From Mycobacterium dioxanotrophicus (GTDB lineage Bacteria > Actinomycetota > Actinomycetes > Mycobacteriales > Mycobacteriaceae), in the NCBI RefSeq assembly GCF_002157835.1, contig NZ_CP020809.1:1178001-1242000 (forward strand): 64,000 bases of DNA, given 5' to 3'. Shown piece after piece: positions 1 to 64,000 of this stretch (position 1 is its first letter; each line of letters begins with the position of its first letter). The position numbers and the translations under genes are program-made. Under the pieces are notes generated by a model, which saw nothing but the letters and a program-made list of their open reading frames with translations, was not told the DNA's origin and did no database searches.

Positions 1-798
1 ACCGACCCGGACAACGAGGTCGGCATCGTGGGGGAGACGCTCAACCGGCTGCTGGTCAACGTGGACAGCGCGCTGGCCGAGCTGGCCGCCTCCGACCGGC
101 GCACCCGGCAGTTCCTCACCGACGCCAGCCACGAGTTGCGGACCCCGCTGGCCGCGATCCAGGGGTACGCCGAACTCACGCGTCAGGACAGCACGATGCT
201 GCCGCCGACCACCGAATACGCATTGGCCCGCATCGAGGCCGAAGCCCGCCGGATGACGGTGCTGGTCAGCGACCTGCTGCTGTTGTCGCGCCTGGGTGAG
301 GGGCAGGACCTGGAGACCGACGACGTCGACTTCAACGACCTCGTGGTCGACGCGGTCAACGACACGGCGGTAGCGGCGCCCAGCCATCATTGGGTGACCC
401 GGCTGCCCGACGACCCGGTGTGGGTGCGCGGCGACCTGGCCCGGCTGCACCAGGTGGTGAGCAATCTGCTGACCAACGCGAAGGTGCACACGCCGCCGGG
501 GGTGACGGTGGTGGTGACGCTGACTGTCGCCGGGGAATTTGCCGAATTGACCGTTTCCGACGACGGTCCCGGAATTGAAGCGGAATTGTTGCCGAACCTT
601 TTTGGGCGATTTGTGCGTGCCGATAAAGCGCGGTCCCGAGAATTGGGCAGCACCGGGCTCGGGCTGGCCATTGTGGCGTCGATAGTACAGGCCCATGATG
701 GCACTGTCGCCGTCGCATCAACCCCCGGAAAAACCGTATTTACCGTGCGTATACCGCTTGCCGCCCGGCCAGCCGGCGTGGCCTCGGCCACGTCGTGA
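1..798 (+). CDS. Sensor histidine kinase, C-terminal part (5' end outside window)
   Basis: The frame is open from base 1, so the sensor and membrane part lies upstream of the window. Visible in order: the end of a HAMP-like linker; the dimerisation helix with H-box FLTDASHELRTPL (phospho-accepting His at 130-132); the N-box around NLLTNAKVH; G1 box DDGPGIE; F box LFGRFVRAD; and G2 box GLGLAIV. This is a complete EnvZ/TrcS-type kinase core that should autophosphorylate and pass phosphate to a response regulator, presumably encoded upstream. From about 530 to 770 the codons turn unusually A/T-rich (GAATTG, TTTTTG, ATTGTG), unlike the first half. The specific kinase cannot be named from this fragment. 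Confidence 0.9.
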   Translation, partial: TDPDNEVGIVGETLNRLLVNVDSALAELAASDRRTRQFLTDASHELRTPLAAIQGYAELTRQDSTMLPPTTEYALARIEAEARRMTVLVSDLLLLSRLGEGQDLETDDVDFNDLVVDAVNDTAVAAPSHHWVTRLPDDPVWVRGDLARLHQVVSNLLTNAKVHTPPGVTVVVTLTVAGEFAELTVSDDGPGIEAELLPNLFGRFVRADKARSRELGSTGLGLAIVASIVQAHDGTVAVASTPGKTVFTVRIPLAARPAGVASATS

Positions 799-928
799 AC
801 CATATGAATTCAGCCTGAATGACGCCTATGCGAAAAATCGTATGCGTTCGATATGAGTTGATGGCCGACGCGTGAATGCCCACCTAGGCTGGAAGAGAAT
901 TCAGCGAAATAGGAAGGGTGAATTCGAA

Positions 929-1225
929 ATGATAAAGCCTGTTGTCGCCACCGTTGCCGTCAGCCTGGCTGCCACCGGAATCGCACTGGCCGCGCCGGCC
1001 TCGGCGGCGCCGTCGGGGCAGACCGCCCGGCAGACCATCCAGCAGCTCGAATCCGAGGGTTACAAGGTGATCCAGACCAAGGTCGGCAGTGGATCGATCG
1101 ACAACTGCACGGTCAGCGCTGTGCGGCCCGGACGCCCGATCACCGATCTGACCGCGGCGCCGCGGGGCAACACCGTCGAGGTGGTCCGCTACACCACGGT
1201 CTACGTCGATCTGGCCTGTGGCTGA
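929..1225 (+). CDS. Small exported protein, mycobacterial type
   Basis: This is a 98-residue protein beginning MIKPVVATVAVSLAAT, with a classical Sec signal peptide ending in a PASA-A cleavage site at about residue 27. The start at 929 is preferred over the upstream in-frame start at 872 because AGGAAGGG lies about 10 nt upstream and the signal peptide begins there. The mature part holds a single Cys pair (DNCTV near the middle and a C-terminal LACG) that could form a disulfide. It resembles small secreted mycobacterial proteins of unknown function. It follows the histidine kinase by 130 bp and is probably transcribed separately. Confidence 0.75.
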   Translation: MIKPVVATVAVSLAATGIALAAPASAAPSGQTARQTIQQLESEGYKVIQTKVGSGSIDNCTVSAVRPGRPITDLTAAPRGNTVEVVRYTTVYVDLACG

Positions 1226-1241
1226 TCCACTGGCTTCACGT

Positions 1242-1247
1242 TAGGGT
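1242..1247 (+). promoter_or_regulatory. -10 box of a leaderless promoter (TAGGGT)
   Basis: TAGGGT fits the mycobacterial TANNNT -10 consensus and sits 6 nt before the GTG at 1254, so the transcript would start at the start codon. No ribosome-binding site is visible. Confidence 0.5.
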
Positions 1248-1253
1248 GTCCGG

Positions 1254-1763
1254 GTGCTGAGCAGAGTGGTGATCGGCCTGATGAGCGCCGCGGGGGCGGC
1301 TGTGATGGGCGTGCCCGGGGTCGCGACAGCGGATGATCCGCCGCCGCTGCCGAACGTCAACGCGTTCACGCCGGTGAAGACGTCGGAATACGCGGTGATG
1401 GACAACAAGTGGTACGCCTTCACCACGCCTGACGGGATCACCTGCGTGTTGCAGCGCGACGGCGGGTATGGCTGCAGTGGCGCCATCCCCGCCGCGCCCA
1501 ACGGCGCCAACATGGTCAGCGGTGGTACCGGGGCTCCCGGCTTCGCCAGTGCGGCGGCTCCGGTGTTCTCCGTGGTCGACGGTGCCAAGCCGCTGCCTGC
1601 CAACAGCCGGATCAGCTACCAGACCGTCAGCTGCGGCACGGACGGGGTGATGACGGCCTGCGTCGACGGGCGTAACCAGTCGGGCTTCGTGATCAGCCCC
1701 GCGGGCAGTTACGTCGTCGGCGACCGGCCGTCGGGCATCAAGCCCTCGGTGCGGATCGGCTGA
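1254..1763 (+). CDS. Exported protein of unknown function
   Basis: A 169-residue protein with an N-terminal hydrophobic segment (LSRVVIGLMSAAGAAVMG) and an Ala-X-Ala-type cleavage region near ATADD, so it should be exported. The mature domain is rich in Gly, Pro and Ser and has four Cys (ITCVLQ, GYGCSG, VSCGTD, TACVDG) spaced as two plausible disulfides. No enzymatic motif is evident. The start is a GTG with no Shine-Dalgarno but an ideally placed -10 box, which suggests leaderless translation. Its stop abuts the stop of the convergent permease gene. Confidence 0.75.
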   Translation: MLSRVVIGLMSAAGAAVMGVPGVATADDPPPLPNVNAFTPVKTSEYAVMDNKWYAFTTPDGITCVLQRDGGYGCSGAIPAAPNGANMVSGGTGAPGFASAAAPVFSVVDGAKPLPANSRISYQTVSCGTDGVMTACVDGRNQSGFVISPAGSYVVGDRPSGIKPSVRIG

Positions 1764-3203
1764 TCAGCCGATCCCTTCCAGAGTCTCCACTTCACTGGTG
1801 CCGATCGCCGAAATCACGTGCGGTGAACGACGACTCAGCAACCAGTACCATGCCAGCGCCGCGGCCACGGTCGCGATGAACAGCCATGGGATGACATTGA
1901 GTGGGTACGCCGGAACGGGATATACGTTGGCGTAGAACACATATGCCATCGACACGATCGCGACGCCCGCGGCAGGCCACACCAGCGGAACCCGCGCGTT
2001 GATGCCGCGCAGGAACACCACGGCAGCCAGCGCCGCGGCCGCATAGGCCACCATGTAGCCGTAGGTCCCGTAGGTATCCACCCACGTGACGACGTTCATC
2101 GGGTCTGCGCCGAACAGGTACATCACCACGGGCACGGCGATCACCAGCGGTCCGACCGATACGAGTGCGCGGTGCGGGGTCAGGTGGGTGGGGTGGGTCC
2201 GCCCGATTGCCGGGCTGACCACCCCCTCCTTGCCCATCACGTAGAGGATGCGGCCGACGACATTCAGCGGGGCCACGACGACGGCGAAAAACGATGCGGC
2301 GACACCGAAGTTGAGGATCGGGTTGAACCATGTCGGCATGCCGACCAGCGTCGCGATGTCATCGAGCGGCTGCGCCGACGAGCCCAGCGCCGGCCCGAGG
2401 GCGGCCACCTGCGTGTAGGCGGCGAACACGTACAGCACACCGACACCGGCCGCACTCCACATGATCGCGCGCGGCACCGCACGGTAGGGGTCCTTGGCCT
2501 CCCGGGCCAGGGCGTCCGAGCTGGAGAAGCCGACGAAACCCAGGATCGCCAGCACCATGCCCACCACGATGCCCGAGGGTTTCACGTCGGTGAGCTCGAA
2601 CTGGTCGGCGTCGAACGCACCGCCACCCAGGTGCACCAGCGTGATCACCAGCAGCAGCGTGATGATGGACACCGAAACCAGTTCCAGCACAAGCGAAACC
2701 CGCGCCGACAGCCGGATGCCACGAATGGTGAACAGGGTCGCCAGCGCGCCGAGGACGATCGCCAGCACGATCTGCGCGACGGTGCCGTGGACCGGGATGC
2801 CGAGCTGGTTGAGCAGCGTCGCGGTGTAGGCCACCGACCCGCTGAGTGACCCGGCCGCGATGCCGAAGCAGCCTATGAGCAGGCTGACGCCGGTCAGGTA
2901 GGCGCCGAACGGGCCCAGTGCCGTTGCCGCGTAGCTGTAGAGCGAACCTGCCGACGAACGGCGTTTGGCGAACTGCGAGATGCAGTAGCCGACGGAGAGG
3001 ATGACCACGGTCGCCAACGCGAACGACACCCAGGTGCCGTTGGTGGCGGTGTTGTAGATGGCGGCGGCCGTGAACGCGATGACGGCGCTCGGCGCGATGT
3101 TGGCGATGGCCTGGGCGGCGAGTTCGCCTCCACCCATCACGCCCCGGCGTAGCCCGGCATCGGCGCTGGTGGCATCGGGACCCATCTGAATCTCTTCGGA
3201 CAC
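1764..3203 (-). CDS. APC-family amino acid/polyamine permease
   Basis: A 479-residue integral membrane protein with about 12 hydrophobic segments, the usual size of amino acid-polyamine-organocation transporters. The family's first-helix region is recognisable (QAIANIAPSAVIAFTAAAIY), as is the Gly-rich FVGFSSSDALAREA stretch typical of APC helix 6. It should import an amino acid, amine or related compound at the cytoplasmic membrane. The start is a GTG with AGGAAA 12 nt upstream. It lies 18 bp downstream of the alcohol dehydrogenase on the same strand, so the two are probably co-transcribed to import and oxidise one substrate. The substrate itself is not readable. Confidence 0.85.
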   Translation of the reverse strand: MSEEIQMGPDATSADAGLRRGVMGGGELAAQAIANIAPSAVIAFTAAAIYNTATNGTWVSFALATVVILSVGYCISQFAKRRSSAGSLYSYAATALGPFGAYLTGVSLLIGCFGIAAGSLSGSVAYTATLLNQLGIPVHGTVAQIVLAIVLGALATLFTIRGIRLSARVSLVLELVSVSIITLLLVITLVHLGGGAFDADQFELTDVKPSGIVVGMVLAILGFVGFSSSDALAREAKDPYRAVPRAIMWSAAGVGVLYVFAAYTQVAALGPALGSSAQPLDDIATLVGMPTWFNPILNFGVAASFFAVVVAPLNVVGRILYVMGKEGVVSPAIGRTHPTHLTPHRALVSVGPLVIAVPVVMYLFGADPMNVVTWVDTYGTYGYMVAYAAAALAAVVFLRGINARVPLVWPAAGVAIVSMAYVFYANVYPVPAYPLNVIPWLFIATVAAALAWYWLLSRRSPHVISAIGTSEVETLEGIG

Positions 3204-3221
3204 TGGGGTTCTCGTTTCCTG

Positions 3222-4361
3222 TCAGGCTGAGGGGATGAGGAGTTGACGCAGCGCATGCCCGGCGGCGAGATCGTCGAGTGCGGCCGCGGCTTCATCGAGC
3301 GGACGACGGCCCGAGATCATCGAGGCGAGGTCCAGGTTGCCCGCCATCACCTCGTCGACGAGAGCGGGGATGTCGCGCTCGGGCACCGCCGAGCCGTAGT
3401 TGGATCCCAGGATGCGTTGATCGGCTTCGGCCAGGGCCAGCGGGTCGAAGCTGGCCCGTTCGCCCTGCGGCGGCAGTCCGACGATCACCGCTGCGCCGCC
3501 GAGACCCAGTGCGGCGATGGACTGTTCGACCGTGACGATCTTGCCGATCGCGTCGAACACGTAGTCATACCCGTCGGCGACCACGTCCCGCAGCGCGGCC
3601 ACCACGTCATCGGTGGCGGACGCGTCGACGACATCGGTGGCGCCGAGTTTGCGTGCCAGGTCGAGCTTTTCGGCGACGACGTCCACTGCGACGATGCGTG
3701 CGGCGCCGGCCAGCCGGGCGCCCTGGACGCAGGCCAGGCCCACACCGCCGCAACCGATCACGGCCACTGTCGAATCAGGTTCTACCCCAGCGGTATTGCG
3801 GACGGCACCGACGCCGGTGGCGATCGCGCAGCCGACGATCGCGATGTCTTCCAGTGGTGCATCCTTGCGCACCTTGACGGCACCGCTGCGCGGGACCACG
3901 ACCTCTTCCGCGTAGGACGAGACGCCGAGGTAGTGGTGGATGGTGCCGCGTTCGTTGGACAACCGGGTGGTGCCGTCGTACAGCGTTCCGCCGGTGGCGA
4001 CGACGGACGCGACCAGGGAGCACTGTGCGGGCCGCCCCGCCAGGCAGGCCCGGCACTCGCCGCAGCCGGGCACCCAGCTGAGCACGACGTGGTCGCCCGG
4101 CGCGAGATCGTCGACGCCCGCGCCGGTGGCCGTGACCACTCCTGAGCCTTCGTGCCCGAGCACCACCGGTGCGGGGACGTCCCAGGCGCGGGTGGTGACG
4201 TGCAGATCGGAGTGGCAGACACCGGCGGCCGCGATCTTGACGCGGACTTCGCCGGGGCCGGGCGCGGCGAGGTCGACGTCTTCAACGGAGATGCCGCCGT
4301 TCCCGTCGAAGACCGCAGCTCTGATGCGTGTCCTGTGCTGGGTGTCGTGAGCTTCGGACAC
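3222..4361 (-). CDS. Zinc-dependent alcohol dehydrogenase (MDR family)
   Basis: A 379-residue medium-chain dehydrogenase. The N-terminal domain carries the catalytic zinc motif GVCHSDLHV and GHEGSGVV, then the structural zinc lobe with four Cys (PGCGECRACLAGRPAQC). The Rossmann domain has VIGCGGVGLACVQGA and an acidic residue after the second strand (VAVDVV), which indicates NAD(H). An open frame extends further upstream, but GTG 4361 has AGAAAGG about 9 nt before it and begins the family's usual N-terminus. It sits first in an operon with the APC permease and opposite the XRE-cupin regulator, which probably controls it. The natural alcohol is unknown. Confidence 0.88.
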   Translation of the reverse strand: MSEAHDTQHRTRIRAAVFDGNGGISVEDVDLAAPGPGEVRVKIAAAGVCHSDLHVTTRAWDVPAPVVLGHEGSGVVTATGAGVDDLAPGDHVVLSWVPGCGECRACLAGRPAQCSLVASVVATGGTLYDGTTRLSNERGTIHHYLGVSSYAEEVVVPRSGAVKVRKDAPLEDIAIVGCAIATGVGAVRNTAGVEPDSTVAVIGCGGVGLACVQGARLAGAARIVAVDVVAEKLDLARKLGATDVVDASATDDVVAALRDVVADGYDYVFDAIGKIVTVEQSIAALGLGGAAVIVGLPPQGERASFDPLALAEADQRILGSNYGSAVPERDIPALVDEVMAGNLDLASMISGRRPLDEAAAALDDLAAGHALRQLLIPSA

Positions 4362-4415
4362 TACGTGCCTTTCTGGTCGGAAGGGGCTGTCACCGCGGGT
4401 AGGGTTCAATGCCAT

Positions 4416-4435
4416 AAAACGCTGATCGGTGTTTT
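4416..4435. promoter_or_regulatory. Candidate operator between adh-permease operon and XRE-cupin gene
   Basis: An imperfect 20-bp palindrome with arms AAAAC...GATC...GTTTT, 16 of 20 positions symmetric. It lies 55 bp upstream of the dehydrogenase start and 45 bp upstream of the regulator start. This is the expected position for the divergent regulator to control both promoters. Confidence 0.45.
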
Positions 4436-4479
4436 ACACCACTAAACGAACAGGCGTCAACAGCCAGGGGAGGGTTTGA

Positions 4480-5073
4480 GTGGCGGACGGTGAGGACACC
4501 GGAATGGGCCGCGCGGGGGCGCGGTTACGGGAATTCCGCACCCAGCGCAGGTTGAGCCTCACCGAGGTGGCCGCCCGGGCCGAGGTGACGAAGGGCTTTC
4601 TCAGCCTGGCCGAGCGGGGCATGACCAACGTGTCGGTGCCCGTCCTGATGCGGATCTGCGACGCGGTCGGGATCGGCATCGGCGATCTCTTCGAGTACCC
4701 CACCGCGCCGATCGTCCGCAGCGGCGCGGGGGCGCCGTTGGAGATGGGTGGCCACGACGTCCGCGAAGAGCTGCTCACCCCGAAATCCGAGCGGCACGTC
4801 CAGGTGATGCACACCGTCATGCGTCCCGGCGGCGGCTCGGGCGGTGCCTACCGGCTCGATGCCACAACGATTTTCGTGTACGTGCTCAAGGGCGCGCTGA
4901 GCATCACCGTCGACGGGCAGACCACGTTGTTGGACACCGGCGACAGCATGACGTTCGGGGCGACCCAGTTGCACGACTGGCACAACCCCACCGATGGCGA
5001 GGCCGAGGTGCTGTGGACCATCGCGCCGCCGGTGGGCGCCGAGGACTTCAGCGCCGCGCTGCGCGGGAGCTGA
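4480..5073 (+). CDS. XRE-family transcriptional regulator with cupin domain
   Basis: A 197-residue protein. Residues about 10-70 form a Cro/CI-type helix-turn-helix (LSLTEVAARAEVTKGFLSLAERG), and residues about 110-190 a double-stranded beta-helix cupin (GGAYRLDATTIFVYVLKG, DTGDSMTFGATQLHDWHN) that would sense a small ligand. The GTG start has AGGGGAGGG just upstream. Such XRE-cupin regulators commonly control neighbouring amine or amino-acid catabolism genes. It is divergent from the dehydrogenase-permease operon, so local control of that operon is inferred. Its stop is 3 bp from the stop of convergent gpsA. Confidence 0.88.
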   Translation: MADGEDTGMGRAGARLREFRTQRRLSLTEVAARAEVTKGFLSLAERGMTNVSVPVLMRICDAVGIGIGDLFEYPTAPIVRSGAGAPLEMGGHDVREELLTPKSERHVQVMHTVMRPGGGSGGAYRLDATTIFVYVLKGALSITVDGQTTLLDTGDSMTFGATQLHDWHNPTDGEAEVLWTIAPPVGAEDFSAALRGS

Positions 5074-5076
5074 GGC

Positions 5077-6102
5077 TCAGAACCCCGAGCCGTGCACCTC
5101 GTGGCCGGGCTTCTCGGCGGCCAGCCCGCGATAGGCGTCCTCGACCGTCGCGCCGTGGTTGATCACCCCGTCGACCTCACGGGCGATGGGCATGTTCAGT
5201 CCGTACTTCTCGGCGAACTCCATGATCACGCTCGCGGCTTTGACGCCCTCGGCGACCTGGTTCATCGAGGCGATGATCTCGTCGATCTTCTTGCCCTGCC
5301 CCAGCTGCTCGCCGACGTGCCGGTTGCGGCTGCGCTGCGATGTACAGGTGACGATGAGGTCACCCATGCCCGCCAGGCCGGCGAAGGTGTCGCGATGGCC
5401 GCCCATGGCCTCGCCGAGCTTGGACATCTCCCGGACCGCCCTGGCCATCACCATGGCCCGGGTGTTCTCCCCGATGCCCAGCGAATACCCCATGCCGACG
5501 GAGATGGCGTACACGTTCTTCAGCGCACCGGCCATCTCGACGCCGATCACATCGTCAGTCGTGTACGTGCGGAAACGCTTGGTGCGGAACAACTCTGCCA
5601 GCTTCGCCGCCAAATGCTGATCGGGCATGGCCAGCACCGCGGCCGCGGCGTAGCCCTCGGCGACCTCGCGCGCGATGTTCGGTCCGGCCAGGATTCCGGC
5701 CGGGTGGCCGGGAAGCACCTCGTCGACGATCTGGCTCATCCGCATGTTGGTGCCCTGCTCCAGGCCTTTGACCAGGGACACCACCGGGACCCACGGCCGC
5801 AGTTCCTTCGCCAGCTCCTGCAGCACGCCGCGGAAACCGTGCGACGGCACACCCATCACGATCACGTCGGCGCAGTTGGCCGCCTCGGAGAAATCATGGG
5901 TCGCGCGAAGGCTTTCCGGCAGCACCACCTCGTCGCCCAGATACCGCGAGTTGCGGTGATTCTCGTTGATGTCGGTGGCGGTCTCATCCGAGCGCACCCA
6001 CTGCAACGTCGGTCCCCGCCTCGCGCAGATCGAGGCCACCGTGGTGCCCCACGACCCTCCACCGAGGACGACGACGTTCGGTTCGCGTTGCGCTGGTGCC
6101 AT
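5077..6102 (-). CDS. gpsA: Glycerol-3-phosphate dehydrogenase [NAD(P)+]
   Basis: A 341-residue cytoplasmic enzyme that reduces dihydroxyacetone phosphate to sn-glycerol 3-phosphate for phospholipid synthesis. The N-terminal Rossmann motif is VVVLGGGSWGTTVASICARRG. The family signatures ILAGPNIAREVAEGYAAA, EMAGALKNVYAISVGM with its catalytic Lys, and FAGLAGMGDLIVTCTS all follow. An open frame runs further upstream, but ATG 6102 gives the family N-terminus; TAGTCT lies 7 nt before it, so it may be leaderless. Mycobacteria often carry two homologues (gpdA1/gpdA2). The nearby YajQ-family gene and tRNA-Tyr match the gpdA1-type locus as I remember it. Confidence 0.93.
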   Translation of the reverse strand: MAPAQREPNVVVLGGGSWGTTVASICARRGPTLQWVRSDETATDINENHRNSRYLGDEVVLPESLRATHDFSEAANCADVIVMGVPSHGFRGVLQELAKELRPWVPVVSLVKGLEQGTNMRMSQIVDEVLPGHPAGILAGPNIAREVAEGYAAAAVLAMPDQHLAAKLAELFRTKRFRTYTTDDVIGVEMAGALKNVYAISVGMGYSLGIGENTRAMVMARAVREMSKLGEAMGGHRDTFAGLAGMGDLIVTCTSQRSRNRHVGEQLGQGKKIDEIIASMNQVAEGVKAASVIMEFAEKYGLNMPIAREVDGVINHGATVEDAYRGLAAEKPGHEVHGSGF

Positions 6103-6109
6103 GGCGATC

Positions 6110-6115
6110 AGACTA
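6110..6115 (-). promoter_or_regulatory. -10 box of likely leaderless gpsA promoter (TAGTCT)
   Basis: Read on the minus strand, TAGTCT is followed by seven bases and then ATG 6102. It fits TANNNT with leaderless spacing; no Shine-Dalgarno is present. Confidence 0.4.
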
Positions 6116-6154
6116 GGTCGGCGGCGGCGGCCTGGGACGCGATTCGGTTGCTGC

Positions 6155-7408
6155 CTACGCAGGTCCCTGGTTCTGAGCCTGCAGCGATCGAGCTCCGATG
6201 ACGGCCGCGGTGAGGCAGGCCAACGCGACAGCCGCGGCGAACCAGGGGAAAACCGTGGCCAGGTCCCAGCGGGTGGCCGCCCAGCCGGCAAGCAGCGTCG
6301 GCACAGCCATCGCGGTGTAGGCCAGGACGTAGAACGCCGACATGGTCTCGCCGCGCTGATCGGCCGGCACCACATGCGACAGGTGACGCAGCGAGCCGCC
6401 GAACCCGAGCCCGAACGTCGCACCCAGTAGCGCCGCTGCCACGAACACCAGCGGCCAGGAATGGGTCAGCAGCACCGGCACGGTCAACACCAAGGTGACG
6501 GCCATGCCGACGTCGCCGGCGATCGCCGCGCGGTGCGCCGGGACCCGGGTGGCCGCCAGCTGCGCCATCGCGGCGGCGAATGCCGTGACACCGACGACCC
6601 CGCCGCCGAACAGCAGGTTGTCGATATGGGTCTGGTGCGACGCCAGCGACGGGTAGAGCGACAGCAGCACTCCGAGCACCGACCAGGACGCCATCGCGCC
6701 GATCGCCGAGAACCAGAAGTCAGACCGGATGTCCTGGGCCACTGCGGGTTTGGAGATACGGATCGGGCCGGACTGGCGCACGGTGTGTGTTTCACGCAAC
6801 GCCACCACGCCGACGCCGAGGATGGCGCAGAACACCGCGACGACGGCATACGGCGTACGCAGCGGATGCGGGGCGTACTGGGCCAGCACCGCGGAGCCGA
6901 CGATCGCGACGGTCATCCCGATGTTGAATGCGACGCCGCTGAGTTGGCCGGATCGCACGCCGTGCTGCGGCCGCAGATCGAGCAGGGCAGCCGCGGCGAC
7001 CACGACGATCGAGCCCACCGCGGCGCCGTGGATGGCGCGCGCCACCAGCAGCAGCGTCATGTTGTCGGCCACCAGGAAGACGCCGAGACCGGCGATCATC
7101 GCGATGAGCGCGCCCAGCAGCACTGGTTTACGGCCGACGACATCGGAGATCCGGCCCGAGATCAACACCGCTGCCAGTGCGGCAACGGCATATACCGCGA
7201 ACACGATGGTGGTGGCCAGCGGCGTCAGATGCCAGACCGTCTCGTAGAGCCCGTACAGCGGCGCAGGTACGCCGGACACCCCGAGCGCGACCCCGCACAA
7301 GACGAGCAGCAGCGGGTATGCCCACCGCTGAGCGTCACTGCCGACCGTGCGGTCTGCTTCCAGCGTCACCGGGACTCCCGTGGGGTAAGTTTGATGTTCA
7401 TCGAACAT
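6155..7408 (-). CDS. MFS transporter, drug/metabolite efflux type
   Basis: A 417-residue membrane protein with about 12 hydrophobic segments. The cytoplasmic loop between helices 2 and 3 carries the MFS signature around ISGRISDVVGRKPVLLGAL, and the TM4 region (ARAIHGAAVGSIVVVAAAAL) is typical of the family. ATG 7408 was chosen over the upstream open frame because TAGCCT precedes it by 5 nt and the hydrophobic first helix follows about 25 residues later. It is divergent from an ArsR-type regulator with two palindromes between and across the starts, so its expression is probably repressor-controlled and induced by a ligand that it exports. Confidence 0.85.
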   Translation of the reverse strand: MFDEHQTYPTGVPVTLEADRTVGSDAQRWAYPLLLVLCGVALGVSGVPAPLYGLYETVWHLTPLATTIVFAVYAVAALAAVLISGRISDVVGRKPVLLGALIAMIAGLGVFLVADNMTLLLVARAIHGAAVGSIVVVAAAALLDLRPQHGVRSGQLSGVAFNIGMTVAIVGSAVLAQYAPHPLRTPYAVVAVFCAILGVGVVALRETHTVRQSGPIRISKPAVAQDIRSDFWFSAIGAMASWSVLGVLLSLYPSLASHQTHIDNLLFGGGVVGVTAFAAAMAQLAATRVPAHRAAIAGDVGMAVTLVLTVPVLLTHSWPLVFVAAALLGATFGLGFGGSLRHLSHVVPADQRGETMSAFYVLAYTAMAVPTLLAGWAATRWDLATVFPWFAAAVALACLTAAVIGARSLQAQNQGPA

Positions 7409-7409
7409 C
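7393..7409. promoter_or_regulatory. Palindrome across the MFS start codon
   Basis: Perfect 7-bp inverted repeat GATGTTC-ATC-GAACATC. It includes the MFS start codon (7406-7408), where a bound regulator would block initiation. Confidence 0.45.
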
Positions 7410-7424
7410 GATGAGGCTACCCGG

Positions 7425-7444
7425 GGTTTGATGATGGTCAAACC
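7425..7444. promoter_or_regulatory. Operator for the MFS/ArsR divergent pair
   Basis: Perfect 7-bp inverted repeat GGTTTGA-6 nt-TCAAACC, 16 bp upstream of the MFS start and 27 bp upstream of the ArsR-type gene. ArsR-family operators are commonly inverted repeats of this kind. Confidence 0.5.
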
Positions 7445-7470
7445 TATTATCGCGTGATGGAGGGCACAGC

Positions 7471-7806
7471 ATGGTTCAGGCGCAGTTGGCCGAGCCGGTC
7501 CGGCACCCTGTCGCGCCGCTGAGGCAGGTGCTGTGCGCACTGCAGGACCCGGTGCGCTTGGAAATGGTGCGCCGGCTACACAACGCCGGGCGGCCGGTGC
7601 GGTGCGCTGAACTGTACGACGGCATCAACAAATCGACGGCCACCCATCACTTCAACATCCTGCGTGACGCCGGAATCATCGAACGCGAGCCCGCTGAGGG
7701 GCACACACATCAGCGCCTGCGCATCGAAGACGTCGACGATGCGATCCCCGGGCTGCTGGGTTCGATTGTGGCGCAGGCTAATCGCGAATCGGAGGCGCTC
7801 AGCTGA
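7471..7806 (+). CDS. ArsR-family winged-helix transcriptional regulator
   Basis: A 111-residue protein with a winged helix-turn-helix: DPVRLEMVRRLHNAGRPV, then the recognition helix region NKSTATHHFNILRDAGIIEREP, and a wing ending QRLRIEDVDD. The ATG at 7471 has GGAGGG about 7 nt upstream. No metal-binding CxC motif is seen in the recognition helix, so it is probably a non-metal sensor. It is divergent from the MFS transporter and should repress both. Its last 8 bases overlap the end of the convergent ferredoxin gene. Confidence 0.87.
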   Translation: MVQAQLAEPVRHPVAPLRQVLCALQDPVRLEMVRRLHNAGRPVRCAELYDGINKSTATHHFNILRDAGIIEREPAEGHTHQRLRIEDVDDAIPGLLGSIVAQANRESEALS

Positions 7807-8140
7807 TCAGCGGCCCGCCGCGGTTCCCGAGCGCAGGCCCGATGGCATTCCTGGCACCGGGCGTGCGCCCCTTGCCCCATCCGATCTGCTGGCGGTAACT
7901 GCCGAGCAGCCCGCTGGTGGCGAGGGTGTGCTCGTCGGCCGACGGCGTCGGCTTCGTGAACGGTGACACGTAGAGCGCGTCGACCGGGCAGTTGGCCTCG
8001 CACTGGAAACAGGTCTGACAATCCGAATGCCTGCTGATCACCGGTATTCCGGCCGGCCCACGGTCGAAGACGTTGGTGGGGCAGACCTCGATGCACTTGT
8101 CACAGGATATGCACCGCTGCGCGGAGACGATCTCGATCAT
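7799..8140 (-). CDS. Ferredoxin-type 2x[4Fe-4S] subunit, APS-reductase-beta-like
   Basis: A 113-residue protein with two Cys motifs: CISCDKCIEVCP (residues about 10-21) and CQTCFQCEANCP (about 41-52), enough for two [4Fe-4S] clusters. The tail after residue 60 is not ferredoxin-like. The start overlaps the stop of the upstream flavoprotein (ATGA), a sign of coupled translation and a fixed complex. It would pass electrons to or from the FAD of its partner, as AprB does for AprA. True AprB is longer (roughly 150 residues), so function as an adenylylsulfate reductase is not established. Confidence 0.82.
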   Translation of the reverse strand: MIEIVSAQRCISCDKCIEVCPTNVFDRGPAGIPVISRHSDCQTCFQCEANCPVDALYVSPFTKPTPSADEHTLATSGLLGSYRQQIGWGKGRTPGARNAIGPALGNRGGPLIS

Positions 8141-9717
8141 GAGGCCATCCCGGCCGTCATGCGTATCGGTTCCGGCCGCACCCAGATGTCGTCGAGACCG
8201 CCCGTGACGAGACGACGGTGCTGAGCGGGATCCTGATCGGGGAAATCCAGCCTCTTGGCCATGCCACGGGTCTCGGTGCGAGCCAGGGCAGCGGTGTACA
8301 TCCACCGGGCGTGCGCGGCCATCGCCGCGGCCTCCCGTGCCCTGAACCGCAGTTCTCCATCGCCGGACAGTGACTCGCGAACCGAGGCCCAGATGCCGTC
8401 CAGCGTGCCGAGCGCCTTGGCCAGGACCGGACCGCGCCGTAAGTAGTTCCTGTCGTAGGGCAACACTTCGCGTTGCACGGCGGTGACGACGGCCCGGTGA
8501 TCGGTGCTGCGGCGGGATCCGGTGGGGCGGACCCCGCCGCAGCCGATCGGGTGCAGCCGTCGCGACTGCGCTTGCGGCCCAAGGCTGCGTGCGTGCCGCG
8601 CGGCGCCGCGTCCCGCCCAGCTGCCCGACGACATCGCCCACGCCGCGTTATGACTGCCGCCGCCGGTGAACCCGCCGCAGATCAACTCGCGGGTCGCGGC
8701 ATCGCCCGCTGCGTACAGGCCGGGGACCGTCGTCGCGCAATCGTCGGTGACGACGCGGATTCCGCCGGTGCCGCGCACGGTGCCCTCGGCGAGCAACGTG
8801 ACCGCGAATTTCTGCGTGAACGGGTCGATGCCCATCCGGTCGAAGGTCAGGAAGAAGTTGGGCTGCGCGCGGCGCATCGCTTCCCGATCTGCTGGTGCCG
8901 CCCGGTCCAGTTGGCAGAACACCTTGTCGCGCAGCAGTTCAGCGGCGATGGGGGAGCGCTGCTGGCTGCTGGCGCCGTCCAGCACGCTGCCGTCGGAGCG
9001 GTAGAACGTGGCGAAGTGATAGAACGCCGTCTTGGTCACCGACGTGCCCTCCGGCGCGATGCCGTAGGCGTTGGAGAATTCCATCCCGGACAGCTCTGCC
9101 CCGGCCTCCACCGCGAACAGTGCGCCGTCGCCGGTGTTGACGTCACAGCCCAGCGCCTTGGATTGGAACGCACACCCGCCGGTCGCGACGACGACCGCGC
9201 CGGCCCGCACACGGAAGCCTTGCCGGGCCTGCCTGCGGTAGCCCGCCGCGCCGGAGACCGCACCCTGCGGATCGATCAGCAGCTCGGTGACGGGGCTGTG
9301 ATCGAGGATCCGAACCCCCGCGCGCTTGACCAGGATGCGCATCCGGCGCATGTACTCCGGTCCCTGCAATCCGTTGCGCAAGGGAGTCCCGTCAGGCGCC
9401 GTGGGAAAAGGAAATCGCGCGATCTCGGCCAATTCATTGACCCGCGCATAGGTTTCGTCGAGAACGCGCACTGACCACCGATGATCGGCAAGATGACCGC
9501 CGAGCGCTGCCCGTGCGGCGATGGCCGCCTCCCGTTCGGCCGGATCGGGGCGGACATACCAGACGCCGGTGCCGGCAGAGGCTGTCGCGCCGCTCGTGCC
9601 GCAGTAGCCCTTGTCGGCCAGCACCACGTCCGCACCGTCACGCGCTGCGGTCAGCGCGGCCCAGGCTGCCGCCGGGCCACCGCCCACCACCATCACATCC
9701 GCGATGAGATCGAGCAT
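8137..9717 (-). CDS. FAD-dependent oxidoreductase, fumarate reductase/AprA-like
   Basis: A 526-residue flavoprotein with the FAD-binding motif VMVVGGGPAAAWAALTAARDG, then KGYCGTSGATASAG and a second nucleotide loop VVVATGGCAFQS. The C-terminal FAD segment is PGLYAAGDAATRELICGGFTGGGSHN. The fold belongs to the succinate dehydrogenase/fumarate reductase/AprA family. The real start is ATG 9717, since the longer upstream frame has no family sequence. It overlaps the ferredoxin gene by 4 nt, so the pair probably forms a two-subunit enzyme. The neighbouring sulfonate-type genes suggest a sulfur substrate, but that is inference. It is divergent from the IclR regulator. Confidence 0.85.
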   Translation of the reverse strand: MLDLIADVMVVGGGPAAAWAALTAARDGADVVLADKGYCGTSGATASAGTGVWYVRPDPAEREAAIAARAALGGHLADHRWSVRVLDETYARVNELAEIARFPFPTAPDGTPLRNGLQGPEYMRRMRILVKRAGVRILDHSPVTELLIDPQGAVSGAAGYRRQARQGFRVRAGAVVVATGGCAFQSKALGCDVNTGDGALFAVEAGAELSGMEFSNAYGIAPEGTSVTKTAFYHFATFYRSDGSVLDGASSQQRSPIAAELLRDKVFCQLDRAAPADREAMRRAQPNFFLTFDRMGIDPFTQKFAVTLLAEGTVRGTGGIRVVTDDCATTVPGLYAAGDAATRELICGGFTGGGSHNAAWAMSSGSWAGRGAARHARSLGPQAQSRRLHPIGCGGVRPTGSRRSTDHRAVVTAVQREVLPYDRNYLRRGPVLAKALGTLDGIWASVRESLSGDGELRFRAREAAAMAAHARWMYTAALARTETRGMAKRLDFPDQDPAQHRRLVTGGLDDIWVRPEPIRMTAGMAS

Positions 9718-9814
9718 GCCCCGACAGTGGCAGACATCGAAAGTGATTGTCAGGGTTGTGCTCACGGCAACCGGAACTGTTGTCCGGCCGCGCCTGCGGC
9801 GGCATCGTCGGCTC

Positions 9815-10498
9815 ATGCCCCAAGCTGTGCAGCGGGCCATCGCCGTATTGCGTGCTTTCAGCCCGGCCGAGCCGGAGCTGTCGTTGACCTCGCTCGCGGC
9901 ACGTACCGGCCTGCCGGTCAGCACCACCTACCGACTGGCGCAGGCCCTGCTCGACGATGGCCTTCTGGAGCGTTCGGGCGACGATTACCGCATCGGGCTG
10001 GGCCTGGTCGCGCTGGCTGCCCCCGCACTTCAGCACGTCGACGTGCACATGCTCGCGCCTCACCTGTATTCGCTCGCCGCGGGTATCGAGATCACCGCAA
10101 GCTTCGGGGTGCTCGCCGACGACGATGTGCTGACGCTGTTTTCAGCGCGGCCCGTGAGTAGATTCTGCGGCAACCAGCTGCCAGGACCGCGTCAGCCGCT
10201 GCAGCACAGCGCGATGGGAATCGCGATGCTTGCCTTCGGCAAGCGGCTCGGTGCGCCGTCGCTGGACATCGTGCGTCGCCGCGGCTACGCCGACGCCACA
10301 GGACGGCAAGGTGACCATGTCAGGGCCATCGCGGTTCCGGTGCTCGGTTCCGACGGTGCCGCCTGGGGCGCGGTCGGTGTCCAAGCGTTGCGACGACGGC
10401 TGACCGACGACCTCGTCCACGACATCCTGCCGGTGATGCACCGCCACGCACAGCGGATCCCGCGGCCGGCCACCATGCCGAAGAAAACCTCGCGGTGA
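9815..10498 (+). CDS. IclR-family transcriptional regulator
   Basis: A 227-residue protein. The N-terminal winged helix has AVQRAIAVLRAFSPAEPELSL with the recognition helix GLPVSTTYRLAQALLDDGLL. The C-terminal effector domain ends in AIAVPVLGSDGAAWGAVGVQA, typical of IclR GAF-like ligand-binding domains. ATG 9815 was chosen because the family sequence begins there; the upstream open frame overlaps the divergent flavoprotein. It lies between the flavoprotein-ferredoxin operon and the TauD-ABC-monooxygenase operon and may control both. A perfect 17-bp palindrome follows its stop. Confidence 0.88.
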   Translation: MPQAVQRAIAVLRAFSPAEPELSLTSLAARTGLPVSTTYRLAQALLDDGLLERSGDDYRIGLGLVALAAPALQHVDVHMLAPHLYSLAAGIEITASFGVLADDDVLTLFSARPVSRFCGNQLPGPRQPLQHSAMGIAMLAFGKRLGAPSLDIVRRRGYADATGRQGDHVRAIAVPVLGSDGAAWGAVGVQALRRRLTDDLVHDILPVMHRHAQRIPRPATMPKKTSR

Positions 10499-10502
10499 GT
10501 CT

Positions 10503-10519
10503 TTTTCACCTGGTGAAAA
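10503..10519. promoter_or_regulatory. Perfect palindrome, candidate IclR operator
   Basis: TTTTCACC-T-GGTGAAAA, a perfect 17-nt palindrome in the 82-bp gap between the IclR gene and the TauD-type dioxygenase gene, about 62 bp before the latter's start. It probably controls the rightward operon. With no T-run after it, a terminator is less likely. Confidence 0.55.
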
Positions 10520-10580
10520 CCGGCTTCTCCCAACGTGCCTCCGACGGTGAACTGGAGCCAACCGGCAGAAGGGACTTTTC

Positions 10581-11537
10581 ATGAGTGTCACCACCGAAAC
10601 CAGGAGTACCACACAGGATTCGACCGCACCCCAGCTGCGGTTCATTCCGGTGGCAGGGCATATCGGCGCCGACGTCGACGGTCTGGACCTGTCGCAGACG
10701 TTGACGACGACGCAGGCCGACGCCATACGCGAGGCCCTGCACCGCTACAAGGTGTTGTTCTTTCATGATCAGCAGATCGGGCACGCCGAACAGATCGCAT
10801 TCTCGCGGTACTTCGGCGACGTCACGCCGTCGCATCCGTATGACGACGAAGCGCCGGAAGGGTTTCCGGAGATTCTGGCGGTGGACAGCCGTAAGTACGC
10901 CAAGCGATTCGGCAGGCGCAAGTACAGCTACGACAACAAGTGGCACACCGATGTGACCGCGTTGATCAACCCGCCGGCCGCGACGATACTGCGCGCGCAC
11001 ATCGTCCCCGAACAGGGCGGTGACACCCACTGGACCAATCTGGTTGCCGCGTATGAGGGATTGCCCGCCCCGTTGCGCCGCTTGGCCGACGAGTTGCGTG
11101 CCGAGCACCGATTCGGCGGTCGAAAAGCGCAGTGGGCACAGGACAGTGACTACGCGACGAAAACCAAGGAGAACCCGCTCATCACCGAGCATCCGGTGGT
11201 GCGGGTGCACCCGGTGACCGGAGAGCGCGCGCTGTTCGTCACTCCCGGCTTCACCGCCAAGATCATCGGGGTCTCGCCCACCCAGAGCGATCGGCTGCTC
11301 GATCTGTTCTTCGAAGAGGTGACCAAACCGGCATACACCGTTCGGTTCCGTTGGCGCCCCGGCAGTGTCGCGTTCTGGGACAACCGGGCCACCGCGCACC
11401 TGGCACCCACCGACCTCGACGACCAGGACGTCACGCGGGTGCTCTACCGCACCACGTTGGAGGGCGACATCCCGGTGGGACCCGATGGCCGGACGTCCAC
11501 ATCGATCGCCGGCGCGGAGTTCCGCGGCCAGGCCTGA
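10581..11537 (+). CDS. TauD/TfdA-family alpha-ketoglutarate-dependent dioxygenase
   Basis: A 318-residue Fe(II)/2-oxoglutarate enzyme. The facial triad His-X-Asp is WHTDVT (His122, Asp124) and the distal His lies in FWDNRATAHLAPTDLDD. The Arg that binds 2-oxoglutarate falls in TRVLYRTTLEGD. The family oxidises taurine, alkyl sulfates or aryloxy acids; with sulfonates it releases sulfite. The start has AGAAGGGA about 10 nt upstream. It is the first gene of an operon with an SsuABC-type transporter and an FMN monooxygenase, which favours a sulfonate or sulfate-ester substrate. Confidence 0.88.
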   Translation: MSVTTETRSTTQDSTAPQLRFIPVAGHIGADVDGLDLSQTLTTTQADAIREALHRYKVLFFHDQQIGHAEQIAFSRYFGDVTPSHPYDDEAPEGFPEILAVDSRKYAKRFGRRKYSYDNKWHTDVTALINPPAATILRAHIVPEQGGDTHWTNLVAAYEGLPAPLRRLADELRAEHRFGGRKAQWAQDSDYATKTKENPLITEHPVVRVHPVTGERALFVTPGFTAKIIGVSPTQSDRLLDLFFEEVTKPAYTVRFRWRPGSVAFWDNRATAHLAPTDLDDQDVTRVLYRTTLEGDIPVGPDGRTSTSIAGAEFRGQA

Positions 11538-11632
11538 GGTTTGACTCCGCGCGAGATTAAGGGGTTACCCCGCAGATGTTCGTTGTCACCATGGGCGAGG
11601 TCTACCGGCAATTCCACAGGGGGAGGACCGTC

Positions 11633-12697
11633 ATGCGGTCGATACGTTCGAGGTCCGCCGTCGCGGTGTTCGCGGCGCTGGCAGTACTTGTCACTGCGTG
11701 CGGTTCCTCCGGTGGCGCGGCCCGCACTGCGGATGGCAAGACCGTGGTCCGCTATCAAGGCTGGACCGGCGAGGTGCAGTTCGAGGAACTCGCCGAAGAA
11801 CTCGGCTACTACAAGAACATCAAGCTGGATTGGGTGGGCAACACCACGAGTGGTCCGCAGGACATCCAGTCGGTGGCCACCGGGGACATCGATGTGGGCT
11901 CGGCGTTCAACGGGGCGGTGGTCAAGCTCAACGCGGCGGGTGCGCCGATAACCTCGGTATTGAGCTCGTACGGCGCCGATGAGGATGAATACACGGGCTA
12001 TTACGTCCTGGCCGACAGCCCGATCCACACGGCCCGCGATCTGATCGGCAAGAAGGTCGGGATGAACACCCTCGGTGCCCATCACGAGTTCCTCACCCGG
12101 GAGTGGCTGGCCGAGCAGGGATTGACCAACGACGAGATCAAGACCGTCACCCTCGCCGTGGTGCCACCCGTCAACACCGAACAAGCGTTGCGGGAAAAGC
12201 AGATCGATGTCGCGGCGCTCAACACGATCTGGCGGGAGACGGCGACCGAGCGTGGCGGCATCAGACCGCTGTTCACCGACAAGTCGCTGTTCGGCGCGTT
12301 CAGCTACGGCACCTATGTGATGCGCGACGACTTCATCGCCAAGAACAAGGAAGCCGCAGCCGATTTCGTGCAGGGCACCGCGCGGGCCATCCGCTGGACC
12401 CAGGTCACGCCACGCGATCAGGTGGTCGCGAAGTTCCACGAGATCATCGCCAAGCGCAACCGCAACGAGGACACCAAGACCATCGAATACTGGCGCAGCT
12501 CGGGTATCCCGGTCCCCGGAGCGGTGATCGCCGAGCGCGAGTTGCAGATCTGGATCGACTGGCTGGTCCGCAACGGGGAACTCAAGGACGGTCAGCTCAA
12601 GGCGAAAGACCTCTACACCAACGAATTCAACCCGTACGCCAACGGGACGTATCCCGAGGGCAGTGGTCCCGACGGCCGAGCCCTGGCACAGAAATGA
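11633..12697 (+). CDS. ABC transporter substrate-binding lipoprotein, SsuA/TauA-like
   Basis: A 354-residue protein with a lipoprotein signal peptide (RSRSAVAVFAALAVLVTACGSS; lipobox Cys at about residue 22), so it should be anchored outside the membrane. The mature part follows the SsuA/TauA/NrtA fold: VRYQGWTGEVQFEELAEELGYY, SVATGDIDVGSAFNGAVVKL, and DLIGKKVGMNTLGAHHEFL. An upstream in-frame start at 11576 exists, but ATG 11633 has AGGGGGAGGA about 6 nt before it and begins the signal peptide. It should capture the substrate for the ATPase and permease encoded next. Confidence 0.88.
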   Translation: MRSIRSRSAVAVFAALAVLVTACGSSGGAARTADGKTVVRYQGWTGEVQFEELAEELGYYKNIKLDWVGNTTSGPQDIQSVATGDIDVGSAFNGAVVKLNAAGAPITSVLSSYGADEDEYTGYYVLADSPIHTARDLIGKKVGMNTLGAHHEFLTREWLAEQGLTNDEIKTVTLAVVPPVNTEQALREKQIDVAALNTIWRETATERGGIRPLFTDKSLFGAFSYGTYVMRDDFIAKNKEAAADFVQGTARAIRWTQVTPRDQVVAKFHEIIAKRNRNEDTKTIEYWRSSGIPVPGAVIAERELQIWIDWLVRNGELKDGQLKAKDLYTNEFNPYANGTYPEGSGPDGRALAQK

Positions 12698-13497
12698 GCA
12701 CCACACCGAAGTTGCAGATGCGCTACGTCACCAAACAGTTCGAGATCCGCGGCGAGAAAGCCCGTTTCACCGCTGTCGAGGACATCAGCATCGAGCTGGC
12801 CGCCGGCGAGTTCCTGGTGTTGGTCGGTCCCAGCGGATGCGGCAAGTCGACGTTGCTCGACCTGCTCGGCGGGCTCAGCACACCCACGTCAGGGGAGATC
12901 CTGCTCGACGGACGGCCGATCACCGGGCCCGGACTCGACCGCGGCATCGTGTTCCAGCAGTACGCGTTGCTGCCGTGGCGCACCGCCCGCAAGAACATCG
13001 AATTCGGGCTGGAGGCAAAGGGTTTACGCGCCGCCGAACGTCGTCGGCGTGCCGAGCACTATCTGGAGCTGGTCGGCCTGCAGGCCTTCGCGGACCGCTA
13101 CCCGCATGAACTGTCGGGCGGCATGCGGCAACGCGTCGCGATCGCCCGCAGCCTGGCATTCGATCCCGAGGTGCTGTTGATGGACGAGCCGTTCGCCGCG
13201 CTCGACGCGCAGACCCGGGAATCGCTGCAAGGGGAGTTGCTGCGGATCTGGCAGGCCACCGGCAAGACCATCCTGTTCATCACCCACGGCATCGACGAGG
13301 CGCTCTACCTCGGGCAGCGGGTCGCTGTTCTGACGTCACGGCCGGGCCGGGTGAAGACGGTTGTCGATGTCGACATCGACCGCAGCGCCGACGATGTGCG
13401 GTCCAGTGCGGGTTTCCGTGCTCAGCGTCATCACATCTGGACCTTGCTGCACGACGAGGTGCAACGGGCACAGTCTCAGGAGGTTCAGCATGTCTAG
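12694..13497 (+). CDS. ABC transporter ATP-binding protein, SsuB/TauB-like
   Basis: A 267-residue ATPase with Walker A VGPSGCGKSTLL, Q-loop VFQQYALLPWRT, signature LSGGMRQRVAIARSL, Walker B VLLMDEPFAALD and switch His ITHGIDEAL. It powers import of the substrate bound by the lipoprotein. The ATG overlaps the previous stop (ATGA), and the gene ends over the start of the permease gene. Sequence and gene order match the nitrate/sulfonate/taurine branch of ABC importers. Confidence 0.93.
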   Translation: MSTTPKLQMRYVTKQFEIRGEKARFTAVEDISIELAAGEFLVLVGPSGCGKSTLLDLLGGLSTPTSGEILLDGRPITGPGLDRGIVFQQYALLPWRTARKNIEFGLEAKGLRAAERRRRAEHYLELVGLQAFADRYPHELSGGMRQRVAIARSLAFDPEVLLMDEPFAALDAQTRESLQGELLRIWQATGKTILFITHGIDEALYLGQRVAVLTSRPGRVKTVVDVDIDRSADDVRSSAGFRAQRHHIWTLLHDEVQRAQSQEVQHV

Positions 13498-14332
13498 TGC
13501 CATCGCGGAGGCCGCTGCCCCCGTCGTCGCCCAGCCCGCTCCGCCGGCACCGGTGCACTCGTCTCGGCGCGGTACGGCGGTGCTGTGGCGGGTGGTCCGC
13601 TACACCAGCGCGCTGGCCGGGTTCCTGGCGCTGTGGGAGGTAGCACCCCGGATCGGGCTGGTGGACAAGGTGTTCCTGCCACCGTTCAGCGAGGTCGTCG
13701 GTGCCTTGTTCGCACTGGGCGCCAATGGCCAGCTCTGGGAGCATGTTTCGGCGAGTCTGTCGCGAGCACTCGTCGGGCTGCTCGTCGCCGTCGTCGTCAG
13801 CATCCCGCTGGGTGTGGCCATCGCGTGGTATCGACCCGTCGCCGAATTCCTCAACCCGCTGCTGGAACTCTTCCGCAATACCGCGGCGCTGGCCCTGCTC
13901 CCGGTGTTCGTGCTCATCCTCGGAATCGGGGAGACGTCCAAGGTGGCGCTGGTGATCTACGCGTCGGCCTTCCCGATCCTGCTCAACACCATCTCCGGGG
14001 TGCGTACCGTCGACCCGTTGTTGGTCAAATCAGCGCGTTCCCTGGGTCTTTCCCCGGTGCGGCTGTTCCAGAAGGTGGTCCTGCCCGCAGCGGTGCCCAC
14101 GATCTTCACCGGCCTGCGGATGGCGGCCGCGTCGTCGATCCTGGTGTTGATCGCCGCCGAGATGGTCGGCGCCAAGGCCGGGCTCGGCTATCTGATCACC
14201 GCGGCACAGCTGAACTTCCAGATTCCGAACATGTACGCCGGCATCGTCACCATCGCCCTCGTCGGGGTCGCCTTCAACGGTGTCCTCGTGGCGATCGAAG
14301 GACGCCTGTCGGGCTGGCGTCACACCACGTAG
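13490..14332 (+). CDS. ABC transporter permease, SsuC/TauC-like
   Basis: A 280-residue membrane protein with about six hydrophobic helices. The permease EAA motif contacting the ATPase appears as KSARSLGLSPVRLFQKVVLPAAVP. The N-terminal 25 residues are Ala/Pro-rich and soluble. The start overlaps the ATPase gene by 8 bp and has CTCAGGAGG upstream. It forms the channel of the importer with the two preceding products. Confidence 0.92.
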   Translation: MSSAIAEAAAPVVAQPAPPAPVHSSRRGTAVLWRVVRYTSALAGFLALWEVAPRIGLVDKVFLPPFSEVVGALFALGANGQLWEHVSASLSRALVGLLVAVVVSIPLGVAIAWYRPVAEFLNPLLELFRNTAALALLPVFVLILGIGETSKVALVIYASAFPILLNTISGVRTVDPLLVKSARSLGLSPVRLFQKVVLPAAVPTIFTGLRMAAASSILVLIAAEMVGAKAGLGYLITAAQLNFQIPNMYAGIVTIALVGVAFNGVLVAIEGRLSGWRHTT

Positions 14333-14344
14333 AAGAGGAGTACC

Positions 14345-15739
14345 TTGCCGCGTCAACTGCATCTCAACGCCTTCCTGATGGGTGTCGGCCACCACGAAGC
14401 CGCATGGCGACATCCTCGAACCGACAGCCGGAACCTCAGCAGCGTCAAGCACTTTCAGAATCTCGCACAGATCGCCGAACGCGGCCTGCTGGACTCGGTG
14501 TTCTTCGCCGACGGATTGGCCGTCGACCCGCGCGTCAAGCACAACATCCAGGCGATCTTCGAACCGATCACGCTGCTGACCGCGATCGCCTCCGCCACCG
14601 AGCACATCGGTCTGATCGCCACCGCGTCGACCGGGTATCTGCATCCCTATACCCTGGCTCGTAGTTTCGCCTCACTCGACCACATCAGCGGCGGCCGGGC
14701 CGGATGGAACATCGTCACGTCGGCCGGCGCCGACGAGGCCGCGAACTTCGGTTTCGACGGCATCCCCGACCACGCCGGAAGATACCGGCGGGCAGCGGAA
14801 TTCGTCGATATCGCCACGGCATTGTGGGACAGCTGGGAGGACGATGCGCTGATCCTCGACGAGGCGACGGGCATCTTCGCCGACCCCGCCAAGGTCCACT
14901 CGATCGACCATTCGGGGGAGCAGTTCACGGTGGCGGGCCCGCTGAACTCGCCTCGGTCGCCGCAGGGCAGGCCGCTGCTGGTTCAAGCGGGGTCATCGGA
15001 AACCGGTAGGGACTTCGCGGCCCGCTACGCCGAGGCAATCTTCACCGCCCAGCGATCGGTCGAGGAAGGGCGTGCGTTCTATCGCGATGTCAAGGCCCGC
15101 GCCGTCGCATTCGGCCGCAGTGCCGACGACGTGTTGATCCTGCCCGGCATCGTGCCGTTCCTTGGGCCCACTGCTGCGGCCGCCCGCGAGCTGGAGCAGG
15201 AATTCACCGACCTCATCTCGCCGGAGTACTCGTTGCGCCAGCTGTCGCAGATGCTCGGCGTGGACCTGACGGCCCACGCTCTGGACGCCCCACTGCGCCC
15301 GCTACCGCCCATTGAGCAGATCCAGGGCAACAAGAGCCGCTATCAACTGGTCAAGGATCTGGCCGACCACGAGGCGCTCACGGTGCGGCAGTTGATCGCC
15401 AAGCTCGGCGGCGGCCGCGGTCACCGCACCATCGCAGGCACGCCCGAGCAGGTCGCCGACGATCTGCAGGAGTGGTTCACCGCAGGCGCCGCCGACGGGT
15501 TCAACATCATGCCGCCGTATCTGCCCGGCGGTCTGGAGGACTTCGTCGAGCAGGTGGTACCGATCCTGCGCCGGCGCGGGCTGTTCCGCACCGAGTACAC
15601 CGCCACCACACTGCGCGGGCACTACGGCCTCTCCCACCAGCCGAGCCGGTTCACCCTGCACCGCGAGCGTGCGGGTCTGTTGCCCGACACGCCGGGGAAG
15701 GACAGCAGTTCACGCACGCTCGTCACGGCCGAGCAGTAA
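14345..15739 (+). CDS. FMN-dependent LLM-class monooxygenase, NtaA/SnaA/DszA type
   Basis: A 464-residue flavin monooxygenase of the bacterial luciferase superfamily. Family landmarks are LNAFLMGVGHHEAAWRHP at the start, EPITLLTAIASATEHIGL, SLDHISGGRAGWNIVTS, and RPLLVQAGSSETGRDFAA in the middle. NtaA/DszA relatives use reduced FMN and oxygen to cleave C-N or C-S bonds and need a separate flavin reductase, which is not seen here. The start is TTG with AGAAGAGGAG directly upstream. As the last gene of the operon it probably attacks the imported organosulfur compound or a product of the dioxygenase. The substrate is unproven. Confidence 0.88.
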   Translation: MPRQLHLNAFLMGVGHHEAAWRHPRTDSRNLSSVKHFQNLAQIAERGLLDSVFFADGLAVDPRVKHNIQAIFEPITLLTAIASATEHIGLIATASTGYLHPYTLARSFASLDHISGGRAGWNIVTSAGADEAANFGFDGIPDHAGRYRRAAEFVDIATALWDSWEDDALILDEATGIFADPAKVHSIDHSGEQFTVAGPLNSPRSPQGRPLLVQAGSSETGRDFAARYAEAIFTAQRSVEEGRAFYRDVKARAVAFGRSADDVLILPGIVPFLGPTAAAARELEQEFTDLISPEYSLRQLSQMLGVDLTAHALDAPLRPLPPIEQIQGNKSRYQLVKDLADHEALTVRQLIAKLGGGRGHRTIAGTPEQVADDLQEWFTAGAADGFNIMPPYLPGGLEDFVEQVVPILRRRGLFRTEYTATTLRGHYGLSHQPSRFTLHRERAGLLPDTPGKDSSSRTLVTAEQ

Positions 15740-15795
15740 TGCAGGCAGCGCGGGTGCGACGCTGGGCAGTCGACTAGCACTCGACTACCTCCCCA

Positions 15796-15854
15796 TCGAG
15801 TCTGCGGTGGAGGCGCAAAACACCGAGAGGCGAGCGCCCTCACCGCAGACTCGA
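15796..15854. repeat. 59-nt palindromic intergenic element
   Basis: The arms TCGAGTCTGCGGTG (15796-15809) and CACCGCAGACTCGA (15841-15854) are perfect 14-bp inverted repeats. A second, near-perfect inner pairing (GAGGCGC with GCGCCCT) continues the stem. It lies between two convergent genes, so it may act as a bidirectional terminator, but its length and symmetry also fit a dispersed REP/MITE-like repeat. The flank AGTCGACTAGCACTCGACTA carries additional short repeats. Confidence 0.6.
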
Positions 15855-15863
15855 CGCGTCAGC

Positions 15864-16355
15864 TCAGCGGTAGTTGACGAACTGCAGTGCTACGTCGAGG
15901 TCGGCGCCCTTCAGCAAGGAAATGACGGCCTGCAGGTCGTCGCGCTTCTTCGAGCTGACCCGGATCTCGTCGCCCTGGATCTGCGCCTTGACGCCCTTGG
16001 GGCCGTCGTCACGAATGATCTTGGTGATCTTCTTGGCCTGCTCGCTGCTGATGCCCTGTTTGATGTCGCCGGACACTTTGTAGGTCTTGCCGCTGGCCTG
16101 AGGGTCGCCCGCATCGAAGGCCTTCATCGAGATGTCCCGGCGAACCAGTTTCTCCTTGAACACGTCGACGGCGGCCTTGACGCGCTCCTCGGTGCTGGAC
16201 GTGAGTTCGATCACCTCGTCGCCCTTCCAGGCGATGGTGGTGTCGGTACCGCGGAAGTCGAACCGGGTCGCCAGCTCCTTCGCGGCCTGGTTGAGCGCGT
16301 TGTCGACCTCCTGGCGATCGACCTTGCTGACGACGTCGAAGCTGGAATCCGCCAT
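15864..16355 (-). CDS. YajQ-family (UPF0234) nucleotide-binding protein
   Basis: A 163-residue cytoplasmic protein that matches the YajQ family along its whole length: [54 protein letters not shown], and the C-terminal [15 protein letters not shown]. Members bind nucleotides, and some bind cyclic di-GMP. The ATG at 16355 has GAGAGGAGAGG upstream. The gene lies 110 bp from tRNA-Tyr and is the last bacterial gene before the prophage. Confidence 0.92.
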
Positions 16356-16465
16356 TGGAACGCCTCTCCTCTCCCTCTGCGTGTGCTGCCGGTTTGTAAC
16401 TTTGGTACATCCTCGTTGTACCCTGCTAGTCGCACCAAACCGGAGACGGGGCGGATGCGACACCA

Positions 16466-16548
16466 GGCAGGTTGCCCGAGCGGCCAATGGGAGCGGACTG
16501 TAAATCCGTCGGCTTACGCCTACAGTGGTTCGAATCCACTACCTGCCA
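16466..16548 (+). tRNA. tRNA-Tyr(GTA); prophage attachment site
   Basis: The acceptor stem GGCAGGT pairs with ACCTGCC, with discriminator A at 16548 and no encoded CCA. The anticodon stem GCGGA/TCCGT holds loop CTGTAAA with anticodon GTA at 16500-16502. The T arm GTGGTTCGAATCCAC is intact. The long variable arm (GGCTTACGCC) marks a class II tRNA such as Tyr. The phage integrase begins 40 bp beyond the 3' end, so attL overlaps the 3' part of this gene. The exact core cannot be set without the right attachment site. Confidence 0.95.
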
Positions 16549-16555
16549 CACTGAT

Positions 16556-16579
16556 CAGGCCCCCTTTCGAGGGGGCCTG
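16556..16579. terminator. Hairpin terminator after tRNA-Tyr / int
   Basis: CAGGCCCCC and GGGGGCCTG form a perfect 9-bp stem around loop TTTCGA. It sits 8 bp after the tRNA and 9 bp from the integrase stop, so it could end transcripts from both sides. Confidence 0.75.
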
Positions 16580-16587
16580 AGGTGTTT

Positions 16588-17790
16588 CTAGGATCCGGAT
16601 TTGTCACGGATTGTCACAACCTGCGCGAAACTCTGCGCGGCCACCGCCAGCGCTTCCGGCTTCGGATTCACGTACGTCTGCAGCGTGAACGCCTTCGACG
16701 CGTGACCTAGCCACGCTGAAATGACCGCTATCGGAACACCTTTCAGATGCATCAGCGTCCCGCAGGTATGCCGGGCATCGTGAAGGCGGTGATGACGCAG
16801 GCCGGCGGCTTTCAGGACCCGGGGCCAACGATCCTCGACGGCGTTCGGGGTCAGTGCCGCGCCAGCCTCGTTGACGACGACATACCCGCTCGGTTCGTAC
16901 GCCTCGCCCAGCTTCAACCGATCAGCCGCCTGGATCTTCCGGGTGGCCTTGAGGACCGCAACGAGGTGGTCCGGCAACGGCAACTTGCGGCGCCCGGCGC
17001 GCGACTTCGGCGTCTTCTCGATCTGTTTCTTGCCGCGCTGTAGGCGTGTGTTCTCAACCGTGATGGTCTTCGCGTCAAGATCTATGGCGGACCACCGCAT
17101 CCCGCAGATCTCGCCGAGCCGCAGCCCGGCCAGCGCGAGGTGCCATGCGATGGCGTATCTGTCACCCTCGATGTGCGCCAGCAGGGTTTCCACTTCCGCC
17201 TCTGTGAGTGGGTCTGGTGGCTTCGCGTCACCGTCGATGCGGTCGACGAGCGCGACGACGTTGCGCACCACGTGACCCTGCTTGACCTCGCTGTCCAGAA
17301 CGCTTTCGAGGATTCCCAGTAGGTAGTTGACCGAGCGCGGCGACCACGGCTTGCGGGCCTTGCCCGTGGGGGAGAGCAGCCCGCCGGCGCGCAGCGCGAT
17401 GACGAGGTCGGCGACATGTCGTTTCGTCAGCTTCTGCACCTGGACATCGCCGAGCTGGTCGATCACCACTGAGAACTTCTCGGCGTACCCGTCGACGGTG
17501 GACTCTGCCCTGTCTGCTGCACGCTTCCCGGCGAGCCAGTCATCGATGGCCGCCTTGACGGTGCGCTCGGTTGGGTGGACATAGGTGCCCTTGGCGACGT
17601 CGCCGCGGATCGTGTCGAGCGCGTCCCGGGCTTCGGCCTCGGTGCGGTACCGCTTCCGCAACTGCTTGCGTTTCCCGTCGACCTGGCCGACGTCGACGGT
17701 GAGCTGGTAGCGCACGACGGGGCGGCCGCCGCGGCGCGCAGCAAGTTCGACGCGTTTGATCTGCGGCGGAAGCTGCCGTCGTTCAGCCAT
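16588..17790 (-). CDS. int: Tyrosine integrase
   Basis: A 400-residue site-specific recombinase. It has an N-terminal arm-binding domain (about 1-75), a SAM-like core-binding domain (about 75-180) and a catalytic domain. The catalytic residues are visible: Arg224 in AGLRLGEICG, His337 and Arg340 in LHDARHTCGT, His363 in WLGHASKAF and nucleophile Tyr373 in LQTYVNP. ATG 17790 has AGAAAGGG upstream; the longer frame from 17862 lacks one. It lies next to tRNA-Tyr, the deduced attB, and should catalyse integration there. There is no C-terminal degradation tag, and attP is not inside the repressor, so integration-dependent immunity is unlikely. Confidence 0.96.
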   Translation of the reverse strand: MAERRQLPPQIKRVELAARRGGRPVVRYQLTVDVGQVDGKRKQLRKRYRTEAEARDALDTIRGDVAKGTYVHPTERTVKAAIDDWLAGKRAADRAESTVDGYAEKFSVVIDQLGDVQVQKLTKRHVADLVIALRAGGLLSPTGKARKPWSPRSVNYLLGILESVLDSEVKQGHVVRNVVALVDRIDGDAKPPDPLTEAEVETLLAHIEGDRYAIAWHLALAGLRLGEICGMRWSAIDLDAKTITVENTRLQRGKKQIEKTPKSRAGRRKLPLPDHLVAVLKATRKIQAADRLKLGEAYEPSGYVVVNEAGAALTPNAVEDRWPRVLKAAGLRHHRLHDARHTCGTLMHLKGVPIAVISAWLGHASKAFTLQTYVNPKPEALAVAAQSFAQVVTIRDKSGS

Positions 17791-18133
17791 GGTGAAGCCG
17801 CCCTTTCTGGCGAGGTGATGATTGCTGGGGGCCTGCCCTGCAACGCATGTTTGTGTGGGCATTGGGTGCGAGAAACCGGGTTACCCGCAGCCGGTGTTAG
17901 CTGACGATTTTCGCCCTGCATCTGCGGATAGCTGGTGAAAAAAGATTGCCTGGACGCCCCCCCCCGCGATTTTGCTGATGTCGCTAACCTGGGTTTCTTC
18001 GCGGGTGGGATACGGGGTCAAACGCTTGTTTGAACAACACATATGTAATTTGCTAGGTCGTCAAAAACTTGTCGGGGGAAGGACCTACTGTGTGGTCTCA
18101 CAGGGACTTTTCAGCCGAGGGGATTAGAGGGGA
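17791..18133. other. Non-coding region upstream of integrase
   Basis: A 343-bp region with no convincing gene. It contains a run of nine C (17957-17965), an inverted repeat TCAAAC-GCTT-GTTTGA (18018-18033), a locally AT-rich stretch (18030-18068) and TACTGT (18086-18091), which could be a -10 box. The integrase promoter and recombination-protein binding sites may lie here, but none can be assigned with certainty. Confidence 0.4.
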
Positions 18134-18316
18134 ATGGACGAGCTAGACCGGGTTCACGACCAGATTCAGGACGCCTTAGCGGCGTACCCGCCGGAGGTCT
18201 GGACATTGTTGCAAGCCCGGCTAGTCGCCGACTTTCTTGGCAGCCTTCCGTCGGAACGCCCGAGCCGTCCGTGCCGCGGAGGGCTCGTGCGATCCAGGCG
18301 GCGGCTCAGGGCCTGA
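18134..18316 (+). CDS. Small protein of unknown function
   Basis: A 60-residue reading frame beginning MDELDRVHDQIQDALAAYPP, with purine-rich GAGGGGATTAGAGGGG directly upstream. The first 45 residues look like a real amphipathic helical protein. The last 30 residues are Arg-rich and lie antisense to the end of the repressor gene (96 bp overlap), so the true gene may be marginal. No function can be assigned. Confidence 0.4.
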   Translation: MDELDRVHDQIQDALAAYPPEVWTLLQARLVADFLGSLPSERPSRPCRGGLVRSRRRLRA

Positions 18317-19123
18317 CGTCCTGACTGCCTCCTCGCCGGCATCGTCTGCGCCGGCCTCCTGGCCTTGCTGGCCTTCCGCCGATGCATCCGGTTGCGTCGT
18401 AGTTTCCAGGTCATCGCGTTCTCCTCTGTGAAGGTGCTGCACTGCAGCAACGGCGTTGAACATTTCGTCGATCTCGGAGCGCGCGGCGATTGATGCGTTG
18501 CGTTCCTTGGCCAGCGTTTGGGCGTGCTCTCCCCACCAGGTGGCGATGTGGAGCAGTGGTTGCGCGACGGCGAGCATGAGCCGATCGAGCTCGTCCTGTT
18601 GGCCGTCGGGCAGCTGCTCCTTTGCCCATTCGTGAAGGTCGGCGCCGGCCCGCAGTGACGCGGCGACGTTGGCCGTCAGGTCTCTGATTCGGGCCCATTC
18701 GCGCTGCGACCGATCCCAATCTCGTTGGTGGTACTGGGTGAACACTCGGAGCAGCTCGACGACGGCGCGGCGTTCGCTCGGTCCGAGGTTGTCGACCCCT
18801 GGTGGCAGGACGCTGGCGAACGGGGCGCCGGGGACACCCTGGCCGGCCGCGGCGAACGCCTCCTCGTCTGTGATGCCGGCCAGCCAGGCGATGGCTTTGA
18901 TCGTTGTGGGTGTTGGGACTCCTTGGTATGTGCCGCTACGGATTCGGTTGAGGGTGGTGTGTGACACATCGAAACCGGCTTCGGCTGCGATGTCCGCGAG
19001 GCGTCGACCGGACGCCCCGTTGTGCTTGCCGCTCGCCTGCTCGATGAGCTCGGGGAGCGTGTGTTTCTCGGTCACGCCAGAAATGATGTGCCTCTCTCGT
19101 TCAGTCGTGCCAGACACGCGCAC
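18221..19123 (-). CDS. Putative immunity repressor (HTH)
   Basis: Up to 300 residues. A helix-turn-helix lies at about residues 40-90 (RRLADIAAEAGFDVSHTTLNRI, then TPTTIKAIAWLAGITDEEAF). The middle is helical, and the C-terminal third is acidic and then Arg-rich, ending in RAFRRKAAKKVGD. The minus-strand orientation next to int and opposite a Cro-like gene is the classic lysogeny switch. Start choice is uncertain: GTG 19123, 19117 and 19075 are all in frame and none has a good ribosome site. TTGTCA-type repeats in the adjoining gap are candidate operators. Confidence 0.7.
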   Translation of the reverse strand: MRVSGTTERERHIISGVTEKHTLPELIEQASGKHNGASGRRLADIAAEAGFDVSHTTLNRIRSGTYQGVPTPTTIKAIAWLAGITDEEAFAAAGQGVPGAPFASVLPPGVDNLGPSERRAVVELLRVFTQYHQRDWDRSQREWARIRDLTANVAASLRAGADLHEWAKEQLPDGQQDELDRLMLAVAQPLLHIATWWGEHAQTLAKERNASIAARSEIDEMFNAVAAVQHLHRGERDDLETTTQPDASAEGQQGQEAGADDAGEEAVRTSGPEPPPGSHEPSAARTARAFRRKAAKKVGD

Positions 19124-19127
19124 GAAA

Positions 19128-19245
19128 TTTGTGACAAGTGAATCACGCTCCGCGATGCGACAACCAGCAATCTATCCAGTTGTCATCTTGACGAGTAGAT
19201 GGTTCTTGGTGCACGCTTCACTTGTCAACCCGAAGATTGGAGGCC
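19128..19245. promoter_or_regulatory. Immunity-region operator array
   Basis: The gap between repressor and Cro-like genes holds TGACAAGTG (19132-19140) and its exact inverse CACTTGTCA (19219-19227), plus a half-symmetric TTGTCA-TCT-TGACGA (19180-19194). The TGACAA/TTGTCA unit recurs at 19526-19531 inside the Cro-like gene. These are likely binding sites for the repressor and Cro. Confidence 0.5.
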
Positions 19246-19248
19246 ATG

Positions 19249-19563
19249 ATGGCTAAATCACAACGGCGTAAGCCCCCGCAGCGAAGAAAGGACGTGTGGA
19301 TGCACGTCATAGACGGAGCCCGGATCCGCCGGTGGCGCAAGCAACGTCACTACTCCCAGCGAGAGCTCGCGTTCCTGGTGCGGCGTACCCAGTCGACGAT
19401 CTACCTCATCGAAACCGGGAAGCTGCGGGCCATCAGCGAGGACCTGGCGTTGGCTCTCGCTGCACGGCTCGACGTGCCGTGGGAGGACCTCTTCGAGGCC
19501 CGTGAGGATTCTTTGCCGTCCGATGTGACAACTGGTGCATGTGTCACCAGTCAATCCGCCTGA
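19249..19563 (+). CDS. Cro-like XRE helix-turn-helix protein
   Basis: A 104-residue DNA-binding protein. After a basic N-terminus (AKSQRRKPPQRRKDV) comes an XRE domain at about residues 20-80: IRRWRKQRHYSQRELAFLVRRT, with recognition helix QSTIYLIETGKL and then DLALALAARLDVPWEDLF. It is divergent from the repressor and first in the rightward early operon, so a Cro or early-control role is inferred. ATG 19249 lies 5 nt after GGAGG; an ATG three bases earlier is also possible. The last codons contain the 19531-19551 palindrome. Confidence 0.82.
   Translation: MAKSQRRKPPQRRKDVWMHVIDGARIRRWRKQRHYSQRELAFLVRRTQSTIYLIETGKLRAISEDLALALAARLDVPWEDLFEAREDSLPSDVTTGACVTSQSA
19531..19551. promoter_or_regulatory. 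Palindrome at end of Cro-like gene
   Basis: Perfect 7-bp inverted repeat ACTGGTG-7 nt-CACCAGT, directly preceded by TGTGACA and containing TGTGTCAC. It is 51 bp before the excisionase-like gene. It could be a further repressor site or an operator for the next operon. Confidence 0.4.
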
Positions 19564-19602
19564 CCGCCGAAACCTGGCGACATCAGCAGAAAGGAAAGGT
19601 CT

Positions 19603-19806
19603 GTGCCACAAGAAGAGCCGAGCAGCCCGTTGAGGAAGCTGCTCACCATCCCCGAGGCCGCCGCCGCGCTGCGCGTCGGACGAACCACGGTGTACGAGCT
19701 GTTCAAAACCGGGCTGCTCGGCTCACTACAGGTGGCGGGCCGACGGTTCGTCCCCGTGACGGAGATCGACCGGTTCATCGCCGAGCACACCCAGGTGTCC
19801 GCATGA
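19603..19806 (+). CDS. Excisionase-like (MerR/Xis-type) HTH protein
   Basis: A 67-residue protein with a winged helix of the excisionase/DNA-binding family: KLLTIPEAAAALRVGRTTVY, then ELFKTGLLGSLQVAGRRFV and VTEIDRFIAEH. GTG 19603 has GAAAGGAAAGG about 7 nt upstream. Position early in the rightward operon and close to int suggests the recombination directionality factor. A second protein of the same class is encoded at 34680, so which one directs excision is unclear. Confidence 0.7.
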   Translation: MPQEEPSSPLRKLLTIPEAAAALRVGRTTVYELFKTGLLGSLQVAGRRFVPVTEIDRFIAEHTQVSA

Positions 19807-20216
19807 CCGCCTGCATCACTGATCTGGCTGACGCTGCCGCGGAGCACAATCGTCCGTTCACTGGCGGCGAGGCGCACCGCCGTCTCAACATGTCGTCCAG
19901 GCACTGGCCGATCCCGGCCACCTACGACGCGGCGATCGCTGAGTTGCACGCCACCCGTGAGGAACTCAACGAGGTTCTGGCCGAGCATCACAATTTCGGG
20001 CCGCTACTCCGGTCGGCGTGCGAGGCGAACGCCGCCATCGCACGCGAGTTCACCGAACTGCTAGGGGACCGCGAGCAGGTCCGCGATGAGCGAGATGAGC
20101 TGCAGGTCCGCGTCGACGAACTGACTGCCGAACTGGAGGAGGTGCGGGAGAGACTGGACTTCCTCGGTAAGGAACCCGTGCCGTCGTCTCGCGACCGTGC
20201 GGCGGTGACGCCGTGA
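19803..20216 (+). CDS. Coiled-coil protein of unknown function
   Basis: A 137-residue early phage protein. From about residue 35 to 125 it is strongly helical with heptad-like Leu/Val/Glu/Arg spacing (ELLGDREQVRDERDELQVR, LTAELEEVRERLDFL), a likely coiled coil. The start ATG overlaps the previous stop (ATGA). No function is recognised. Confidence 0.65.
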   Translation: MTACITDLADAAAEHNRPFTGGEAHRRLNMSSRHWPIPATYDAAIAELHATREELNEVLAEHHNFGPLLRSACEANAAIAREFTELLGDREQVRDERDELQVRVDELTAELEEVRERLDFLGKEPVPSSRDRAAVTP

Positions 20217-20947
20217 TCACCGACCTGATGCGTGGCGCAGCCGATTTCATCGACGCGGTCAACCAGGCGCTCGAGGAACGTCGCGCGGGCTTCTCTGAGC
20301 GTGAGGCCGGCGACTATCTCGACGCCGCCGGGCTGGCCGACTCGATGGTGCCAGACGAGTTCGCCGACGATGTGGTCGACGCCGAGGTGCACTGCCCTGG
20401 TTGCAAGTGCCCGTCGTACTGCGGGTGCGGCCGCGAGATCTATAGCGAGCCCGAAGGTCCCGACGGCCCGACGTATTGGTTCCACAGCGACGACGATTCG
20501 CCGATCACCTGGGGGTGCGCGACGGTCCGCGACGGATTTACTTCCCCTGCTGCTGCCGATGGTTGTGGTCGATCGGGTGGTGCTGATCTGGACACGGGCT
20601 CGGCAGAGTCGCGGTGGCAGCAGCAGGGGGACCGGCGGGCCGAGGATGTGCCACCGTGCGGCGTCTATCTCGCCGGTGATGCTCTGCCGATTCGACCTGC
20701 TAACCCAATTTTCTGCGAGCTTCCCGCAGCGCATGCGGGAGAACACATCTCGTACAAGCACCCCGACCGGGCGATCGTCCGGTGGCCCAACGCACCTGTC
20801 TCGGTGTCCCACGAGGACCTGGCCGCGCACGTCGCCGCGTCGATTCGCGAGTTCCGGATGTCCCACGCAGGGAACTTCGAAGATGCCGCCGACTTCATCG
20901 CCAGTGGCCTTCTCGCCGACCACTCCATCGCTCTCCGAAGCAAGTAG
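20213..20947 (+). CDS. Unknown protein with Cys-rich zinc-ribbon-like segment
   Basis: A 244-residue protein. Near residue 60 it carries HCPGCKCPSYCGCG, a cluster of Cys that could bind zinc, followed by an acidic stretch. A second Cys pair occurs later (PPCGVYLAG, PIFCELPAAHAGEHIS), similar to small zinc-binding domains in actinophages. GTG 20213 overlaps the preceding stop. No function is recognised. Confidence 0.6.
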   Translation: MITDLMRGAADFIDAVNQALEERRAGFSEREAGDYLDAAGLADSMVPDEFADDVVDAEVHCPGCKCPSYCGCGREIYSEPEGPDGPTYWFHSDDDSPITWGCATVRDGFTSPAAADGCGRSGGADLDTGSAESRWQQQGDRRAEDVPPCGVYLAGDALPIRPANPIFCELPAAHAGEHISYKHPDRAIVRWPNAPVSVSHEDLAAHVAASIREFRMSHAGNFEDAADFIASGLLADHSIALRSK

Positions 20948-21013
20948 GGCCCCGTGCTGCGTCACCAGCTCGGAGCCCACGACACCAGCAACACCCCATC
21001 GAAAGGAACGCCA

Positions 21014-21295
21014 GTGCCAACCGCAGAGTCTACCTATCAGATCAACGAGCGCGAGGACGGCGCGTTGGTCGCCACCGTCGAGCGCCCGGAGTGGCCCGAG
21101 GTGCCGAGGCAGGTCGGTGTGGCGATGCCGCACCCGTCCGGCGAACGCTGGCTCGTGATCGTCTGGGACGAGAACGCTGGCAGCGCTGACTTTCTCGCCG
21201 AGGACCGGGCAGCGGCGTTACAGGTCTTGGATTTTCACGCTGCCCTGGTGGCGCGTCTCGTCGAGGCCCGTGAGAATGCGGCGGTGTCGGCGTGA
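21014..21295 (+). CDS. Small phage protein, unknown
   Basis: A 93-residue protein with alternating beta-type segments (TYQINEREDGALVATVERP, ERWLVIVWDENAGSADF) and a C-terminal helix. GTG 21014 has GAAAGGAACG about 4 nt upstream, so the open frame before it is not used. No known family is recognised. Confidence 0.6.
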   Translation: MPTAESTYQINEREDGALVATVERPEWPEVPRQVGVAMPHPSGERWLVIVWDENAGSADFLAEDRAAALQVLDFHAALVARLVEARENAAVSA

Positions 21296-21678
21296 CGGCG
21301 CGAGCAGTGCGCCGAGGCCTGGCGCTCATCGTCTACGGCGCGATCCTCGCCGGCGTCGGAACCCTGTGGGCCGCAGGCACAGCGAAGGCCTCGCCGAACG
21401 TGGGTTGCGAGACGATCGCCGCGCCGGGCCTGCTTGCCTGGGGGCAGAAACGCACCATCTGCGACTCGCCCCGCAACGCGGACGGCAGCTGGTGGCGCAC
21501 CCGGCAGTATTGGACGCCGGCGCATTACGTGCCGGTGTCGTGCTACCGGTGGTCCTGCTCGGGTGGCTACCCGGTCGGTGACAGCGTCGCACGCTACGAG
21601 GAGTACGCGGTCACCGACGCCACGGTCCTACCGGATGAACCTGGTTGGCTGCCAACCGGATCGGTGGTCATCCGATGA
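21292..21678 (+). CDS. Small exported Cys-containing protein
   Basis: A 128-residue protein with a hydrophobic N-terminus (RRGLALIVYGAILAGVGTLWAAG) ending near AKAS, a plausible signal peptide. The mature part has four Cys (GCETIA, TICDSP, SCYRWSCSG) and many Trp and Tyr, as in disulfide-stabilised secreted proteins such as the CDGP-type proteins of mycobacteria and their phages. GTG 21292 overlaps the previous stop. A surface or periplasmic role during lysogeny is possible but unproven. Confidence 0.6.
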   Translation: MTARAVRRGLALIVYGAILAGVGTLWAAGTAKASPNVGCETIAAPGLLAWGQKRTICDSPRNADGSWWRTRQYWTPAHYVPVSCYRWSCSGGYPVGDSVARYEEYAVTDATVLPDEPGWLPTGSVVIR

Positions 21679-21929
21679 CGGCACTGCAACCGGTGTGGAC
21701 GCCGGCCGATTTCGACGCCACCGTTGCGGCCGCCGCGCTGCACGAGCCGGTCGCAGCGGTCCCTGCCGCGACGCGTGGCCGCCGATACCGGGGCAGGCAC
21801 CGCGCCAATAGGTTCAGCCGACGAGTCACCGACCTGCAGACCGAGATCCGGGAGGAGCAGGCGTACGACGAGTTCAGACGAAACCTGGCCTTCGTTCTCA
21901 GGTCGCTCAGACCAGGCGGTGCGCAGTGA
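21675..21929 (+). CDS. Small basic phage protein, unknown
   Basis: An 84-residue protein with a basic middle (TRGRRYRGRHRANRFSRR) and a helical C-terminus. The ATG overlaps the preceding stop. Nothing identifies its function. Confidence 0.5.
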   Translation: MTALQPVWTPADFDATVAAAALHEPVAAVPAATRGRRYRGRHRANRFSRRVTDLQTEIREEQAYDEFRRNLAFVLRSLRPGGAQ

Positions 21930-22204
21930 AGCCGCCGGTGGTTGACCAGACGCTGGACTCGAACCTCGATCGCGTCGCCGAGGTGGCGCTGGGGTTGGCG
22001 GTGAAGATCCGCGACGACGACCCTCGTCGGCTGTTCGAGGAGTTGCGGTTGTTGGCGCAACGCTATCCGGCGAAATACGCCCAGATCACCATGGCGCTCG
22101 CGGCTTTCGTAAATCCCGATGAGGGCACGGTTGCGCTGCAGGAGCGCGTGGAGGCCATCACGGAGTCGCGCGTGGGGCGGCACATGTCGGCGGTGGCGTC
22201 GTGA
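21926..22204 (+). CDS. Small helical phage protein, unknown
   Basis: A 92-residue, mostly helical protein (ARRLFEEL-type amphipathic segments, e.g. DDDPRRLFEELRLLAQRYP). It starts at a GTG overlapping the previous stop and ends overlapping the next start. No family is recognised. Confidence 0.5.
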   Translation: MKPPVVDQTLDSNLDRVAEVALGLAVKIRDDDPRRLFEELRLLAQRYPAKYAQITMALAAFVNPDEGTVALQERVEAITESRVGRHMSAVAS

Positions 22205-22566
22205 CGCGCGCGTTGTGGCTCGCCGCTTGGGTCTTCGGCGCGCTGGCCTACATCGGGCTGGCGGTGTGTCTGCCGCTGTTCGTGACGGCCGCGATCCTTT
22301 CCGCCGCATCGGTATTGGCGTGGGGTTTCCGTGTCCACCCGGACCCCGACGAATGGGCCAACGACGAGTGGTGGACAGACGAATCGGAAGAACAAGCAAG
22401 GGGTGAATCGGTGATGGCGTACGAATTCGAGTCCGACGAGTGGGCGAGGGCCAACCACCAGCTGTCCGAGATGGACCGCGCCACAACGGCGATCAGCACC
22501 CGCCAGTCGGTCGGGATGTGCGGCGACCTGGACGACGTGCGATACGGGGGAGCCGACTACCGATGA
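22201..22566 (+). CDS. Small membrane protein of the early operon
   Basis: A 121-residue protein with two adjacent hydrophobic segments in the first 45 residues (ALWLAAWVFGALAYIGLAVC, then LFVTAAILSAASVLAWGF). An acidic cytoplasmic-type tail follows (PDPDEWANDEWWTDESEEQ). It may act at the cell membrane early in infection, for example in exclusion, but no homologue is recognised. It overlaps its neighbours at both ends. Confidence 0.55.
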   Translation: MTRALWLAAWVFGALAYIGLAVCLPLFVTAAILSAASVLAWGFRVHPDPDEWANDEWWTDESEEQARGESVMAYEFESDEWARANHQLSEMDRATTAISTRQSVGMCGDLDDVRYGGADYR

Positions 22567-23480
22567 CCGCCGCGACCATGAAAGACGGTCTCCACCGGGT
22601 CGTTCCGGAAGAGGTCTACCACGCTGACCGTGGATCGCTCTCGGTGTCGGGCGCGAAGCTGCTGCTGCCGCCCAGCTGCCCGGCCAAATTCCGGTGGGCC
22701 ATGGACAACGAGCGGAAACCCAAGAAGGAATGGGACTTCGGGCACGTCGCCCACCATTTGATCCTCGGCAAGGGCGCCGAGTTCGCGGTGCTGGATCCAG
22801 CGGTGCACGGGCTCAAAGCCGACGGCACGATGTCGGAGAAACCGACGGCGACCACCAAGTGGAGGAACGCGGCCGCCGAGGCGCGCGAGCGTGGCCAGGT
22901 CCCGATCTCGCTGAGTGACCACAGCGCAGCCGAAATGCTGGCCGCCAGCGTGCTGCAGCACCCGGCGGCCGGCCCGATCTTCCGTGACGGTGACGCCGAA
23001 GTCAGCCTCTACCACACCGATCCGGAGACCGGTGTGCAGAAGCGGGGCCGGGTCGACTGGCTCGAACCAAACGGCGACATCGACGACGTGAAGACCAGCA
23101 CCACCGCAAACCCGGCCGAGTTGGTCCGGAAGTTCTGGACGCTCAGCTACTTCATGCAGGCGGCCTGGTACCGGGATCTCGTCATCGCGCTGGGTATCGC
23201 GGAGAACCCGCGGTTCCGGTTCGTGGTGGTGGAGAAAGAACCGCCGTTCGTCGTGACGGTCGTGGAGTACGACGACCAGGCCATCGCCGAGGGGCAGCGG
23301 CTCAACCGTGAGGCCATCCGCCTCTATGCCGAGTGCCAGGAGCGCGGTGTGTGGCCGGGCTACAGCGACGACGTCGTGACCATCAGCCTGCCCGGCTGGG
23401 CCGCCCGTGAGGCCGAGGCCGCAGTGACGCAACAAGAAGCAGAACACCTCATTGCCGAATTGGAAGGGATCTATCAGTGA
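22563..23480 (+). CDS. recE: RecE-like exonuclease (PD-(D/E)XK)
   Basis: A 305-residue nuclease of the phage exonuclease VIII/Cas4-like fold. N-terminal signature: YHADRGSLSVSGAKLLLPP, then FGHVAHHLILGKG. The active-site strand pair is KRGRVDWLEPNGDIDDVKTS, which supplies the Asp and the Asp-X-Lys catalytic residues, followed by the helix with YFMQAAWYRDL. It should resect double-strand ends to leave single strands for RecT, whose gene overlaps its stop. ATG 22563 overlaps the preceding stop; a longer upstream frame is not used. Confidence 0.88.
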   Translation: MTAATMKDGLHRVVPEEVYHADRGSLSVSGAKLLLPPSCPAKFRWAMDNERKPKKEWDFGHVAHHLILGKGAEFAVLDPAVHGLKADGTMSEKPTATTKWRNAAAEARERGQVPISLSDHSAAEMLAASVLQHPAAGPIFRDGDAEVSLYHTDPETGVQKRGRVDWLEPNGDIDDVKTSTTANPAELVRKFWTLSYFMQAAWYRDLVIALGIAENPRFRFVVVEKEPPFVVTVVEYDDQAIAEGQRLNREAIRLYAECQERGVWPGYSDDVVTISLPGWAAREAEAAVTQQEAEHLIAELEGIYQ

Positions 23481-24475
23481 CAAGCGCCGAAGTGGTTCGC
23501 CAGACACCGCAGCAGAAGACGCTCGCCAAGCTCATCACCGACATGACGCCAGAGTTGGCGAAGGCGTTGCCGAGGCACGTCACCCCCGAACGTATGGCGC
23601 GCATCGCCGTCACGGTTGTGCGGGCGACACCGAAGCTGGCGGAGTGCTCGCCCGCGTCGTTCCTGGGTGCGCTGCTCACGGCCAGCCAGCTGGGGTTGGA
23701 GCCGGGCCCGACTGGTGAGGCGTATTTCGTGCCGTACAAGCAGACGTGCACGTTCATCCCGGGTTATCGGGGCTTGATCAAGCTGGCCCGCCAGTCGGGT
23801 CAGGTGTCCGACATCTACGCCGAAATCGTCTACGCCAACGACAAGTTCAAGGTCACGCGTGGTCTGCAGCGCAACATCGAGCATGAGGAAGCGGCCGACC
23901 GCAACAACCGCGGCAAGCCGACTGACGTGTACGCGGTGGCGAAGTTCAAGGACGGGACCACCACGTTCGTCACGATGACGGTCAACGAGGTCGAGGCGAT
24001 CCGCAGGCGGTCGATGGCGGCGAATAACGGTCCGTGGGTGACGGACTGGGAAGCGATGGCCAAGAAGACCGCGGTGCGGCAGTTGTCGAAGTGGTTGCCG
24101 TTGTCGGCGGAGTTCAATAGCGCTGTGTCGCTGGACGGCACGGTCCGCACCGATGTGGGCCCACTGGTGGATGCGCAGACGGAGTTCATCGACGGCGAGG
24201 TGGTTCCGTCCGGGCAGCCGGAGATCGCCGCGTCGGCCGAGACTCCCGCCGATGACCCGCAGATGGTTGACGGCGAGCCGACCCAGATCCGCATGGCCAC
24301 GAAGGCGCAACTCACCAGGCTGGCGCAGATCCAGAAGTCGGAGAAGTACGACTCCGACGACGAGTGGTTTTCCTACCTCGGTGATGCGGCTGGGGTGAAG
24401 GCTAGGCGTACGGCTGATGTGACGTACGACGAAGCCGCCGCGGTTATTTCGCTGTTCGACGGGCCGGAGCAGTGA
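23477..24475 (+). CDS. recT: RecT single-strand annealing protein
   Basis: A 332-residue protein that matches RecT over residues about 20-215: MARIAVTVVRATPKLAECSP, SFLGALLTASQLGLEPGPTG, FIPGYRGLIKLARQSGQV, and WVTDWEAMAKKTAVRQLSKW. It coats and anneals single strands made by RecE. The C-terminal 100 residues are acidic and less conserved. GTG 23477 overlaps the recE stop, coupling the pair, as in RecET mycobacteriophages. Confidence 0.93.
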   Translation: MTSAEVVRQTPQQKTLAKLITDMTPELAKALPRHVTPERMARIAVTVVRATPKLAECSPASFLGALLTASQLGLEPGPTGEAYFVPYKQTCTFIPGYRGLIKLARQSGQVSDIYAEIVYANDKFKVTRGLQRNIEHEEAADRNNRGKPTDVYAVAKFKDGTTTFVTMTVNEVEAIRRRSMAANNGPWVTDWEAMAKKTAVRQLSKWLPLSAEFNSAVSLDGTVRTDVGPLVDAQTEFIDGEVVPSGQPEIAASAETPADDPQMVDGEPTQIRMATKAQLTRLAQIQKSEKYDSDDEWFSYLGDAAGVKARRTADVTYDEAAAVISLFDGPEQ

Positions 24476-24858
24476 CGGCCCTGAGCGTGGTGGAGGCGTA
24501 CTCCATCGTCCACTGCGGGGAATGCGGTGTGCCGTTCGCGCTCAACGATGACTTCATCCGCGAGCGCAGGAGGGACCACCGGACGTGGTACTGCCCGAAC
24601 GGCCACAGCCGCTACTACCCCGAGAAAAACGAGACCGAGGTGGCGAAGGCTGCAGTGGCTCGGCTCGAGCGGCAGTTGGCCAACCGGGATGAGGATCTGC
24701 GCGCGGCGAAGGCGGCGCACGCGGTAACGAAGGGCAAGTTGACCAAGACGCGCAACCGGATCGCCAAGGGTGTGTGCCCCTGCTGCAACCGGTCTTTCGC
24801 GAATCTCGGTCAGCACATGGCCAACAAGCACCCGGAGTTCGCGGAGGCGTCGAAATGA
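24472..24858 (+). CDS. Zinc-finger protein (two Cys/His sites)
   Basis: A 128-residue protein. An N-terminal zinc ribbon uses HCGECGVPF and YCPNGHSRYY. A coiled-coil linker (KAAVARLERQLANRDEDL) follows, then a C-terminal C2H2-type finger CPCCNRSFANLGQHMANKH. It probably binds nucleic acid. It follows recT with a GTGA overlap, so it may serve recombination, but that is only positional inference. Confidence 0.7.
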   Translation: MTALSVVEAYSIVHCGECGVPFALNDDFIRERRRDHRTWYCPNGHSRYYPEKNETEVAKAAVARLERQLANRDEDLRAAKAAHAVTKGKLTKTRNRIAKGVCPCCNRSFANLGQHMANKHPEFAEASK

Positions 24859-24920
24859 CGTGGGCTGAGGCGGCGACGTGGATCGCGTTGTTCGTCGTCT
24901 TCGGGTGGGTCTTCCGATGA
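24855..24920 (+). CDS. 21-residue membrane microprotein
   Basis: ATG 24855 overlaps the zinc-finger gene's stop (ATGA), and the stop at 24918-24920 overlaps the next ATG at 24917. The product, MTWAEAATWIALFVVFGWVFR, is almost entirely one hydrophobic helix. The exact four-base overlaps at both ends, with no other use of the interval, make it a probable translated gene too short for usual gene finders. Function is unknown; single-helix phage peptides often target membrane proteins. Confidence 0.6.
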   Translation: MTWAEAATWIALFVVFGWVFR

Positions 24921-25207
24921 CCCTGACCCCCGCTGAGCACTACCAGCGTGCTGACGAGCTGCTGGCTGAGTTGGAGCACGCCGACCCGCAGGTGGCGCCG
25001 AAGTTGCCCCACGTCGCATTCAAGCTCCGGCTGGCCGAACTGCACGCTCAGTTCGCCCAATCCCCGTGGTGGCCCGGACTAGTCGACGAGCCGGACTATG
25101 CCGACTTTGACGACCTGGACCCGGGCGCCCAGCGCCACCGGCTCACGCAGCTGATCCTTGGCCGCCACCCCATCGACACCCGCAAGGCCACAGGCGACCG
25201 CCTGTAA
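24917..25207 (+). CDS. Small phage protein, unknown
   Basis: A 96-residue acidic, helical protein (AEHYQRADELLAELEHAD, LRLAELHAQFAQSPWW). ATG 24917 overlaps the stop of the 21-residue microprotein. Nothing indicates its role. Confidence 0.6.
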   Translation: MTLTPAEHYQRADELLAELEHADPQVAPKLPHVAFKLRLAELHAQFAQSPWWPGLVDEPDYADFDDLDPGAQRHRLTQLILGRHPIDTRKATGDRL

Positions 25208-25232
25208 TCCCCATCCTCGGAAAGGAACAAGC

Positions 25233-26069
25233 ATGGGCATCACTGTCCAGACCACGAAGCTGATCGACATCCTGTCCGACGCGTTGCAGACCGCCAGCAA
25301 CGACGTCGGCGGCGTCCACCTGACCACCACGAGGGCGCCCTGGCGCGACGAACCCAGCGACGTCGACCTGCTCGCCGCATCGTCCACCAACAGGTACGTG
25401 CTCGGGCACACGTGGATTCCCTGCGATGGCCGCATCGACCCCATGGTGTGGCCGTGCGAGTCGGTCGCCAACGTGCTGTCGCTGATCAAGTCATGGAAGA
25501 AAATCAAGGGCGACCAGCACACCGTCGACATCAGCCTGGTGCTCGCCGATCCACCGGAGGACGGCAAGGACGACGAGCACCCCGGCTGGACGGTCACACT
25601 CGCTGAGACGCCAGCATTGTTCGACTCGGACAATGAGTTTCAGTTCCACGCGCACCACGAAACGAAGTTCCCGATCAGCATCGTGCACCGGATCGGCACC
25701 GACACGTTCGTCACGAAAGAGGACTACGCCGAGGTACCGCTGACCCTTTGGTCGGCGACAGTGCTGGCTCCGCTGGTGGCCGTAGCCAGGCGCCGCAACA
25801 TGCAGATCCAGATGTTCCGGTCGCCGACTCGACTGCTGCAGATCGTGCAGATCGGCGACACGTGGATCGGCATCGCGATGCCGGGCACGCCTGTGCCCGG
25901 CGATGCGACGGACGGCCCCAGCATCGAGCCCGTCCTGGCCGCTGACGCCGATCTGGTTGCGGCGCTGCGCGACATGAAGGCGAGCGGTGTGTCCGTGTCG
26001 GTGGAGAACCCACAGACGGAGCTGGGCGGGATCATCGCCGACGCCGCCGCGAAGGTGAGCGACCAGTGA
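25233..26069 (+). CDS. Putative sliding-clamp-like replication protein
   Basis: A 278-residue protein. The start at 25233 is set by GAAAGGAAC about 6 nt upstream; the frame upstream is not used. Repeating beta segments (NRYVLGHTWIPCDGRIDP, HTVDISLVLADP, GWTVTLAETPAL, FPISIVHRIG) and its length resemble DnaN-like clamp folds annotated in actinophages, but no decisive motif is visible. It lies between recET and rusA, fitting a replication or recombination role. Confidence 0.45.
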   Translation: MGITVQTTKLIDILSDALQTASNDVGGVHLTTTRAPWRDEPSDVDLLAASSTNRYVLGHTWIPCDGRIDPMVWPCESVANVLSLIKSWKKIKGDQHTVDISLVLADPPEDGKDDEHPGWTVTLAETPALFDSDNEFQFHAHHETKFPISIVHRIGTDTFVTKEDYAEVPLTLWSATVLAPLVAVARRRNMQIQMFRSPTRLLQIVQIGDTWIGIAMPGTPVPGDATDGPSIEPVLAADADLVAALRDMKASGVSVSVENPQTELGGIIADAAAKVSDQ

Positions 26070-26500
26070 CCGCCCCGACACTGCCAGGGGCCGACGCCTC
26101 GGTGCGGTTCTTCGTGCCGGGGAAGGCCGCCCCGCAGGGCAGCAAGCGGCACGTCGGGCGCGGCATCTTGGTCGAGTCGTCGAAAGAGGTTGGGCCGTGG
26201 CGTGAACGCGTCGCCCTGGCCGCGCACCAGGCGATGGCTGGCCGGCCGCTGTTCGGCGGCGCAGTGACGGTGTCGCTGAACTTCGTGATGCCGCGCCCGA
26301 AGTCGGCGCCGAAGACCAGGACCCCGGCGGCGGTGAGAAGGCCGGATATCGACAAGCTCTCGAGGGCCTGTCTCGATGCCTTGACGGACGTATGTTTTTC
26401 CGACGATTCGCAGGTCATCGGCCTATCCGCGTACAAGCGGCTCGCTGAGATCGGGGAGACGGCGGGCGTCGAGATCCGAGTGGAAGGCGACGAACTGTGA
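26066..26500 (+). CDS. rusA: RusA-like Holliday junction resolvase
   Basis: A 144-residue protein with the RusA pattern: FFVPGKAAPQGSKRHVG at the start, VTVSLNFVMPRPKSAPKTRT, then the acidic active site RPDIDKLSRACLDALTDVCF followed by DDSQVIGLSAYKR. The Asp residues bind metal for cutting Holliday junctions. GTG 26066 overlaps the previous stop. With recET it completes a phage recombination set. Confidence 0.9.
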   Translation: MTAPTLPGADASVRFFVPGKAAPQGSKRHVGRGILVESSKEVGPWRERVALAAHQAMAGRPLFGGAVTVSLNFVMPRPKSAPKTRTPAAVRRPDIDKLSRACLDALTDVCFSDDSQVIGLSAYKRLAEIGETAGVEIRVEGDEL

Positions 26501-26742
26501 TGCTGCAGTGGACATCCCACGACCACATCATCGGCACCCAGACCGCGGTTGGGATGCGCGGCGTGTACAGCGTGCAACGAGTCGGCCCGGAGTGGATCCT
26601 GCAGGGCCAGGGCCACGACGGTCTCACGATGCTCGCCATCCCGGTCGAGGGGAAGGCGTTCGCGTCGCTGGACTCGGCGAAGACGTGGGCCGGCGAACTG
26701 GACCGCGTGCGCTCAGTCGAGCCGCAGGTGAGTGGCTCATGA
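26497..26742 (+). CDS. Small phage protein, unknown
   Basis: An 81-residue, beta-rich protein (QWTSHDHIIGTQTAVGM, GVYSVQRVGPEWILQ). GTG 26497 overlaps the rusA stop; ATG 26500 directly follows and could also serve. No function is seen. Confidence 0.55.
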   Translation: MMLQWTSHDHIIGTQTAVGMRGVYSVQRVGPEWILQGQGHDGLTMLAIPVEGKAFASLDSAKTWAGELDRVRSVEPQVSGS

Positions 26743-27026
26743 ACACCTGCGAAGACCAGTCCGAACCGCTCGGCGAGAACCCCGACGTCCCGGCCCGCTA
26801 CGACGCCGGCATCGGCACCCTGCTGGAAGCGATCGAACGCGGCTCCGTGATCGGTGTCCTCGGGGCGGCCGACGCGGTGCTTGCCACCAAGCAACTCGCC
26901 GAACGACAAACCCAGGCGCTCAACGCCATCCGGGAACTGCACGAGCGCGAGACCACGCTGTGCATCGAATGCGCCGATAAATGGCCGTGCCCGACCATCA
27001 GGGCTATCAATGAGGCGGGCGCATGA
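26739..27026 (+). CDS. Small phage protein with CxxC motif
   Basis: A 95-residue helical protein ending in a Cys motif (TTLCIECADKWPCPTIRAI). The same ending style (Cys pair followed by WPC) recurs in the 29901 product (CNHCLGPKVWPC), so the two may share a small zinc-binding tail. ATG 26739 overlaps the preceding stop. Confidence 0.6.
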   Translation: MNTCEDQSEPLGENPDVPARYDAGIGTLLEAIERGSVIGVLGAADAVLATKQLAERQTQALNAIRELHERETTLCIECADKWPCPTIRAINEAGA

Positions 27027-27397
27027 TCACCGTCCTCTCAGATGCTGCGTGGGGTGCACGCGAAAACGCGCACCTCCACGGGAAGACCGCTGTCGGCGCC
27101 GCCGCACTGTCGGCGCAAGGCAACATGTACTCGGGCTGCAACGTCGAGCACCGGTTCCGCGCCCACGACGTGCACGCCGAAGTGAACGCGCTCACGTCGA
27201 TGACAGCCGCTGGCGACGGCCCGGCTGTGGCGATCGTGATCGCTGCTGCGCGTGAGCGATTCACCCCGTGCGGTAGCTGCCTCGACTGGATTTTCGAACT
27301 CGGCGGCCCTGACTGCCTGGTCTCGTTCCAAGGTCAACCCGGCGGACCAGTGGAAACGCTGCGCGCCGACGAACTGATGCCGCATTACCCATGCTGA
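27023..27397 (+). CDS. Cytidine deaminase-family protein
   Basis: A 124-residue protein with the deaminase zinc site: GCNVEHRFRAHDVHAEVNAL supplies His51-X-Glu53, and FTPCGSCLDWI supplies Cys83 and Cys86. Size and motif order match cytidine/blasticidin deaminases. It should deaminate a cytosine nucleoside. The ATG overlaps the previous stop and its end overlaps the m5C methyltransferase start, so the two are translationally coupled. A role in phage nucleotide metabolism is inferred. Confidence 0.85.
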   Translation: MITVLSDAAWGARENAHLHGKTAVGAAALSAQGNMYSGCNVEHRFRAHDVHAEVNALTSMTAAGDGPAVAIVIAAARERFTPCGSCLDWIFELGGPDCLVSFQGQPGGPVETLRADELMPHYPC

Positions 27398-28827
27398 GGG
27401 TCGGATCGCTCTTCTCAGGAGCCGGTGGCCTGGACATGGCCGTCGAGCAGTTCTTCGGCGGCCGCACAGTGTGGCACTGCGAGCTCGATGCGGCGGCGTC
27501 GAAGGTGCTCGCTCATCGATGGCCGGGCGTACCTAACCACGGCGACATCACCGCCGTCGACTGGTCGACCGTCGAGGCCATCGACATCCTGTGCGGCGGG
27601 TTCCCATGCCAGGACATCAGTAGCGCTGGCCGTCAGGCCGGGATGGGCGCCGGTACCCGCTCGGGCCTGTGGTCCGAGTTCGCCCGTGCCATCGCAGCGC
27701 TCCGGCCGCGTCTGGTGGTCATCGAGAACGTAAGGAACCTGCTCAGCGCTGACGGTGAGGCGTGGCCGGCTGAAGTGGTCGCCGCCGACGCCGAGTGGGC
27801 GCGCCTTGCTCGCGTCGTCGCCCTCATCCACAGCAAGATCAACCGAGCCATGCGAGAGGACTGGTGGCATGGACAGTACAAGCAGCGCAAGCAATTCGAG
27901 CTGCATCGGATGGCTCGACTCCGAGACCGGGCATTGGCTCGATTCCGAACCCTCAAGCGTCGACTTGTTCAACGAGCCATCGGGACAGTTGTTGCCGACC
28001 TGGCCAACCTCGGGTATGACGCGCAATGGACGACTATTTCCGCTGCCAGCGTCGGCGCACCCCACAAGCGCGAGCGAGTCATCATCCTCGCAGTTGATGC
28101 CGACTCCACGAGGGTGCGCGGAGCGGACATCGCGCGGAGCGGCGACACGGCGGGACAGCATGTCGTCGCCGTCGCTGGAGCAGGCGATCGAGATCGCAGC
28201 CGGGAAGCTGCCGCGGGAATTCGAGACATGGGAGCAGCTGCCGCCGAGCTGGCAGCCGTAGATCTGCTTGCTACCCCGTGCGCTGCGCGGTCGGGCAACA
28301 ATCAGTCGGCGTCGCCGGGTGCAGCGGTTCGCCCGTCACTGGACAGCATCACGGATCTTCTACCGACGCCGAGGCGAAGCGATGGCGATGGCGGGGCTAA
28401 CCCGCTGTCTCGCGCCGAGCGGATGGACGACGTTGAGACCAGGGTCATTCGGCTGCTGCAAACGCCCAGAGCTGCTGACGGCGATGGAAGCAGGAAGGCG
28501 CGTGGCGGGGACCGGGGCAACGAGCCCCTGCTACCGGGCCAGGCCGTGGAGATGGCTCAGCAGTGGGGCAAGTACGCCCCGGCCATCAAACGTTGGGAGG
28601 CGGTGACCCGACCAGCGCCTTCGCCAACTGAGCCGAACACATTCGGAAACCCAAGGCTGGCAGCGCATTTTCCGGAGTGGATGATGGGCTGGCCGGCTGG
28701 CTGGGTCACTGATGTCCCTGGGGTGAGCCGCAACGACGCGCTGCGCATCATCGGCAACGGTGTCTGCCCGCAGCAGGCCATCGCTGCTTTGCGCTGGCTA
28801 CTTCCAGTGTCGGCGGTGGCCGCGTGA
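27391..28827 (+). CDS. DNA (cytosine-5) methyltransferase, Dcm-type, orphan
   Basis: A 478-residue C5 methylase. Motif I GSLFSGAGGLDMA (SAM site), motif IV GGFPCQDIS with catalytic Cys73, motif VI IENVRN, motif VIII region GYDAQWTTISAASVGAPHKR, and motif X RNDALRIIGNGVCPQQA are all in one frame. An unusual basic insert (about 140-200) precedes motif VIII. A variable region with repeated LLxTPR motifs follows, as is common in phage methylases. No partner nuclease is adjacent, so it is probably protective. Codon third positions lose their G/C bias at about 27,900-28,000, exactly where a nested frame begins. Confidence 0.88.
   Translation: MLRVGSLFSGAGGLDMAVEQFFGGRTVWHCELDAAASKVLAHRWPGVPNHGDITAVDWSTVEAIDILCGGFPCQDISSAGRQAGMGAGTRSGLWSEFARAIAALRPRLVVIENVRNLLSADGEAWPAEVVAADAEWARLARVVALIHSKINRAMREDWWHGQYKQRKQFELHRMARLRDRALARFRTLKRRLVQRAIGTVVADLANLGYDAQWTTISAASVGAPHKRERVIILAVDADSTRVRGADIARSGDTAGQHVVAVAGAGDRDRSREAAAGIRDMGAAAAELAAVDLLATPCAARSGNNQSASPGAAVRPSLDSITDLLPTPRRSDGDGGANPLSRAERMDDVETRVIRLLQTPRAADGDGSRKARGGDRGNEPLLPGQAVEMAQQWGKYAPAIKRWEAVTRPAPSPTEPNTFGNPRLAAHFPEWMMGWPAGWVTDVPGVSRNDALRIIGNGVCPQQAIAALRWLLPVSAVAA
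27869..28261 (+). CDS. Nested +1-frame gene inside the methyltransferase
   Basis: A 130-residue frame, MDSTSSASNSSCIGWLDSET onward, lies entirely within the methylase gene. AGAGGA sits 8 nt before its ATG. Third codon positions are mostly G/C here while those of the methylase frame are not, so this frame carries the coding signal. It contains WPTSGMTRNGRLFPLP, an Ser-rich stretch and LMPTPR, then SLEQAIEIAAGKLPREFETW. The WPxSGMxRNG...LPTP pattern resembles a phage methylase-associated family as I remember it. It could be an overlapping gene or part of a programmed-frameshift product. Function is unknown. Confidence 0.6.
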   Translation: MDSTSSASNSSCIGWLDSETGHWLDSEPSSVDLFNEPSGQLLPTWPTSGMTRNGRLFPLPASAHPTSASESSSSQLMPTPRGCAERTSRGAATRRDSMSSPSLEQAIEIAAGKLPREFETWEQLPPSWQP

Positions 28828-29073
28828 TCACTTCTGTTCGTAGGCGGTGTGTCCGCACTGGGCGCACCGATAGCTGGTGGTGGATACCTGCGCTTGGGGT
28901 GGGTGTCCTCGGCCGCGGTGGACGTGTCCTCGGATCGGTGTCAGCCCGTCGTCGGACCAGGGGAGTAGGCAGCGTGGGCAGCTCATGGGGAGTGTGGCGA
29001 TCCACGCGTCGGGGCGGATTTGCACCATCGCGGACTGGTACCAGGACCAGTCAGTGGTGGTGGGGCGGGACAT
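28828..29073 (-). CDS. Minus-strand zinc-ribbon protein
   Basis: An 81-residue protein encoded against the flow of the early operon. It contains TLPMSCPRCLLPW and YRCAQCGHTAYEQK, two CxxC knuckles of a zinc ribbon separated by about 35 residues, with a His/Arg-rich middle. Third codon positions are mostly G/C. It starts at ATG 29073 with TACGGT 7 nt upstream and no ribosome site, so it is probably leaderless with its own promoter. Its stop abuts the methyltransferase stop. It may be expressed in the lysogen. Function is unknown. Confidence 0.6.
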   Translation of the reverse strand: MSRPTTTDWSWYQSAMVQIRPDAWIATLPMSCPRCLLPWSDDGLTPIRGHVHRGRGHPPQAQVSTTSYRCAQCGHTAYEQK

Positions 29074-29080
29074 GGACGGC

Positions 29081-29086
29081 ACCGTA
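29081..29086 (-). promoter_or_regulatory. -10 box for the minus-strand zinc-ribbon gene (TACGGT)
   Basis: On the minus strand TACGGT is followed by seven bases and ATG 29073, a leaderless arrangement. Confidence 0.4.
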
Positions 29087-29133
29087 CCGCCGGGTGGCGA
29101 CAGGCCACGAAAAATCTCAAGGTTAGGAATGCC

Positions 29134-29460
29134 ATGAAGACCATCACCATCGATCAGATCAACTGGCCCGTCGCCGAGCAGGGTGACTTCAACACCGAGG
29201 ACTGCGGCGCAGTGTTCACCGTCACGGAAGACGAGGACGGAGAACGCTTCTACGCATATGGCCACGTGCCCGAAGTCCAGATGTTGGCCGAGGTCACCCG
29301 CTACCTGAACCACATGATCCCGTCGGGCGACTTCGACGACATCGATGGAACCGGAGTTGAGCACGTCTACGCCAAGTTCGTAGATCACAACGCCGAGAGG
29401 TTCAGTTGGTGCACCGCTGAGACATCGGGAGCATTCCCGCTGACCGTTGTGTCCTTCTGA
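29134..29460 (+). CDS. Acidic phage protein, unknown
   Basis: A 108-residue acidic protein with beta-type segments (AVFTVTEDEDGERFYAYGHV) and a mid helix. ATG 29134 has AGGTTAGGA about 5 nt upstream. It starts a new block after the minus-strand gene. No family is recognised. Confidence 0.6.
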   Translation: MKTITIDQINWPVAEQGDFNTEDCGAVFTVTEDEDGERFYAYGHVPEVQMLAEVTRYLNHMIPSGDFDDIDGTGVEHVYAKFVDHNAERFSWCTAETSGAFPLTVVSF

Positions 29461-29467
29461 GCTTCCG

Positions 29468-29830
29468 ATGACCATCGATGAGTTGGCGGCGGTCCTGCGT
29501 GTGCATCAGGGCCCGTTCTTTCATGGCACGCATTCGCGGTGTGGGTGTCGGCGGATCGTGCTGACCGCCGACGAGTGGGCCCGACACGTAGCCGAGGAGC
29601 AGCGTGCGGCTGTAGTGAAGGCCCGCACGATCACCACCGTTGAGCAACTCGACGCACTGCCGATGAGGTCGATTGTTCGATGCGCGCGGGGCTTCGCCTG
29701 GGCGAAGCACTCACCGAATCCACGTTTGCCCTCGGCTGTTTGGTACGACGCGGGGTGCGAGGACGGCCAGTACCCCGGTGAGGTTCCGCTTCCAGCAACC
29801 GTTCTCTACAACCCCGAGGCCGACCAGTGA
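29468..29830 (+). CDS. Unknown protein with TVEQLDALPxxSIV module
   Basis: A 120-residue protein. The N-terminal half has HSRCGCRRIVLTADEWARHV. The C-terminal half carries TVEQLDALPMRSIV, a central AWAK segment and ends PLPATVLYNPEAD. The same module appears in the 32229 product (TVEQLDALPDRSIV ... LPVRVLYTPELD), so the genome carries two diverged copies. Function is unknown. Confidence 0.6.
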   Translation: MTIDELAAVLRVHQGPFFHGTHSRCGCRRIVLTADEWARHVAEEQRAAVVKARTITTVEQLDALPMRSIVRCARGFAWAKHSPNPRLPSAVWYDAGCEDGQYPGEVPLPATVLYNPEADQ

Positions 29831-29904
29831 ACGCGGAATCGATGCTCGCCCACCGAAATCGACGACGCATCACCGGATCAATGTGGACCAGGAGGACACG
29901 ATGA
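29827..29904 (+). CDS. 25-residue basic microprotein (tentative)
   Basis: GTG 29827 overlaps the previous stop (GTGA), and the TGA at 29902-29904 overlaps the next ATG at 29901. The product is short and basic (NAESMLAHRNRRRITGSMWT). The exact overlaps at both ends support translation, possibly mainly to couple its neighbours. The next gene also has its own AGGAGG site, so the peptide may be dispensable. Confidence 0.4.
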   Translation: MNAESMLAHRNRRRITGSMWTRRTR

Positions 29905-30155
29905 GCGACCCAGCAATCGAAGCTGCTCGAAGGGCGTGGGCAGTTCGTGGAGACGAGTCCGGCGAGGTCACAAGGTTGTCGGTCGACGCTGCCCGTGAGG
30001 CGTTGGCCCCGATCCGGGATCTACATCGCCCCTTCGCCACGAACGATCCACGTTCGCCGCATGACGTGGTGTGCAACCACTGCCTCGGTCCGAAGGTATG
30101 GCCGTGTGCAACAGCCAGATTGGCCTACACCACCGAGGAGTTGGGCCATGAGTGA
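29901..30155 (+). CDS. Small phage protein with CxxC motif
   Basis: An 84-residue protein, helical in the first half (AIEAARRAWAVRG, SVDAAREALAPIRDLH), with a Cys motif near the end (VVCNHCLGPKVWPCATARL). AGGAGG lies about 6 nt before ATG 29901. It overlaps the following start. A zinc-binding tail similar to that of the 26739 product is likely. Confidence 0.6.
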   Translation: MSDPAIEAARRAWAVRGDESGEVTRLSVDAAREALAPIRDLHRPFATNDPRSPHDVVCNHCLGPKVWPCATARLAYTTEELGHE

Positions 30156-30549
30156 CATCGACCTAGACGCTATCCGCGCTGACATTGAGATGGCTGCCAG
30201 ATCACCGGAGATGGCGCGTCATGTGGCACTGGACCACGGTCCCGAACTGGTCGCCGAAGTGGAGAAGCTGCGCGGTGCATGCAAGACACTCGGCGGGGTC
30301 GTGGAAGGCCAATGTCGGATGGCCCTGGATGCGAGTGGCCTGCACCACCTGATCGACGAGGACGGCGACGGTGACTGGGGACTGGTGTGGGAGAGGCTTG
30401 CCGAGCTGGGCACCGACAACGAGCGGCTACGGGCGATCGTTGAGCGGGTGCGGGAACTGGCCGAGAATCCCGCAACCTATTCGGGTACGGGCGTAGTAGC
30501 TGTGAAGCCTGAACGCATCATCGCCGCGCTGGAGGCTGGCCATGACTGA
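30148..30549 (+). CDS. Unknown protein, paralogue of the 34073 product
   Basis: A 133-residue helical protein with leucine-rich coiled-coil segments. The core QCRMALDASGLHHLIDEDGD, GDWGL and WERLAELG is shared almost unchanged with the product at 34073, including a long identical DNA stretch, which indicates duplication or recombination. ATG 30148 overlaps the preceding gene by 8 bp. Function is unknown. Confidence 0.62.
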   Translation: MSDIDLDAIRADIEMAARSPEMARHVALDHGPELVAEVEKLRGACKTLGGVVEGQCRMALDASGLHHLIDEDGDGDWGLVWERLAELGTDNERLRAIVERVRELAENPATYSGTGVVAVKPERIIAALEAGHD

Positions 30550-30802
30550 CCGACCGATCGGATGTTGCGGTGTGTGCCCACCAATCGCTGGTGGCGGGTA
30601 CGACTGCACATGCAAGGGAAATCCTCGGTGCCCGAACCGCATCAGGGTCGTGCCGGTCCGCGCCGCCAATGGACGCATCCAGGGCTGGGCCATCAACCGA
30701 GGTAACCGGGAACTCAACTTCTACCGCGTCACCGCCTGGCCCAACGCCCACGCACGGGCCATGATCCGCGCCCAACAACTTGCCCTAGGAGGCACGAAAT
30801 GA
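30542..30802 (+). CDS. Small Cys-rich phage protein
   Basis: An 86-residue protein with six Cys in the first 30 residues (GCCGVCPPIAGGGYDCTCKG, NPRCPNR), probably a zinc site, then a basic beta-helix C-terminus. It overlaps genes at both ends. No family is recognised. Confidence 0.58.
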   Translation: MTDRPIGCCGVCPPIAGGGYDCTCKGNPRCPNRIRVVPVRAANGRIQGWAINRGNRELNFYRVTAWPNAHARAMIRAQQLALGGTK

Positions 30803-31224
30803 CCGACACCGCACGCGAGAAGGTCGCCGAAGCGATCCGGGCTGCGCGCGGCTGGAAGCCAGAGCATGGCTTCGGCTACACCGATCACCTCGCCGATGCT
30901 GCTATCGCCGCTCACCTCGATGCCCTCAAGACCAACGGGTACGCGCTCGTGAAGCTGCCCAAGTCGCCGTCCGAGTACTGGGGGCCAGAGCACCAGCCGC
31001 AGTGGAATCACTACCCGTACACCAGGGTTGACGGCGACGAGATCGAGATCGGCGCGCGGTGCGAGTACGTGTTCCGCGCCAACGTTCTCGAGGCACGCGT
31101 GTTCGCCGCGGACGTGCTTGCCGCCGCCGACGCTGCGGAGTCGACGCAACGCACCGCGCAGCCAGACGCATGCCCAGAGTGGCAACCGGTGCACGACCCG
31201 GACGCCGATCCCGGGCGGTCCTGA
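30799..31224 (+). CDS. Phage protein, unknown
   Basis: A 141-residue protein. The N-terminal third is helical (TAREKVAEAIRAARGWKP, HLADAAIAAHLDALK); this helix pattern recurs in actinophage proteins of unknown function. The start overlaps the preceding stop (ATGA). Confidence 0.6.
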   Translation: MTDTAREKVAEAIRAARGWKPEHGFGYTDHLADAAIAAHLDALKTNGYALVKLPKSPSEYWGPEHQPQWNHYPYTRVDGDEIEIGARCEYVFRANVLEARVFAADVLAAADAAESTQRTAQPDACPEWQPVHDPDADPGRS

Positions 31225-31586
31225 TGCCGATCCGACCCGAGAACCGTGACCGCTACCCAGCCGACTGGCGGGAGATCAGCCGGCGGATCCGGTTCGAGCG
31301 CGCCAAGGGCCGCTGCGAATGCCACGGTGAGTGCGGCCGCGGCACCCACACCGGCCGGTGCCCAAACCGCCACGGGCAGCCCGCATATGGCACCGGCAGC
31401 AAGGTCGTGCTCACCGTCGCCCACCTCAACCACACGCCCGAGGACTGCCGCGACGACAACCTCCGCGCGATGTGCCAGGGCTGCCACCTGCACTACGACA
31501 TCGAGCACCACAAGCAGACCGCAGCGGCCACCCGCCGCGCCGCACTGGAGGAACAGATGGACCCACTATTCGAGGTGACGGGCTGA
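31224..31586 (+). CDS. HNH endonuclease
   Basis: A 120-residue protein with a basic N-terminus (DWREISRRIRFERAKGRC) and zinc-binding Cys (CECHGECG). The HNH core is VVLTVAHLNHTPEDCRDDNL, followed by RAMCQGCHLHYDIEHH. This ordering of His, Asn and His with Cys pairs is typical of phage HNH nucleases. Some phages need an HNH protein with the terminase for cos cleavage, but this one lies some 9 kb from terL, so that role is uncertain. Confidence 0.85.
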   Translation: MPIRPENRDRYPADWREISRRIRFERAKGRCECHGECGRGTHTGRCPNRHGQPAYGTGSKVVLTVAHLNHTPEDCRDDNLRAMCQGCHLHYDIEHHKQTAAATRRAALEEQMDPLFEVTG

Positions 31587-31744
31587 TGGACGAAATCGTG
31601 TGCGCGCTCTGCGATCACCCACGGGACGACCACGGCGACGGCGTGGTGCACACCGCCTGCTGCCACCTACCGCCCGGCGCCGCTATCGACGAGATGTGCG
31701 ACTGCCCCGGCTGGGAACCACCCGCTGACGACGAGGAGGACTGA
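31586..31744 (+). CDS. 52-residue Cys-containing protein
   Basis: A short protein with two Cys/His groups (EIVCALCDHPRDDHGD, HTACCHLPPG and EMCDCPGW), likely to bind zinc. Start and stop overlap or abut neighbours, with no space for another gene. Function is unknown. Confidence 0.55.
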   Translation: MDEIVCALCDHPRDDHGDGVVHTACCHLPPGAAIDEMCDCPGWEPPADDEED

Positions 31745-31745
31745 C

Positions 31746-31895
31746 ATGGCTGACCCAAACACCTGCAAGACCTGTGGCGGTGGTGTCGAGGACGACGGCA
31801 CCTCGACGACCGACTGCGCGGCCGGACGATTCGGCACCGACAACGACGGCTGCTGCTGCGAATGCGGTGGCTGCTACTGCGACGGGGCCTGCTGA
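31746..31895 (+). CDS. 49-residue Cys-rich protein
   Basis: ATG 31746 follows the preceding stop by 1 base, and the TGA overlaps the next ATG (TGATG). Ten of 49 residues are Cys: a CxxC near the start (NTCKTCGGG), one at 24, and a dense C-terminal cluster (GCCCECGGCYCDGAC). It probably binds metal, such as zinc or a metallothionein-like cluster. It is short enough to be missed by usual gene finders. Confidence 0.6.
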   Translation: MADPNTCKTCGGGVEDDGTSTTDCAAGRFGTDNDGCCCECGGCYCDGAC

Positions 31896-32236
31896 TGGCG
31901 CGGTTGATGTCGGTGTCGCTCACCGAGGTGCAGGTGGTCGCCCGCACGAAGGACGTGACGCGCCGCATGGGGTGGCTGATCCTCAAGCCCGGCGACCGTT
32001 TGACCCTGTGCCGCAAAGTGATGGGCCGCCGCAAGGGTGAGCCGCTGGTGCGGATCACCGATGTGGAGGTGGTCAGCGTCCGGCGGGAGCCGCTGAACCG
32101 CATCGACGTCGATGACGTTGCCCGCGAAGGCTTCCCCGAGCTGACACCCGACGAGTTCGTGCGGTTCTTCTGCGACTCCCACAAGGGCTGCCGGCCCGAC
32201 TCGATGGTCACCCGAATCGAGTGGCGCTATGTCTGA
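31895..32236 (+). CDS. ASCH-domain protein
   Basis: A 113-residue protein that fits the ASCH fold: TKDVTRRMGWLILKPGDRLT with the conserved GW, a beta-barrel core (PLVRITDVEVVSVRREPLN), and the helix REGFPELTPDEFVRFFCDSH, ending VTRIEWRYV. ASCH proteins bind RNA or modified nucleosides, and some deaminate or hydrolyse them. In phages they often replace a PUA-like regulator. The start overlaps the Cys-rich gene's stop. Confidence 0.78.
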   Translation: MARLMSVSLTEVQVVARTKDVTRRMGWLILKPGDRLTLCRKVMGRRKGEPLVRITDVEVVSVRREPLNRIDVDDVAREGFPELTPDEFVRFFCDSHKGCRPDSMVTRIEWRYV

Positions 32237-32576
32237 ACTCGACCTCGATGAACTCGAAAACGCAACCCGCGGACTGGTGTACATGTCCGATGGCACCCGG
32301 GCGAGCGAGAAGCTGGGCCGCATCGTCGACGCGCACCGACTGCTGATCGCCGAGGTGCGGCGTCTGCGCCCGACGCTCATCGAGACCGTGGAGCAGCTCG
32401 ACGCGCTGCCTGACCGCAGCATCGTTCACGAGTCGCACCGCGACGTCGCATGGATGAAAGACGGTAGATACACGCGCAATGAACCGTGGTGGGCGACTGG
32501 GTCCGAAGTCGAGGAACCGGCGACCGCCATCGTGCTGCCCGTGCGCGTGCTCTACACACCGGAGCTTGACAGGTGA
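32229..32576 (+). CDS. Unknown protein with TVEQLDALPxxSIV module
   Basis: A 115-residue protein. The N-terminal half is helical (LDLDELENATRGLVYM, LGRIVDAHRLLIAEVRRL). The C-terminal half, TVEQLDALPDRSIV through VLYTPELDR, matches the module of the 29468 product. It overlaps the ASCH gene by 8 bp. Function is unknown. Confidence 0.6.
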   Translation: MSELDLDELENATRGLVYMSDGTRASEKLGRIVDAHRLLIAEVRRLRPTLIETVEQLDALPDRSIVHESHRDVAWMKDGRYTRNEPWWATGSEVEEPATAIVLPVRVLYTPELDR

Positions 32577-33529
32577 GCGCCTCGAGCGACCTGCTCGCTC
32601 AGCTCGAGCGGCACTACATCAAACCCTCGGCGCCGATGCCTGGCGGCGTGTTCCTCCCCGAAGTCGGGCAGAACGGCGGCTGGGGCAGCGGCAGCCGCTG
32701 CGACGCCATCTACGTCGGATTCACCAGCAGCAGCGGCAGAATCCTCATTGGCCACGAACTTAAGATCAGCCGCAGCGACTGGCTCAACGAACTGAGCAAG
32801 CCCGGCAAGGCTGATGCCTGGGCCGACGAATGCCACGAATGGTGGCTCGTCGTCAGCGATCCCGCGATTGTGCACGACGGCGAACTACCCGCCGGGTGGG
32901 GCCTCATGAGCCCGTCACCGCGGTCGAAGAACCGCATGCAGGTCCACACCCAGGCCCACCGCAAGGACCCCCGCGTGCACCGGCCGGGCTGGAATGCGGT
33001 GCGCAGCATCATGGCCCGCCAAGACACCCTTCGCGCCCAGGCCGCCGAAGCCGTGCGCCGCGACGCCCGTGAAGACGCGCGCCGCGACTTCGACAAGCAG
33101 GTGCAGGCTGCCGTCGACCGCCGCCTGGCCGCCGGTGGCCTGCACGACGCCGCCCAGATCCGCGAGCGCCTCGCCCAGGTCGAACAGGCACTCGGCGCCA
33201 AGATCGATTTCACCGCCGGCGCGACTGATCGGTCGTCGGGTCGGTACGGGTGGAGCGGCGAAGTCACGCTCGCGCAGATCCGCGAGATCGCCACAGCGGT
33301 CCGCGCGTTCGGCGACGTGCAGCGGGCCATGTCGGCACTGACCGACCGGTGGGCCAACCCCGTCAAGAACACCCAAGGCGCACTCGACCGGCTCGGCGCG
33401 GCGCTCACCGAACTCGGCAAGGCCGGCCGCCCAGCCAAACCACCGCCAGCACCAGCCGCGGCAGTGGAGTCTCCGCCGCCCGATGGTGCCCCGCCGTCAC
33501 CAGACCTGTTCAGCGAGATCCCGCTATGA
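32573..33529 (+). CDS. Putative PD-(D/E)XK-type nuclease
   Basis: A 318-residue protein. The N-terminal domain (about 1-130) has CDAIYVGFTSSSGRILIGHE, then ELKISRSDWLNELSKPGKAD and WADECHEWWLVVSD, with Asp ... Glu-Leu-Lys placed as in restriction-like nuclease folds. The middle is a long Arg/Ala-rich helix with coiled-coil character, and the tail is Pro-rich (PPPAPAAAVESPPPDG). It may cut or repair DNA during infection. GTG 32573 overlaps the previous stop. Confidence 0.6.
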   Translation: MSASSDLLAQLERHYIKPSAPMPGGVFLPEVGQNGGWGSGSRCDAIYVGFTSSSGRILIGHELKISRSDWLNELSKPGKADAWADECHEWWLVVSDPAIVHDGELPAGWGLMSPSPRSKNRMQVHTQAHRKDPRVHRPGWNAVRSIMARQDTLRAQAAEAVRRDAREDARRDFDKQVQAAVDRRLAAGGLHDAAQIRERLAQVEQALGAKIDFTAGATDRSSGRYGWSGEVTLAQIREIATAVRAFGDVQRAMSALTDRWANPVKNTQGALDRLGAALTELGKAGRPAKPPPAPAAAVESPPPDGAPPSPDLFSEIPL

Positions 33530-33798
33530 CCGCGCCTGAGCGCGACGGCGACGAGATCACCTGCCCGACGCCGGACAAACGCACTTACCGATCGAAAGCC
33601 AAAGCCAACCGCTACCAACGGCGTCGACGGCCTCCCGCCGGGGAGAAGAAAGACCGCCTCTACCCCTACCTATGCCCGTGCGGCGAGCACTGGCACCTCA
33701 CCCACCAAAGCCCCGCGCTGCAGGCCCGCATCAGAGCCCGCATCGCCGCCCAAGCAGCAGCAGCCGCGGCCCAAGAGCGGGAGCGAGAAGCCTCATGA
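33526..33798 (+). CDS. Small basic zinc-finger-like phage protein
   Basis: A 90-residue basic protein (RTYRSKAKANRYQRRRRPP) with LCPCGEHWHLTHQSP, a Cys/His knuckle, and an Ala/Glu/Arg helix at the end. The order Cys-X-Cys-X3-His-X-His suggests a small zinc finger. It overlaps the next start. Confidence 0.6.
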   Translation: MTAPERDGDEITCPTPDKRTYRSKAKANRYQRRRRPPAGEKKDRLYPYLCPCGEHWHLTHQSPALQARIRARIAAQAAAAAAQEREREAS

Positions 33799-34076
33799 CC
33801 ACCACCGACCCGACATGGCGATCCCGGGCGGAATGCCGCGGCCACCCCAACCCGGACATCTGGTACCCCAACCCCTCCGACGTGCACGCCGAAGCCCGAG
33901 CCAAAGCCATCTGCGCCGCGTGCCCCGTCACCTTCCAATGCCTCGCCGACGCCAACGCTCGCCGCGAACGCCACGGCATCTGGGGCGGATTCGAACGCAC
34001 GGACAAGGGCCGCGCCCGTCGACCACCCGGCCCCATGCCCAAAGGCGGCTACCGAATCGGAAGGAACACACGATGA
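33795..34076 (+). CDS. WhiB-family iron-sulfur transcription factor
   Basis: A 93-residue protein with the four WhiB cluster Cys: Cys14 in RAECRG, and Cys40, Cys43 and Cys49 in AICAACPVTFQCLADA. The GIWGGF turn and a basic tail (KGRARRPPGPMP) follow. WhiB proteins carry a [4Fe-4S] cluster and act with the principal sigma factor; phage copies can alter host gene control. ATG 33795 overlaps the previous stop. Confidence 0.93.
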   Translation: MTTTDPTWRSRAECRGHPNPDIWYPNPSDVHAEARAKAICAACPVTFQCLADANARRERHGIWGGFERTDKGRARRPPGPMPKGGYRIGRNTR

Positions 34077-34495
34077 GCGATGTTGTTGAGCGCGCGAAGG
34101 CCGCGCTGGAAGGCGTCACGCCGGAGCCGTGGGACGTGCGAGATGGGTTCATCTACCCGCTCGCCATCCGATGCGGCCTCGGCGCAATCAGGCCTCAGGA
34201 CGCCGATTTCATAGCCGCTGCGCGCACTCTCGTACCTGAGCTGGTCGCCGAGTTGGAGCGAGCGCGGCGCGCATGCAGGAGGCTCGGCGAGGTGGTGGAG
34301 AGCCAATGCCGGATGGCTCTCGATGCGTCCGGTCTACACCACCTGATCGACGAGGACGGCGACGGTGACTGGGGATTGATATGGGAGAGGCTGGCTGAAC
34401 TCGGCGCCGAGGTCGAACGGCTGAAGGCACGTGAGGACGCGGTGGCTGAGGCGTCGTATCGGACGGGGCAACTCGATGCAGAAGCCCCCCGATGA
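34073..34495 (+). CDS. Unknown protein, paralogue of the 30148 product
   Basis: A 140-residue protein. The N-terminal part (about 1-55) is distinct: VERAKAALEGVTPEPWDVRD, then DADFIAAARTLVPELVAELE, a pattern common in actinophage proteins. The second half repeats the QCRMALDASGLHHLIDEDGD...WERLAELG core of the 30148 product. AAGGAAC lies about 5 nt before the ATG. Function is unknown. Confidence 0.62.
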   Translation: MSDVVERAKAALEGVTPEPWDVRDGFIYPLAIRCGLGAIRPQDADFIAAARTLVPELVAELERARRACRRLGEVVESQCRMALDASGLHHLIDEDGDGDWGLIWERLAELGAEVERLKAREDAVAEASYRTGQLDAEAPR

Positions 34496-34683
34496 CCGAC
34501 CCGAAGATCCGCCTGCTGTTCACCCGCGCCCAACTCATCGCTATGAAGCGCTGCGCCGACTGCGGATGGCACGAGCCCACCCAGGGCCACCACCCCGAAT
34601 GTCCAACGTGGGACAGCGATCCCGACGCTGCACCCCAACCGGGTACACAACGGGACATGACACGACCGCAGGGGGACAGGTGA
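34492..34683 (+). CDS. Small zinc-ribbon-like protein
   Basis: A 63-residue protein with MKRCADCGWHEPTQGHHPEC, a Cys/His set fit for one zinc ion. Its start overlaps the previous stop and its end overlaps the next GTG. Function is unknown. Confidence 0.55.
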   Translation: MTDPKIRLLFTRAQLIAMKRCADCGWHEPTQGHHPECPTWDSDPDAAPQPGTQRDMTRPQGDR

Positions 34684-34874
34684 CGAACACCCGGCGATGG
34701 GCCACCAAAGAGGAAGTGGCCGAACACATCCGCGTCAGCGTCAAGACCGTCCAACGCATGACCGCCCGCGGCGAACTCACCGCCCATAACGTCGGCCCGC
34801 GCCTGATCCGCTACGACCTCAACGAGATCGACGCCATGCTCACACCCACCAACCCTGAATCGGCGGTGAGGTAG
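34680..34874 (+). CDS. Excisionase-family HTH protein (second copy)
   Basis: A 64-residue winged-helix protein of the MerR/excisionase class: WATKEEVAEHIRVSVKTVQR, then MTARGELTAHNVGPRLIRYD and LNEIDAML. It is of the same class as the 19603 product. Its place directly before the replication genes suggests a replication or transcription role rather than excision. GTG 34680 is preferred over the longer upstream frame because it overlaps the previous stop. Confidence 0.7.
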   Translation: MTNTRRWATKEEVAEHIRVSVKTVQRMTARGELTAHNVGPRLIRYDLNEIDAMLTPTNPESAVR

Positions 34875-35938
34875 TGCCGCACTTCCGCGTCGATGACGCA
34901 CTGCACGGGCACCCGAAGGCGCAGCGCGCCGGCGACGACGCGATCGGCATGTGGGTGCGCGCCGGATCGTTCTGCATGGCCTACCTCACCGACGGATTCG
35001 TGCCGGACTGGTGGGTGAAGCAGCAGCCGAAGGGCGTGGCGAAGGCCAAGCGCCTGATCGCGGCCGGACTGTGGCACGGCGGCGCCGAGCGCGACGGCGA
35101 GAAGGGCTACCAGTTCCACGAATTCACCGGACCGGGCCGCCAGGACTCCCGTGCGCAGATCGAAGCCGACCGCGAGAAGTGGCGGAAGAAGAAGGCCGCG
35201 CAGCGCGCCGCGTCCCAAGGGGAGTCCCCAGGGGACAACCCCGAAGTGTCCCCAGGGGACAGCCGGAACGGAAGCACCCAAAAAGACGCGACACAACGCA
35301 CGGTACAGACGCAATACAACGGGCGGTACATAGACGAAAACGCGCATACCGAAAGCGCCCCCACCAGCGCAACCACCCAAATGTCCCCCGGGGAGTCCCG
35401 GGTATTACCCAACACCAACCCAACTAAAGAGATCTCTACTCACCTAAATGACGACTCTTACGTAAGTAATCCGAGCGGCAACAACGACATCCCGCTGCCA
35501 CCCGAGCCGGAGCCAGACGACGACTACGGGACCGTGCCCCAGCACATCGACAACGCCGCAGCGAAGCCCACACCGCGCCAACCCAGCCAGGCCGCCAAGA
35601 CCGTCGTCCGCCAAACCCTCGGCAACACCGGCCTCGCCGCCTACCCCCGCACATTCGTCGACCGCCTCGCCCGCCAAGTCGAAAACCTCACCCGCGAAGG
35701 ACACCCCGACGCACTCATCCGCCAAGCACTCACCGAATGGGACAAGCGCACCGACGCACGCCCCGAATGGCTCCCCACCGTCCTCGGCGACCTCGTCAAG
35801 AACCAACGCGCCACCCCCGGCAACAACGGCCGCCCCGTCCACAAAATGCGCGGACTCGCCGAACTCGCACAACAAGTCCGCGCCCAAGAACAGCAAGCCG
35901 ACATCGAATCCACTCAGCGGAAGGAACTCACCCCATGA
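34874..35938 (+). CDS. Putative replication initiation protein
   Basis: A 354-residue protein. The N-terminal domain (about 1-95) has FRVDDALHGHPKAQRAGDDA and WVRAGSFCMAYLTDGFVPDW, typical of phage replication initiators with a winged helix. A low-complexity linker with repeated SPGD/SPGE units follows (about 110-185), then an acidic Pro-rich part and a helical C-terminal domain (about 250-350). The linker DNA contains GTCCCC/GGGGAC palindromes, and a locally AT-rich stretch (35401-35470) lies inside the gene, so an origin may be embedded here. Confidence 0.6.
   Translation: MPHFRVDDALHGHPKAQRAGDDAIGMWVRAGSFCMAYLTDGFVPDWWVKQQPKGVAKAKRLIAAGLWHGGAERDGEKGYQFHEFTGPGRQDSRAQIEADREKWRKKKAAQRAASQGESPGDNPEVSPGDSRNGSTQKDATQRTVQTQYNGRYIDENAHTESAPTSATTQMSPGESRVLPNTNPTKEISTHLNDDSYVSNPSGNNDIPLPPEPEPDDDYGTVPQHIDNAAAKPTPRQPSQAAKTVVRQTLGNTGLAAYPRTFVDRLARQVENLTREGHPDALIRQALTEWDKRTDARPEWLPTVLGDLVKNQRATPGNNGRPVHKMRGLAELAQQVRAQEQQADIESTQRKELTP
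35224..35394. repeat. GTCCCC/GGGGAC palindrome cluster (candidate origin)
   Basis: Two perfect 13-bp palindromes GTCCCC-A-GGGGAC lie at 35224-35236 and 35248-35260, and a near copy GTCCCC-C-GGGGAG at 35383-35395. An AT-richer stretch with CTAAAGAGATCTCTACTC follows. Spaced repeats inside an initiator gene are typical of phage origins such as lambda O, so this is a candidate, not a proven, origin. Confidence 0.4.
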
Positions 35939-36306
35939 CCACCGTCGCCGACGCCCTCGAAGTCATGACCCTCATCGTCGCCTGCCACCACCGCACCGCA
36001 CCCCGCATGGACGACCGAGAAGCCACCATCGCGACCGCCACCATCTGGGCCGAACTGTTCAGCCAGTACGGGCTCGAACTGCCCGACCTACTCGCCGGAG
36101 TCAAGCGCCGCGCACTCGGAAACGCCGAAGCCCCAGAGCCCGCAGAGATCATCACCGCCGCACGCGAATACCGCGCCCAACGCTGCCAAGCCGAATCCCG
36201 AGCCGAACGCGAAGCCCGCGAAGACCGCCAAGACGCTGCCCTCGAAGCACGCAACCACGCCAAACTCGCCGCCATCACAAGCGGATTCGGAAAGGCCATC
36301 GAGTGA
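35935..36306 (+). CDS. Small replication-associated protein (possible helicase loader)
   Basis: A 123-residue, wholly helical protein (VADALEVMTLIVACHHRTAP, IWAELFSQYGLELPDLLAGV, EPAEIITAAREYRAQRCQAE). Size, fold style and position after an initiator resemble G39P-type helicase loaders, which have the same early helix bundle. No ATPase motif is present. The call rests on context. Confidence 0.4.
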   Translation: MTTVADALEVMTLIVACHHRTAPRMDDREATIATATIWAELFSQYGLELPDLLAGVKRRALGNAEAPEPAEIITAAREYRAQRCQAESRAEREAREDRQDAALEARNHAKLAAITSGFGKAIE

Positions 36307-36569
36307 TGCGCGACCCCTACGACCCCCACGCCGACGAACGCCAAGCCACCGGCCCCACACCCGACCAAATCTGGTCATCCGAACAAAACCGCCGACGCCA
36401 CGCCGACCGACTCGCCGCCATCGCCAACTGCCCGCTCTGCGACACCGACGGCTACCGAGACACCCACGTCTGCGACCACACCGACCACCGCGCAGCAGCA
36501 CGCCGACACATCAACGAAATCAGAGCCCAAATGGGCTGGCCCGCCACCAAGACACCAGGCACACCCTAA
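36303..36569 (+). CDS. Small zinc-ribbon protein
   Basis: An 88-residue protein with NCPLCDTDGYRDTHVCDHTD, a CxxC...CxxH zinc site like that of the DnaJ-type or replication-associated ribbons found after helicase loaders. GTG 36303 overlaps the previous stop (GTGATG, with an ATG also available at 36306). It ends the rightward early block. Confidence 0.6.
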   Translation: MMRDPYDPHADERQATGPTPDQIWSSEQNRRRHADRLAAIANCPLCDTDGYRDTHVCDHTDHRAAARRHINEIRAQMGWPATKTPGTP

Positions 36570-36699
36570 AAGTCCCGCAGAATCGCATTCCGGCCCCAAA
36601 AGCACACGCTTGTGATTCAGCCCGACACCCCAAAACGGCCCAACCGCAACCGGACCACAGTCCACACACCCAGCACCCCCACCCCAGAAAATCCACCAC
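36570..36699. other. G-poor non-coding gap at GC-skew switch (candidate virion-end region)
   Basis: 130 bp without a gene, almost lacking G on this strand and full of CCAAAA, CACCC and CCACA runs. Genes to the left use mainly C-ending codons; genes to the right use G-ending codons. A cos site or packaging start is expected between the early block and the terminase genes, so this is the best candidate here. Confidence 0.4.
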
Positions 36700-37170
36700 A
36701 TGCCCCCAGTCATGGACCGCAAAAGCAGCACAGCCCGCGCCGCTGAGGCCTGGCGGCTCCACGTGCGTGGGAGGACGTGGCAGGAGATCGCCGACGAGCT
36801 CGGGTTCAAATCGCGGCAGTCAGCCAACAAGGCCGTGAAGTCCTACCTGGAGAAGAACCCGCCGGCCGACATCGACACCATGCGGCGCGCCCGAGGGGAT
36901 CTCCTGGCGGACACGACGGCCCGGCTTCACGACTGCATGGTCGACGCGATCGAGGCGGGCAAGTTCCGTGACGCGGCCGAGCTGGGCAAGGTGGTGCTCG
37001 ACGGCGTCGACAAGCGCGCGAAGCTCGAAGGCCTGCACATCGCGGTGCCGCAGGTGGTGGATCTGAACGTGACGCAGACGGTGGTGGAGATGATCACCGA
37101 CACCCGGGCGAAGCTGCAGGCCGCGATCGACGCCGAGATCGTGCCGCTACCTGAGGAGCTGGAGCGATGA
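36700..37170 (+). CDS. Putative terminase small subunit (HTH protein)
   Basis: A 156-residue protein. The N-terminal helix-turn-helix is HVRGRTWQEIADELGFKSRQ and SANKAVKSYL, followed by a helical oligomerisation-type region. Small terminases have this layout and bind the packaging site. It is the first gene after the skew switch and precedes terL by 3 kb, with a resolvase and toxin-antitoxin cassette between. An ATG at 36712 (MDRKSS) is an alternative start. Confidence 0.5.
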   Translation: MPPVMDRKSSTARAAEAWRLHVRGRTWQEIADELGFKSRQSANKAVKSYLEKNPPADIDTMRRARGDLLADTTARLHDCMVDAIEAGKFRDAAELGKVVLDGVDKRAKLEGLHIAVPQVVDLNVTQTVVEMITDTRAKLQAAIDAEIVPLPEELER

Positions 37171-37640
37171 CGACCGTGGAGCAGCTCAAGGCCGCGACGA
37201 AGGCCGCGAAAAAGGCCGGCGTGGATGCGGCGATGTCGCTGGCCGAGGACATCGCGACGGGCCGGCTCGACCCGGCCGCGCTCGACGCCGCTGCGGCCGC
37301 TGAGGCTCGGGCGCTGTTCGGTCGTGTCGAGGGCCCCGACGATCCGCTGTGGGATCTGCATGTGGACGTGGCGCGCCAGGTGCTCGCCGTCGGTGGTGGC
37401 ATCCCGGCCGGTGAGCTGGCGGAGTGGCTGGCGGTGACCCGCGCGGCCGAAGGCGTCGAGGCTGAGCCGGACGCCGACGCGGGGGAGTGGACGGCGGAGG
37501 CGTGCGACGAGGTACTGGCCTGGCCGGTGCAGCCGTTCGATGCGGGCGGCGAGCTGCCGCCGGGTGAGTCGATGGTCAACGACACCGGCGAGCCGGTCGA
37601 GGTGCGTGATGGGCCGCCTGAGGATGTCTCAGAACTTTAG
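37167..37640 (+). CDS. Ala-rich acidic phage protein, unknown
   Basis: A 157-residue protein with an Ala/Lys helix first (EQLKAATKAAKKAGVDAAMS) and an acidic C-terminal half (EGVEAEPDADAGEWTAEACD). ATG 37167 overlaps the previous stop, so it may pair with the putative small terminase. No family is recognised. Confidence 0.55.
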   Translation: MTTVEQLKAATKAAKKAGVDAAMSLAEDIATGRLDPAALDAAAAAEARALFGRVEGPDDPLWDLHVDVARQVLAVGGGIPAGELAEWLAVTRAAEGVEAEPDADAGEWTAEACDEVLAWPVQPFDAGGELPPGESMVNDTGEPVEVRDGPPEDVSEL

Positions 37641-37695
37641 TTTCGGGACGACCGTCTAGGGTGGCGCTGGGTGCGGTGTATCCGCTGGTCAATTT

Positions 37696-37743
37696 TCTCA
37701 AAAGTTGTCGCGTATCGATATGGTGTCTCGAAAACTTTTGAGA
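37696..37743. promoter_or_regulatory. 11-bp inverted repeat upstream of resolvase operon
   Basis: TCTCAAAAGTT (37696-37706) and AACTTTTGAGA (37733-37743) are perfect inverted repeats 26 bp apart. The right arm ends against the -10 box of the next gene. The size suits a serine recombinase crossover site or a repressor operator. Confidence 0.6.
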
Positions 37744-37749
37744 TAGGCT
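37744..37749 (+). promoter_or_regulatory. -10 box of leaderless promoter (TAGGCT)
   Basis: TAGGCT lies 6 nt before ATG 37756 and directly beside the right arm of the 11-bp inverted repeat, so a protein bound to the repeat would control it. Confidence 0.5.
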
Positions 37750-37755
37750 TGGGTC

Positions 37756-37989
37756 ATGCCCGAGACCACCGCCCCGATCACCAGCGACGAGGTCATCCAG
37801 ACCATCGTCGCCGCCGGACTCGACTATCACGACTTCAAATGCGAGTACGCCGCCAAGCTCACCGCCCACCACCCGGTATGGGTGGCGATCGCGGAGATGG
37901 CCCGCACCGACGCCGCCAGCGTCGCGGCCTGGAAGATCAGCGGCCACCCCGACCCGTACGCCACCCCGGAATGGCTCGGGGCGGCCTGA
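37756..37989 (+). CDS. Small protein upstream of resolvase
   Basis: A 77-residue, largely helical protein (SDEVIQTIVAAGLDYHDFKC, HPVWVAIAEMARTDAASVAA). No ribosome site; the -10 box at 37744 implies leaderless translation. Its stop overlaps the resolvase start (TGATG), so the two are co-expressed. It may be a partner or regulator of the recombinase, but nothing proves this. Confidence 0.62.
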   Translation: MPETTAPITSDEVIQTIVAAGLDYHDFKCEYAAKLTAHHPVWVAIAEMARTDAASVAAWKISGHPDPYATPEWLGAA

Positions 37990-38558
37990 TGGACGGCGCG
38001 CTGCTCGGCTACGCCCGAGTCTCCACCGGACACCAGTCCCTCGACCAGCAGCACGACGCACTGGAGGCCGTCGGGGTCACCAAGGTCTACGACGACAAGC
38101 TGACCGGCACCAGCACACGGGAGCAGCGACCCGGCCTCGCTGCCCTGCTCGACTACGCCCGCGAGGGCGACACCATCGTGGTCGTCGGCATCGACCGCCT
38201 GGGCCGCAACGCTGCCGAGGTGATGATGACCATCCGAGACCTCGGGGAACGGGGCATCGTGCTGCGATCGCTCCGTGAGGGCATCGACACCTCCAACGCG
38301 ACGGGCCGCATGATCGCCGGCGTCCTGGCCTCACTCGCCGAGCTGGAGCTGGAGTTGCAGCGGGAACGCCGGGCCGCGTCGAAGTCGGCCCGGCGGGCAC
38401 GTGGCCTGCCGATCGGCCGGCCGAAAGCGTTGACGGCGCAGCAGGTCGAGATGGCGGAGCAGCTGCGGTCTGCGGGCCAGCCGATGCCGGATATCGCGGC
38501 GCAGCTCGGGGTGTCGCGTGCGACGCTCTACCGGACATTGGCCGAGGGGAGCGAGTGA
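37989..38558 (+). CDS. Serine recombinase, resolvase/invertase type
   Basis: A 189-residue small serine recombinase. The catalytic domain has LGYARVSTGHQSLDQQ with nucleophile Ser12, then DTIVVVGIDRLGRNAAEVMM and GIDTSNATGRMIAGVLASLA. The long E helix (ELELELQRERRAASKSARR) follows, then a C-terminal helix-turn-helix (MPDIAAQLGVSRATLYRTL). The length is standard for Tn3 resolvase and Hin/Gin invertases. Beside a tyrosine integrase it is not needed for integration. It may resolve dimers, invert a segment or move its own cassette. The inverted repeat at 37696 is a candidate site. Confidence 0.93.
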   Translation: MDGALLGYARVSTGHQSLDQQHDALEAVGVTKVYDDKLTGTSTREQRPGLAALLDYAREGDTIVVVGIDRLGRNAAEVMMTIRDLGERGIVLRSLREGIDTSNATGRMIAGVLASLAELELELQRERRAASKSARRARGLPIGRPKALTAQQVEMAEQLRSAGQPMPDIAAQLGVSRATLYRTLAEGSE

Positions 38559-38803
38559 TGGGCGACAGTTCGGGTGAGGCTGACCGCCCGATCGTGGACT
38601 TCTCGATTCCTGAGCGGATTGTGCGGTGGCGGAGGTATGCCCGTGAGGAAGCGCGGGCCGCGCAGAAGGCTGCTGACGATAATCCGGCGGAGGCGATCTT
38701 GGCGGCTTCGCTGGCGACGATGTACCTAGCGCTCGCGGCCGATGCGGACCGGTTCGGTGAGCTGCCGGAGATCCCCGACGATGAGGTAGGTGGCGATGAG
38801 TGA
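38558..38803 (+). CDS. Small phage protein, unknown
   Basis: An 82-residue protein with a helical middle (RWRRYAREEARAAQKAADDN) and an acidic end. It follows the resolvase with a one-base overlap (an in-frame GTG at 38555 is the alternative start), so it belongs to the same cassette. No family is recognised. Confidence 0.55.
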   Translation: MGDSSGEADRPIVDFSIPERIVRWRRYAREEARAAQKAADDNPAEAILAASLATMYLALAADADRFGELPEIPDDEVGGDE

Positions 38804-39116
38804 CGACGTGCGTGCCGAGCTGACTGCCAAGGTTCACGAGGCGCTGATGGACGAGCTGGTGATGGACAGCGACGCGGACGCGGACGACGTCGAGGCCGTC
38901 CTGGAGCTGGCGCAGCGTGCCGTCGGGGTGTTCATGGATCCGCCGTGCGTCGAGGGCCTGGACCATGAGTGGCGACGGGCCGCGCAGACGTTGGTGTGGT
39001 CGGAGATCCGGAACACCAGTGAGGGTGCGGAGTCGTGGAATCGGTGGCGCGTGGTGGCGGTGTGTGACCACTGCGGCAATCCGCGGGTGCTCGATGAATG
39101 GCGGCTCGACGGGTGA
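38796..39116 (+). CDS. Acidic phage protein with CxxC
   Basis: A 106-residue protein. The acidic helical N-terminus (MDELVMDSDADADDVEAVLE) is followed by VVAVCDHCGNPRVLDEW, a single CxxC knuckle. AGGTAG lies 6 nt before ATG 38796. Function is unknown. Confidence 0.55.
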   Translation: MSDDVRAELTAKVHEALMDELVMDSDADADDVEAVLELAQRAVGVFMDPPCVEGLDHEWRRAAQTLVWSEIRNTSEGAESWNRWRVVAVCDHCGNPRVLDEWRLDG

Positions 39117-39286
39117 TGGCCGGAGTGTGGGGTGACGGCGGTAGGTGGGTGATCGCACGCACGGTTGGGTGCCGGTGGGATGTGTTCCCGCCGGATCGGA
39201 TTTATGCGGGCCGGCATGGCACGTACTGCTCGTTCGAGGAAGCTCGGCAGGCGTTCATCGCGGAGACCGCAGGCAGCGCGTCCTAA
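39116..39286 (+). CDS. 56-residue phage protein, unknown
   Basis: A small protein with GRWVIARTVGCRWDVFPPDR and TYCSFEEARQAFIAETAG, which reads as a small beta-hairpin and helix. ATG 39116 overlaps the previous stop. No function is seen. Confidence 0.5.
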   Translation: MAGVWGDGGRWVIARTVGCRWDVFPPDRIYAGRHGTYCSFEEARQAFIAETAGSAS

Positions 39287-39296
39287 CCCTTGCATC

Positions 39297-39316
39297 TGTA
39301 TTACATCTGTAATACA
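39297..39316. promoter_or_regulatory. Perfect palindromic operator of the toxin-antitoxin operon
   Basis: TGTATTACA-TC-TGTAATACA, a perfect 9-bp inverted repeat overlapping the TACACT -10 box at 39313-39318. Ribbon-helix-helix antitoxins autoregulate at sites of this kind. Confidence 0.75.
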
Positions 39317-39318
39317 CT
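39313..39318 (+). promoter_or_regulatory. -10 box of the toxin-antitoxin promoter (TACACT)
   Basis: TACACT fits TANNNT and lies 6 nt before ATG 39325, a leaderless start with no ribosome site. It is partly inside the palindromic operator. Confidence 0.55.
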
Positions 39319-39324
39319 CTTGGT

Positions 39325-39603
39325 ATGGCGCTGCACTGGGACACGGACCGCGACGAACATCTGGCCCGCCACGGTGTCACCACCGCCCAGGCCGACGAAG
39401 CGTTCGCCCACGAGGACGCGCTCACCATCAACCCCGACTACAACAGCAAGTCCGGCCTCGGCATCCGCACCATCGGCTACTCCGCCAGCTACGGCGACCT
39501 GCTCAGCGTTCTGAGCTACTTCGACAACGACGGTGTCCAGCAGGGCACCACCGCGTTCCGCGCCAACCGTAAAGACCGCCGCTACTACTTCGGACAGGAG
39601 TGA
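39325..39603 (+). CDS. BrnT-like toxin
   Basis: A 92-residue protein with the BrnT layout: HWDTDRDEHLARHGVTTAQA, EAFAHEDALTINPDY, GIRTIGYSASYGDLLSVLSY, and the C-terminal FRANRKDRRYYF in place of the usual SARKA...ERRxY. BrnT toxins are RelE-fold ribonucleases that halt translation. It is the first gene of a two-gene operon with a ribbon-helix-helix partner and an autoregulatory palindrome, so it is very probably a type II toxin. It may stabilise the prophage or exclude other phages. Confidence 0.78.
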   Translation: MALHWDTDRDEHLARHGVTTAQADEAFAHEDALTINPDYNSKSGLGIRTIGYSASYGDLLSVLSYFDNDGVQQGTTAFRANRKDRRYYFGQE

Positions 39604-39608
39604 TCACG

Positions 39609-40193
39609 ATGGACCAGCACAAGATGAGCAACGAAGAGCTCCGCGACCTGATGGACGAAGAGGCCCGGGCCGCAGAGGCTGCCGCCTACGACGACGAGGA
39701 CGACGGGGCGCCGCTGCCCCCGCATGTGACCGTGAGCCGGCCGAACCGGGCGCGCAGCAAGGTGCTGCAGGTCCGACTGAACCCCGACGAGTTCGAAGCT
39801 GTCGAGCGGGCAGCGGAGCGGCGGGGATTGCCTGCGTCGACCGTGGCGCGTGACCGGCTGTTGAAGATGCTCAGGGAGGATGCAGCGCCGGAATGGACTC
39901 TCGAGCAGCAGGTGAATGCGTTGAAAGCTGTCGATATCGTGCGGGCCGCGGTCAGTAGCAGCGATCCGGAGGAGAGCGCCGCCGCAGCGACTATGGAGGT
40001 CGCGAAGTTGGTCCCAGGTGGGCCCCGTGCGACGGATGCAGCGTTTGCGAAGGTGGCTCCGGACATCATCACGGGCCTGGCAAATGTGGCGCGCACGCTC
40101 GCTGAGCATTCCGCCGAACGGAGTGGGCTTTCGGTGGATCAGGTGATCGCAGACGTTGTCGAGGGTGTTCGGAAGGTAAGGATCGTCGGCTGA
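39609..40193 (+). CDS. Ribbon-helix-helix antitoxin (BrnA-like), extended
   Basis: A 194-residue protein. An acidic N-terminus (about 1-40) is followed by a ribbon-helix-helix domain (about 50-90): RSKVLQVRLNPDEFEAVERA and ERRGLPASTVARDRLLKML. The C-terminal 100 residues are helical and absent from usual BrnA, which is about 80-100 residues long. CAGGAG lies 9 nt before ATG 39609; GTG 39600 is an alternative. It should neutralise the toxin and bind the palindrome at 39297. The extension is a novelty. Confidence 0.72.
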   Translation: MDQHKMSNEELRDLMDEEARAAEAAAYDDEDDGAPLPPHVTVSRPNRARSKVLQVRLNPDEFEAVERAAERRGLPASTVARDRLLKMLREDAAPEWTLEQQVNALKAVDIVRAAVSSSDPEESAAAATMEVAKLVPGGPRATDAAFAKVAPDIITGLANVARTLAEHSAERSGLSVDQVIADVVEGVRKVRIVG

Positions 40194-40224
40194 GCGCTCA
40201 CCGCGCCCTGCCACTCTGGTCGCC

Positions 40225-41766
40225 GTGGATCCAGTCCAGGTGCTCACGGCCATCCGGCACGTGCGGGCGACGCGTGCTCAACGCCGGCCGAAGTCACCCG
40301 CCGAACTGGCGCGTCTGCTGGACCCGAAGTTCCGTGTGACGCCGACGATTCGGCTGCTGTCCGACCTCGCGGTCCGATCGGTCACACAGCCTGACGAGCG
40401 TGACGCGGTGTCGACTCCGCCGCGGACCGGCAAGTCCCGCATGCTGGCCATCTGGACGTCCGTCTGGGCGCTGATGGAAAACCCTGACCTCGAAATCGTG
40501 ATCGTGTCCTACTCGGATGAGTTGGCGCAGGTGCATTCTCGTGAGGTCCGCAAGATCATCAACGAGCACGGCGACTTTCTCGGCTTCCGGTTGGCGCGGG
40601 ACAAGACGGCGGTAGGGCAGTGGCGCGTCGAGGGCCACGAGGGTGGCGTCCTGGCGACGGGCATCAACTCGGGTGTGACGGGTTTCGGTGCGGATCTGAT
40701 GATCATCGATGACCCGGTTAAGGATGCGGCGGAGGCGGATTCGAAGGCGCACCGCAAGCGTGTGCTGAACGAGTTTCAGTCGACGTTGTCGACGCGTGTG
40801 CATCCGGGCGGCTCGATCCTGTTGGTGATGACGCGGTGGCATGAGGAGGATTTGGCTGGCGCGTTGTTGAAGCAGGATCCGAAGCGGTGGCGGCGCACCA
40901 ACATTCCCGCCGTGAGCGACGCGAAGATTCCTGACGCGTTGGGTCGGCCTCCGGGCGTTGCGATGATCTCGGCGCTGGGCTACACGGCAGCGGATTTCGC
41001 GGCGACGCGCCGCATGGTGGGGGAGCGGGTGTGGTTCGCGCTGTATTGCGGTGAGCCGAAGACCCCGGCGGGCAGCTTGGTGAAGGCGGCGTGGTTGGAA
41101 CGCTGGCGGTTGCCGGTTGCGCCGAGCTCCCCGGTGTTCACGGTGGTGGCGGTGGACCCGAGCGATTCGGGTGAGGGCGACTCGTGCGGTTTGGTGGCGA
41201 CGTCGATGACGGCTGGCGGTGTGGTGGCGATGATCGCGGACATTTCGGCGCCGATGACGTCGGACGCGTGGGCCGTGGCTGCGGTGGACCTCGCGGTGAA
41301 GGTGGGGGCGAGTCAGATCACGGTGGAGGGGTTTTCCGCGCGGGAGACGTATGTGCGGGTGGTTCGGGCGGCGATCGGGCGGGCGGTCGAGGCAGGCACG
41401 TTGGGCCGTGAGATTCGGGTGACGTCGTGGCCGCCGAAAGGCCGCGCGCGGGTGGGGGATGCGGTGGCCCGTTCGGCGGCATTGCTGCAGGCGCTGGAAA
41501 CCGGAACCTGCCGTCTGGCGGGGCATTTCCCTGATTTCGAGACCAAAGCGGTGGCGTGGCAGGCGGGCCAGCATCAGCCGGACAACCTGGCGGCGCTGGT
41601 GATTGGCCATGATGAGTGCGTGCACGCGGCTGGGCTGGAGTGGGACATCGCGGCACCGGGCGGGGAACAATTCGGCAGTGGCACTGGCCAGGCGATGCCG
41701 GGCGCGTTCGGTGGCGGTGGCTCGGTGGTGGACCTGGGCGATTGGATGTCGCGCAAGATCAGTTGA
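40225..41766 (+). CDS. terL: Terminase large subunit
   Basis: A 513-residue packaging motor. The ATPase domain has Walker A STPPRTGKSRM (about 63-73), Walker B LMIIDDPVKD (about 157-166), and the coupling motif SILLVMTRWHEEDLAG. The nuclease domain carries FTVVAVDPSDSGEGDSCGLV with acidic metal ligands and further Asp residues. It cuts concatemers and drives DNA into the capsid. GTG 40225 has CACTCT 7 nt upstream, a weak match to the leaderless -10 pattern seen at neighbouring genes. Confidence 0.95.
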   Translation: MDPVQVLTAIRHVRATRAQRRPKSPAELARLLDPKFRVTPTIRLLSDLAVRSVTQPDERDAVSTPPRTGKSRMLAIWTSVWALMENPDLEIVIVSYSDELAQVHSREVRKIINEHGDFLGFRLARDKTAVGQWRVEGHEGGVLATGINSGVTGFGADLMIIDDPVKDAAEADSKAHRKRVLNEFQSTLSTRVHPGGSILLVMTRWHEEDLAGALLKQDPKRWRRTNIPAVSDAKIPDALGRPPGVAMISALGYTAADFAATRRMVGERVWFALYCGEPKTPAGSLVKAAWLERWRLPVAPSSPVFTVVAVDPSDSGEGDSCGLVATSMTAGGVVAMIADISAPMTSDAWAVAAVDLAVKVGASQITVEGFSARETYVRVVRAAIGRAVEAGTLGREIRVTSWPPKGRARVGDAVARSAALLQALETGTCRLAGHFPDFETKAVAWQAGQHQPDNLAALVIGHDECVHAAGLEWDIAAPGGEQFGSGTGQAMPGAFGGGGSVVDLGDWMSRKIS

Positions 41767-41838
41767 GGGACGTGTTCGTACCGCGTCCTCGCGCCGAAGG
41801 GACAAGGCGAAACTGCCGCGGTGTGACCGCGAACCGTC

Positions 41839-41844
41839 TACGTT
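41839..41844 (+). promoter_or_regulatory. -10 box of leaderless promoter (TACGTT)
   Basis: TACGTT is followed by seven bases and ATG 41852; no ribosome site is seen. Confidence 0.45.
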
Positions 41845-41851
41845 CGGCCTC

Positions 41852-42067
41852 ATGAACAAGGACATCGAATTCCTCACGGCAGTTGCACAAGATCTCCGCT
41901 CGCGGGTGGAGTGGTACTGCTCCGAGCAGGACGACCCGGCCAGAATGCATGATCTCGTCATGTCGTTGTCGGCTTCCATGCTCGCCGTATTTGACCGCCT
42001 CGGAGCTGACCTTGGCGTCGATCTTCGGGAGGAACTCGCCAAATTCAATTTCCGACCAGAGAGGTAG
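41852..42067 (+). CDS. Small helical phage protein, unknown
   Basis: A 71-residue protein, all helix (IEFLTAVAQDLRSRVEWYCS, LVMSLSASMLAVFDRLGAD). It starts at a probable leaderless ATG and stands alone between terL and the next gene. Its start is supported by the -10 box at 41839 rather than by a ribosome site. Function is unknown. Confidence 0.58.
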   Translation: MNKDIEFLTAVAQDLRSRVEWYCSEQDDPARMHDLVMSLSASMLAVFDRLGADLGVDLREELAKFNFRPER

Positions 42068-42185
42068 CGGCAGTCCACTAGCGATAGTTACCGAGGCTCC
42101 ACCATTCCCGTGTCTAGGATCACTTGCAGCGTAACGGTTTAGGTGTCATTCGCGTGCGTGCCTGGGTAGTTGCTGGCAGCGGGCT

Positions 42186-42191
42186 TACCTT
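42186..42191 (+). promoter_or_regulatory. -10 box of leaderless mini-ORF (TACCTT)
   Basis: TACCTT lies 6 nt before GTG 42198, which opens an 8-codon frame overlapping the next gene. Confidence 0.45.
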
Positions 42192-42197
42192 GGCCCC

Positions 42198-42224
42198 GTG
42201 GGGACGAACGGGTATCGGCATTGA
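42198..42224 (+). CDS. 8-codon leaderless leader ORF (tentative)
   Basis: GTG 42198 opens the peptide VGTNGYRH (Val read as Met at the start), ending with TGA 42222-42224. The stop overlaps a TTG that starts the next gene (TTGA). A -10 box lies 6 nt upstream, so ribosomes would load at the GTG and be delivered to the TTG. The peptide itself is probably unimportant. Confidence 0.4.
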   Translation: MGTNGYRH

Positions 42225-42805
42225 CGGCGCCGCAACGCTGGCAGCCCGACGAGCACATGGTGGCCGCGGTGCTGTCGACGCCGAAAGCCTCGCGGAAGAT
42301 GACCGAACTGTCCGACGCTGACCGCGCCTGGATCGTCGCCGGCCTCACGCTCGCCGGGGTGACGGCGCAAGACATCGCTGACCGGATGAGCTGTTCGTTG
42401 CGGCTGGTGCGGTCAATCCGCGCGGAGGACATCACCCAGATGGCCGTCGTCGCGCAGACCGAAACCCGTGCGCTCGGCGACGATCTGCGCACTGAACGAT
42501 CAGATCACGCGCTGACACGGCGGGAGCTCAGAGAATCACGCACGGAAGCGGAACGTCTGCGGGCCCAGGTGGATCAGCTGCTGGACGTCTTGAGGGTTGG
42601 CGAGCGGATCGAGACGTTCCGTACCTGCGGGCATCCCAAGGTTAAGTGGAACTTGTATCGTCACCAGGGCCGCGACTATTGCCGGGAGTGCAACCGGGAG
42701 CGTGCATCTCAGTACAGGGCGCGCCGAAAAACCGCTGGCCAGAATGGCAATCACACCAATCGTGTGACGGTTTTGCACGCTGCCGCCGTAGCTTCCGCGT
42801 CATGA
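42221..42805 (+). CDS. HTH DNA-binding protein, actinophage type
   Basis: A 194-residue protein. Residues about 15-70 form a helix-turn-helix: KMTELSDADRAWIVAGLTLA and GVTAQDIADRMSCSLRLVRSIRAED, as in a common actinophage family. A coiled coil follows (about 85-125), then a zinc-type FRTCGHPKVKWNLYRHQGRD with YCRECNRERA. The TTG start is chosen because it overlaps the leader ORF stop; ATG 42257 is an alternative. It probably regulates or helps packaging near terL; its exact role is unknown. Confidence 0.65.
   Translation: MTAPQRWQPDEHMVAAVLSTPKASRKMTELSDADRAWIVAGLTLAGVTAQDIADRMSCSLRLVRSIRAEDITQMAVVAQTETRALGDDLRTERSDHALTRRELRESRTEAERLRAQVDQLLDVLRVGERIETFRTCGHPKVKWNLYRHQGRDYCRECNRERASQYRARRKTAGQNGNHTNRVTVLHAAAVASAS
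42789..42794 (+). promoter_or_regulatory. -10 box of leaderless promoter (TAGCTT)
   Basis: TAGCTT is followed by seven bases and ATG 42802, inside the end of the preceding gene. Confidence 0.45.
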
Positions 42806-43326
42806 GCCTCGGATTCACAGCACCGCATATCACGGAACAAGAACAACTGAAAAAGCTGTACGCCAAGACGGGCGGGAGATGTCCGGGAATCTGCGCGGAA
42901 GGCCATCGGGTACGGGGCGCGAACGTCGTGCGGCGTGGCAACAAGGACTACTGCCGAAAATGTGTGGAGGCTGGGTTCATCAATCTTGAGCGGATGGAGC
43001 AGCCGGCCCAGTCGGTTTATTTCATCTCCGATGAGCATGGGAACGTCAAGATTGGTTACGCCACTTCGGTCCAGGCTCGTTTCGCTGATCTTCAAGTGGC
43101 GAATGCGTCGGAACTGACCATTGTGCTGGAGATGCCCGGCGGCCCGAAGTTGGAGCGGGAACTTCATCGACGGTTTGCTGAACATCGGGTGCGCGGCGAG
43201 TGGTTCAAGTTGACCACGGACATCCTCGAATACATCGCGAGCGTCCGGCCAAAGCCGCGCAAGGTCCCCGAATACGTTCGGATCCAACGGGAACTCATCA
43301 GCAAGCAGGAAGCGGTGACCATATGA
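42802..43326 (+). CDS. GIY-YIG/T5orf172-type nuclease-like protein
   Basis: A 174-residue protein. The N-terminal zinc-type region has GRCPGICAEGHRVRG and KDYCRKCVEAG. The C-terminal domain (about 70-150) matches T5orf172/GIY-YIG: SVYFISDEHGNVKIGYATSV, FADLQVANASELTIVLEMPG, then ERELHRRFAEHRVRGEWF. Such domains are nucleases of mobile introns or of DNA-damage proteins. It overlaps the previous gene (ATGA) and also has its own -10 box. Confidence 0.8.
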   Translation: MSLGFTAPHITEQEQLKKLYAKTGGRCPGICAEGHRVRGANVVRRGNKDYCRKCVEAGFINLERMEQPAQSVYFISDEHGNVKIGYATSVQARFADLQVANASELTIVLEMPGGPKLERELHRRFAEHRVRGEWFKLTTDILEYIASVRPKPRKVPEYVRIQRELISKQEAVTI

Positions 43327-43739
43327 GTCACGACCTCGGTGTGACGATTCTGATTCTCATCGTCTACGTGCTGGCGGTGATGCGGCTCGTTCGCCTGGTC
43401 AACTTCGACACCGTGCTGGACCCGTTGCGGATCCGTATCGCACGCCGGGCCCAGACCGCGAAGTCGGCCGGTGAAGAGGCGGAGGTGAACATGCAGCCCA
43501 TCGCGGCGGAGCTGCATCTGCGGACGATGGCGCGGTGGAACACCCTGGCGTACTTCATCGGATGCCCGTGGTGCGTGGGGTTCTGGCTGTCGCTGGCGAC
43601 TGCGATCGTGCCGGTGGTGCTCGTCGGGTGGCCGTGGTGGGCGGCGTTCGGAGTTGCGTTGGCCACCAGTCACCTCGTCGGGCTGGCGGCGCCGCTGTCG
43701 GCGGACGAGGACATCGAGATCGTCGAGAACGACGAGTAA
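43323..43739 (+). CDS. DUF1360-like membrane protein
   Basis: A 138-residue protein with three hydrophobic segments (DLGVTILILIVYVLAVMRLV, TLAYFIGCPWCVGFWLSLAT, VPVVLVGWPWWAAFGVALAT). The C-W-C motif GCPWCVGFW is the hallmark of DUF1360 proteins, often found just upstream of actinophage portal genes. It ends in an acidic tail. ATG 43323 overlaps the preceding stop. Confidence 0.75.
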   Translation: MSHDLGVTILILIVYVLAVMRLVRLVNFDTVLDPLRIRIARRAQTAKSAGEEAEVNMQPIAAELHLRTMARWNTLAYFIGCPWCVGFWLSLATAIVPVVLVGWPWWAAFGVALATSHLVGLAAPLSADEDIEIVENDE

Positions 43740-43753
43740 ACACCCAGCTTGGC

Positions 43754-43759
43754 TACCGT
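43754..43759 (+). promoter_or_regulatory. -10 box of leaderless portal-operon promoter (TACCGT)
   Basis: TACCGT is followed by seven bases and GTG 43767; a leaderless start for the portal gene. Confidence 0.45.
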
Positions 43760-43766
43760 CTCGCTC

Positions 43767-45680
43767 GTGGCAGCTCCGGATTTGCGCGTCGTTCGACGCC
43801 GTAAGGGCACCGCGCTGGTCGCGTCCGGTGCGCGTCCTGTCGCGCTGACGGCAGCCAGCGCACCAGTGAGTGACCCGAGCAAGGTGTTCGGTTCCGCGAC
43901 GATGGGTCGCCGCAACAACTGGCAGGCCGAAGCCTGGGAGATGTACCGCGCTGTTGGTGAGCTCGGCTATTACGTGCGTTGGCGCGCCAACTCGTGCTCC
44001 CGTGTGCGGCTCGTCGCGTCGGAGATTGATCCCGACACTGGGTTGCCGACCGGCAGCATCGATCCCGACAACGCCGAGGGTATGCGGTTCGCGGAGATCG
44101 TACGCGAGATCGCCGGCGGCCCACTGGGGCAGGCGAAGATCATCAAACGCGCGGCTGAGTGCCTCACGGTGCCGGGGGAGCATTGGATCGCGATCCTTGT
44201 GCGGCCGGCGGCGGGTTGGGCGGATGGGTCACTGCTGCCTGAGCGGTGGTTTGTGGTCAGCCGCAAGGAAATCGAGAAGGGTGCGCGGCGGAACAGCGTC
44301 GTGATCAAACTGCCGGATGGGTCCAAGCACGAGTTCGACGCCGCGGCCGGGGATGGCATGTTTCGGGTGTGGAATCAGGACGCTGAGGACGCATCCGAGC
44401 CGACGTCGCCGGTGCAGGCGTGCCTGGATCCGCTGCGTGAGATCGTCCGCACGACAAAGAAGATCCGCAACGCTGATAATTCGCGGCTGCTGAACAACGG
44501 GCTGCTGTTTGTGCCGTCGGAGGCGAGCCTGCCAGATTCGCAGGCCCCGGTATCGGCGGACAAGCCGGCCGGGTCACCGACGTCACCAGCTCGCCGGCAG
44601 GGTGTCGCGGAGAAGGTGCAGCACATGATCGTTCGCGTCGGTGAGACGGCAGCCAAGGATCCGGACAGCATGGCGGCCCTGGTGCCTGTCGTGGTCGCGG
44701 CCCCGGGCGAGCACCTGTCGAAGATCCATCACCAGGAGATCGGCAAGGACGTTACCGACATTGCGCTCAAGACGCGCACGGAGGCGATCGCGCGGCTCGC
44801 GATGGGCCTGGACATGTCGCCGGAACAGTTGCTCGGGCTCGGCAACTCGAACCACTGGTCTGCGTGGCTGATGTCGGACAACGATGTGCAGCTGCACGTG
44901 TCGCCGGTGCTGGAAACGATCTGCCAGGCCATCTATGACAGCGTGCTGCGCCACATGCTGGTCGCGGCTGGGATCGATCCGGACAAGTATGTCCTGTGGT
45001 ACGACGCGAGTCGCCTGACCGCCGACCCGGACAAGACCGACGAGGCCCGCGACGCGTTCGACCGCGGCGCTATCACGGCCGAGGCGTTGGTCCGTCAGTA
45101 CGGGCTGCCGGATGATGCGCTCTACGACTTCACCAGTTTGGATGGCTGGAAACAGTGGGCGCAGGACAAGGTTTCGCAGGATCCGACGCTGTTGCCGACG
45201 TTGCTGCCGCTGCTCGACGCGAGCGTGCAGGCCATCGATTTCCCTGAGCCGCAGCCTGCGTTGCCGCCGCCGGCCGACAACCAGCAATCCGATGACGAGT
45301 CGGGCGCGGATGGGCAGCAGGAACCGGCCACCGAGGACAACAGCGGCGACCAGGCCGCGGGCCTGCGTGGCGATGTCGAACTGGCCGTTGTGGACCTGCT
45401 CGTCGGCCGGGCACTGGAGTTGGCCGGCAAGCGCAGGGTTCGAACGAACGACCGTGTGCAGCACGCGCGTCTGCGTGACGTCGCGACCCGGGACTATCAC
45501 CGGTTCATGCCGCCGGTCGACGACGGTGAAGTCGGCAGGTTGATCAAGGGATTTGACGATGTGCTCGACGGTGATTTCGCCGCGGCGCACGGTCTGGACC
45601 CTGAGCGCGTTCGGGCGGCGGTGCGGCGTATCGCGCGCCGCGAGCTCACCGCCCAGGTGGTCGACGGGCAGGTGGTCTGA
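43767..45680 (+). CDS. Portal protein
   Basis: A 637-residue protein. The order after terL, the length and the sequence (NWQAEAWEMYRAVGELGYYV, AECLTVPGEHWIAILVRP, EAIARLAMGLDMSPEQLLGL, AYG-like acidic C-terminus rich in Gln and Asp) match actinophage portals. Twelve copies should form the ring at one capsid vertex through which DNA passes. GTG 43767 is chosen over TTG 43749 because of the -10 box placement. Its stop overlaps the next ATG (TGATG). Confidence 0.9.
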   Translation: MAAPDLRVVRRRKGTALVASGARPVALTAASAPVSDPSKVFGSATMGRRNNWQAEAWEMYRAVGELGYYVRWRANSCSRVRLVASEIDPDTGLPTGSIDPDNAEGMRFAEIVREIAGGPLGQAKIIKRAAECLTVPGEHWIAILVRPAAGWADGSLLPERWFVVSRKEIEKGARRNSVVIKLPDGSKHEFDAAAGDGMFRVWNQDAEDASEPTSPVQACLDPLREIVRTTKKIRNADNSRLLNNGLLFVPSEASLPDSQAPVSADKPAGSPTSPARRQGVAEKVQHMIVRVGETAAKDPDSMAALVPVVVAAPGEHLSKIHHQEIGKDVTDIALKTRTEAIARLAMGLDMSPEQLLGLGNSNHWSAWLMSDNDVQLHVSPVLETICQAIYDSVLRHMLVAAGIDPDKYVLWYDASRLTADPDKTDEARDAFDRGAITAEALVRQYGLPDDALYDFTSLDGWKQWAQDKVSQDPTLLPTLLPLLDASVQAIDFPEPQPALPPPADNQQSDDESGADGQQEPATEDNSGDQAAGLRGDVELAVVDLLVGRALELAGKRRVRTNDRVQHARLRDVATRDYHRFMPPVDDGEVGRLIKGFDDVLDGDFAAAHGLDPERVRAAVRRIARRELTAQVVDGQVV

Positions 45681-45823
45681 TGCACGTCTGCAAGCACTGT
45701 GGCGAACAGATTGAGCACCGGAACTTCTTGCTTGGGCCGAAGTGGGTTCACGTTTCCGGCGGGATGGGCGATTACACCTACTGCCGTCTGAGGGCCGCCG
45801 AGCCAGTGGAGGAGCGGGGCTGA
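45680..45823 (+). CDS. 47-residue Cys/His protein
   Basis: ATG 45680 overlaps the portal stop, and the stop overlaps the MuF gene start. The product begins MHVCKHCGEQIEHRN and ends YTYCRLRAAEPVEERG, with a CxxC and later His/Cys that could bind zinc. It is short, but position and overlaps support it. Unknown function; similar small ribbon genes follow portals in other actinophages. Confidence 0.6.
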   Translation: MHVCKHCGEQIEHRNFLLGPKWVHVSGGMGDYTYCRLRAAEPVEERG

Positions 45824-48306
45824 TGTTCTTCCCTGGGCGTGATGAAGCGTTGTCGCACACCATCAAAGCGGAGACGGCGATCAGTGACCTGTACGCGGAG
45901 GCGATCCGCCGGTGGGCGCCGGATGTGCAGGCCGCGGTGTTGCCGTCGCTGACGGCCTCGGCCGCGGGAGAGCAGCTGCCGCCGGACCCCGATGCTGTCG
46001 CGCAGCAGCAGCCGTCGTGGGAGACAGCCGCCACGGCGGTGATCGTCGCCGGCCTTGCGGTCCTGTGGGCGGTCGCGGTCTACGAAACCCTGTCGGGCCT
46101 CGCTGGCGTCGTTCCCTCGATAGGTGGCGACGGCGGCGACGAGCGTCCGCCGGTGCCCGAGATCGACGACGCGGTGATCGACATTATTTCGGCATCGGTG
46201 CGGCAGTCCCGTGCGGAGGTGAACGACGCTGTCGCATATGTGCAGGCCACGCCGTCGCTGGCTGCTGCGCGCGACGATTTCCTGTCCTCAAAACGTGAGG
46301 ACATTTTCACCAGCACCCCGAAAGCGGTCCGCGCCAAGGTCACTGCGGCGATCTCCGATCCGGTGCTGACGGTGTCGGTGATCCCCGAGGATCGGCCCGC
46401 GGTGCTGCAGGCGGAGGCGGCCAAGGTGTTGCAGCCGTCGTCGGCTGTGATGCGGGAGATCGCCCGTGGCGGCGGGTACCAGGCGGCTGGCGTGATGAAC
46501 CACGCGGTCGTCGCTGCGGCGGTGGCGTCGGCGCGTGAGTCCGGTGAGGAACTGGAGAAGACGTGGATCTGCACGATCGACGGGAAGACGAGGCCGACGC
46601 ATTGGGCTGCTGATGGGCAGCGGGTGCCGCTCGCCGGGCGGTTCTCCGTCGGCGCTGACCAACTGTTCGTGCCCGGTGACCCGGCGGGCTCGCCGGCTGA
46701 GGTGAAGAACTGCCGTTGCCGTGTCGGCATTCTCGCCGTCGACGAGGAGATTCCCGACGAGGTGGACCGGCACACCGAGCGTCTCAACGGTCGCGACAGC
46801 GTGCAGGTCAACCGTCAAGGTAGCCAGGCCGACGAGATCCGGCGGCGGGCCGACAGCGGGAACGTCCGGGCCCGAGACGATCCGAACGGTATTGGGCAAG
46901 TGGCATCCGGCGGCTGGGCCGCACCAAGTGAACAGGAGTACGACATGACGACCCCAGTGATTGGCGGACCCACCAAGGCCGAACTGTCGGCCTTCGCCGC
47001 CGACGGTGGCGACACCACCGACTCGGAGACCTATCTGACCTTCACCGACGCACTGTTCGCGGTGACCGGCACCCCCACCGATGACCGCCGCATGCTCGCC
47101 GCGGACATCGCACTGTCGATGCGCGACACCCCGATGCCGCTGCAGTGGTGCGAGAAGATGGAGGGCGGCCACTACGGATCCGTCACCGTCGGTGTCATCG
47201 AGTCGATCGACTTCAAGAACGGCCAGGTGCTCGCGTCGGGCTACATGCTGAACAACGAGAACGCGCTCAAGGCGATGGATCTCGTTGCGCACGGTGTGTG
47301 CAACCCGTCGGTCGATCTGGCCAACGCCACCGCGACGTGGACCTACGAAGACGGCACGATCGTCACGGACGAGAATTACGACCCAGAACTGCCGATCTAT
47401 GAGACGGTCACCGAGGCCACGCTGACGGCGGCGACCATCGTGGCGATCCCGGCGTTTGGGCAGACGCGCATCGCGCTGAACGCCGAACGGGAATCCCGGG
47501 ACACGGCGCTGGTGGCGTCAGCCGCCGCGAAATTCCAGCCCCGCGTGTACGACCCGGCGTTGTTCTCCGATCCGAAGCTGCCCGGGCCGACGATGCTGAC
47601 GATGAACCCCCAGACAGGTCGGATCTACGGGCACATCGCGGATTTCAAGGAAAAGCACCGCTCTGTGGGGCTGGGCCACATCTCGCCGCCGCACTCTCAG
47701 ACCGGGTACGCGCACTTTCACACCAGCCCGCCGGTGCACCTGTCGGACGGCAGTCGCCTGCCGGTCGGCCGGCTCACCGTGGGGATCGGGCACGCCCCGA
47801 CCTCGGGGATCAGCAACGCCGAGGCGCAAGCGCACTACGACAACACTGAGGCCTGCTTCGCGCTGGTCCGCGCGGGTGAGGACGCGCACGGCATCTGGGT
47901 GTCGGGTGTCGCTGCTCCGTGGGCCACGCCGGAGAAGATCGAAATGGGTTTGGCGGCACCGCTGTCCGGTGACTGGCGTCCGTACGGTGGTGCGCTCGAA
48001 CTGGTCGCCGCGCTCGCGGTGAACACTCCAGGGTTCCTGTGCCGGGCCACGACCGACTCGCGAGGTAACCCGCTGTCGTTGGTCGCGTCGATGTCGCCGC
48101 GACCAGGCGCGCCGGCTCGGCCGGTGTTGTCGCGGGAGGACATCAAGGCGGCCGTCGCGGAGGCGTTGGCAGATTCCCAGCGGGCTGCGGAGTTGGCGCA
48201 GCGTCGTGACGCCGTGTTGGCGCGGGCTTTCGCCGCAGTTGGTGATCCGCCTGCTGAGCTGACGCCAACAGAGCGGATCGGTCAGATGCTCGCGGGGCGT
48301 GCCTGA
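45823..48306 (+). CDS. MuF-like capsid protein fused to capsid maturation protease
   Basis: An 827-residue protein. N-terminal half: helical start with a hydrophobic segment (TAVIVAGLAVLWAVAVYETL), then the MuF-type morphogenesis domain with TWICTIDGKTRPTHWAADGQ and PAEVKNCRCRVGI (about 245-305). C-terminal half (about 375-800): protease-like region beginning TPVIGGPTKAELSAFAADGG and CEKMEGGHYGSVTVGVIESI. A further His-containing region (GLGHISPPHSQTGYAHFHTS) could belong to the active site. Such fusions of head assembly protein and prohead protease are common in mycobacteriophages. Confidence 0.85.
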   Translation: MFFPGRDEALSHTIKAETAISDLYAEAIRRWAPDVQAAVLPSLTASAAGEQLPPDPDAVAQQQPSWETAATAVIVAGLAVLWAVAVYETLSGLAGVVPSIGGDGGDERPPVPEIDDAVIDIISASVRQSRAEVNDAVAYVQATPSLAAARDDFLSSKREDIFTSTPKAVRAKVTAAISDPVLTVSVIPEDRPAVLQAEAAKVLQPSSAVMREIARGGGYQAAGVMNHAVVAAAVASARESGEELEKTWICTIDGKTRPTHWAADGQRVPLAGRFSVGADQLFVPGDPAGSPAEVKNCRCRVGILAVDEEIPDEVDRHTERLNGRDSVQVNRQGSQADEIRRRADSGNVRARDDPNGIGQVASGGWAAPSEQEYDMTTPVIGGPTKAELSAFAADGGDTTDSETYLTFTDALFAVTGTPTDDRRMLAADIALSMRDTPMPLQWCEKMEGGHYGSVTVGVIESIDFKNGQVLASGYMLNNENALKAMDLVAHGVCNPSVDLANATATWTYEDGTIVTDENYDPELPIYETVTEATLTAATIVAIPAFGQTRIALNAERESRDTALVASAAAKFQPRVYDPALFSDPKLPGPTMLTMNPQTGRIYGHIADFKEKHRSVGLGHISPPHSQTGYAHFHTSPPVHLSDGSRLPVGRLTVGIGHAPTSGISNAEAQAHYDNTEACFALVRAGEDAHGIWVSGVAAPWATPEKIEMGLAAPLSGDWRPYGGALELVAALAVNTPGFLCRATTDSRGNPLSLVASMSPRPGAPARPVLSREDIKAAVAEALADSQRAAELAQRRDAVLARAFAAVGDPPAELTPTERIGQMLAGRA

Positions 48307-48491
48307 TGGGGTGCAGCTGCAGGGGCGGTCGGCGTGCCGGAGCCAAGACGTCGACGGGCTCGACGGTGGAGGGCTACGAGTACACCGCGCCTGACAAGAC
48401 GGTGAAGACGTTCCTGATCTACCTGGAAGCGAAGAAAGAGCAGCTCCGCAACGGCGGCGGCACGATCAAAACGATTACCAGCAGCGCATAG
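48306..48491 (+). CDS. Small phage protein before capsid gene
   Basis: A 61-residue protein beginning MGCSCRGGRRAGAKTSTGST with a Cys/Gly/Arg-rich start, then TVKTFLIYLEAKKEQLRNGG. This small family is often found between protease and capsid genes in actinophages. ATG 48306 overlaps the preceding stop. Function is unknown. Confidence 0.68.
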   Translation: MGCSCRGGRRAGAKTSTGSTVEGYEYTAPDKTVKTFLIYLEAKKEQLRNGGGTIKTITSSA

Positions 48492-48513
48492 CCGATAGCT
48501 GCAGAAAGGCTGC

Positions 48514-48544
48514 CGAAAGCCCCCGGTCTCCGCCGGGGCTTTCG
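48514..48544 (+). terminator. Stem-loop terminator before capsid gene
   Basis: CGAAAGCCCCCGG pairs with CCGGGGCTTTCG (one bulged C) around loop TCTCCG. It would separate the capsid transcript from the upstream late operon, although no long T-run follows. Confidence 0.65.
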
Positions 48545-48556
48545 CGTGCCCGGGTC

Positions 48557-48586
48557 GGTGCACCGTGCCCTCTTACTGTCCGGCGC
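48557..48586 (+). promoter_or_regulatory. Shared 30-nt late element, copy 1 (upstream of capsid)
   Basis: GGTGCACC - 6 nt - TCTTACTGTC - CGGCGC, 24 of 30 bases identical to 52895-52924 upstream of the major tail gene. It contains TACTGT, a fit to the TANNNT -10 box, 93 bp before the capsid start. It is likely a strong promoter or a binding site of a late regulator. Confidence 0.55.
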
Positions 48587-48671
48587 CAGAGAGTTCCTGC
48601 CATGCGCTATGTGCCGGGGAGCGATCGGAAACAGGCAGTACCCCTTTTGATCCGAGACAGGAGCCATTGCA

Positions 48672-50726
48672 GTGAAGTTCACGACGCTGCCCGATCAGCT
48701 GCCCGCCACCGTCACCGAACTGGAAGAACTGGCCGCGGCCGTCGCCGCCGAGATCAACGTCTTCCAGGCCCGCTATGCGGCCGGTGACGAGTTCACCGAG
48801 GACGAAGTGGCCCGGTTCGAATACGTCACCGAGGCGCACGAGAAGGTCACCACCGAGCGCGACACCCTCGCCGCCGCCGAGCAGACCCAGGCCGACAAGG
48901 TCAAGGGCCTCATCGAGCGTTCGACCAGTGCCACCAAGAAAGCCACCGACCCGGCGCCGGCCGCCGACGCCGATGCGGAATCCGGCACCGAGGCAGAAGT
49001 GCCAGCCGCCGACGCCGACACTGCCGCTGCCGAGGTAGTCGCCGAGGCTGAGGCCGCGACAGCGGAAGCCGCCGAATCCAGTGCTGCCGTGACCGCCGGC
49101 GCCGGGGTGAGTTTCGGTGGCGCCGTCCGCAACAGTGACATCCCAGCCGACGCCCCGGCCGGTGAGAAGCCGAAGCGGTGGACGCCGCTGGCGTCGATGC
49201 CGAAGTTCGCCGAGTTCGGCGGCGCCAACGTCAGCTCCCGCGAGATCGCTGAGGCGATCGATTCGGTGCAGGCTGGTCAGCGGACCGGTCGCCAGCCGAC
49301 CGGCGAGACCACCCTTGGTGGTCAGGCGTTCGCTACCCAGGCGCTGGCCAAGATGGCTCGGCCGCAGGGCAAGGTCATCGAGAACGCGCAGGACCTGTGG
49401 GCCGAACTGGACCTCATCGTCGACGAGATCCCCGGGCGCGGCAAGGTTTCCGCTGAGGCGCTCGTCGCCGCCGGTGGCTGGTGCGCCCCGTCGGAGCAGC
49501 TGTACGACTTCTGCCCCACCCCCGCGGCGGCCAACCTGCTGTCGCTGCCGGAGATCGCGATCAAGCGTGGCGGTATCCGGTTCCCCGCCGAGCCGGATTT
49601 CACCGCGCTGCAGACCGGTTTCCACTACACCGAGCCGCAGTTGGAAGCCACCGACGGTAACGGCAACCCGACCGCGGTCAAGGAATTCGTCGAGATCCCT
49701 TGCCCCGACGACATGATCGAATACCGACTCGAGGCGATCGGCTGGGCGGTCAAGGCCGGCATCCTGCAGCGGCAGGCGTGGCCGGAGCTGATCGAAAAGT
49801 TCGTCGACGAGTTCCTGGTGGCCCACCAGTACCGCGTTTCGGCGAAGACCGTGCAGAAGATGCTCGGCGAGTCCAGCGCCGCCAAGGTCGTGCCCACCGA
49901 CGCGGTGCTGGGCGCCACCACCGGCGTCCTGAACGGTCTGCACGTGCGGGCCCGCAACATTCAGCTTAAGACCCGCCGGGACACCATTGAAGGTGTTGCG
50001 CCGGTGTGGTTCCGCGACGTGCTGCGCGCCGATCTGGCGATGCGGGACGGCAAGGACATGCTGTCGGTGTCTGACGCCGAGATCGACAACTGGCTGGCGG
50101 TCCGCGGGATCTACCTGCAGTACGAGGGCACCTGGCAGTCCCTCGGCACCGGACAGCCCGGCCACCTGGACACCTCGTGGTGGCCTGGCAGTGTCGACGT
50201 GATCCTGTACCCGGCGGGCACGTTCTTCCGGTCACTGGACAACGTCATCACCCTCGGTGTCCAGTACCCGATCGAGCAGGTGCAGCTCAACCGCTACACC
50301 CATGGGTTCTTGGAGGACTCGTTCCTTGTCGGGAAGCGTTGCGGCCCGTCGGATCTGATCCGGGTGCCGCTGTGCACGAACGGTGCGGTCGGTGCGCGCG
50401 AGACCATCGTGTGCCAGTCGGCCACGGTGACGAAGACGGTCGCCGTGCCCGGTACCCCGACCGGTGGCGGGATGACGCTGAAGTTCTCCGCCAACAACAT
50501 CCCGTCCGGGTCGATCGCGTTCAACTCGTCCGCGGCCAACGCGGACACGGCGCTGACCGCCATCGACGATGGCGTCACCCAGGCGGGCGACATCACCGTT
50601 GCGGGTGGCCCGCTGCCGGGCGCTCCGCTGGTGGTGACCTACCCGGCGAAGCTGGGAGACCTGCAGCTGGCCGTCAACTCGTTGACGGGTGGCACCCAGC
50701 CCGGCGCTGGCGTGAACATCTCCTAG
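48672..50726 (+). CDS. Major capsid protein with N-terminal scaffold-like and C-terminal add-on domains
   Basis: A 684-residue protein. Residues about 1-155 are helical and Ala/Glu-rich (ELEELAAAVAAEINVFQARY; EAEVPAADADTAAAEVVAEA), the scaffold-like delta region normally removed by the protease. The HK97-fold core (about 170-585) has FAEFGGANVSSREIAEAIDS and LNRYTHGFLEDSFLVGKRCG. The last 95 residues form a separate beta-rich domain similar to the end of the major tail protein. GTG 48672 has ACAGGAGCC upstream. Confidence 0.9.
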   Translation: MKFTTLPDQLPATVTELEELAAAVAAEINVFQARYAAGDEFTEDEVARFEYVTEAHEKVTTERDTLAAAEQTQADKVKGLIERSTSATKKATDPAPAADADAESGTEAEVPAADADTAAAEVVAEAEAATAEAAESSAAVTAGAGVSFGGAVRNSDIPADAPAGEKPKRWTPLASMPKFAEFGGANVSSREIAEAIDSVQAGQRTGRQPTGETTLGGQAFATQALAKMARPQGKVIENAQDLWAELDLIVDEIPGRGKVSAEALVAAGGWCAPSEQLYDFCPTPAAANLLSLPEIAIKRGGIRFPAEPDFTALQTGFHYTEPQLEATDGNGNPTAVKEFVEIPCPDDMIEYRLEAIGWAVKAGILQRQAWPELIEKFVDEFLVAHQYRVSAKTVQKMLGESSAAKVVPTDAVLGATTGVLNGLHVRARNIQLKTRRDTIEGVAPVWFRDVLRADLAMRDGKDMLSVSDAEIDNWLAVRGIYLQYEGTWQSLGTGQPGHLDTSWWPGSVDVILYPAGTFFRSLDNVITLGVQYPIEQVQLNRYTHGFLEDSFLVGKRCGPSDLIRVPLCTNGAVGARETIVCQSATVTKTVAVPGTPTGGGMTLKFSANNIPSGSIAFNSSAANADTALTAIDDGVTQAGDITVAGGPLPGAPLVVTYPAKLGDLQLAVNSLTGGTQPGAGVNIS

Positions 50727-50753
50727 TCGAGGCCCGGGTATCGCAATGGACGA

Positions 50754-50799
50754 GGCGGGCGGCGTGAACAGCATCCGAGGCTTTCTCACGCTGCCCGCC
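50754..50799 (+). terminator. Long stem-loop after capsid gene
   Basis: GGCGGGCGGCGTG pairs with CACGCTGCCCGCC (12 of 13 pairs) across a 20-nt loop. It may be a terminator or an mRNA-stabilising hairpin between capsid and following genes. Confidence 0.55.
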
Positions 50800-50825
50800 T
50801 TCCCCGGTAGAGAGGACCGCACGCC

Positions 50826-51674
50826 ATGACCACTGCATTTTCTCCGGTGGTGTTCGACGCTCCGCTGGTGAACCCGGCGCCGAACGGCTTGTTCGGTGCT
50901 ACCCAGTGGACGGACGAGGATGGGCCGCTGCGCTGGTTGGCGTCCGGTGTCGACGTCCGGGTGTTCAACTACGGTGGCGGAGCGCAGTTCGGTGTGTGGG
51001 AACACCCGTGGTGTGTGTCGGAGGACGATCTCGATCCCGACACGGACGCCAAACGCGGTGTCCGGCCCGAGTTTCCGGACACGTTCATGGCGTTCACGTC
51101 GTGGGCGTCGGACGAGTGCGATCTGACGCAGCGGAGCCGCGACGAGGTCCGTGTACGGGCACAGCAGGTGCACCGGCTGCAGGAACCCAACGCGGTTGAA
51201 GCCAAACTGGCCACTCGAATGCTGGCCGACGCGGGCACGCCGGGCAGCGCTGCGGGCGTGGTGGCCGCGGTGGCATTCCTGGAGGGGCTGTTGGCGAAGA
51301 CCAACACGGTCGGCCAGATTCACGCGTCGGCGGAGTGGGCGACGTTCGCGGCGTACGCGAATCTGGTGCGCTACAACGGCAGCAAGCTGGTGACTCCCCT
51401 GGGGCATCAGTGGGTGTTTGGTGGCGGCTACGTCGGGGGTCTGGGTTCGACTCTGGTGGCGACATCACCGACGTTTGGTTGGCGCGGGCCGGTGGCGCTG
51501 CGCGACGCCCCCACTGCGGGGTTCGACGAGTTTGTGGCGGTCGCTGAACGGAGCCTTGTCGTTGGCTACGAGGCCCTGGTCGGTGCTGTCAAGGTGACTG
51601 CGCCGGTCGCTGGCGACGGCTTCCCTGGGCTGCTGAATTTCCCTGGTAGCACGAATTTCCCGAGCGGAGGATAG
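50826..51674 (+). CDS. Head-associated structural protein
   Basis: A 282-residue protein. Start region SPVVFDAPLVNPAPNGLFGA, then FNYGGGAQFGVWEHPWC and helical VAAVAFLEGLLAKTNTVGQI, ending in NFPGSTNFPSGG. Actinophage genomes often encode such a protein directly after the capsid, probably a minor head or head-tail connecting protein, but no defining motif is present. AGAGAGGA lies before ATG 50826. Confidence 0.65.
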   Translation: MTTAFSPVVFDAPLVNPAPNGLFGATQWTDEDGPLRWLASGVDVRVFNYGGGAQFGVWEHPWCVSEDDLDPDTDAKRGVRPEFPDTFMAFTSWASDECDLTQRSRDEVRVRAQQVHRLQEPNAVEAKLATRMLADAGTPGSAAGVVAAVAFLEGLLAKTNTVGQIHASAEWATFAAYANLVRYNGSKLVTPLGHQWVFGGGYVGGLGSTLVATSPTFGWRGPVALRDAPTAGFDEFVAVAERSLVVGYEALVGAVKVTAPVAGDGFPGLLNFPGSTNFPSGG

Positions 51675-51676
51675 TC

Positions 51677-52069
51677 ATGCCTGCTGGTGTGCTGGTTGTG
51701 GTTGAGAATGGCTTCGCCACGATCGATTTCGTCGACAAGGCCAAGCGGGGCCCGGCGCTGGCGAAGCTGTTCGAGATCGGGACACCTCCCGATGCGATCG
51801 AGAAGCTGACCCGGTCGGGGCCGCGCGCCGTGTATGTGGTGCCGGAGGGCAACGCCCGCGAGGCCGGACTGCTCGACGAAGCCGATGTGCAGGACACGAT
51901 CGTTGGGGACGATGACGACGACGTCCTACAGAAGGCGTGGCCCGACGGTGAGCCAGACGACGACTGGAAGCGGCCACAGTTGGACGCCTACGCCGCGGCG
52001 CACGGCATCGACACCAGCAAGCTGTCGAACAAGGCTGAGGTGCTCGCCGCGATCCAGGAAGCGAAGTAG
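51677..52069 (+). CDS. Head-tail region protein with SAP/Rho-N-like end
   Basis: A 130-residue protein. N-terminal beta part (VLVVVENGFATIDFVDKAKR), an acidic linker (VGDDDDDVLQKAWPDGEPDD), and a C-terminal helix-turn-helix of Rho-N/SAP type (QLDAYAAAHGIDTSKLSNKA with EVLAAIQ). These small helical ends occur in connector-region proteins of actinophages. GGAGGATAG lies upstream. Confidence 0.6.
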   Translation: MPAGVLVVVENGFATIDFVDKAKRGPALAKLFEIGTPPDAIEKLTRSGPRAVYVVPEGNAREAGLLDEADVQDTIVGDDDDDVLQKAWPDGEPDDDWKRPQLDAYAAAHGIDTSKLSNKAEVLAAIQEAK

Positions 52070-52072
52070 CGC

Positions 52073-52291
52073 ATGCGGATCGGCAAGTACAAGCCCAGCC
52101 AAATCCGCAAGGCCGCCGTCGCCGGTGTTGGCGTGGTAGGCACACTGGCCACATCCGCGGTCGACGTCTTCACCACGTGGATTCCGGCGGGGTGGGCGGG
52201 GCCTATCGCCAGCGGCATAGCGTTCGTCGCCGCGATAGGTGTGTTTCTAACGAAGAACGCGCCGCTTATCGACGCGGTTGACGAGCTGTGA
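52073..52291 (+). CDS. Small membrane protein
   Basis: A 72-residue protein with a basic start and two hydrophobic stretches (AAVAGVGVVGTLATSAVDVF, AGPIASGIAFVAAIGVFLTK). The position between head genes and the DUF2746-type gene is typical of actinophages with a paired small membrane protein. It might act in holin-like or DNA-entry roles. Its stop overlaps the next GTG. Confidence 0.62.
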   Translation: MRIGKYKPSQIRKAAVAGVGVVGTLATSAVDVFTTWIPAGWAGPIASGIAFVAAIGVFLTKNAPLIDAVDEL

Positions 52292-52716
52292 ACTGGGGTG
52301 AGATCGACAACGCCTGGGCATTCCTCGCTGTGCTAGCAGGCCTTGTGACCAATCTGGTGATCATGATCATTGGCCAGCGCCGCGGTATCAAACGCCGCGA
52401 CGAGGACCGCGAGGTGCTGAGCGACGTCAAGGCCAACACCGACGTCGTCCGGTACCAGGTGAAGAACGATCATCCTGACGAAGAGAATCTGCGGGACCAG
52501 CTCGACCGCATGGAAGCCCATATCACCGAAATGAGCCGGCGACAGCTCGCGCACGGCCGCGACATCAGCGGTCTCCGCGAGGACGTCGGCGCCGTGCGTG
52601 ACGATGTCGGCGGCCTCCGTGGCGAACTGCGCGACGACCGCACCAACCTGCGTGAATTCAAGGCCGGCGTCAACGGGTTCATCAAGCGGGTACATCCCGG
52701 TGAGGATCCGCTGTGA
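52288..52716 (+). CDS. DUF2746-type membrane-anchored coiled-coil protein
   Basis: A 142-residue protein. One hydrophobic helix near the start (AFLAVLAGLVTNLVIMIIG) is followed by a long coiled coil (KANTDVVRYQVKNDHPDEEN to DVGGLRGELRDDRTNLREFK) and VNGFIKRVHPGEDPL. This layout matches DUF2746 proteins found in mycobacteriophages. The role is unknown. GTG 52288 overlaps the preceding stop. Confidence 0.75.
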   Translation: MNWGEIDNAWAFLAVLAGLVTNLVIMIIGQRRGIKRRDEDREVLSDVKANTDVVRYQVKNDHPDEENLRDQLDRMEAHITEMSRRQLAHGRDISGLREDVGAVRDDVGGLRGELRDDRTNLREFKAGVNGFIKRVHPGEDPL

Positions 52717-52978
52717 CAGCAGCACGTTCGTCGAGCAGTTGGTCTGGCACGGTTGTCGACCGAACAGGTCGGCCGGACTCGGCGCACAGTGCCCGGTAGG
52801 TAGCCAGGACGCGCAGTTCGGCCTCGATGGCGTGGAGTGCTCTCACAACCGGTTTAGACGCAGCGCCAGCGTGGATGGTTCCGCTCGGATTGCTGGTGCA
52901 CCCACTGCTCTTACTGTTCGGCGCAGCCTCGGATACCGACCGGCGCGAAGCGCCTGATAGCAGGAGGAAGGCCAGCTC
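52717..52978. other. 262-bp non-coding region before major tail gene
   Basis: No credible gene is seen; a 119-residue frame across it overlaps the DUF2746-type gene and has poor codon bias. The 30-nt late element copy lies at 52895-52924, and a small hairpin GGCGC-GAA-GCGCC just before the AGGAGGAAGG ribosome site. The rest shows nothing clear. Confidence 0.5.
52895..52924 (+). promoter_or_regulatory. Shared 30-nt late element, copy 2 (upstream of major tail gene)
   Basis: GGTGCACC - 6 nt - TCTTACTGTT - CGGCGC, matching copy 1 at 24 of 30 bases, with TACTGT as a possible -10 box 61 bp before the tail gene start. Confidence 0.55.
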
Positions 52979-54046
52979 ATGGCATTCGCAGTCGTAAAAG
53001 GACTCTCACTTCGCGCGACCAAGGTGGACCGCTGCGGCACCCCGCTGCCCGGCCTCGCGAATCGCATCGTCACCGACGGGTTCATCCAGGCCAACCTGGA
53101 CCCGAACATGAAGGACGCCAACGAGCTGACGCAGGAAAACGCGGCCGGCAAGGAATGCGTGTCCGACCGCACCCCGCCCGAGCGTCGTTGGTGGAACACC
53201 GAACTGCAGCTCTGTGGCGTCGACCCGGACCTGTGGTCGATGATGCTGTCCTGGGCCCGGATCCTCGACTACGACGGCAACCCGATCGGTGTCCGCGACC
53301 GCAAGTCCGTCGACGCAGACACCGGTGTCATGTTCGAGATCTGGACCGGCGGTGAGGGCGACGACGACTGCCCGGCCCCGACCGACGATTCGATCTTCAC
53401 CGCGGCGTCGACTGGAAAGCAGTACGGCTACCTGGCTTTCGCCGGCTCCGAGTTCGTGTCGGGAGCTATCCCCGTCGGTGCCCAGGTGTCTACGTTCACC
53501 CTGACCGGTCGGACCATCGCGCCGAAGAACTGGGGCCGCGGCCCCTACAACGTCGCCGCTATCGACAGCTCCGGTACGCCGGGTCGTCTGCTGGTGCCGG
53601 CGTACAGCAAGGAAGACGACAACCACCTGCTGTTCTTCCGCACCCCCGTCGAGCCGCCCAAGCCGACCGATGGTGCGTGCGAGCTGAACATCTCGTCGGT
53701 GTTCGCGGCGCCAAACTACTACTTCGGTGGCCCGGCGTCCGAGCCGGCCGCGGATGTCGCTCCGCCGCAGCCGATCTGCAACGGCAAGAAGTACACCGTC
53801 GCGGTCAGCGGCACCGGCAACTGGCAGGCGAAGGTCGGCACCGTCCCGTCGGCGAACATCGCGCACACGGCACTGGCCTCCGCTGTGCAGTCGGCGATCG
53901 AGGCACTGTCCAACGTCGAGGTGGGCCAGGTGCAGGTGGTCGGTACTGCGGGGAACTACACCGTCACGCTGGATCCGTCGCTGCCTGCGCTGACCGCGGA
54001 CAGCACGGGCCTGACCGGCGGCACTGTGACCGTCACGCCCCTGTAG
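52979..54046 (+). CDS. Major tail (tube) protein with C-terminal add-on domain
   Basis: A 355-residue protein. The core (about 1-260) has KGLSLRATKVDRCGTPLPGL, VTDGFIQANLDPNM, WSMMLSWARILDYDGNPIGV and GYLAFAGSEFVSG, as in actinophage tail tube proteins. The last 90 residues form a separate beta-domain similar to the end of the capsid protein. AGGAGGAAGG lies just before ATG 52979. The protein should polymerise into the tail tube around the tape measure. Confidence 0.88.
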   Translation: MAFAVVKGLSLRATKVDRCGTPLPGLANRIVTDGFIQANLDPNMKDANELTQENAAGKECVSDRTPPERRWWNTELQLCGVDPDLWSMMLSWARILDYDGNPIGVRDRKSVDADTGVMFEIWTGGEGDDDCPAPTDDSIFTAASTGKQYGYLAFAGSEFVSGAIPVGAQVSTFTLTGRTIAPKNWGRGPYNVAAIDSSGTPGRLLVPAYSKEDDNHLLFFRTPVEPPKPTDGACELNISSVFAAPNYYFGGPASEPAADVAPPQPICNGKKYTVAVSGTGNWQAKVGTVPSANIAHTALASAVQSAIEALSNVEVGQVQVVGTAGNYTVTLDPSLPALTADSTGLTGGTVTVTPL

Positions 54047-54060
54047 GCAGTTCTGGTCGT

Positions 54061-54092
54061 GGGTGGCACTCACAGCTTGGGGGGTGCCACCC
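54061..54092 (+). terminator. Stem-loop after major tail gene
   Basis: GGGTGGCAC and GTGCCACCC form a perfect 9-bp stem with a 14-nt loop, 14 bp after the tail gene stop. It is likely a terminator or mRNA stabiliser. Confidence 0.65.
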
Positions 54093-54135
54093 GCCCAGGG
54101 TCTTTCACCTTCCCCATGGTTGATCGGAGCGCCGC

Positions 54136-55614
54136 GTGACTTTCACCCCGAAGACTTGGCATGACATCCCTGACAGGTCGACACCGATCACTGCTGCGGA
54201 GCTGAATCGGATCGAGCAAGGCGTTGTGGCGCTGACGTCGTTCGTCAACGTCAAGGACCGGGCGTATGGGGCGAAGGGTGACGGCACCGCAGACGACACC
54301 ACGGCGCTGAACAACGCCAAGTCGGCAGCGGTGGCGGCGGGTCTGCCGCTCTACATCCCGAAGGGCACCTACAAGGTCACCAGCACGCTGGACTGGATGG
54401 TCAACGACCTGGTCGTCATCGGTGATGGCTCCCGCCAGTCGCAGATCCTACAGGGCACCAACAACATTCCGATCGTGAAGGTGGCTGGCCAGCACCAACT
54501 GATCCGCGGTCTCGGGTTCCGGTACACCTCACAGCAGACCAGTGTCCAGACCTCCGCGATCGGCATGGCATTCGGAGACGACACCGTCGGCTCGTGCTTC
54601 GCCAGCGAGTTCCGCGATCTGCGGTTCGTGAACTGCGCCACCGCGTTGGCGATGAACCCGGACATCGCGACAGTGGCGGGCCTGTTTTCGTGCATGTTCT
54701 TCGGCATCGACATTCCCAGCTACAGCATTTCGGCGATCAGCCTCACCGGCGGCAACGACGTCGGCGCCTACGCGACCGGTTGCGTCTTCCAGAACGTCTA
54801 CATCAACAACACCTCCGACGGCACCGCGTGCTCGTCGTATGCAGTTCTGCTGCGCGACTGGGACGAGGTGGTGTTCAATCAGCTGAACATCGAGCATGGA
54901 ACCGTCAACACCACAGACGTTTTCGGTCTGATCCGAGTAAACAACCTGGTGGTCAACGATCTGCATTTCGAGAAGATCACCTCGAGCTTCAACGGCGCGG
55001 CCCTGCTGTACCTGTCGAATTCGCGGGCCGTGATCAACTCCGGGACGGCGCGTTTCAACACGTTCTCGGGGTCAGCGTCGAATCCGGTGTTCCGCATGTT
55101 CGGCACGTCGAGACTGGTCGTCAACAACTGGGTCGACAACTCCAACACCCGCACCACCCCGTCACGCCCTGCCATCGACTTCGGTACGGCCACCAACAGT
55201 TCCGCGCTGATCAACCACATGGACCTGGGCCAGGTCACGGCACGCCGGACCGGCGGGGACTCCACCGACGCGGCGATCTTCCATGACGAGATAGCAACCC
55301 GCGCGCAGCGCACCGCGTCCATCGCCTCCAGCGCCACCCCGTCGATCAACTGCGACACCACCGATCAGCTGAACATCACCGCACAGGCCGTGCCGATAAC
55401 CGGCATCACGGTCACCGGAACCCCGCGGGATGGACAAGAGCTGACGATTCGGTTCAAGGACAACGGCACCGCGCAGGCCATCGCGCACGGAGCCAGTTTC
55501 GTCGGAACACTGCTCACCACCACGGTTGCAGGCAAGACCCACGTGTGCACGTACCGGTACGACGCGGCGGCGGCCAAGTGGGCAGGGACCATCGCGAACA
55601 CGGCTGGCTACTGA
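54136..55614 (+). CDS. Beta-helix tail spike / pectate-lyase-like protein
   Basis: A 492-residue protein. Residues about 35-70 carry the phage spike entry motif DRAYGAKGDGTADDTTALNN, then LPLYIPKGTYKVTSTLDW. Right-handed beta-helix repeats follow to about 380 (Asn-rich turns such as FQNVYINNTSDG, NQLNIEHGTVNT). The C-terminal 90 residues are a separate beta-sandwich-type domain. Such proteins bind or degrade surface polysaccharide. It sits between the tail tube and the head-tail joining genes, an odd place, so it looks inserted. GTG 54136 has GGAG upstream. Confidence 0.85.
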   Translation: MTFTPKTWHDIPDRSTPITAAELNRIEQGVVALTSFVNVKDRAYGAKGDGTADDTTALNNAKSAAVAAGLPLYIPKGTYKVTSTLDWMVNDLVVIGDGSRQSQILQGTNNIPIVKVAGQHQLIRGLGFRYTSQQTSVQTSAIGMAFGDDTVGSCFASEFRDLRFVNCATALAMNPDIATVAGLFSCMFFGIDIPSYSISAISLTGGNDVGAYATGCVFQNVYINNTSDGTACSSYAVLLRDWDEVVFNQLNIEHGTVNTTDVFGLIRVNNLVVNDLHFEKITSSFNGAALLYLSNSRAVINSGTARFNTFSGSASNPVFRMFGTSRLVVNNWVDNSNTRTTPSRPAIDFGTATNSSALINHMDLGQVTARRTGGDSTDAAIFHDEIATRAQRTASIASSATPSINCDTTDQLNITAQAVPITGITVTGTPRDGQELTIRFKDNGTAQAIAHGASFVGTLLTTTVAGKTHVCTYRYDAAAAKWAGTIANTAGY

Positions 55615-55615
55615 C

Positions 55616-56374
55616 ATGTCCTTCGTCTGGCCAATCGCGCGAGAATGCTTGCCGGAGCTTCCGGTGCTGCCGGACACTCCGACCGCCGACGAGCAGGCCG
55701 CTTACGACGTCGCGCTGGCGCAACGCAACGGCGCCGAGGATCTCGCAGTGCAGGTGCTGTGGGCGTTGTCCGGACGGCAGTTCGGCACTTGGGAAACGAC
55801 CGTGCGGCCCTGCCCGACCAACGTGAGCCTGGCCGGCTACGAAATGCCCTGGGCGGCACCGTTCGTCCTGACCCTCGACGAGGGCCATTGGTTCAACTGG
55901 CCGTGCGGCTGCGTCGGAAGCTGCACACTCAGCGGGCCCCGCGTGGTGCACCTACCCGGACCGGTCGACGAGATCACCGCGGTGACCATCGACGGCGTGA
56001 CACTCGACCTCAGCGAGTACCAGCTGGAGGGAAACGTCCTGTACCGCAAGGGCACACCGTGGCCACGTCAAGACCTCGGCCGACCGCTGGGTGAGTCCAG
56101 CACGTGGTCGGTGACCTACACGCGCGGCAACCCCGTCCCGGCGGGTGTCGACCGCCTCGGTGGCCTGTTGGCCAAAGAATTCCTGGCGGCCTGCGGTGGC
56201 GGGAAATGCCGACTGCCCCGCAATGTTCGCAATGTGGCGCGGCAAGGGGTCACCTACGAGGTGTACGACCCGCGCGACATCTACGCCAACGGCAAGACCG
56301 GTCTGGCCGAGGTCGACCTGTGGTTGGCCGCGGTGAACCCGAACCGTCTGGCCGAGGCCCCGGAGGTGCTGTGA
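55616..56374 (+). CDS. Head-to-tail adaptor protein
   Basis: A 252-residue protein. The early helical part (ADEQAAYDVALAQRNGAEDL, AVQVLWALSGRQFG) is followed by FNWPCGCVGSCTLSGPRVVH with clustered Cys and VDEITAVTIDGVTLDLSEYQ. Actinophage adaptor proteins have this composition and lie here, before the tail completion genes. ATG 55616 follows the spike gene by 1 base. Assignment rests on position and composition. Confidence 0.7.
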   Translation: MSFVWPIARECLPELPVLPDTPTADEQAAYDVALAQRNGAEDLAVQVLWALSGRQFGTWETTVRPCPTNVSLAGYEMPWAAPFVLTLDEGHWFNWPCGCVGSCTLSGPRVVHLPGPVDEITAVTIDGVTLDLSEYQLEGNVLYRKGTPWPRQDLGRPLGESSTWSVTYTRGNPVPAGVDRLGGLLAKEFLAACGGGKCRLPRNVRNVARQGVTYEVYDPRDIYANGKTGLAEVDLWLAAVNPNRLAEAPEVL

Positions 56375-56901
56375 GCAGACCGCAGTGTGTCGACCCGGCA
56401 GTGGAGGTCATCGCCGCCTTCGCCAAGGGATTGCGGCAGGGGTTCGACCCAGCGGGACCGTGCCCACCCGACGGCGGCGGCAGCATCACGGTGCGGTTCT
56501 TCGCCGGCGACGGCGCGCTCCCCGCGTGGAACGCTGGCGACGACTGCGATGCACCGTTCCTATGGGTGCGGGCCGCGCACCGGTACCACTCACTGCCCCG
56601 GACGTTCCCGGATCCATTCACAGGGAACACCGCTGACTGCACGGTCCAGCCGATCCGCGTGCTGGCCGTGGAGATCGGCGTCGGCCGCTGCACCACGATG
56701 GACGCCGAACCCGACTGGGACACCCTCGACAACGAGGCAATCATGAGCCTCGACGACTCGTGGCGCATCGAACAGACGTTGCAGGCCGTCACTCGCCGTC
56801 TACGCGGCCCGGACCGTGCAGTGGCCACCGATACCGTGGCGCCGTACGGGCCGGCCGGCGGCATCATCGCGTGGACCGGAATGGCCTACGTCCAACTCTG
56901 A
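56371..56901 (+). CDS. Head-tail joining protein
   Basis: A 176-residue protein with VEVIAAFAKGLRQGFDPAGP, then beta segments (ITVRFFAGDG, IRVLAVEIGVGRCTTMD) and ending GIIAWTGMAYVQL. The length and order agree with the tail completion or head-tail connector that follows the adaptor in actinophages. GTG 56371 overlaps the previous stop. Confidence 0.65.
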   Translation: MSRPQCVDPAVEVIAAFAKGLRQGFDPAGPCPPDGGGSITVRFFAGDGALPAWNAGDDCDAPFLWVRAAHRYHSLPRTFPDPFTGNTADCTVQPIRVLAVEIGVGRCTTMDAEPDWDTLDNEAIMSLDDSWRIEQTLQAVTRRLRGPDRAVATDTVAPYGPAGGIIAWTGMAYVQL

Positions 56902-56914
56902 GAGAGGTTGTGCT

Positions 56915-57268
56915 GTGGCGCATCACGTGACTATCGAAGGCAGTTTTACCCCGACTGATTGGCTGCCCCGCGGTGTGCGGCGCACCGTCGAGGTGACCGA
57001 GGACATCCGCAAGCTCGTGGCCATCGGCGGCGCCATCGTGGTGGCCGGCAGCCTCGATGAGCCCGACACTGTGGCCTACGGTGACAGCGACGACGCCGTC
57101 GGCGAGGTCGCCGAGGTGCGCGAGGTCCCCGGGTACCCGGTGCCGGCAGGTAATGCCAGCCGCGAGGACTGGGCCGAGTTCATCGCCAGCCAGGGCCTCG
57201 GGGTGACCGAGGGCAAGTCCCGCGACGAGCTGCGTGAGATCTGGCAGCAGGCAAATGGCGATGGTTAG
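56915..57268 (+). CDS. Connector-region protein, unknown
   Basis: A 117-residue protein: beta start (HHVTIEGSFTPTDWLPRGVR), acidic middle and a C-terminal helix pair (REDWAEFIASQGLGVTEGKS, RDELREIWQQ) of SAP/Rho-N type, like that in the 51677 product. GTG 56915 has AGAGAGG about 9 nt upstream. A head-tail joining role is inferred from position only. Confidence 0.6.
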   Translation: MAHHVTIEGSFTPTDWLPRGVRRTVEVTEDIRKLVAIGGAIVVAGSLDEPDTVAYGDSDDAVGEVAEVREVPGYPVPAGNASREDWAEFIASQGLGVTEGKSRDELREIWQQANGDG

Positions 57269-57659
57269 AGCGCACGTCGAACTCGACGAACGCGAGCTCA
57301 ACGACCAGGTGCGGACGTTCGAGCGGCGCCGTATGGCGTCGCTGCAGCGGCGTATCGCCAATCAGGCGCGCGCTGACGTCCCGGTCGACACCGGGCACCT
57401 TGGGCAGTCGATCGGTGAGGGGCAGATCCGTTTCACCGGGCCGCGCACCGTGGAGGGCAGCGTCCACGCGCTGGCGAAGTACGCGGCCCCGGTTCACGAG
57501 GGCAGTCGGCCGCACCTGATCCGGCCCCGCAACGCGCAGGCGTTGCGATTCCAGATCGGTGGTCGCACGGTGTTCGCGAAGCTGGTGCGGCACCCGGGCA
57601 CGAAGGCACGGCCGTTCCTGCGTAATGCGGGTCTGCGCATCGCATCCCGCGAACGCTGA
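57255..57659 (+). CDS. HK97-gp10-like tail completion protein
   Basis: A 134-residue protein. It contains RRIANQARADVPVDTGHLGQ with the VPVDTG signature of HK97-gp10 proteins, then SVHALAKYAAPVHEGSRPHL and HPGTKARPFLRNAGLRIA, all in family order. It caps or completes the tail before joining. ATG 57255 overlaps the previous gene; ATG 57261 is an alternative. Confidence 0.85.
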   Translation: MAMVRAHVELDERELNDQVRTFERRRMASLQRRIANQARADVPVDTGHLGQSIGEGQIRFTGPRTVEGSVHALAKYAAPVHEGSRPHLIRPRNAQALRFQIGGRTVFAKLVRHPGTKARPFLRNAGLRIASRER

Positions 57660-57687
57660 CCGGTGGTTTGCACCGGGGATTAGCACC

Positions 57688-58248
57688 ATGCTCGGCATGT
57701 CTACTTTCGCCTCGGATGGAACTGAACTGACCAGCCCCGCTGTCCCTGAACCGCCTGTCGTCGAGCCGGACGCGGCCGTCGTCGTCGAACCCGAAGTTGT
57801 GGAGTCGGATTCGCTGGCGGTGGTGCGCGACGACGATGATGCGATTCACGACGCCGAAGTCGTCGTGGCCGACGACGAACCCGCTGCCGATGAGAAGTGG
57901 GTGCACCAGTCCGAATGGAAGTACGACTGGCTCGACTACAAGGGCGACAAGCTCGCGATCCGCGTCCCCCACCAGAACGCGCTCACCGCACTGTTCCAAG
58001 CGGGCCAGCAGTGCAGCCCCGAATTCCAGGCCGACCTCACACAGAAGTTCGTGAAGCGCCACATCTCCCAGGAGAGCATCGAGCGAGTGCTCGAGCGCAT
58101 GTCGGACCCGGACGACGAAGAGTACGCGGCTGTGGAGATCGGTGTATGGGGTGACCTGCTGCGGATCATCGCCAAGATCGGTGGGGATCGCGCCACCCGC
58201 GACGCTGAGGCGCTCCTCGCGGTGCAGAGCGGCAAAACCAAGGCGTAG
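57688..58248 (+). CDS. Tail assembly chaperone
   Basis: A 186-residue protein with an acidic Val/Glu/Asp-rich N-terminus (about 15-70) and a helical core (YDWLDYKGDKLAIRVPHQNA, LTALFQAGQQCSPEFQADLT, HISQESIERVLERMSDPDDE). Position directly before the tape measure identifies it. Chaperone genes usually give a longer frameshift product, but only 25 bp separate this stop from the tape measure start, so no such product can form in the ordinary way. GGGGAT lies 8 nt before ATG 57688. Confidence 0.75.
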   Translation: MLGMSTFASDGTELTSPAVPEPPVVEPDAAVVVEPEVVESDSLAVVRDDDDAIHDAEVVVADDEPAADEKWVHQSEWKYDWLDYKGDKLAIRVPHQNALTALFQAGQQCSPEFQADLTQKFVKRHISQESIERVLERMSDPDDEEYAAVEIGVWGDLLRIIAKIGGDRATRDAEALLAVQSGKTKA

Positions 58249-58261
58249 CACCCTGTCTCGC

Positions 58262-58267
58262 TAGCTT
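58262..58267 (+). promoter_or_regulatory. -10 box of leaderless tape-measure promoter (TAGCTT)
   Basis: TAGCTT is followed by six bases and GTG 58274; no ribosome site is present, so this start is probably leaderless. Confidence 0.45.
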
Positions 58268-58273
58268 GGCCCG

Positions 58274-61200
58274 GTGACCACGCCCGTCGGATCGATCAAG
58301 CTTGACCTGAAGATCGACGGGTCAGCGATACCGGCTGAGACGCTGCGCGAGATCCAGAGCGCGTTGGCGCCGGTCCTGGCGGACATCCAGCGCCGGCTCG
58401 AAGCGGTCGAACGCGCGGAGCAGCACCTGACGCGGGAAACCGAGAAGGGTGCCGCCAAGCAGACCGCAGCGAACGAGGCTGTGGCCGAAGCTGTCGAGCA
58501 CGTCGGCGACGAGCACACCAAGACGGCAGCGAAGGCCAAGGCGTCGGCGACGATGACGACTCGGCAGATCAACGCCGTCACCCGTGCAGTGGATAAGCAG
58601 GCCGCGGCGTGGTCTCGGCTGGCTGCGGCTCAGGCCGCGGCTGCTGCGGCGCCGAAGCCTACGGCACCACCTCCGCCGCCCCGGACACCAGGCGGCGGTG
58701 GTGGCGGGGGAGGTTCCCGCGGCCGCAGCGGTGGTGGCGGTCGTGGTGGTCTCGGTGGATTCCTCACCAGCCCATTGGGTTTGAACTCCATCGCGCTCGG
58801 GGTCGGTAGCTTCCCTGCCGCAGCGACTGCGGTCGTGAACCTCACGGGCGCGATCCAGCAGCTCATCCAGGTCGGCGGCCTGGTGCCCGGCGTGATCGGT
58901 GGCATCGTGTCGTCCGTCGGCACCGCGAAGCTTGGTTTCTTGGGCATGTCCGATGCGATCTCGGCCGCCTGGGAAGCAGCCAAGTCAGGCGACCCGAAAG
59001 ACCTCCTGAAGGCCGTCGAGGCGCAAAAGGACCTCGCCGACTCCGCGAAGGCGACCGTCCAGGCCATCGTGGCGGTCCGGCCGCAGGTCGAGCATCTGCA
59101 GCGCGACATCGTGCAGCAGAACATGTTCGAGGGCATCGATCAGACCATCACGGACCTGACGAATAAGTCGATGCCTACCTTGGAGAAGGGTCTCGGCGGC
59201 ATCTCGAAGGCGTGGAACGGCACGTTCAAGGAACTGGGCCGCGTCGGTGGCCTGGACACCACACAGTCGTTCCTGGACAAGTTGTTCGGCAACACCGCGG
59301 AGGCGCAGACCCGCGCCAACGCGGCGATCGAACCACTGATCCACGCGATCGGCACACTCACGTCGGAGTCGAGCGATTTCCTGCCGCGTCTCGCTGATGG
59401 GTTCAAGGGCCTCACCACCCGGTTCGACAATTGGATCACCAAGTCGGTCGAAAACGGCAACCTCGACAAGTGGATCAACGAGGGCATCGACGCCGCCGGC
59501 CACCTCGGTGAGACGTTCCTGAACATCGGCAAGATCCTCAATGACCTCACCACCGCGGCCGGTGGTGACGGCGGATTCTTGAAGTGGCTGGAGGACGCCA
59601 CCACAAACCTGCACGCGTTCCTGACCAGCACCGAGGGGCAGACCAAGCTCACTGAGTTCTTCCGTGAGGGCAAAGAGCAGCTGAGCAGGTGGATCGAGAT
59701 TCTCAAGAATATCGCGTCCAGCGTGGTCGACGTCTACAACGGTGTGAAGCAGTGGGCGGATGTGTTGCTGCCGATCCTCAAGACCGTGACGGACGTCATT
59801 GCCGCGATGCCCGGTGGAGTGACTGGTGTTGTAACGGCGTTCCTGGCGTGGAAGACCATCACCGGCATCACCGATGTGATCGGCCATTTGACCAACATGG
59901 GTGGCCTGCTCGACGGAATGCCGGGCAAGGCAAAGGGTTCGGCGACGGGGTTCGCCTCTGCGTTCAATCCCGTCACGCTGGGGCTCACTGCGCTGTTCAC
60001 GACGATCACCATGCTGGTCGAGAAGATCAAGTCCGACAACGAGTACGTGAAGTTGCAGGGCGATCCGAACGTGCCGCAGGAGGTCAAGGACCAGGCCACC
60101 GTCCAGAAGTTCTACCCCGATCTGGGTCGGCTCCCCAACGCTTCCGATCCGGCCAACCTGGGCATGCCTGAGAAAGGGTCGCTGCTTTACGACCAGATGC
60201 TGCAGGACGTCAAGGACGGCAAGTTTCAGATCCCCGGCGTCGACCCCGCCAATGCGGACGCGACATTCGCGCAGATTGCGGAGCAAGCAGCCAACGCGCG
60301 GAAGAACACCGAGCTGCTGGCCAACGACATCAAGACGTTGCCCGATGGCCAGGTGGTGCTCAAAGAGGACACCCCCGAGGCGATCCAGCGGGTCAAGGAC
60401 CTCGGCTACGAGGTGCAGAAGCTGCCAGACGGAAACGTCACCGTGCGGGTGGTGTTCCGGGATCCGAACGGCAACCCGATCGACCCGTCGCAGCTCCGCA
60501 CCCCAGGCTTCATTCCGGCCTTCCCTGGGGACACCACGGTCCCGAAGGGCGGTCGCGCCGATGGTGGTGTGCTGCCTGGCTATTCGCCGGGCGTGGACAA
60601 CATGCTGGTGCCGATGTCCGGCGGTGAGGGCGTCATCATCCCGGAGGCCATGCGTGCCCTGGGCCCGGCGTGGCTGTACAACCTGAACTCGTCGTTCCGC
60701 AATGGCATCTCGCGCAGCGGCTACGCCGACGGCGGTGTGGTCGGCGGAATGCCGGGACTGCCCGAGGACACCACTGTGCTGGGGCTGCTGACTCAGATAC
60801 GGGATCTGTTGGCCGGCAAGGGCGGCACGGCCAGCAATCCGTTGGCGGCGACGGCTGCGAACACCAGCAACATGAGCACCGCGGTCGACAAGGCCGGGGC
60901 CACCGGCCAGCAGCTCGGCCCGTTCGGTACTCCGATCAAGCCGCGTCACCGCGGCTACGAGGCTGCTGCGGCGGCGATTCAGGCGCTTGGCGGCGACCCG
61001 GAAAAGTGGCTGGGCGCCGATCCGGCGACGCTGACCGTGGCGCAGGGCGGCATCCTGCCGAATCCCATCATGACCGCTGCTGGCCTGCCGGGTGGTGGCG
61101 CGGACTTCGCGAAGTATGCGGCGGTGCTGTCAGCATTCGCACGATCGGGCAACCTCGGCTCCGACCTGACCAGCTTGGGTCTCGACGCGAACGATCCTGT

Positions 61201-63667
61201 CGTCAAGGCGATCACGACGGCGCGGAACAAGAAAAAGGGCGCGCTCGGCGGCGACGCGATCGCCGACCTCGTCACGCAGGTGGTCGGCGGCGGCGGATAC
61301 ACCGGCACACTCGACAGTTCGAACAGCAGCCTAATCAGCTCCCTTCAGACGTTCCGCGACAAGCTGGCCAAGGGACCCGGCCGATCCACCAGCGCGCGGG
61401 GCGGCTACGCGAACGTGGCGGGCCCGACGGGTGTACCCATGTCCGGGCTGCCCATGGACGCGGTCAGCGCCTTTGCTCAGCAGACGAGCGGCGGCCAGTA
61501 CAGCTGGGGAGCTTCCGATCTCGCCAAGGGCCTGTCCGATTGCTCCGGTGCGGTGTCCGATCTGGTGGAGCTGATCACGAAGGGCCAGGCTGGGCCAGAG
61601 CGATTGTTCTCCACGGCTGACGCCGCCAGCGTGCTCAAGTCCCTCGGTGCGACGCCCGGCCTGATCCCGGGCACTCTGCAGATCGGTTTCAACTCGGGGC
61701 ACATGGCGGCGACCCTGCCCAACGGTGTGAACTTCGAGTCCGGCGGCGGTACTGGCCAGGGCGCAACGTACGGCGGCAACGCAGTCGGGGCGGGCGACAA
61801 GCAGTTCACCGAACACTGGTCACTGCCGGTGAATGGCGCTGTGCCCATGGGTCTGTCAACTGCTGGACTGGGTGGCGCGGGCGGTGTGGTGCCCGTGTAC
61901 GTCACCAACTTCGACGGCAAGATGACCGGCCTGGGCGGGTCGATCCTCGACGCGCTCGGCCAGGGCGGCGGCCAAGCAGCAGCCAACGTGACCGGCGATG
62001 CGATGAGCGCCGTCGCCGGCCTTGGCCAGGAACCGTGGAACACGAAAAACGCCACCTACGCCGAGCTGAACAAGCTCGTGCGGGAACGTAACCCGCTCGC
62101 ACTGGCCAAGGCGCTCGGCCTCAACGTGGAGGACTTCACCCGCCAGGGCGGCGACGGCGGCGACGTCATGAAGAACGACGGACCGGCGTTCGACTCCACC
62201 GGGCGGGTGTTCTCCGATACGTCGTCACTGCTGGACCGCACGTTCAGCAATCTCAACGCTCAGCTGGTAGCCATGCGTGAGCAATTGGTTGGCGTGATCG
62301 AGCAGACCAACAAGAAACTCAACGACGAGGCACTGGAGCCGATCGTCAAGACCGGTGTGCAGAACGCTCTCGAGGGCCTGAAAGACAGTGTGAGCGCGGC
62401 GATCGGCACCGCGATGGGCCAGGCCGCGGCCCCGCCTATCGCCGACGCTGTCAGGTCGGCCATCCCGAGCAACTCCACCGGCACGAGCCTGGCCGCCGAC
62501 GCCGTCAACGGTGTGCAAGCCGCAGCCGGCAAGGCCACGGGCGGCCCGATCTGGGGCGGTGTGCCAGGCAAGGACTCGGTACCCATCATGGCCATGCCCG
62601 GCGAGCACATGCTCACCGTCGACGACGTGAACGCGATGGGCGGCCACGCAGGCGTCTACGCGTTCCGCCGCGCGTTGCACAATGCCCCCGGGTTCGCCAC
62701 CGGTGGCGGTGTCATCGTGAACGACACCGTGGGCGCAGAGTTCTTTGGGGTGTCCCAGGTCCCGATCCTCGGCGCGATCGTAAACCTGCTCGTGCGGGTG
62801 CTGCTGCAGGTGCTCGGTGTGCAGATCGAGGCCCGCGACACCCTCAACGAGATGACCGACGAATTCCGCAAGTTCCGTGGGGATTTCCAGGCGTTCGACG
62901 CGTCGGGCCGCCTGCTCAACGACACGAGCGCGTTGATGGACCGGTCGCAGTCGAGCGAGGAAATCGCTGCGCAGGAACGCATCCGGATCCTCAAGATCGT
63001 CATCCAGGCGCTGATCAAGTACATCATCGAAAAGGTCATCGTCCCGCTGAGCAAGGCGGTCGCCAACGCGGCCATCAATGCTGGCGCATCGGCCGCCGGC
63101 GCCGCGGTCAACAGTCAGGCCCCGGGCGCGGGCAGTGTGGTGTCGTCGCTGATTTCGTCGGCAGGTTCGGCTGGTGTGGATATCGCCGCTGAGGTGGGAA
63201 CCGATCTGGCGTTGGCGATCAGCGAGCAGCTGATCAACATCACGGCCGAGAGTCTGCAGTCATCGTTCCCCGGCGTGATGACCGGCATTTTCGGTGGCGC
63301 CATGATGGAGAACCTCATCGCGGCGCCGATCACCGCGGCGCTGGCGATGCCGTTGGCGATGATCGGCGCACTCACCGGCGGACTGTCGGGACTGTTCGCA
63401 CCGTTGGCCGCGATCGTCGGTGGCGCGTCGTTCGACAACGGGGGTGTCGCCAACGGTGTGGGCATGATGCCGAAGGCGACGATCCGACCTGAGCGGGTGC
63501 TCAACCCTGAACAGACTGCCCTGTTCGCGCGGATGGTCTCCGCGCTCGAACGCAACGGCGGTGGTGGTCAGTCCGGCCAGACGTTGGTGCAGGCCCAGAT
63601 TCACGTTGACGGCGGACCCGAAGCCGGCCGCCGCGTCCGCGACTCGCTACTGGAGTTGATGAGCTGA
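58274..63667 (+). CDS. Tape measure protein with NlpC/P60-like peptidase domain
   Basis: A 1,797-residue tail protein. A coiled-coil start (about 15-110), a Pro/Gly-rich linker (about 125-165) and hydrophobic segments (about 170-220) come first. At about 1,070-1,190 lies an NlpC/P60-like domain, with SGGQYSWGASDLAKGLSDCS giving catalytic Cys1089 and NSGHMAATLP giving His1142. It probably trims peptidoglycan during DNA entry. At about 1.5 angstrom per residue the length predicts a tail near 270 nm. A long glycine-rich C-terminal region follows, ending over the next start. GTG 58274 is probably leaderless. Confidence 0.93.
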   Translation: MTTPVGSIKLDLKIDGSAIPAETLREIQSALAPVLADIQRRLEAVERAEQHLTRETEKGAAKQTAANEAVAEAVEHVGDEHTKTAAKAKASATMTTRQINAVTRAVDKQAAAWSRLAAAQAAAAAAPKPTAPPPPPRTPGGGGGGGGSRGRSGGGGRGGLGGFLTSPLGLNSIALGVGSFPAAATAVVNLTGAIQQLIQVGGLVPGVIGGIVSSVGTAKLGFLGMSDAISAAWEAAKSGDPKDLLKAVEAQKDLADSAKATVQAIVAVRPQVEHLQRDIVQQNMFEGIDQTITDLTNKSMPTLEKGLGGISKAWNGTFKELGRVGGLDTTQSFLDKLFGNTAEAQTRANAAIEPLIHAIGTLTSESSDFLPRLADGFKGLTTRFDNWITKSVENGNLDKWINEGIDAAGHLGETFLNIGKILNDLTTAAGGDGGFLKWLEDATTNLHAFLTSTEGQTKLTEFFREGKEQLSRWIEILKNIASSVVDVYNGVKQWADVLLPILKTVTDVIAAMPGGVTGVVTAFLAWKTITGITDVIGHLTNMGGLLDGMPGKAKGSATGFASAFNPVTLGLTALFTTITMLVEKIKSDNEYVKLQGDPNVPQEVKDQATVQKFYPDLGRLPNASDPANLGMPEKGSLLYDQMLQDVKDGKFQIPGVDPANADATFAQIAEQAANARKNTELLANDIKTLPDGQVVLKEDTPEAIQRVKDLGYEVQKLPDGNVTVRVVFRDPNGNPIDPSQLRTPGFIPAFPGDTTVPKGGRADGGVLPGYSPGVDNMLVPMSGGEGVIIPEAMRALGPAWLYNLNSSFRNGISRSGYADGGVVGGMPGLPEDTTVLGLLTQIRDLLAGKGGTASNPLAATAANTSNMSTAVDKAGATGQQLGPFGTPIKPRHRGYEAAAAAIQALGGDPEKWLGADPATLTVAQGGILPNPIMTAAGLPGGGADFAKYAAVLSAFARSGNLGSDLTSLGLDANDPVVKAITTARNKKKGALGGDAIADLVTQVVGGGGYTGTLDSSNSSLISSLQTFRDKLAKGPGRSTSARGGYANVAGPTGVPMSGLPMDAVSAFAQQTSGGQYSWGASDLAKGLSDCSGAVSDLVELITKGQAGPERLFSTADAASVLKSLGATPGLIPGTLQIGFNSGHMAATLPNGVNFESGGGTGQGATYGGNAVGAGDKQFTEHWSLPVNGAVPMGLSTAGLGGAGGVVPVYVTNFDGKMTGLGGSILDALGQGGGQAAANVTGDAMSAVAGLGQEPWNTKNATYAELNKLVRERNPLALAKALGLNVEDFTRQGGDGGDVMKNDGPAFDSTGRVFSDTSSLLDRTFSNLNAQLVAMREQLVGVIEQTNKKLNDEALEPIVKTGVQNALEGLKDSVSAAIGTAMGQAAAPPIADAVRSAIPSNSTGTSLAADAVNGVQAAAGKATGGPIWGGVPGKDSVPIMAMPGEHMLTVDDVNAMGGHAGVYAFRRALHNAPGFATGGGVIVNDTVGAEFFGVSQVPILGAIVNLLVRVLLQVLGVQIEARDTLNEMTDEFRKFRGDFQAFDASGRLLNDTSALMDRSQSSEEIAAQERIRILKIVIQALIKYIIEKVIVPLSKAVANAAINAGASAAGAAVNSQAPGAGSVVSSLISSAGSAGVDIAAEVGTDLALAISEQLINITAESLQSSFPGVMTGIFGGAMMENLIAAPITAALAMPLAMIGALTGGLSGLFAPLAAIVGGASFDNGGVANGVGMMPKATIRPERVLNPEQTALFARMVSALERNGGGGQSGQTLVQAQIHVDGGPEAGRRVRDSLLELMS

Positions 63668-64000
63668 TGGCCTACAGAGGATGGATCGGACTCAACGGCG
63701 TCGAGATCGCCAACACCTCACGGCTGATCGCCCACCTGGGCGCCGAGACACCGACCAGCGACGTCGGGATCTTCATCACCGACTCGGGGGCCACGTATCC
63801 CGGCGGGGACGTGTACCCCGGCGATGACCTGAACCCCGGCGGCGGGCCGTGCGCGTTGGTCGAGTCCGTCGACTACCCGGGCATGTTCGAGATCCCCGAC
63901 AGCTCTGTCGAGGTGTCACCCGGGCTGCTGACGCCACCCAACGGTGCTCGCCGCTACGGGCCCGGCCTGTTCGAGGTCGACGGCACCTGCTGGGGGCCCG
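63667..64000 (+). CDS. Minor tail protein, N-terminal part (runs off window)
   Basis: The frame opens at ATG 63667 overlapping the tape measure stop (TGATG) and is open to the end. The 111 visible residues (AYRGWIGLNGVEIANTSRLI, then DVGIFITDSGATYPGGDVYP and VDYPGMFEIP) match the start of the first minor tail (distal tail type) protein that follows the tape measure in mycobacteriophages. Its length is unknown. Confidence 0.78.
   Translation, partial: MAYRGWIGLNGVEIANTSRLIAHLGAETPTSDVGIFITDSGATYPGGDVYPGDDLNPGGGPCALVESVDYPGMFEIPDSSVEVSPGLLTPPNGARRYGPGLFEVDGTCWGP

Follow-up and report, generated by a model that had tools for sequence, protein, structure and literature searches.

A conserved +1-frame gene nested in a prophage C5-cytosine methyltransferase gene of Mycobacterium dioxanotrophicus probably encodes a shortened second subunit

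The gene for a C5-cytosine (m5C) DNA methyltransferase in Mycobacterium dioxanotrophicus, here called alpha, contains a second open reading frame in its +1 frame, and the locus raises the question of whether this frame is a gene and, if so, how its product (beta') relates to the methylase around it. Both are part of a prophage in a genome of 8.08 Mb and lie in the window, by which we mean the whole stretch of 64,000 nucleotides that was analysed (NZ_CP020809.1, positions 1,178,001 to 1,242,000). The initial annotation, made from the sequence alone, offered two explanations: a true overlapping gene, which comparative evidence now strongly supports, or a programmed frameshift that swaps the recognition region of the methylase, which found no support.

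Alpha carries C5-methyltransferase motifs I, IV (PC), VI (ENV), VIII, and X, and in its 0 frame motifs I to VIII are followed by an array of LLPTP-type repeats and then by motifs IX and X (Table 1); we infer the label motif IX for FPEWMMGWPAGW. The 130 codons of beta', beginning with the ATG at 27869-27871, lie entirely within the alpha coding sequence as initially described, and the AGAGGA placed 8 nt before this ATG is present, with GAGG as a short match to a Shine-Dalgarno (SD) sequence. The claim that third codon positions of the nested frame are richer in G+C held in direction for the first 33 codons (0.73, versus 0.58 in the methylase frame), at a less extreme size than stated, and for the last 35 codons it held roughly in full (0.91 versus 0.51). 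Across this region the methylase frame retains motif VIII (GYDAQW...VGAPHKRERV) while the nested frame reads SGMTRNGRLFPLP, again as initially noted, and SGMTRNG..LP is indeed conserved among methylase-linked phage proteins, as it had suggested. A Pfam scan up to E 10 assigned no family to beta'. Residues 31-91 of beta' match positions 88-149 of the phrog_1008 profile, and residues 284-476 of alpha match positions 127-323 (E 8.8e-54), so that one known family covers first the +1 and then the 0 frame. A cytidine/deoxycytidylate deaminase-like gene (27023-27397; PF00383, E 1.1e-10) adjoins upstream, its last 7 nt shared with the beginning of the methylase gene. The genome contains another methylase locus (G000:C1:2351503-2352479; L009 and L011 in our numbering of loci) of this two-frame design, with an additional PTP module in its nested frame.

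Table 1. Features of the methylase locus, in coordinates of the window.
Feature	Position	Strand	Basis
Alpha, C5-cytosine DNA methyltransferase, 478 aa, 0 frame	27391..28827	+	PF00145 E 1.3e-38; phrog_116/363/1008
Beta', nested +1-frame gene, 130 aa and TAG	27869..28261	+	phrog_1008 E 7.9e-11
AGAGGA, SD-like, 8 nt 5' of ATG 27869, inside methylase codons M-R-E-D	27855..27860	+	sequence; survey of starts and SD sequences
SGMTRNGRLFPLP in +1 frame, same bases as the 0-frame methylase motif VII region (LGYDAQWTTISAA)	28010..28048	+	same register in 39/57 distant loci scored
Methylase motif VIII GAPHKRER, 0 frame	28054..28077	+	H, R, R invariant in 80/80 distant alphas
TAG stop of beta', at V-D codons directly 5' of the alpha LLPTP array	28259..28261	+	TAG in 29/33 window-type loci, TGA in 4
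LLPTP-type repeat array of alpha, 0 frame; recognition domain expected here	28264..28563	+	phrog_1008 match, alpha residues 284-476; pLDDT <50 at residues 240-391
Motif IX-like FPEWMMGWPAGW, 0 frame	28669..28704	+	counterpart of VEWLMGFPxGW on beta of EcoHK31I-like loci
Motif X GNGVCPQQ, 0 frame	28753..28776	+	sequence; invariant columns

The comparison of synonymous sites among homologous loci that the initial annotation had proposed gave a clear result. At amino acids with at least four codons, 0-frame synonymous differences were roughly halved in the overlap, from 0.404 upstream to 0.208 (p 5e-5, the floor of 20000 column permutations), among 23 loci that match in length between motifs I and VIII, a set from which the window is absent because it carries an insert. 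The corresponding values among 10 divergent loci were 0.609 and 0.301. Between motifs VI and VIII both frames are held, the +1 frame having an identity of 0.64, versus 0.41 for the same frame upstream of the overlap; its dN/dS is only about 0.8 (0.27/0.33), so the case in this part rests on the conservation of synonymous sites. Past motif VIII we aligned 11 loci whose +1 frame ends in SW[QH]P, seven of them non-redundant and including the window. In these seven, identity is 0.73 in the +1 frame and 0.39 in the 0 frame (0.731 and 0.360 without the last five codons, which had been used to pick the loci). Changes per site by 0-frame codon position are 0.513, 0.250, and 0.179, the peak of 0.513 falling on the third position of the +1 frame, and in the +1 frame dN averages 0.254 and dS 1.407 with stop columns skipped (dN/dS about 0.18). 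Judged from this alignment, the constrained frame past motif VIII is the +1 frame.

A tblastn search with the nested protein returned 47 phage records, 46 from phages of Mycobacterium and one from Gordonia, and in all eight of these loci that were opened the match lies in the +1 frame of an annotated methylase; in phage Babsiella the nested coding sequence is already annotated, as gp55. Sequence matching also gave 13 proteins, the closest being a hypothetical protein of Mycolicibacterium canariasense. A set of 85 entries (84 loci and the window) comprised 46 distinct classified loci, 29 duplicates, and 10 entries left unclassified by the script whose motif flags, corrected by reading, gave the layout calls. 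Homologous +1 frames had been suggested as a place to look for stops; a +1 frame of at least 93 codons spans motif VIII in all 46 classified loci. The most common layout is that of the window (33/46), with IX and X in the 0 frame and beta' nested, and the +1 frame is open in all 33. Eight loci are AquI-like, in that alpha stops and the array, IX, and X are on the +1 frame. Three (L014, L015, and L033) are EcoHK31I-like, with X on alpha and IX on the nested +1 frame. L015, L070, L073, and L077 were flagged as doubtful because the pattern for X was too strict, and X was read by eye; for L044 and L045 the script chose another, upstream methylase with IX and X in neither frame, and the main gene of each is window-like. 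The window layout is a third kind of arrangement: IX and X are kept on the predicted catalytic chain, inside whose gene a shortened beta remains. In relatives with the other layouts the same N-terminal part of beta continues in frame into IX, or into IX and X.

The 10 unclassified entries represent seven distinct loci (L017/L021, L023, L027, L053/L076, L056/L080, L081, and L082), six of which have the +1 frame. The seventh, L027, is without the region and has a frame in its place that by eye resembles LAGLIDADG endonucleases. Alpha is interrupted in L017, L056, L081, and L165. In L053 (2841-3815) the split falls inside motif VIII, alpha ending in GAPPQA and HKRERV being read in the beta frame. 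Two Gordonia phages have endonuclease frames in the +1 frame of the methylase (L008 2000-2455, annotated; L027 1505-2317, the LAGLIDADG-like frame), and motif VIII is missing in L027. In phage Llama (L165 1042-1957) the N-terminal part of beta reads on into alpha motifs VII-X, and the rest of beta is in the third frame.

The end of the nested frame is also largely conserved. Of the 33 window-like loci, 29 close this frame with TAG and four with TGA; in 17 of the 33 the stop stands in the context TAG-ACC-TGC, which reads V-D-L or L-D-L in frame 0, and in 23, the window included, the next element 3' of the stop is an LL[P/A]TP-type module of alpha. A QPGLC.HC stretch precedes the array in seven, and three have neither arrangement. 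Such a stretch, which bears cysteines (QPGLC.HCAAALRRAEAGEP..), separates the nested stop from the LLPTP array in L001, L002, L005, L057, and L059, and also in L004 and L052. The module LLPTPRATDGTKGGPNQRGSSGDLMLPSAV is found in the +1 frame in many loci and in the 0 frame in L013. Among close relatives the array can be in either frame. Between motifs I and VIII phage Ovechkin (L028) shares 99.4% identity with L036; the first is AquI-like and the second window-like. A G run is one base longer in one of the two, and past this run the array belongs to beta in Ovechkin and to alpha in L036. The layouts of L053 and L041 (98.4% identical) also differ, together with one base in a C run within motif VIII, as do those of phage Inventum and L043 (97.8% identical), where the sequence differences are larger. 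The one-base differences may stem from sequencing errors in individual records; taken as they stand, the records indicate that fixed differences in DNA length set the array in one frame or the other among nearly identical phages.

The beta family is large: a search with the EcoHK31I-like beta of L014 found 3188 proteins at E <=1e-3, and none of the 120 matches listed has a name other than hypothetical protein. Four of these 120 (P0096, P0107, P0109, and P0129) carry PF00145, suggesting that some betas read on into methylase sequence, and none of the 19 aligned family members tested has a Pfam family. The best 80 of 589 viral loci matching these 19 members were fetched (76 distinct by DNA). Every one has a -1-frame open reading frame of at least 244 codons (median 312; median of the other frame 41) with a match to PF00145, and in the alignment of the 80 alphas the PC of motif IV, the N of ENV in motif VI, and HxRxR of motif VIII are invariant. 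The presence of a C5-methylase in the -1 frame of all 80 beta loci marks the family as the probable second subunit of split m5C methylases. Beta' belongs with it by its phrog_1008 match and its overlap with a C5-methylase in the -1 frame, and the three EcoHK31I-like betas tested (P0066, P0128, and P0071) match phrog_1008 too. Of the 57 loci scored, 39 have a P.SG pattern that starts exactly 50 nt 5' of motif VIII (another stretch was fitted in six, and the pattern was not found in 12), and alpha encloses beta completely in 49. Free-standing betas were considered when a strict motif search left 23 of the 80 loci without a -1-frame methylase, and were dismissed when the Pfam scan found one in all 80. 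The 20 of these 23 loci that were printed (all but L125, L149, and L153) have motif variants such as GANH, GAHH, NAPH, and DAPH, among others, and such variants explain why a three-motif regular expression found only 50 of the 80. Matches to phrog_1008 occur in seven of 396 genomes of the phylum of the window, and a plasmid search with beta P0066 returned three records only.

Eight control methylase loci were checked for a +1 frame across motif VIII. Klebsiella phage Matisse, a Helicobacter pullorum prophage, and Streptococcus phage Javan179 have none of at least 45 codons; Javan179 has IX-X in a second open reading frame. Clostridioides difficile phage phiCD27 (L169 1313-1774; 34% G+C) has a +1 frame of 154 codons across motif VIII ending SLLDILEDEVHEKYFLS.., possibly another overlapping layout, and this weakens a clean contrast with the controls. 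Beta-like frames are present in Bacteroides phage BU730P1, Llama, and Bipolar, and Ali17 has a C-terminal piece only. The nested +1 frame of BU730P1 (L171 1313-1843) contains SGMMRSG and LPTP.

Structure prediction is in keeping with a methylase core in alpha and says less about beta'. The AlphaFold model of alpha has a mean pLDDT of 61.5, and its catalytic core matches M.HhaI (2uz4, E 1.9e-10) best; residues 240-391, where the recognition domain is expected, fall below pLDDT 50. An unfolded stretch in a model of one chain is no proof that a partner is absent. For beta' the model is weak (mean pLDDT 65.2, pTM 0.28), with residues 101-130 better modeled (block means 90-95). Among solved structures, neither beta' nor the beta family has a convincing relative; the best family match, the Kelch design 7pvp, has an E of 7.2e-9 on a stretch of 21 residues, and no stretch passes alone. 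The YDPxTxSW stretch of the family (alignment A2, positions 43-84) resembles Kelch blades in this match.

An open frame of this kind could in principle be an accident, G+C-rich codon bias and a conserved methylase motif together keeping the +1 frame open and seemingly conserved. Some of its similarity is indeed forced: when scored with a profile of the distant loci L085-L164, synonymous shuffles of the methylase average 12.5 bits and reach up to 36.8, since the residues of motifs VII-VIII partly fix the +1 reading. Beta' scores 38.8 bits, which none of 2000 shuffles reaches, and the 130 codons remain open in 5.8% of them. Across the loci, the +1 frame stays open for 63 codons over motif VIII in 38/46 (18.3 expected), and an SD and start pair within 165 nt occurs in 29/46, versus 13.3 expected from shuffles. 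As the +1 frame is also the better conserved one where the methylase has no motif, an accidental frame is barely credible, and a real overlapping gene at 27869-28261 is strongly supported by the comparison of sequences. Very improbable, too, is a programmed ribosomal frameshift, by which one start would yield a methylase with either recognition region, or beta' would continue into the 0-frame array. Coverage of the +1 N-terminal part and the 0-frame C-terminal part by phrog_1008 as one protein would suit it, as would the single-frame betas of that kind in AquI-like phages. The SD and start pairs speak for separate initiation, however, and in most of the mycobacteriophage group the signal is AGG-GGN, 7 nt, GTG; the SD is written in ENVRGLLSA, with Arg as AGG or AGA and Ser as AGT in nine of 10 divergent loci each. 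The nested frame ends at a largely conserved stop, the codon before this stop varies (CCG, CTG, GCG, CTC, CCT, and others), no shared slip site was seen by eye at the junctions of 16 loci, and in two close pairs the layout changes with a one-base difference in the DNA.

If the nested frame is a gene, it might still be a decaying one, the N-terminal part of a beta left without function once the array, IX, and X had passed to the alpha frame. All motifs are on alpha alone in the window and frames are broken in some lineages, as decay would predict, but the low +1 dN/dS past motif VIII and the open frame in all window-like loci, most with the same TAG, make this quite unlikely. It is also unlikely that the gene has a function apart from methylation, such as that of an anti-restriction or regulatory protein. 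The lack of a Pfam family or a convincing solved-structure match for beta' would allow for such a role; the same N-terminal part runs in frame into IX, or IX and X, in relatives, which ties beta to the methylase.

We therefore consider it likely that the locus encodes a two-subunit m5C methyltransferase in overlapping frames, made up of alpha and an independently translated, shortened beta' that probably binds alpha and helps recognition. Beta' (about 130 aa) would be translated from its own SD and ATG inside alpha, ending at the TAG just 5' of the alpha array, and most likely binds alpha to give part of the target-recognition surface, consisting of the SGMTRNG..LP domain and one PTP module. 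Alpha would supply catalytic motifs I-VIII, a largely unstructured LLPTP array, and IX and X. The ancestor of beta' would have been the beta subunit of a split methylase like M.EcoHK31I or M.AquI, with the array, IX, and X passing to the alpha frame; we infer this direction of change, as we do separate translation, binding to alpha, and the role in recognition. Separate translation of a recognition subunit fits the data best. As alpha alone has all the catalytic motifs, beta' might be dispensable. Active enzymes are reported to form from C5-methylase fragments, with M.AquI and M.EcoHK31I as natural two-chain enzymes (PMC3404938), and such precedents make assembly of beta' with alpha plausible rather than demonstrated. 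According to the same paper, the predicted recognition domain of M.EcoHK31I is on the larger subunit and only motif IX is on the smaller (PMC3404938), which by analogy counts against a recognition role for beta.

A wider reading, which we offer tentatively and regard as possible more than probable, is that phage m5C methylases of a large class generally have a second subunit encoded by overlap and that hypothetical proteins in the thousands belong to these betas. Overprinting of motifs VII-VIII would have given rise to the family, and a single-base change would hang the array on either subunit, so that frameshifts are tolerated and perhaps exploited to bring recognition modules into new pairings, the two frames offering a route to new specificity. 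If these readings hold, conserved motifs for two components of apparently one enzyme are written in a single stretch of DNA, a big family of hypothetical phage proteins gains a probable identity, and automatic annotation hides or misnames a methylase subunit. The EcoHK31I-like, AquI-like, and fused-plus-nested layouts would also form a natural series for testing subunit splitting, fusion, and recognition.

Split m5C methylases are already known as a general kind. In the open-access literature searched we found no paper on a nested beta' that is conserved among actinophages, on the position of its stop ahead of the array, on this third layout, or on a general beta-alpha overlap. The beta gene of M.EcoHK31I was reportedly described by Lee et al. 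in 1995 as nested in an alternate frame of alpha, and a second gene so nested is what the window would share with that type. M.EcoHK31I consists of two polypeptides (PMC3404938), like the system proposed here, and its motif layout matches that of L014, L015, and L033, a likeness of description and not of sequence. In that description IX is only on beta and X on alpha; in the window alpha carries both the IX-like FPEWMMGWPAGW and X, and beta' ends earlier. An out-of-frame HNH insertion in phage methylases is reported for ShiLan (PMC11855218), and there, as in the window, a second coding frame is hidden in a phage methylase gene. By that account the frame in ShiLan is an inserted homing element, whereas beta' overlaps the native motifs VII-VIII. 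A ShiLan-like homing endonuclease in the second frame was considered and rejected, beta' having neither HNH nor LAGLIDADG and no Pfam match up to E 10. The phrog_1008 model, named 'DNA methyltransferase', joins parts that are split over two frames in the window. M.AquI is split after motif VIII with the variable region shared between the subunits (PMC3404938), and this layout, with a +1 overlap, is seen in the phage relatives Rebeuca, Inventum, and Ovechkin. In the M.AquI type alpha ends after VIII, and IX and X are on beta, whereas the alpha of the window is full-length and carries the distal variable region, IX, and X.
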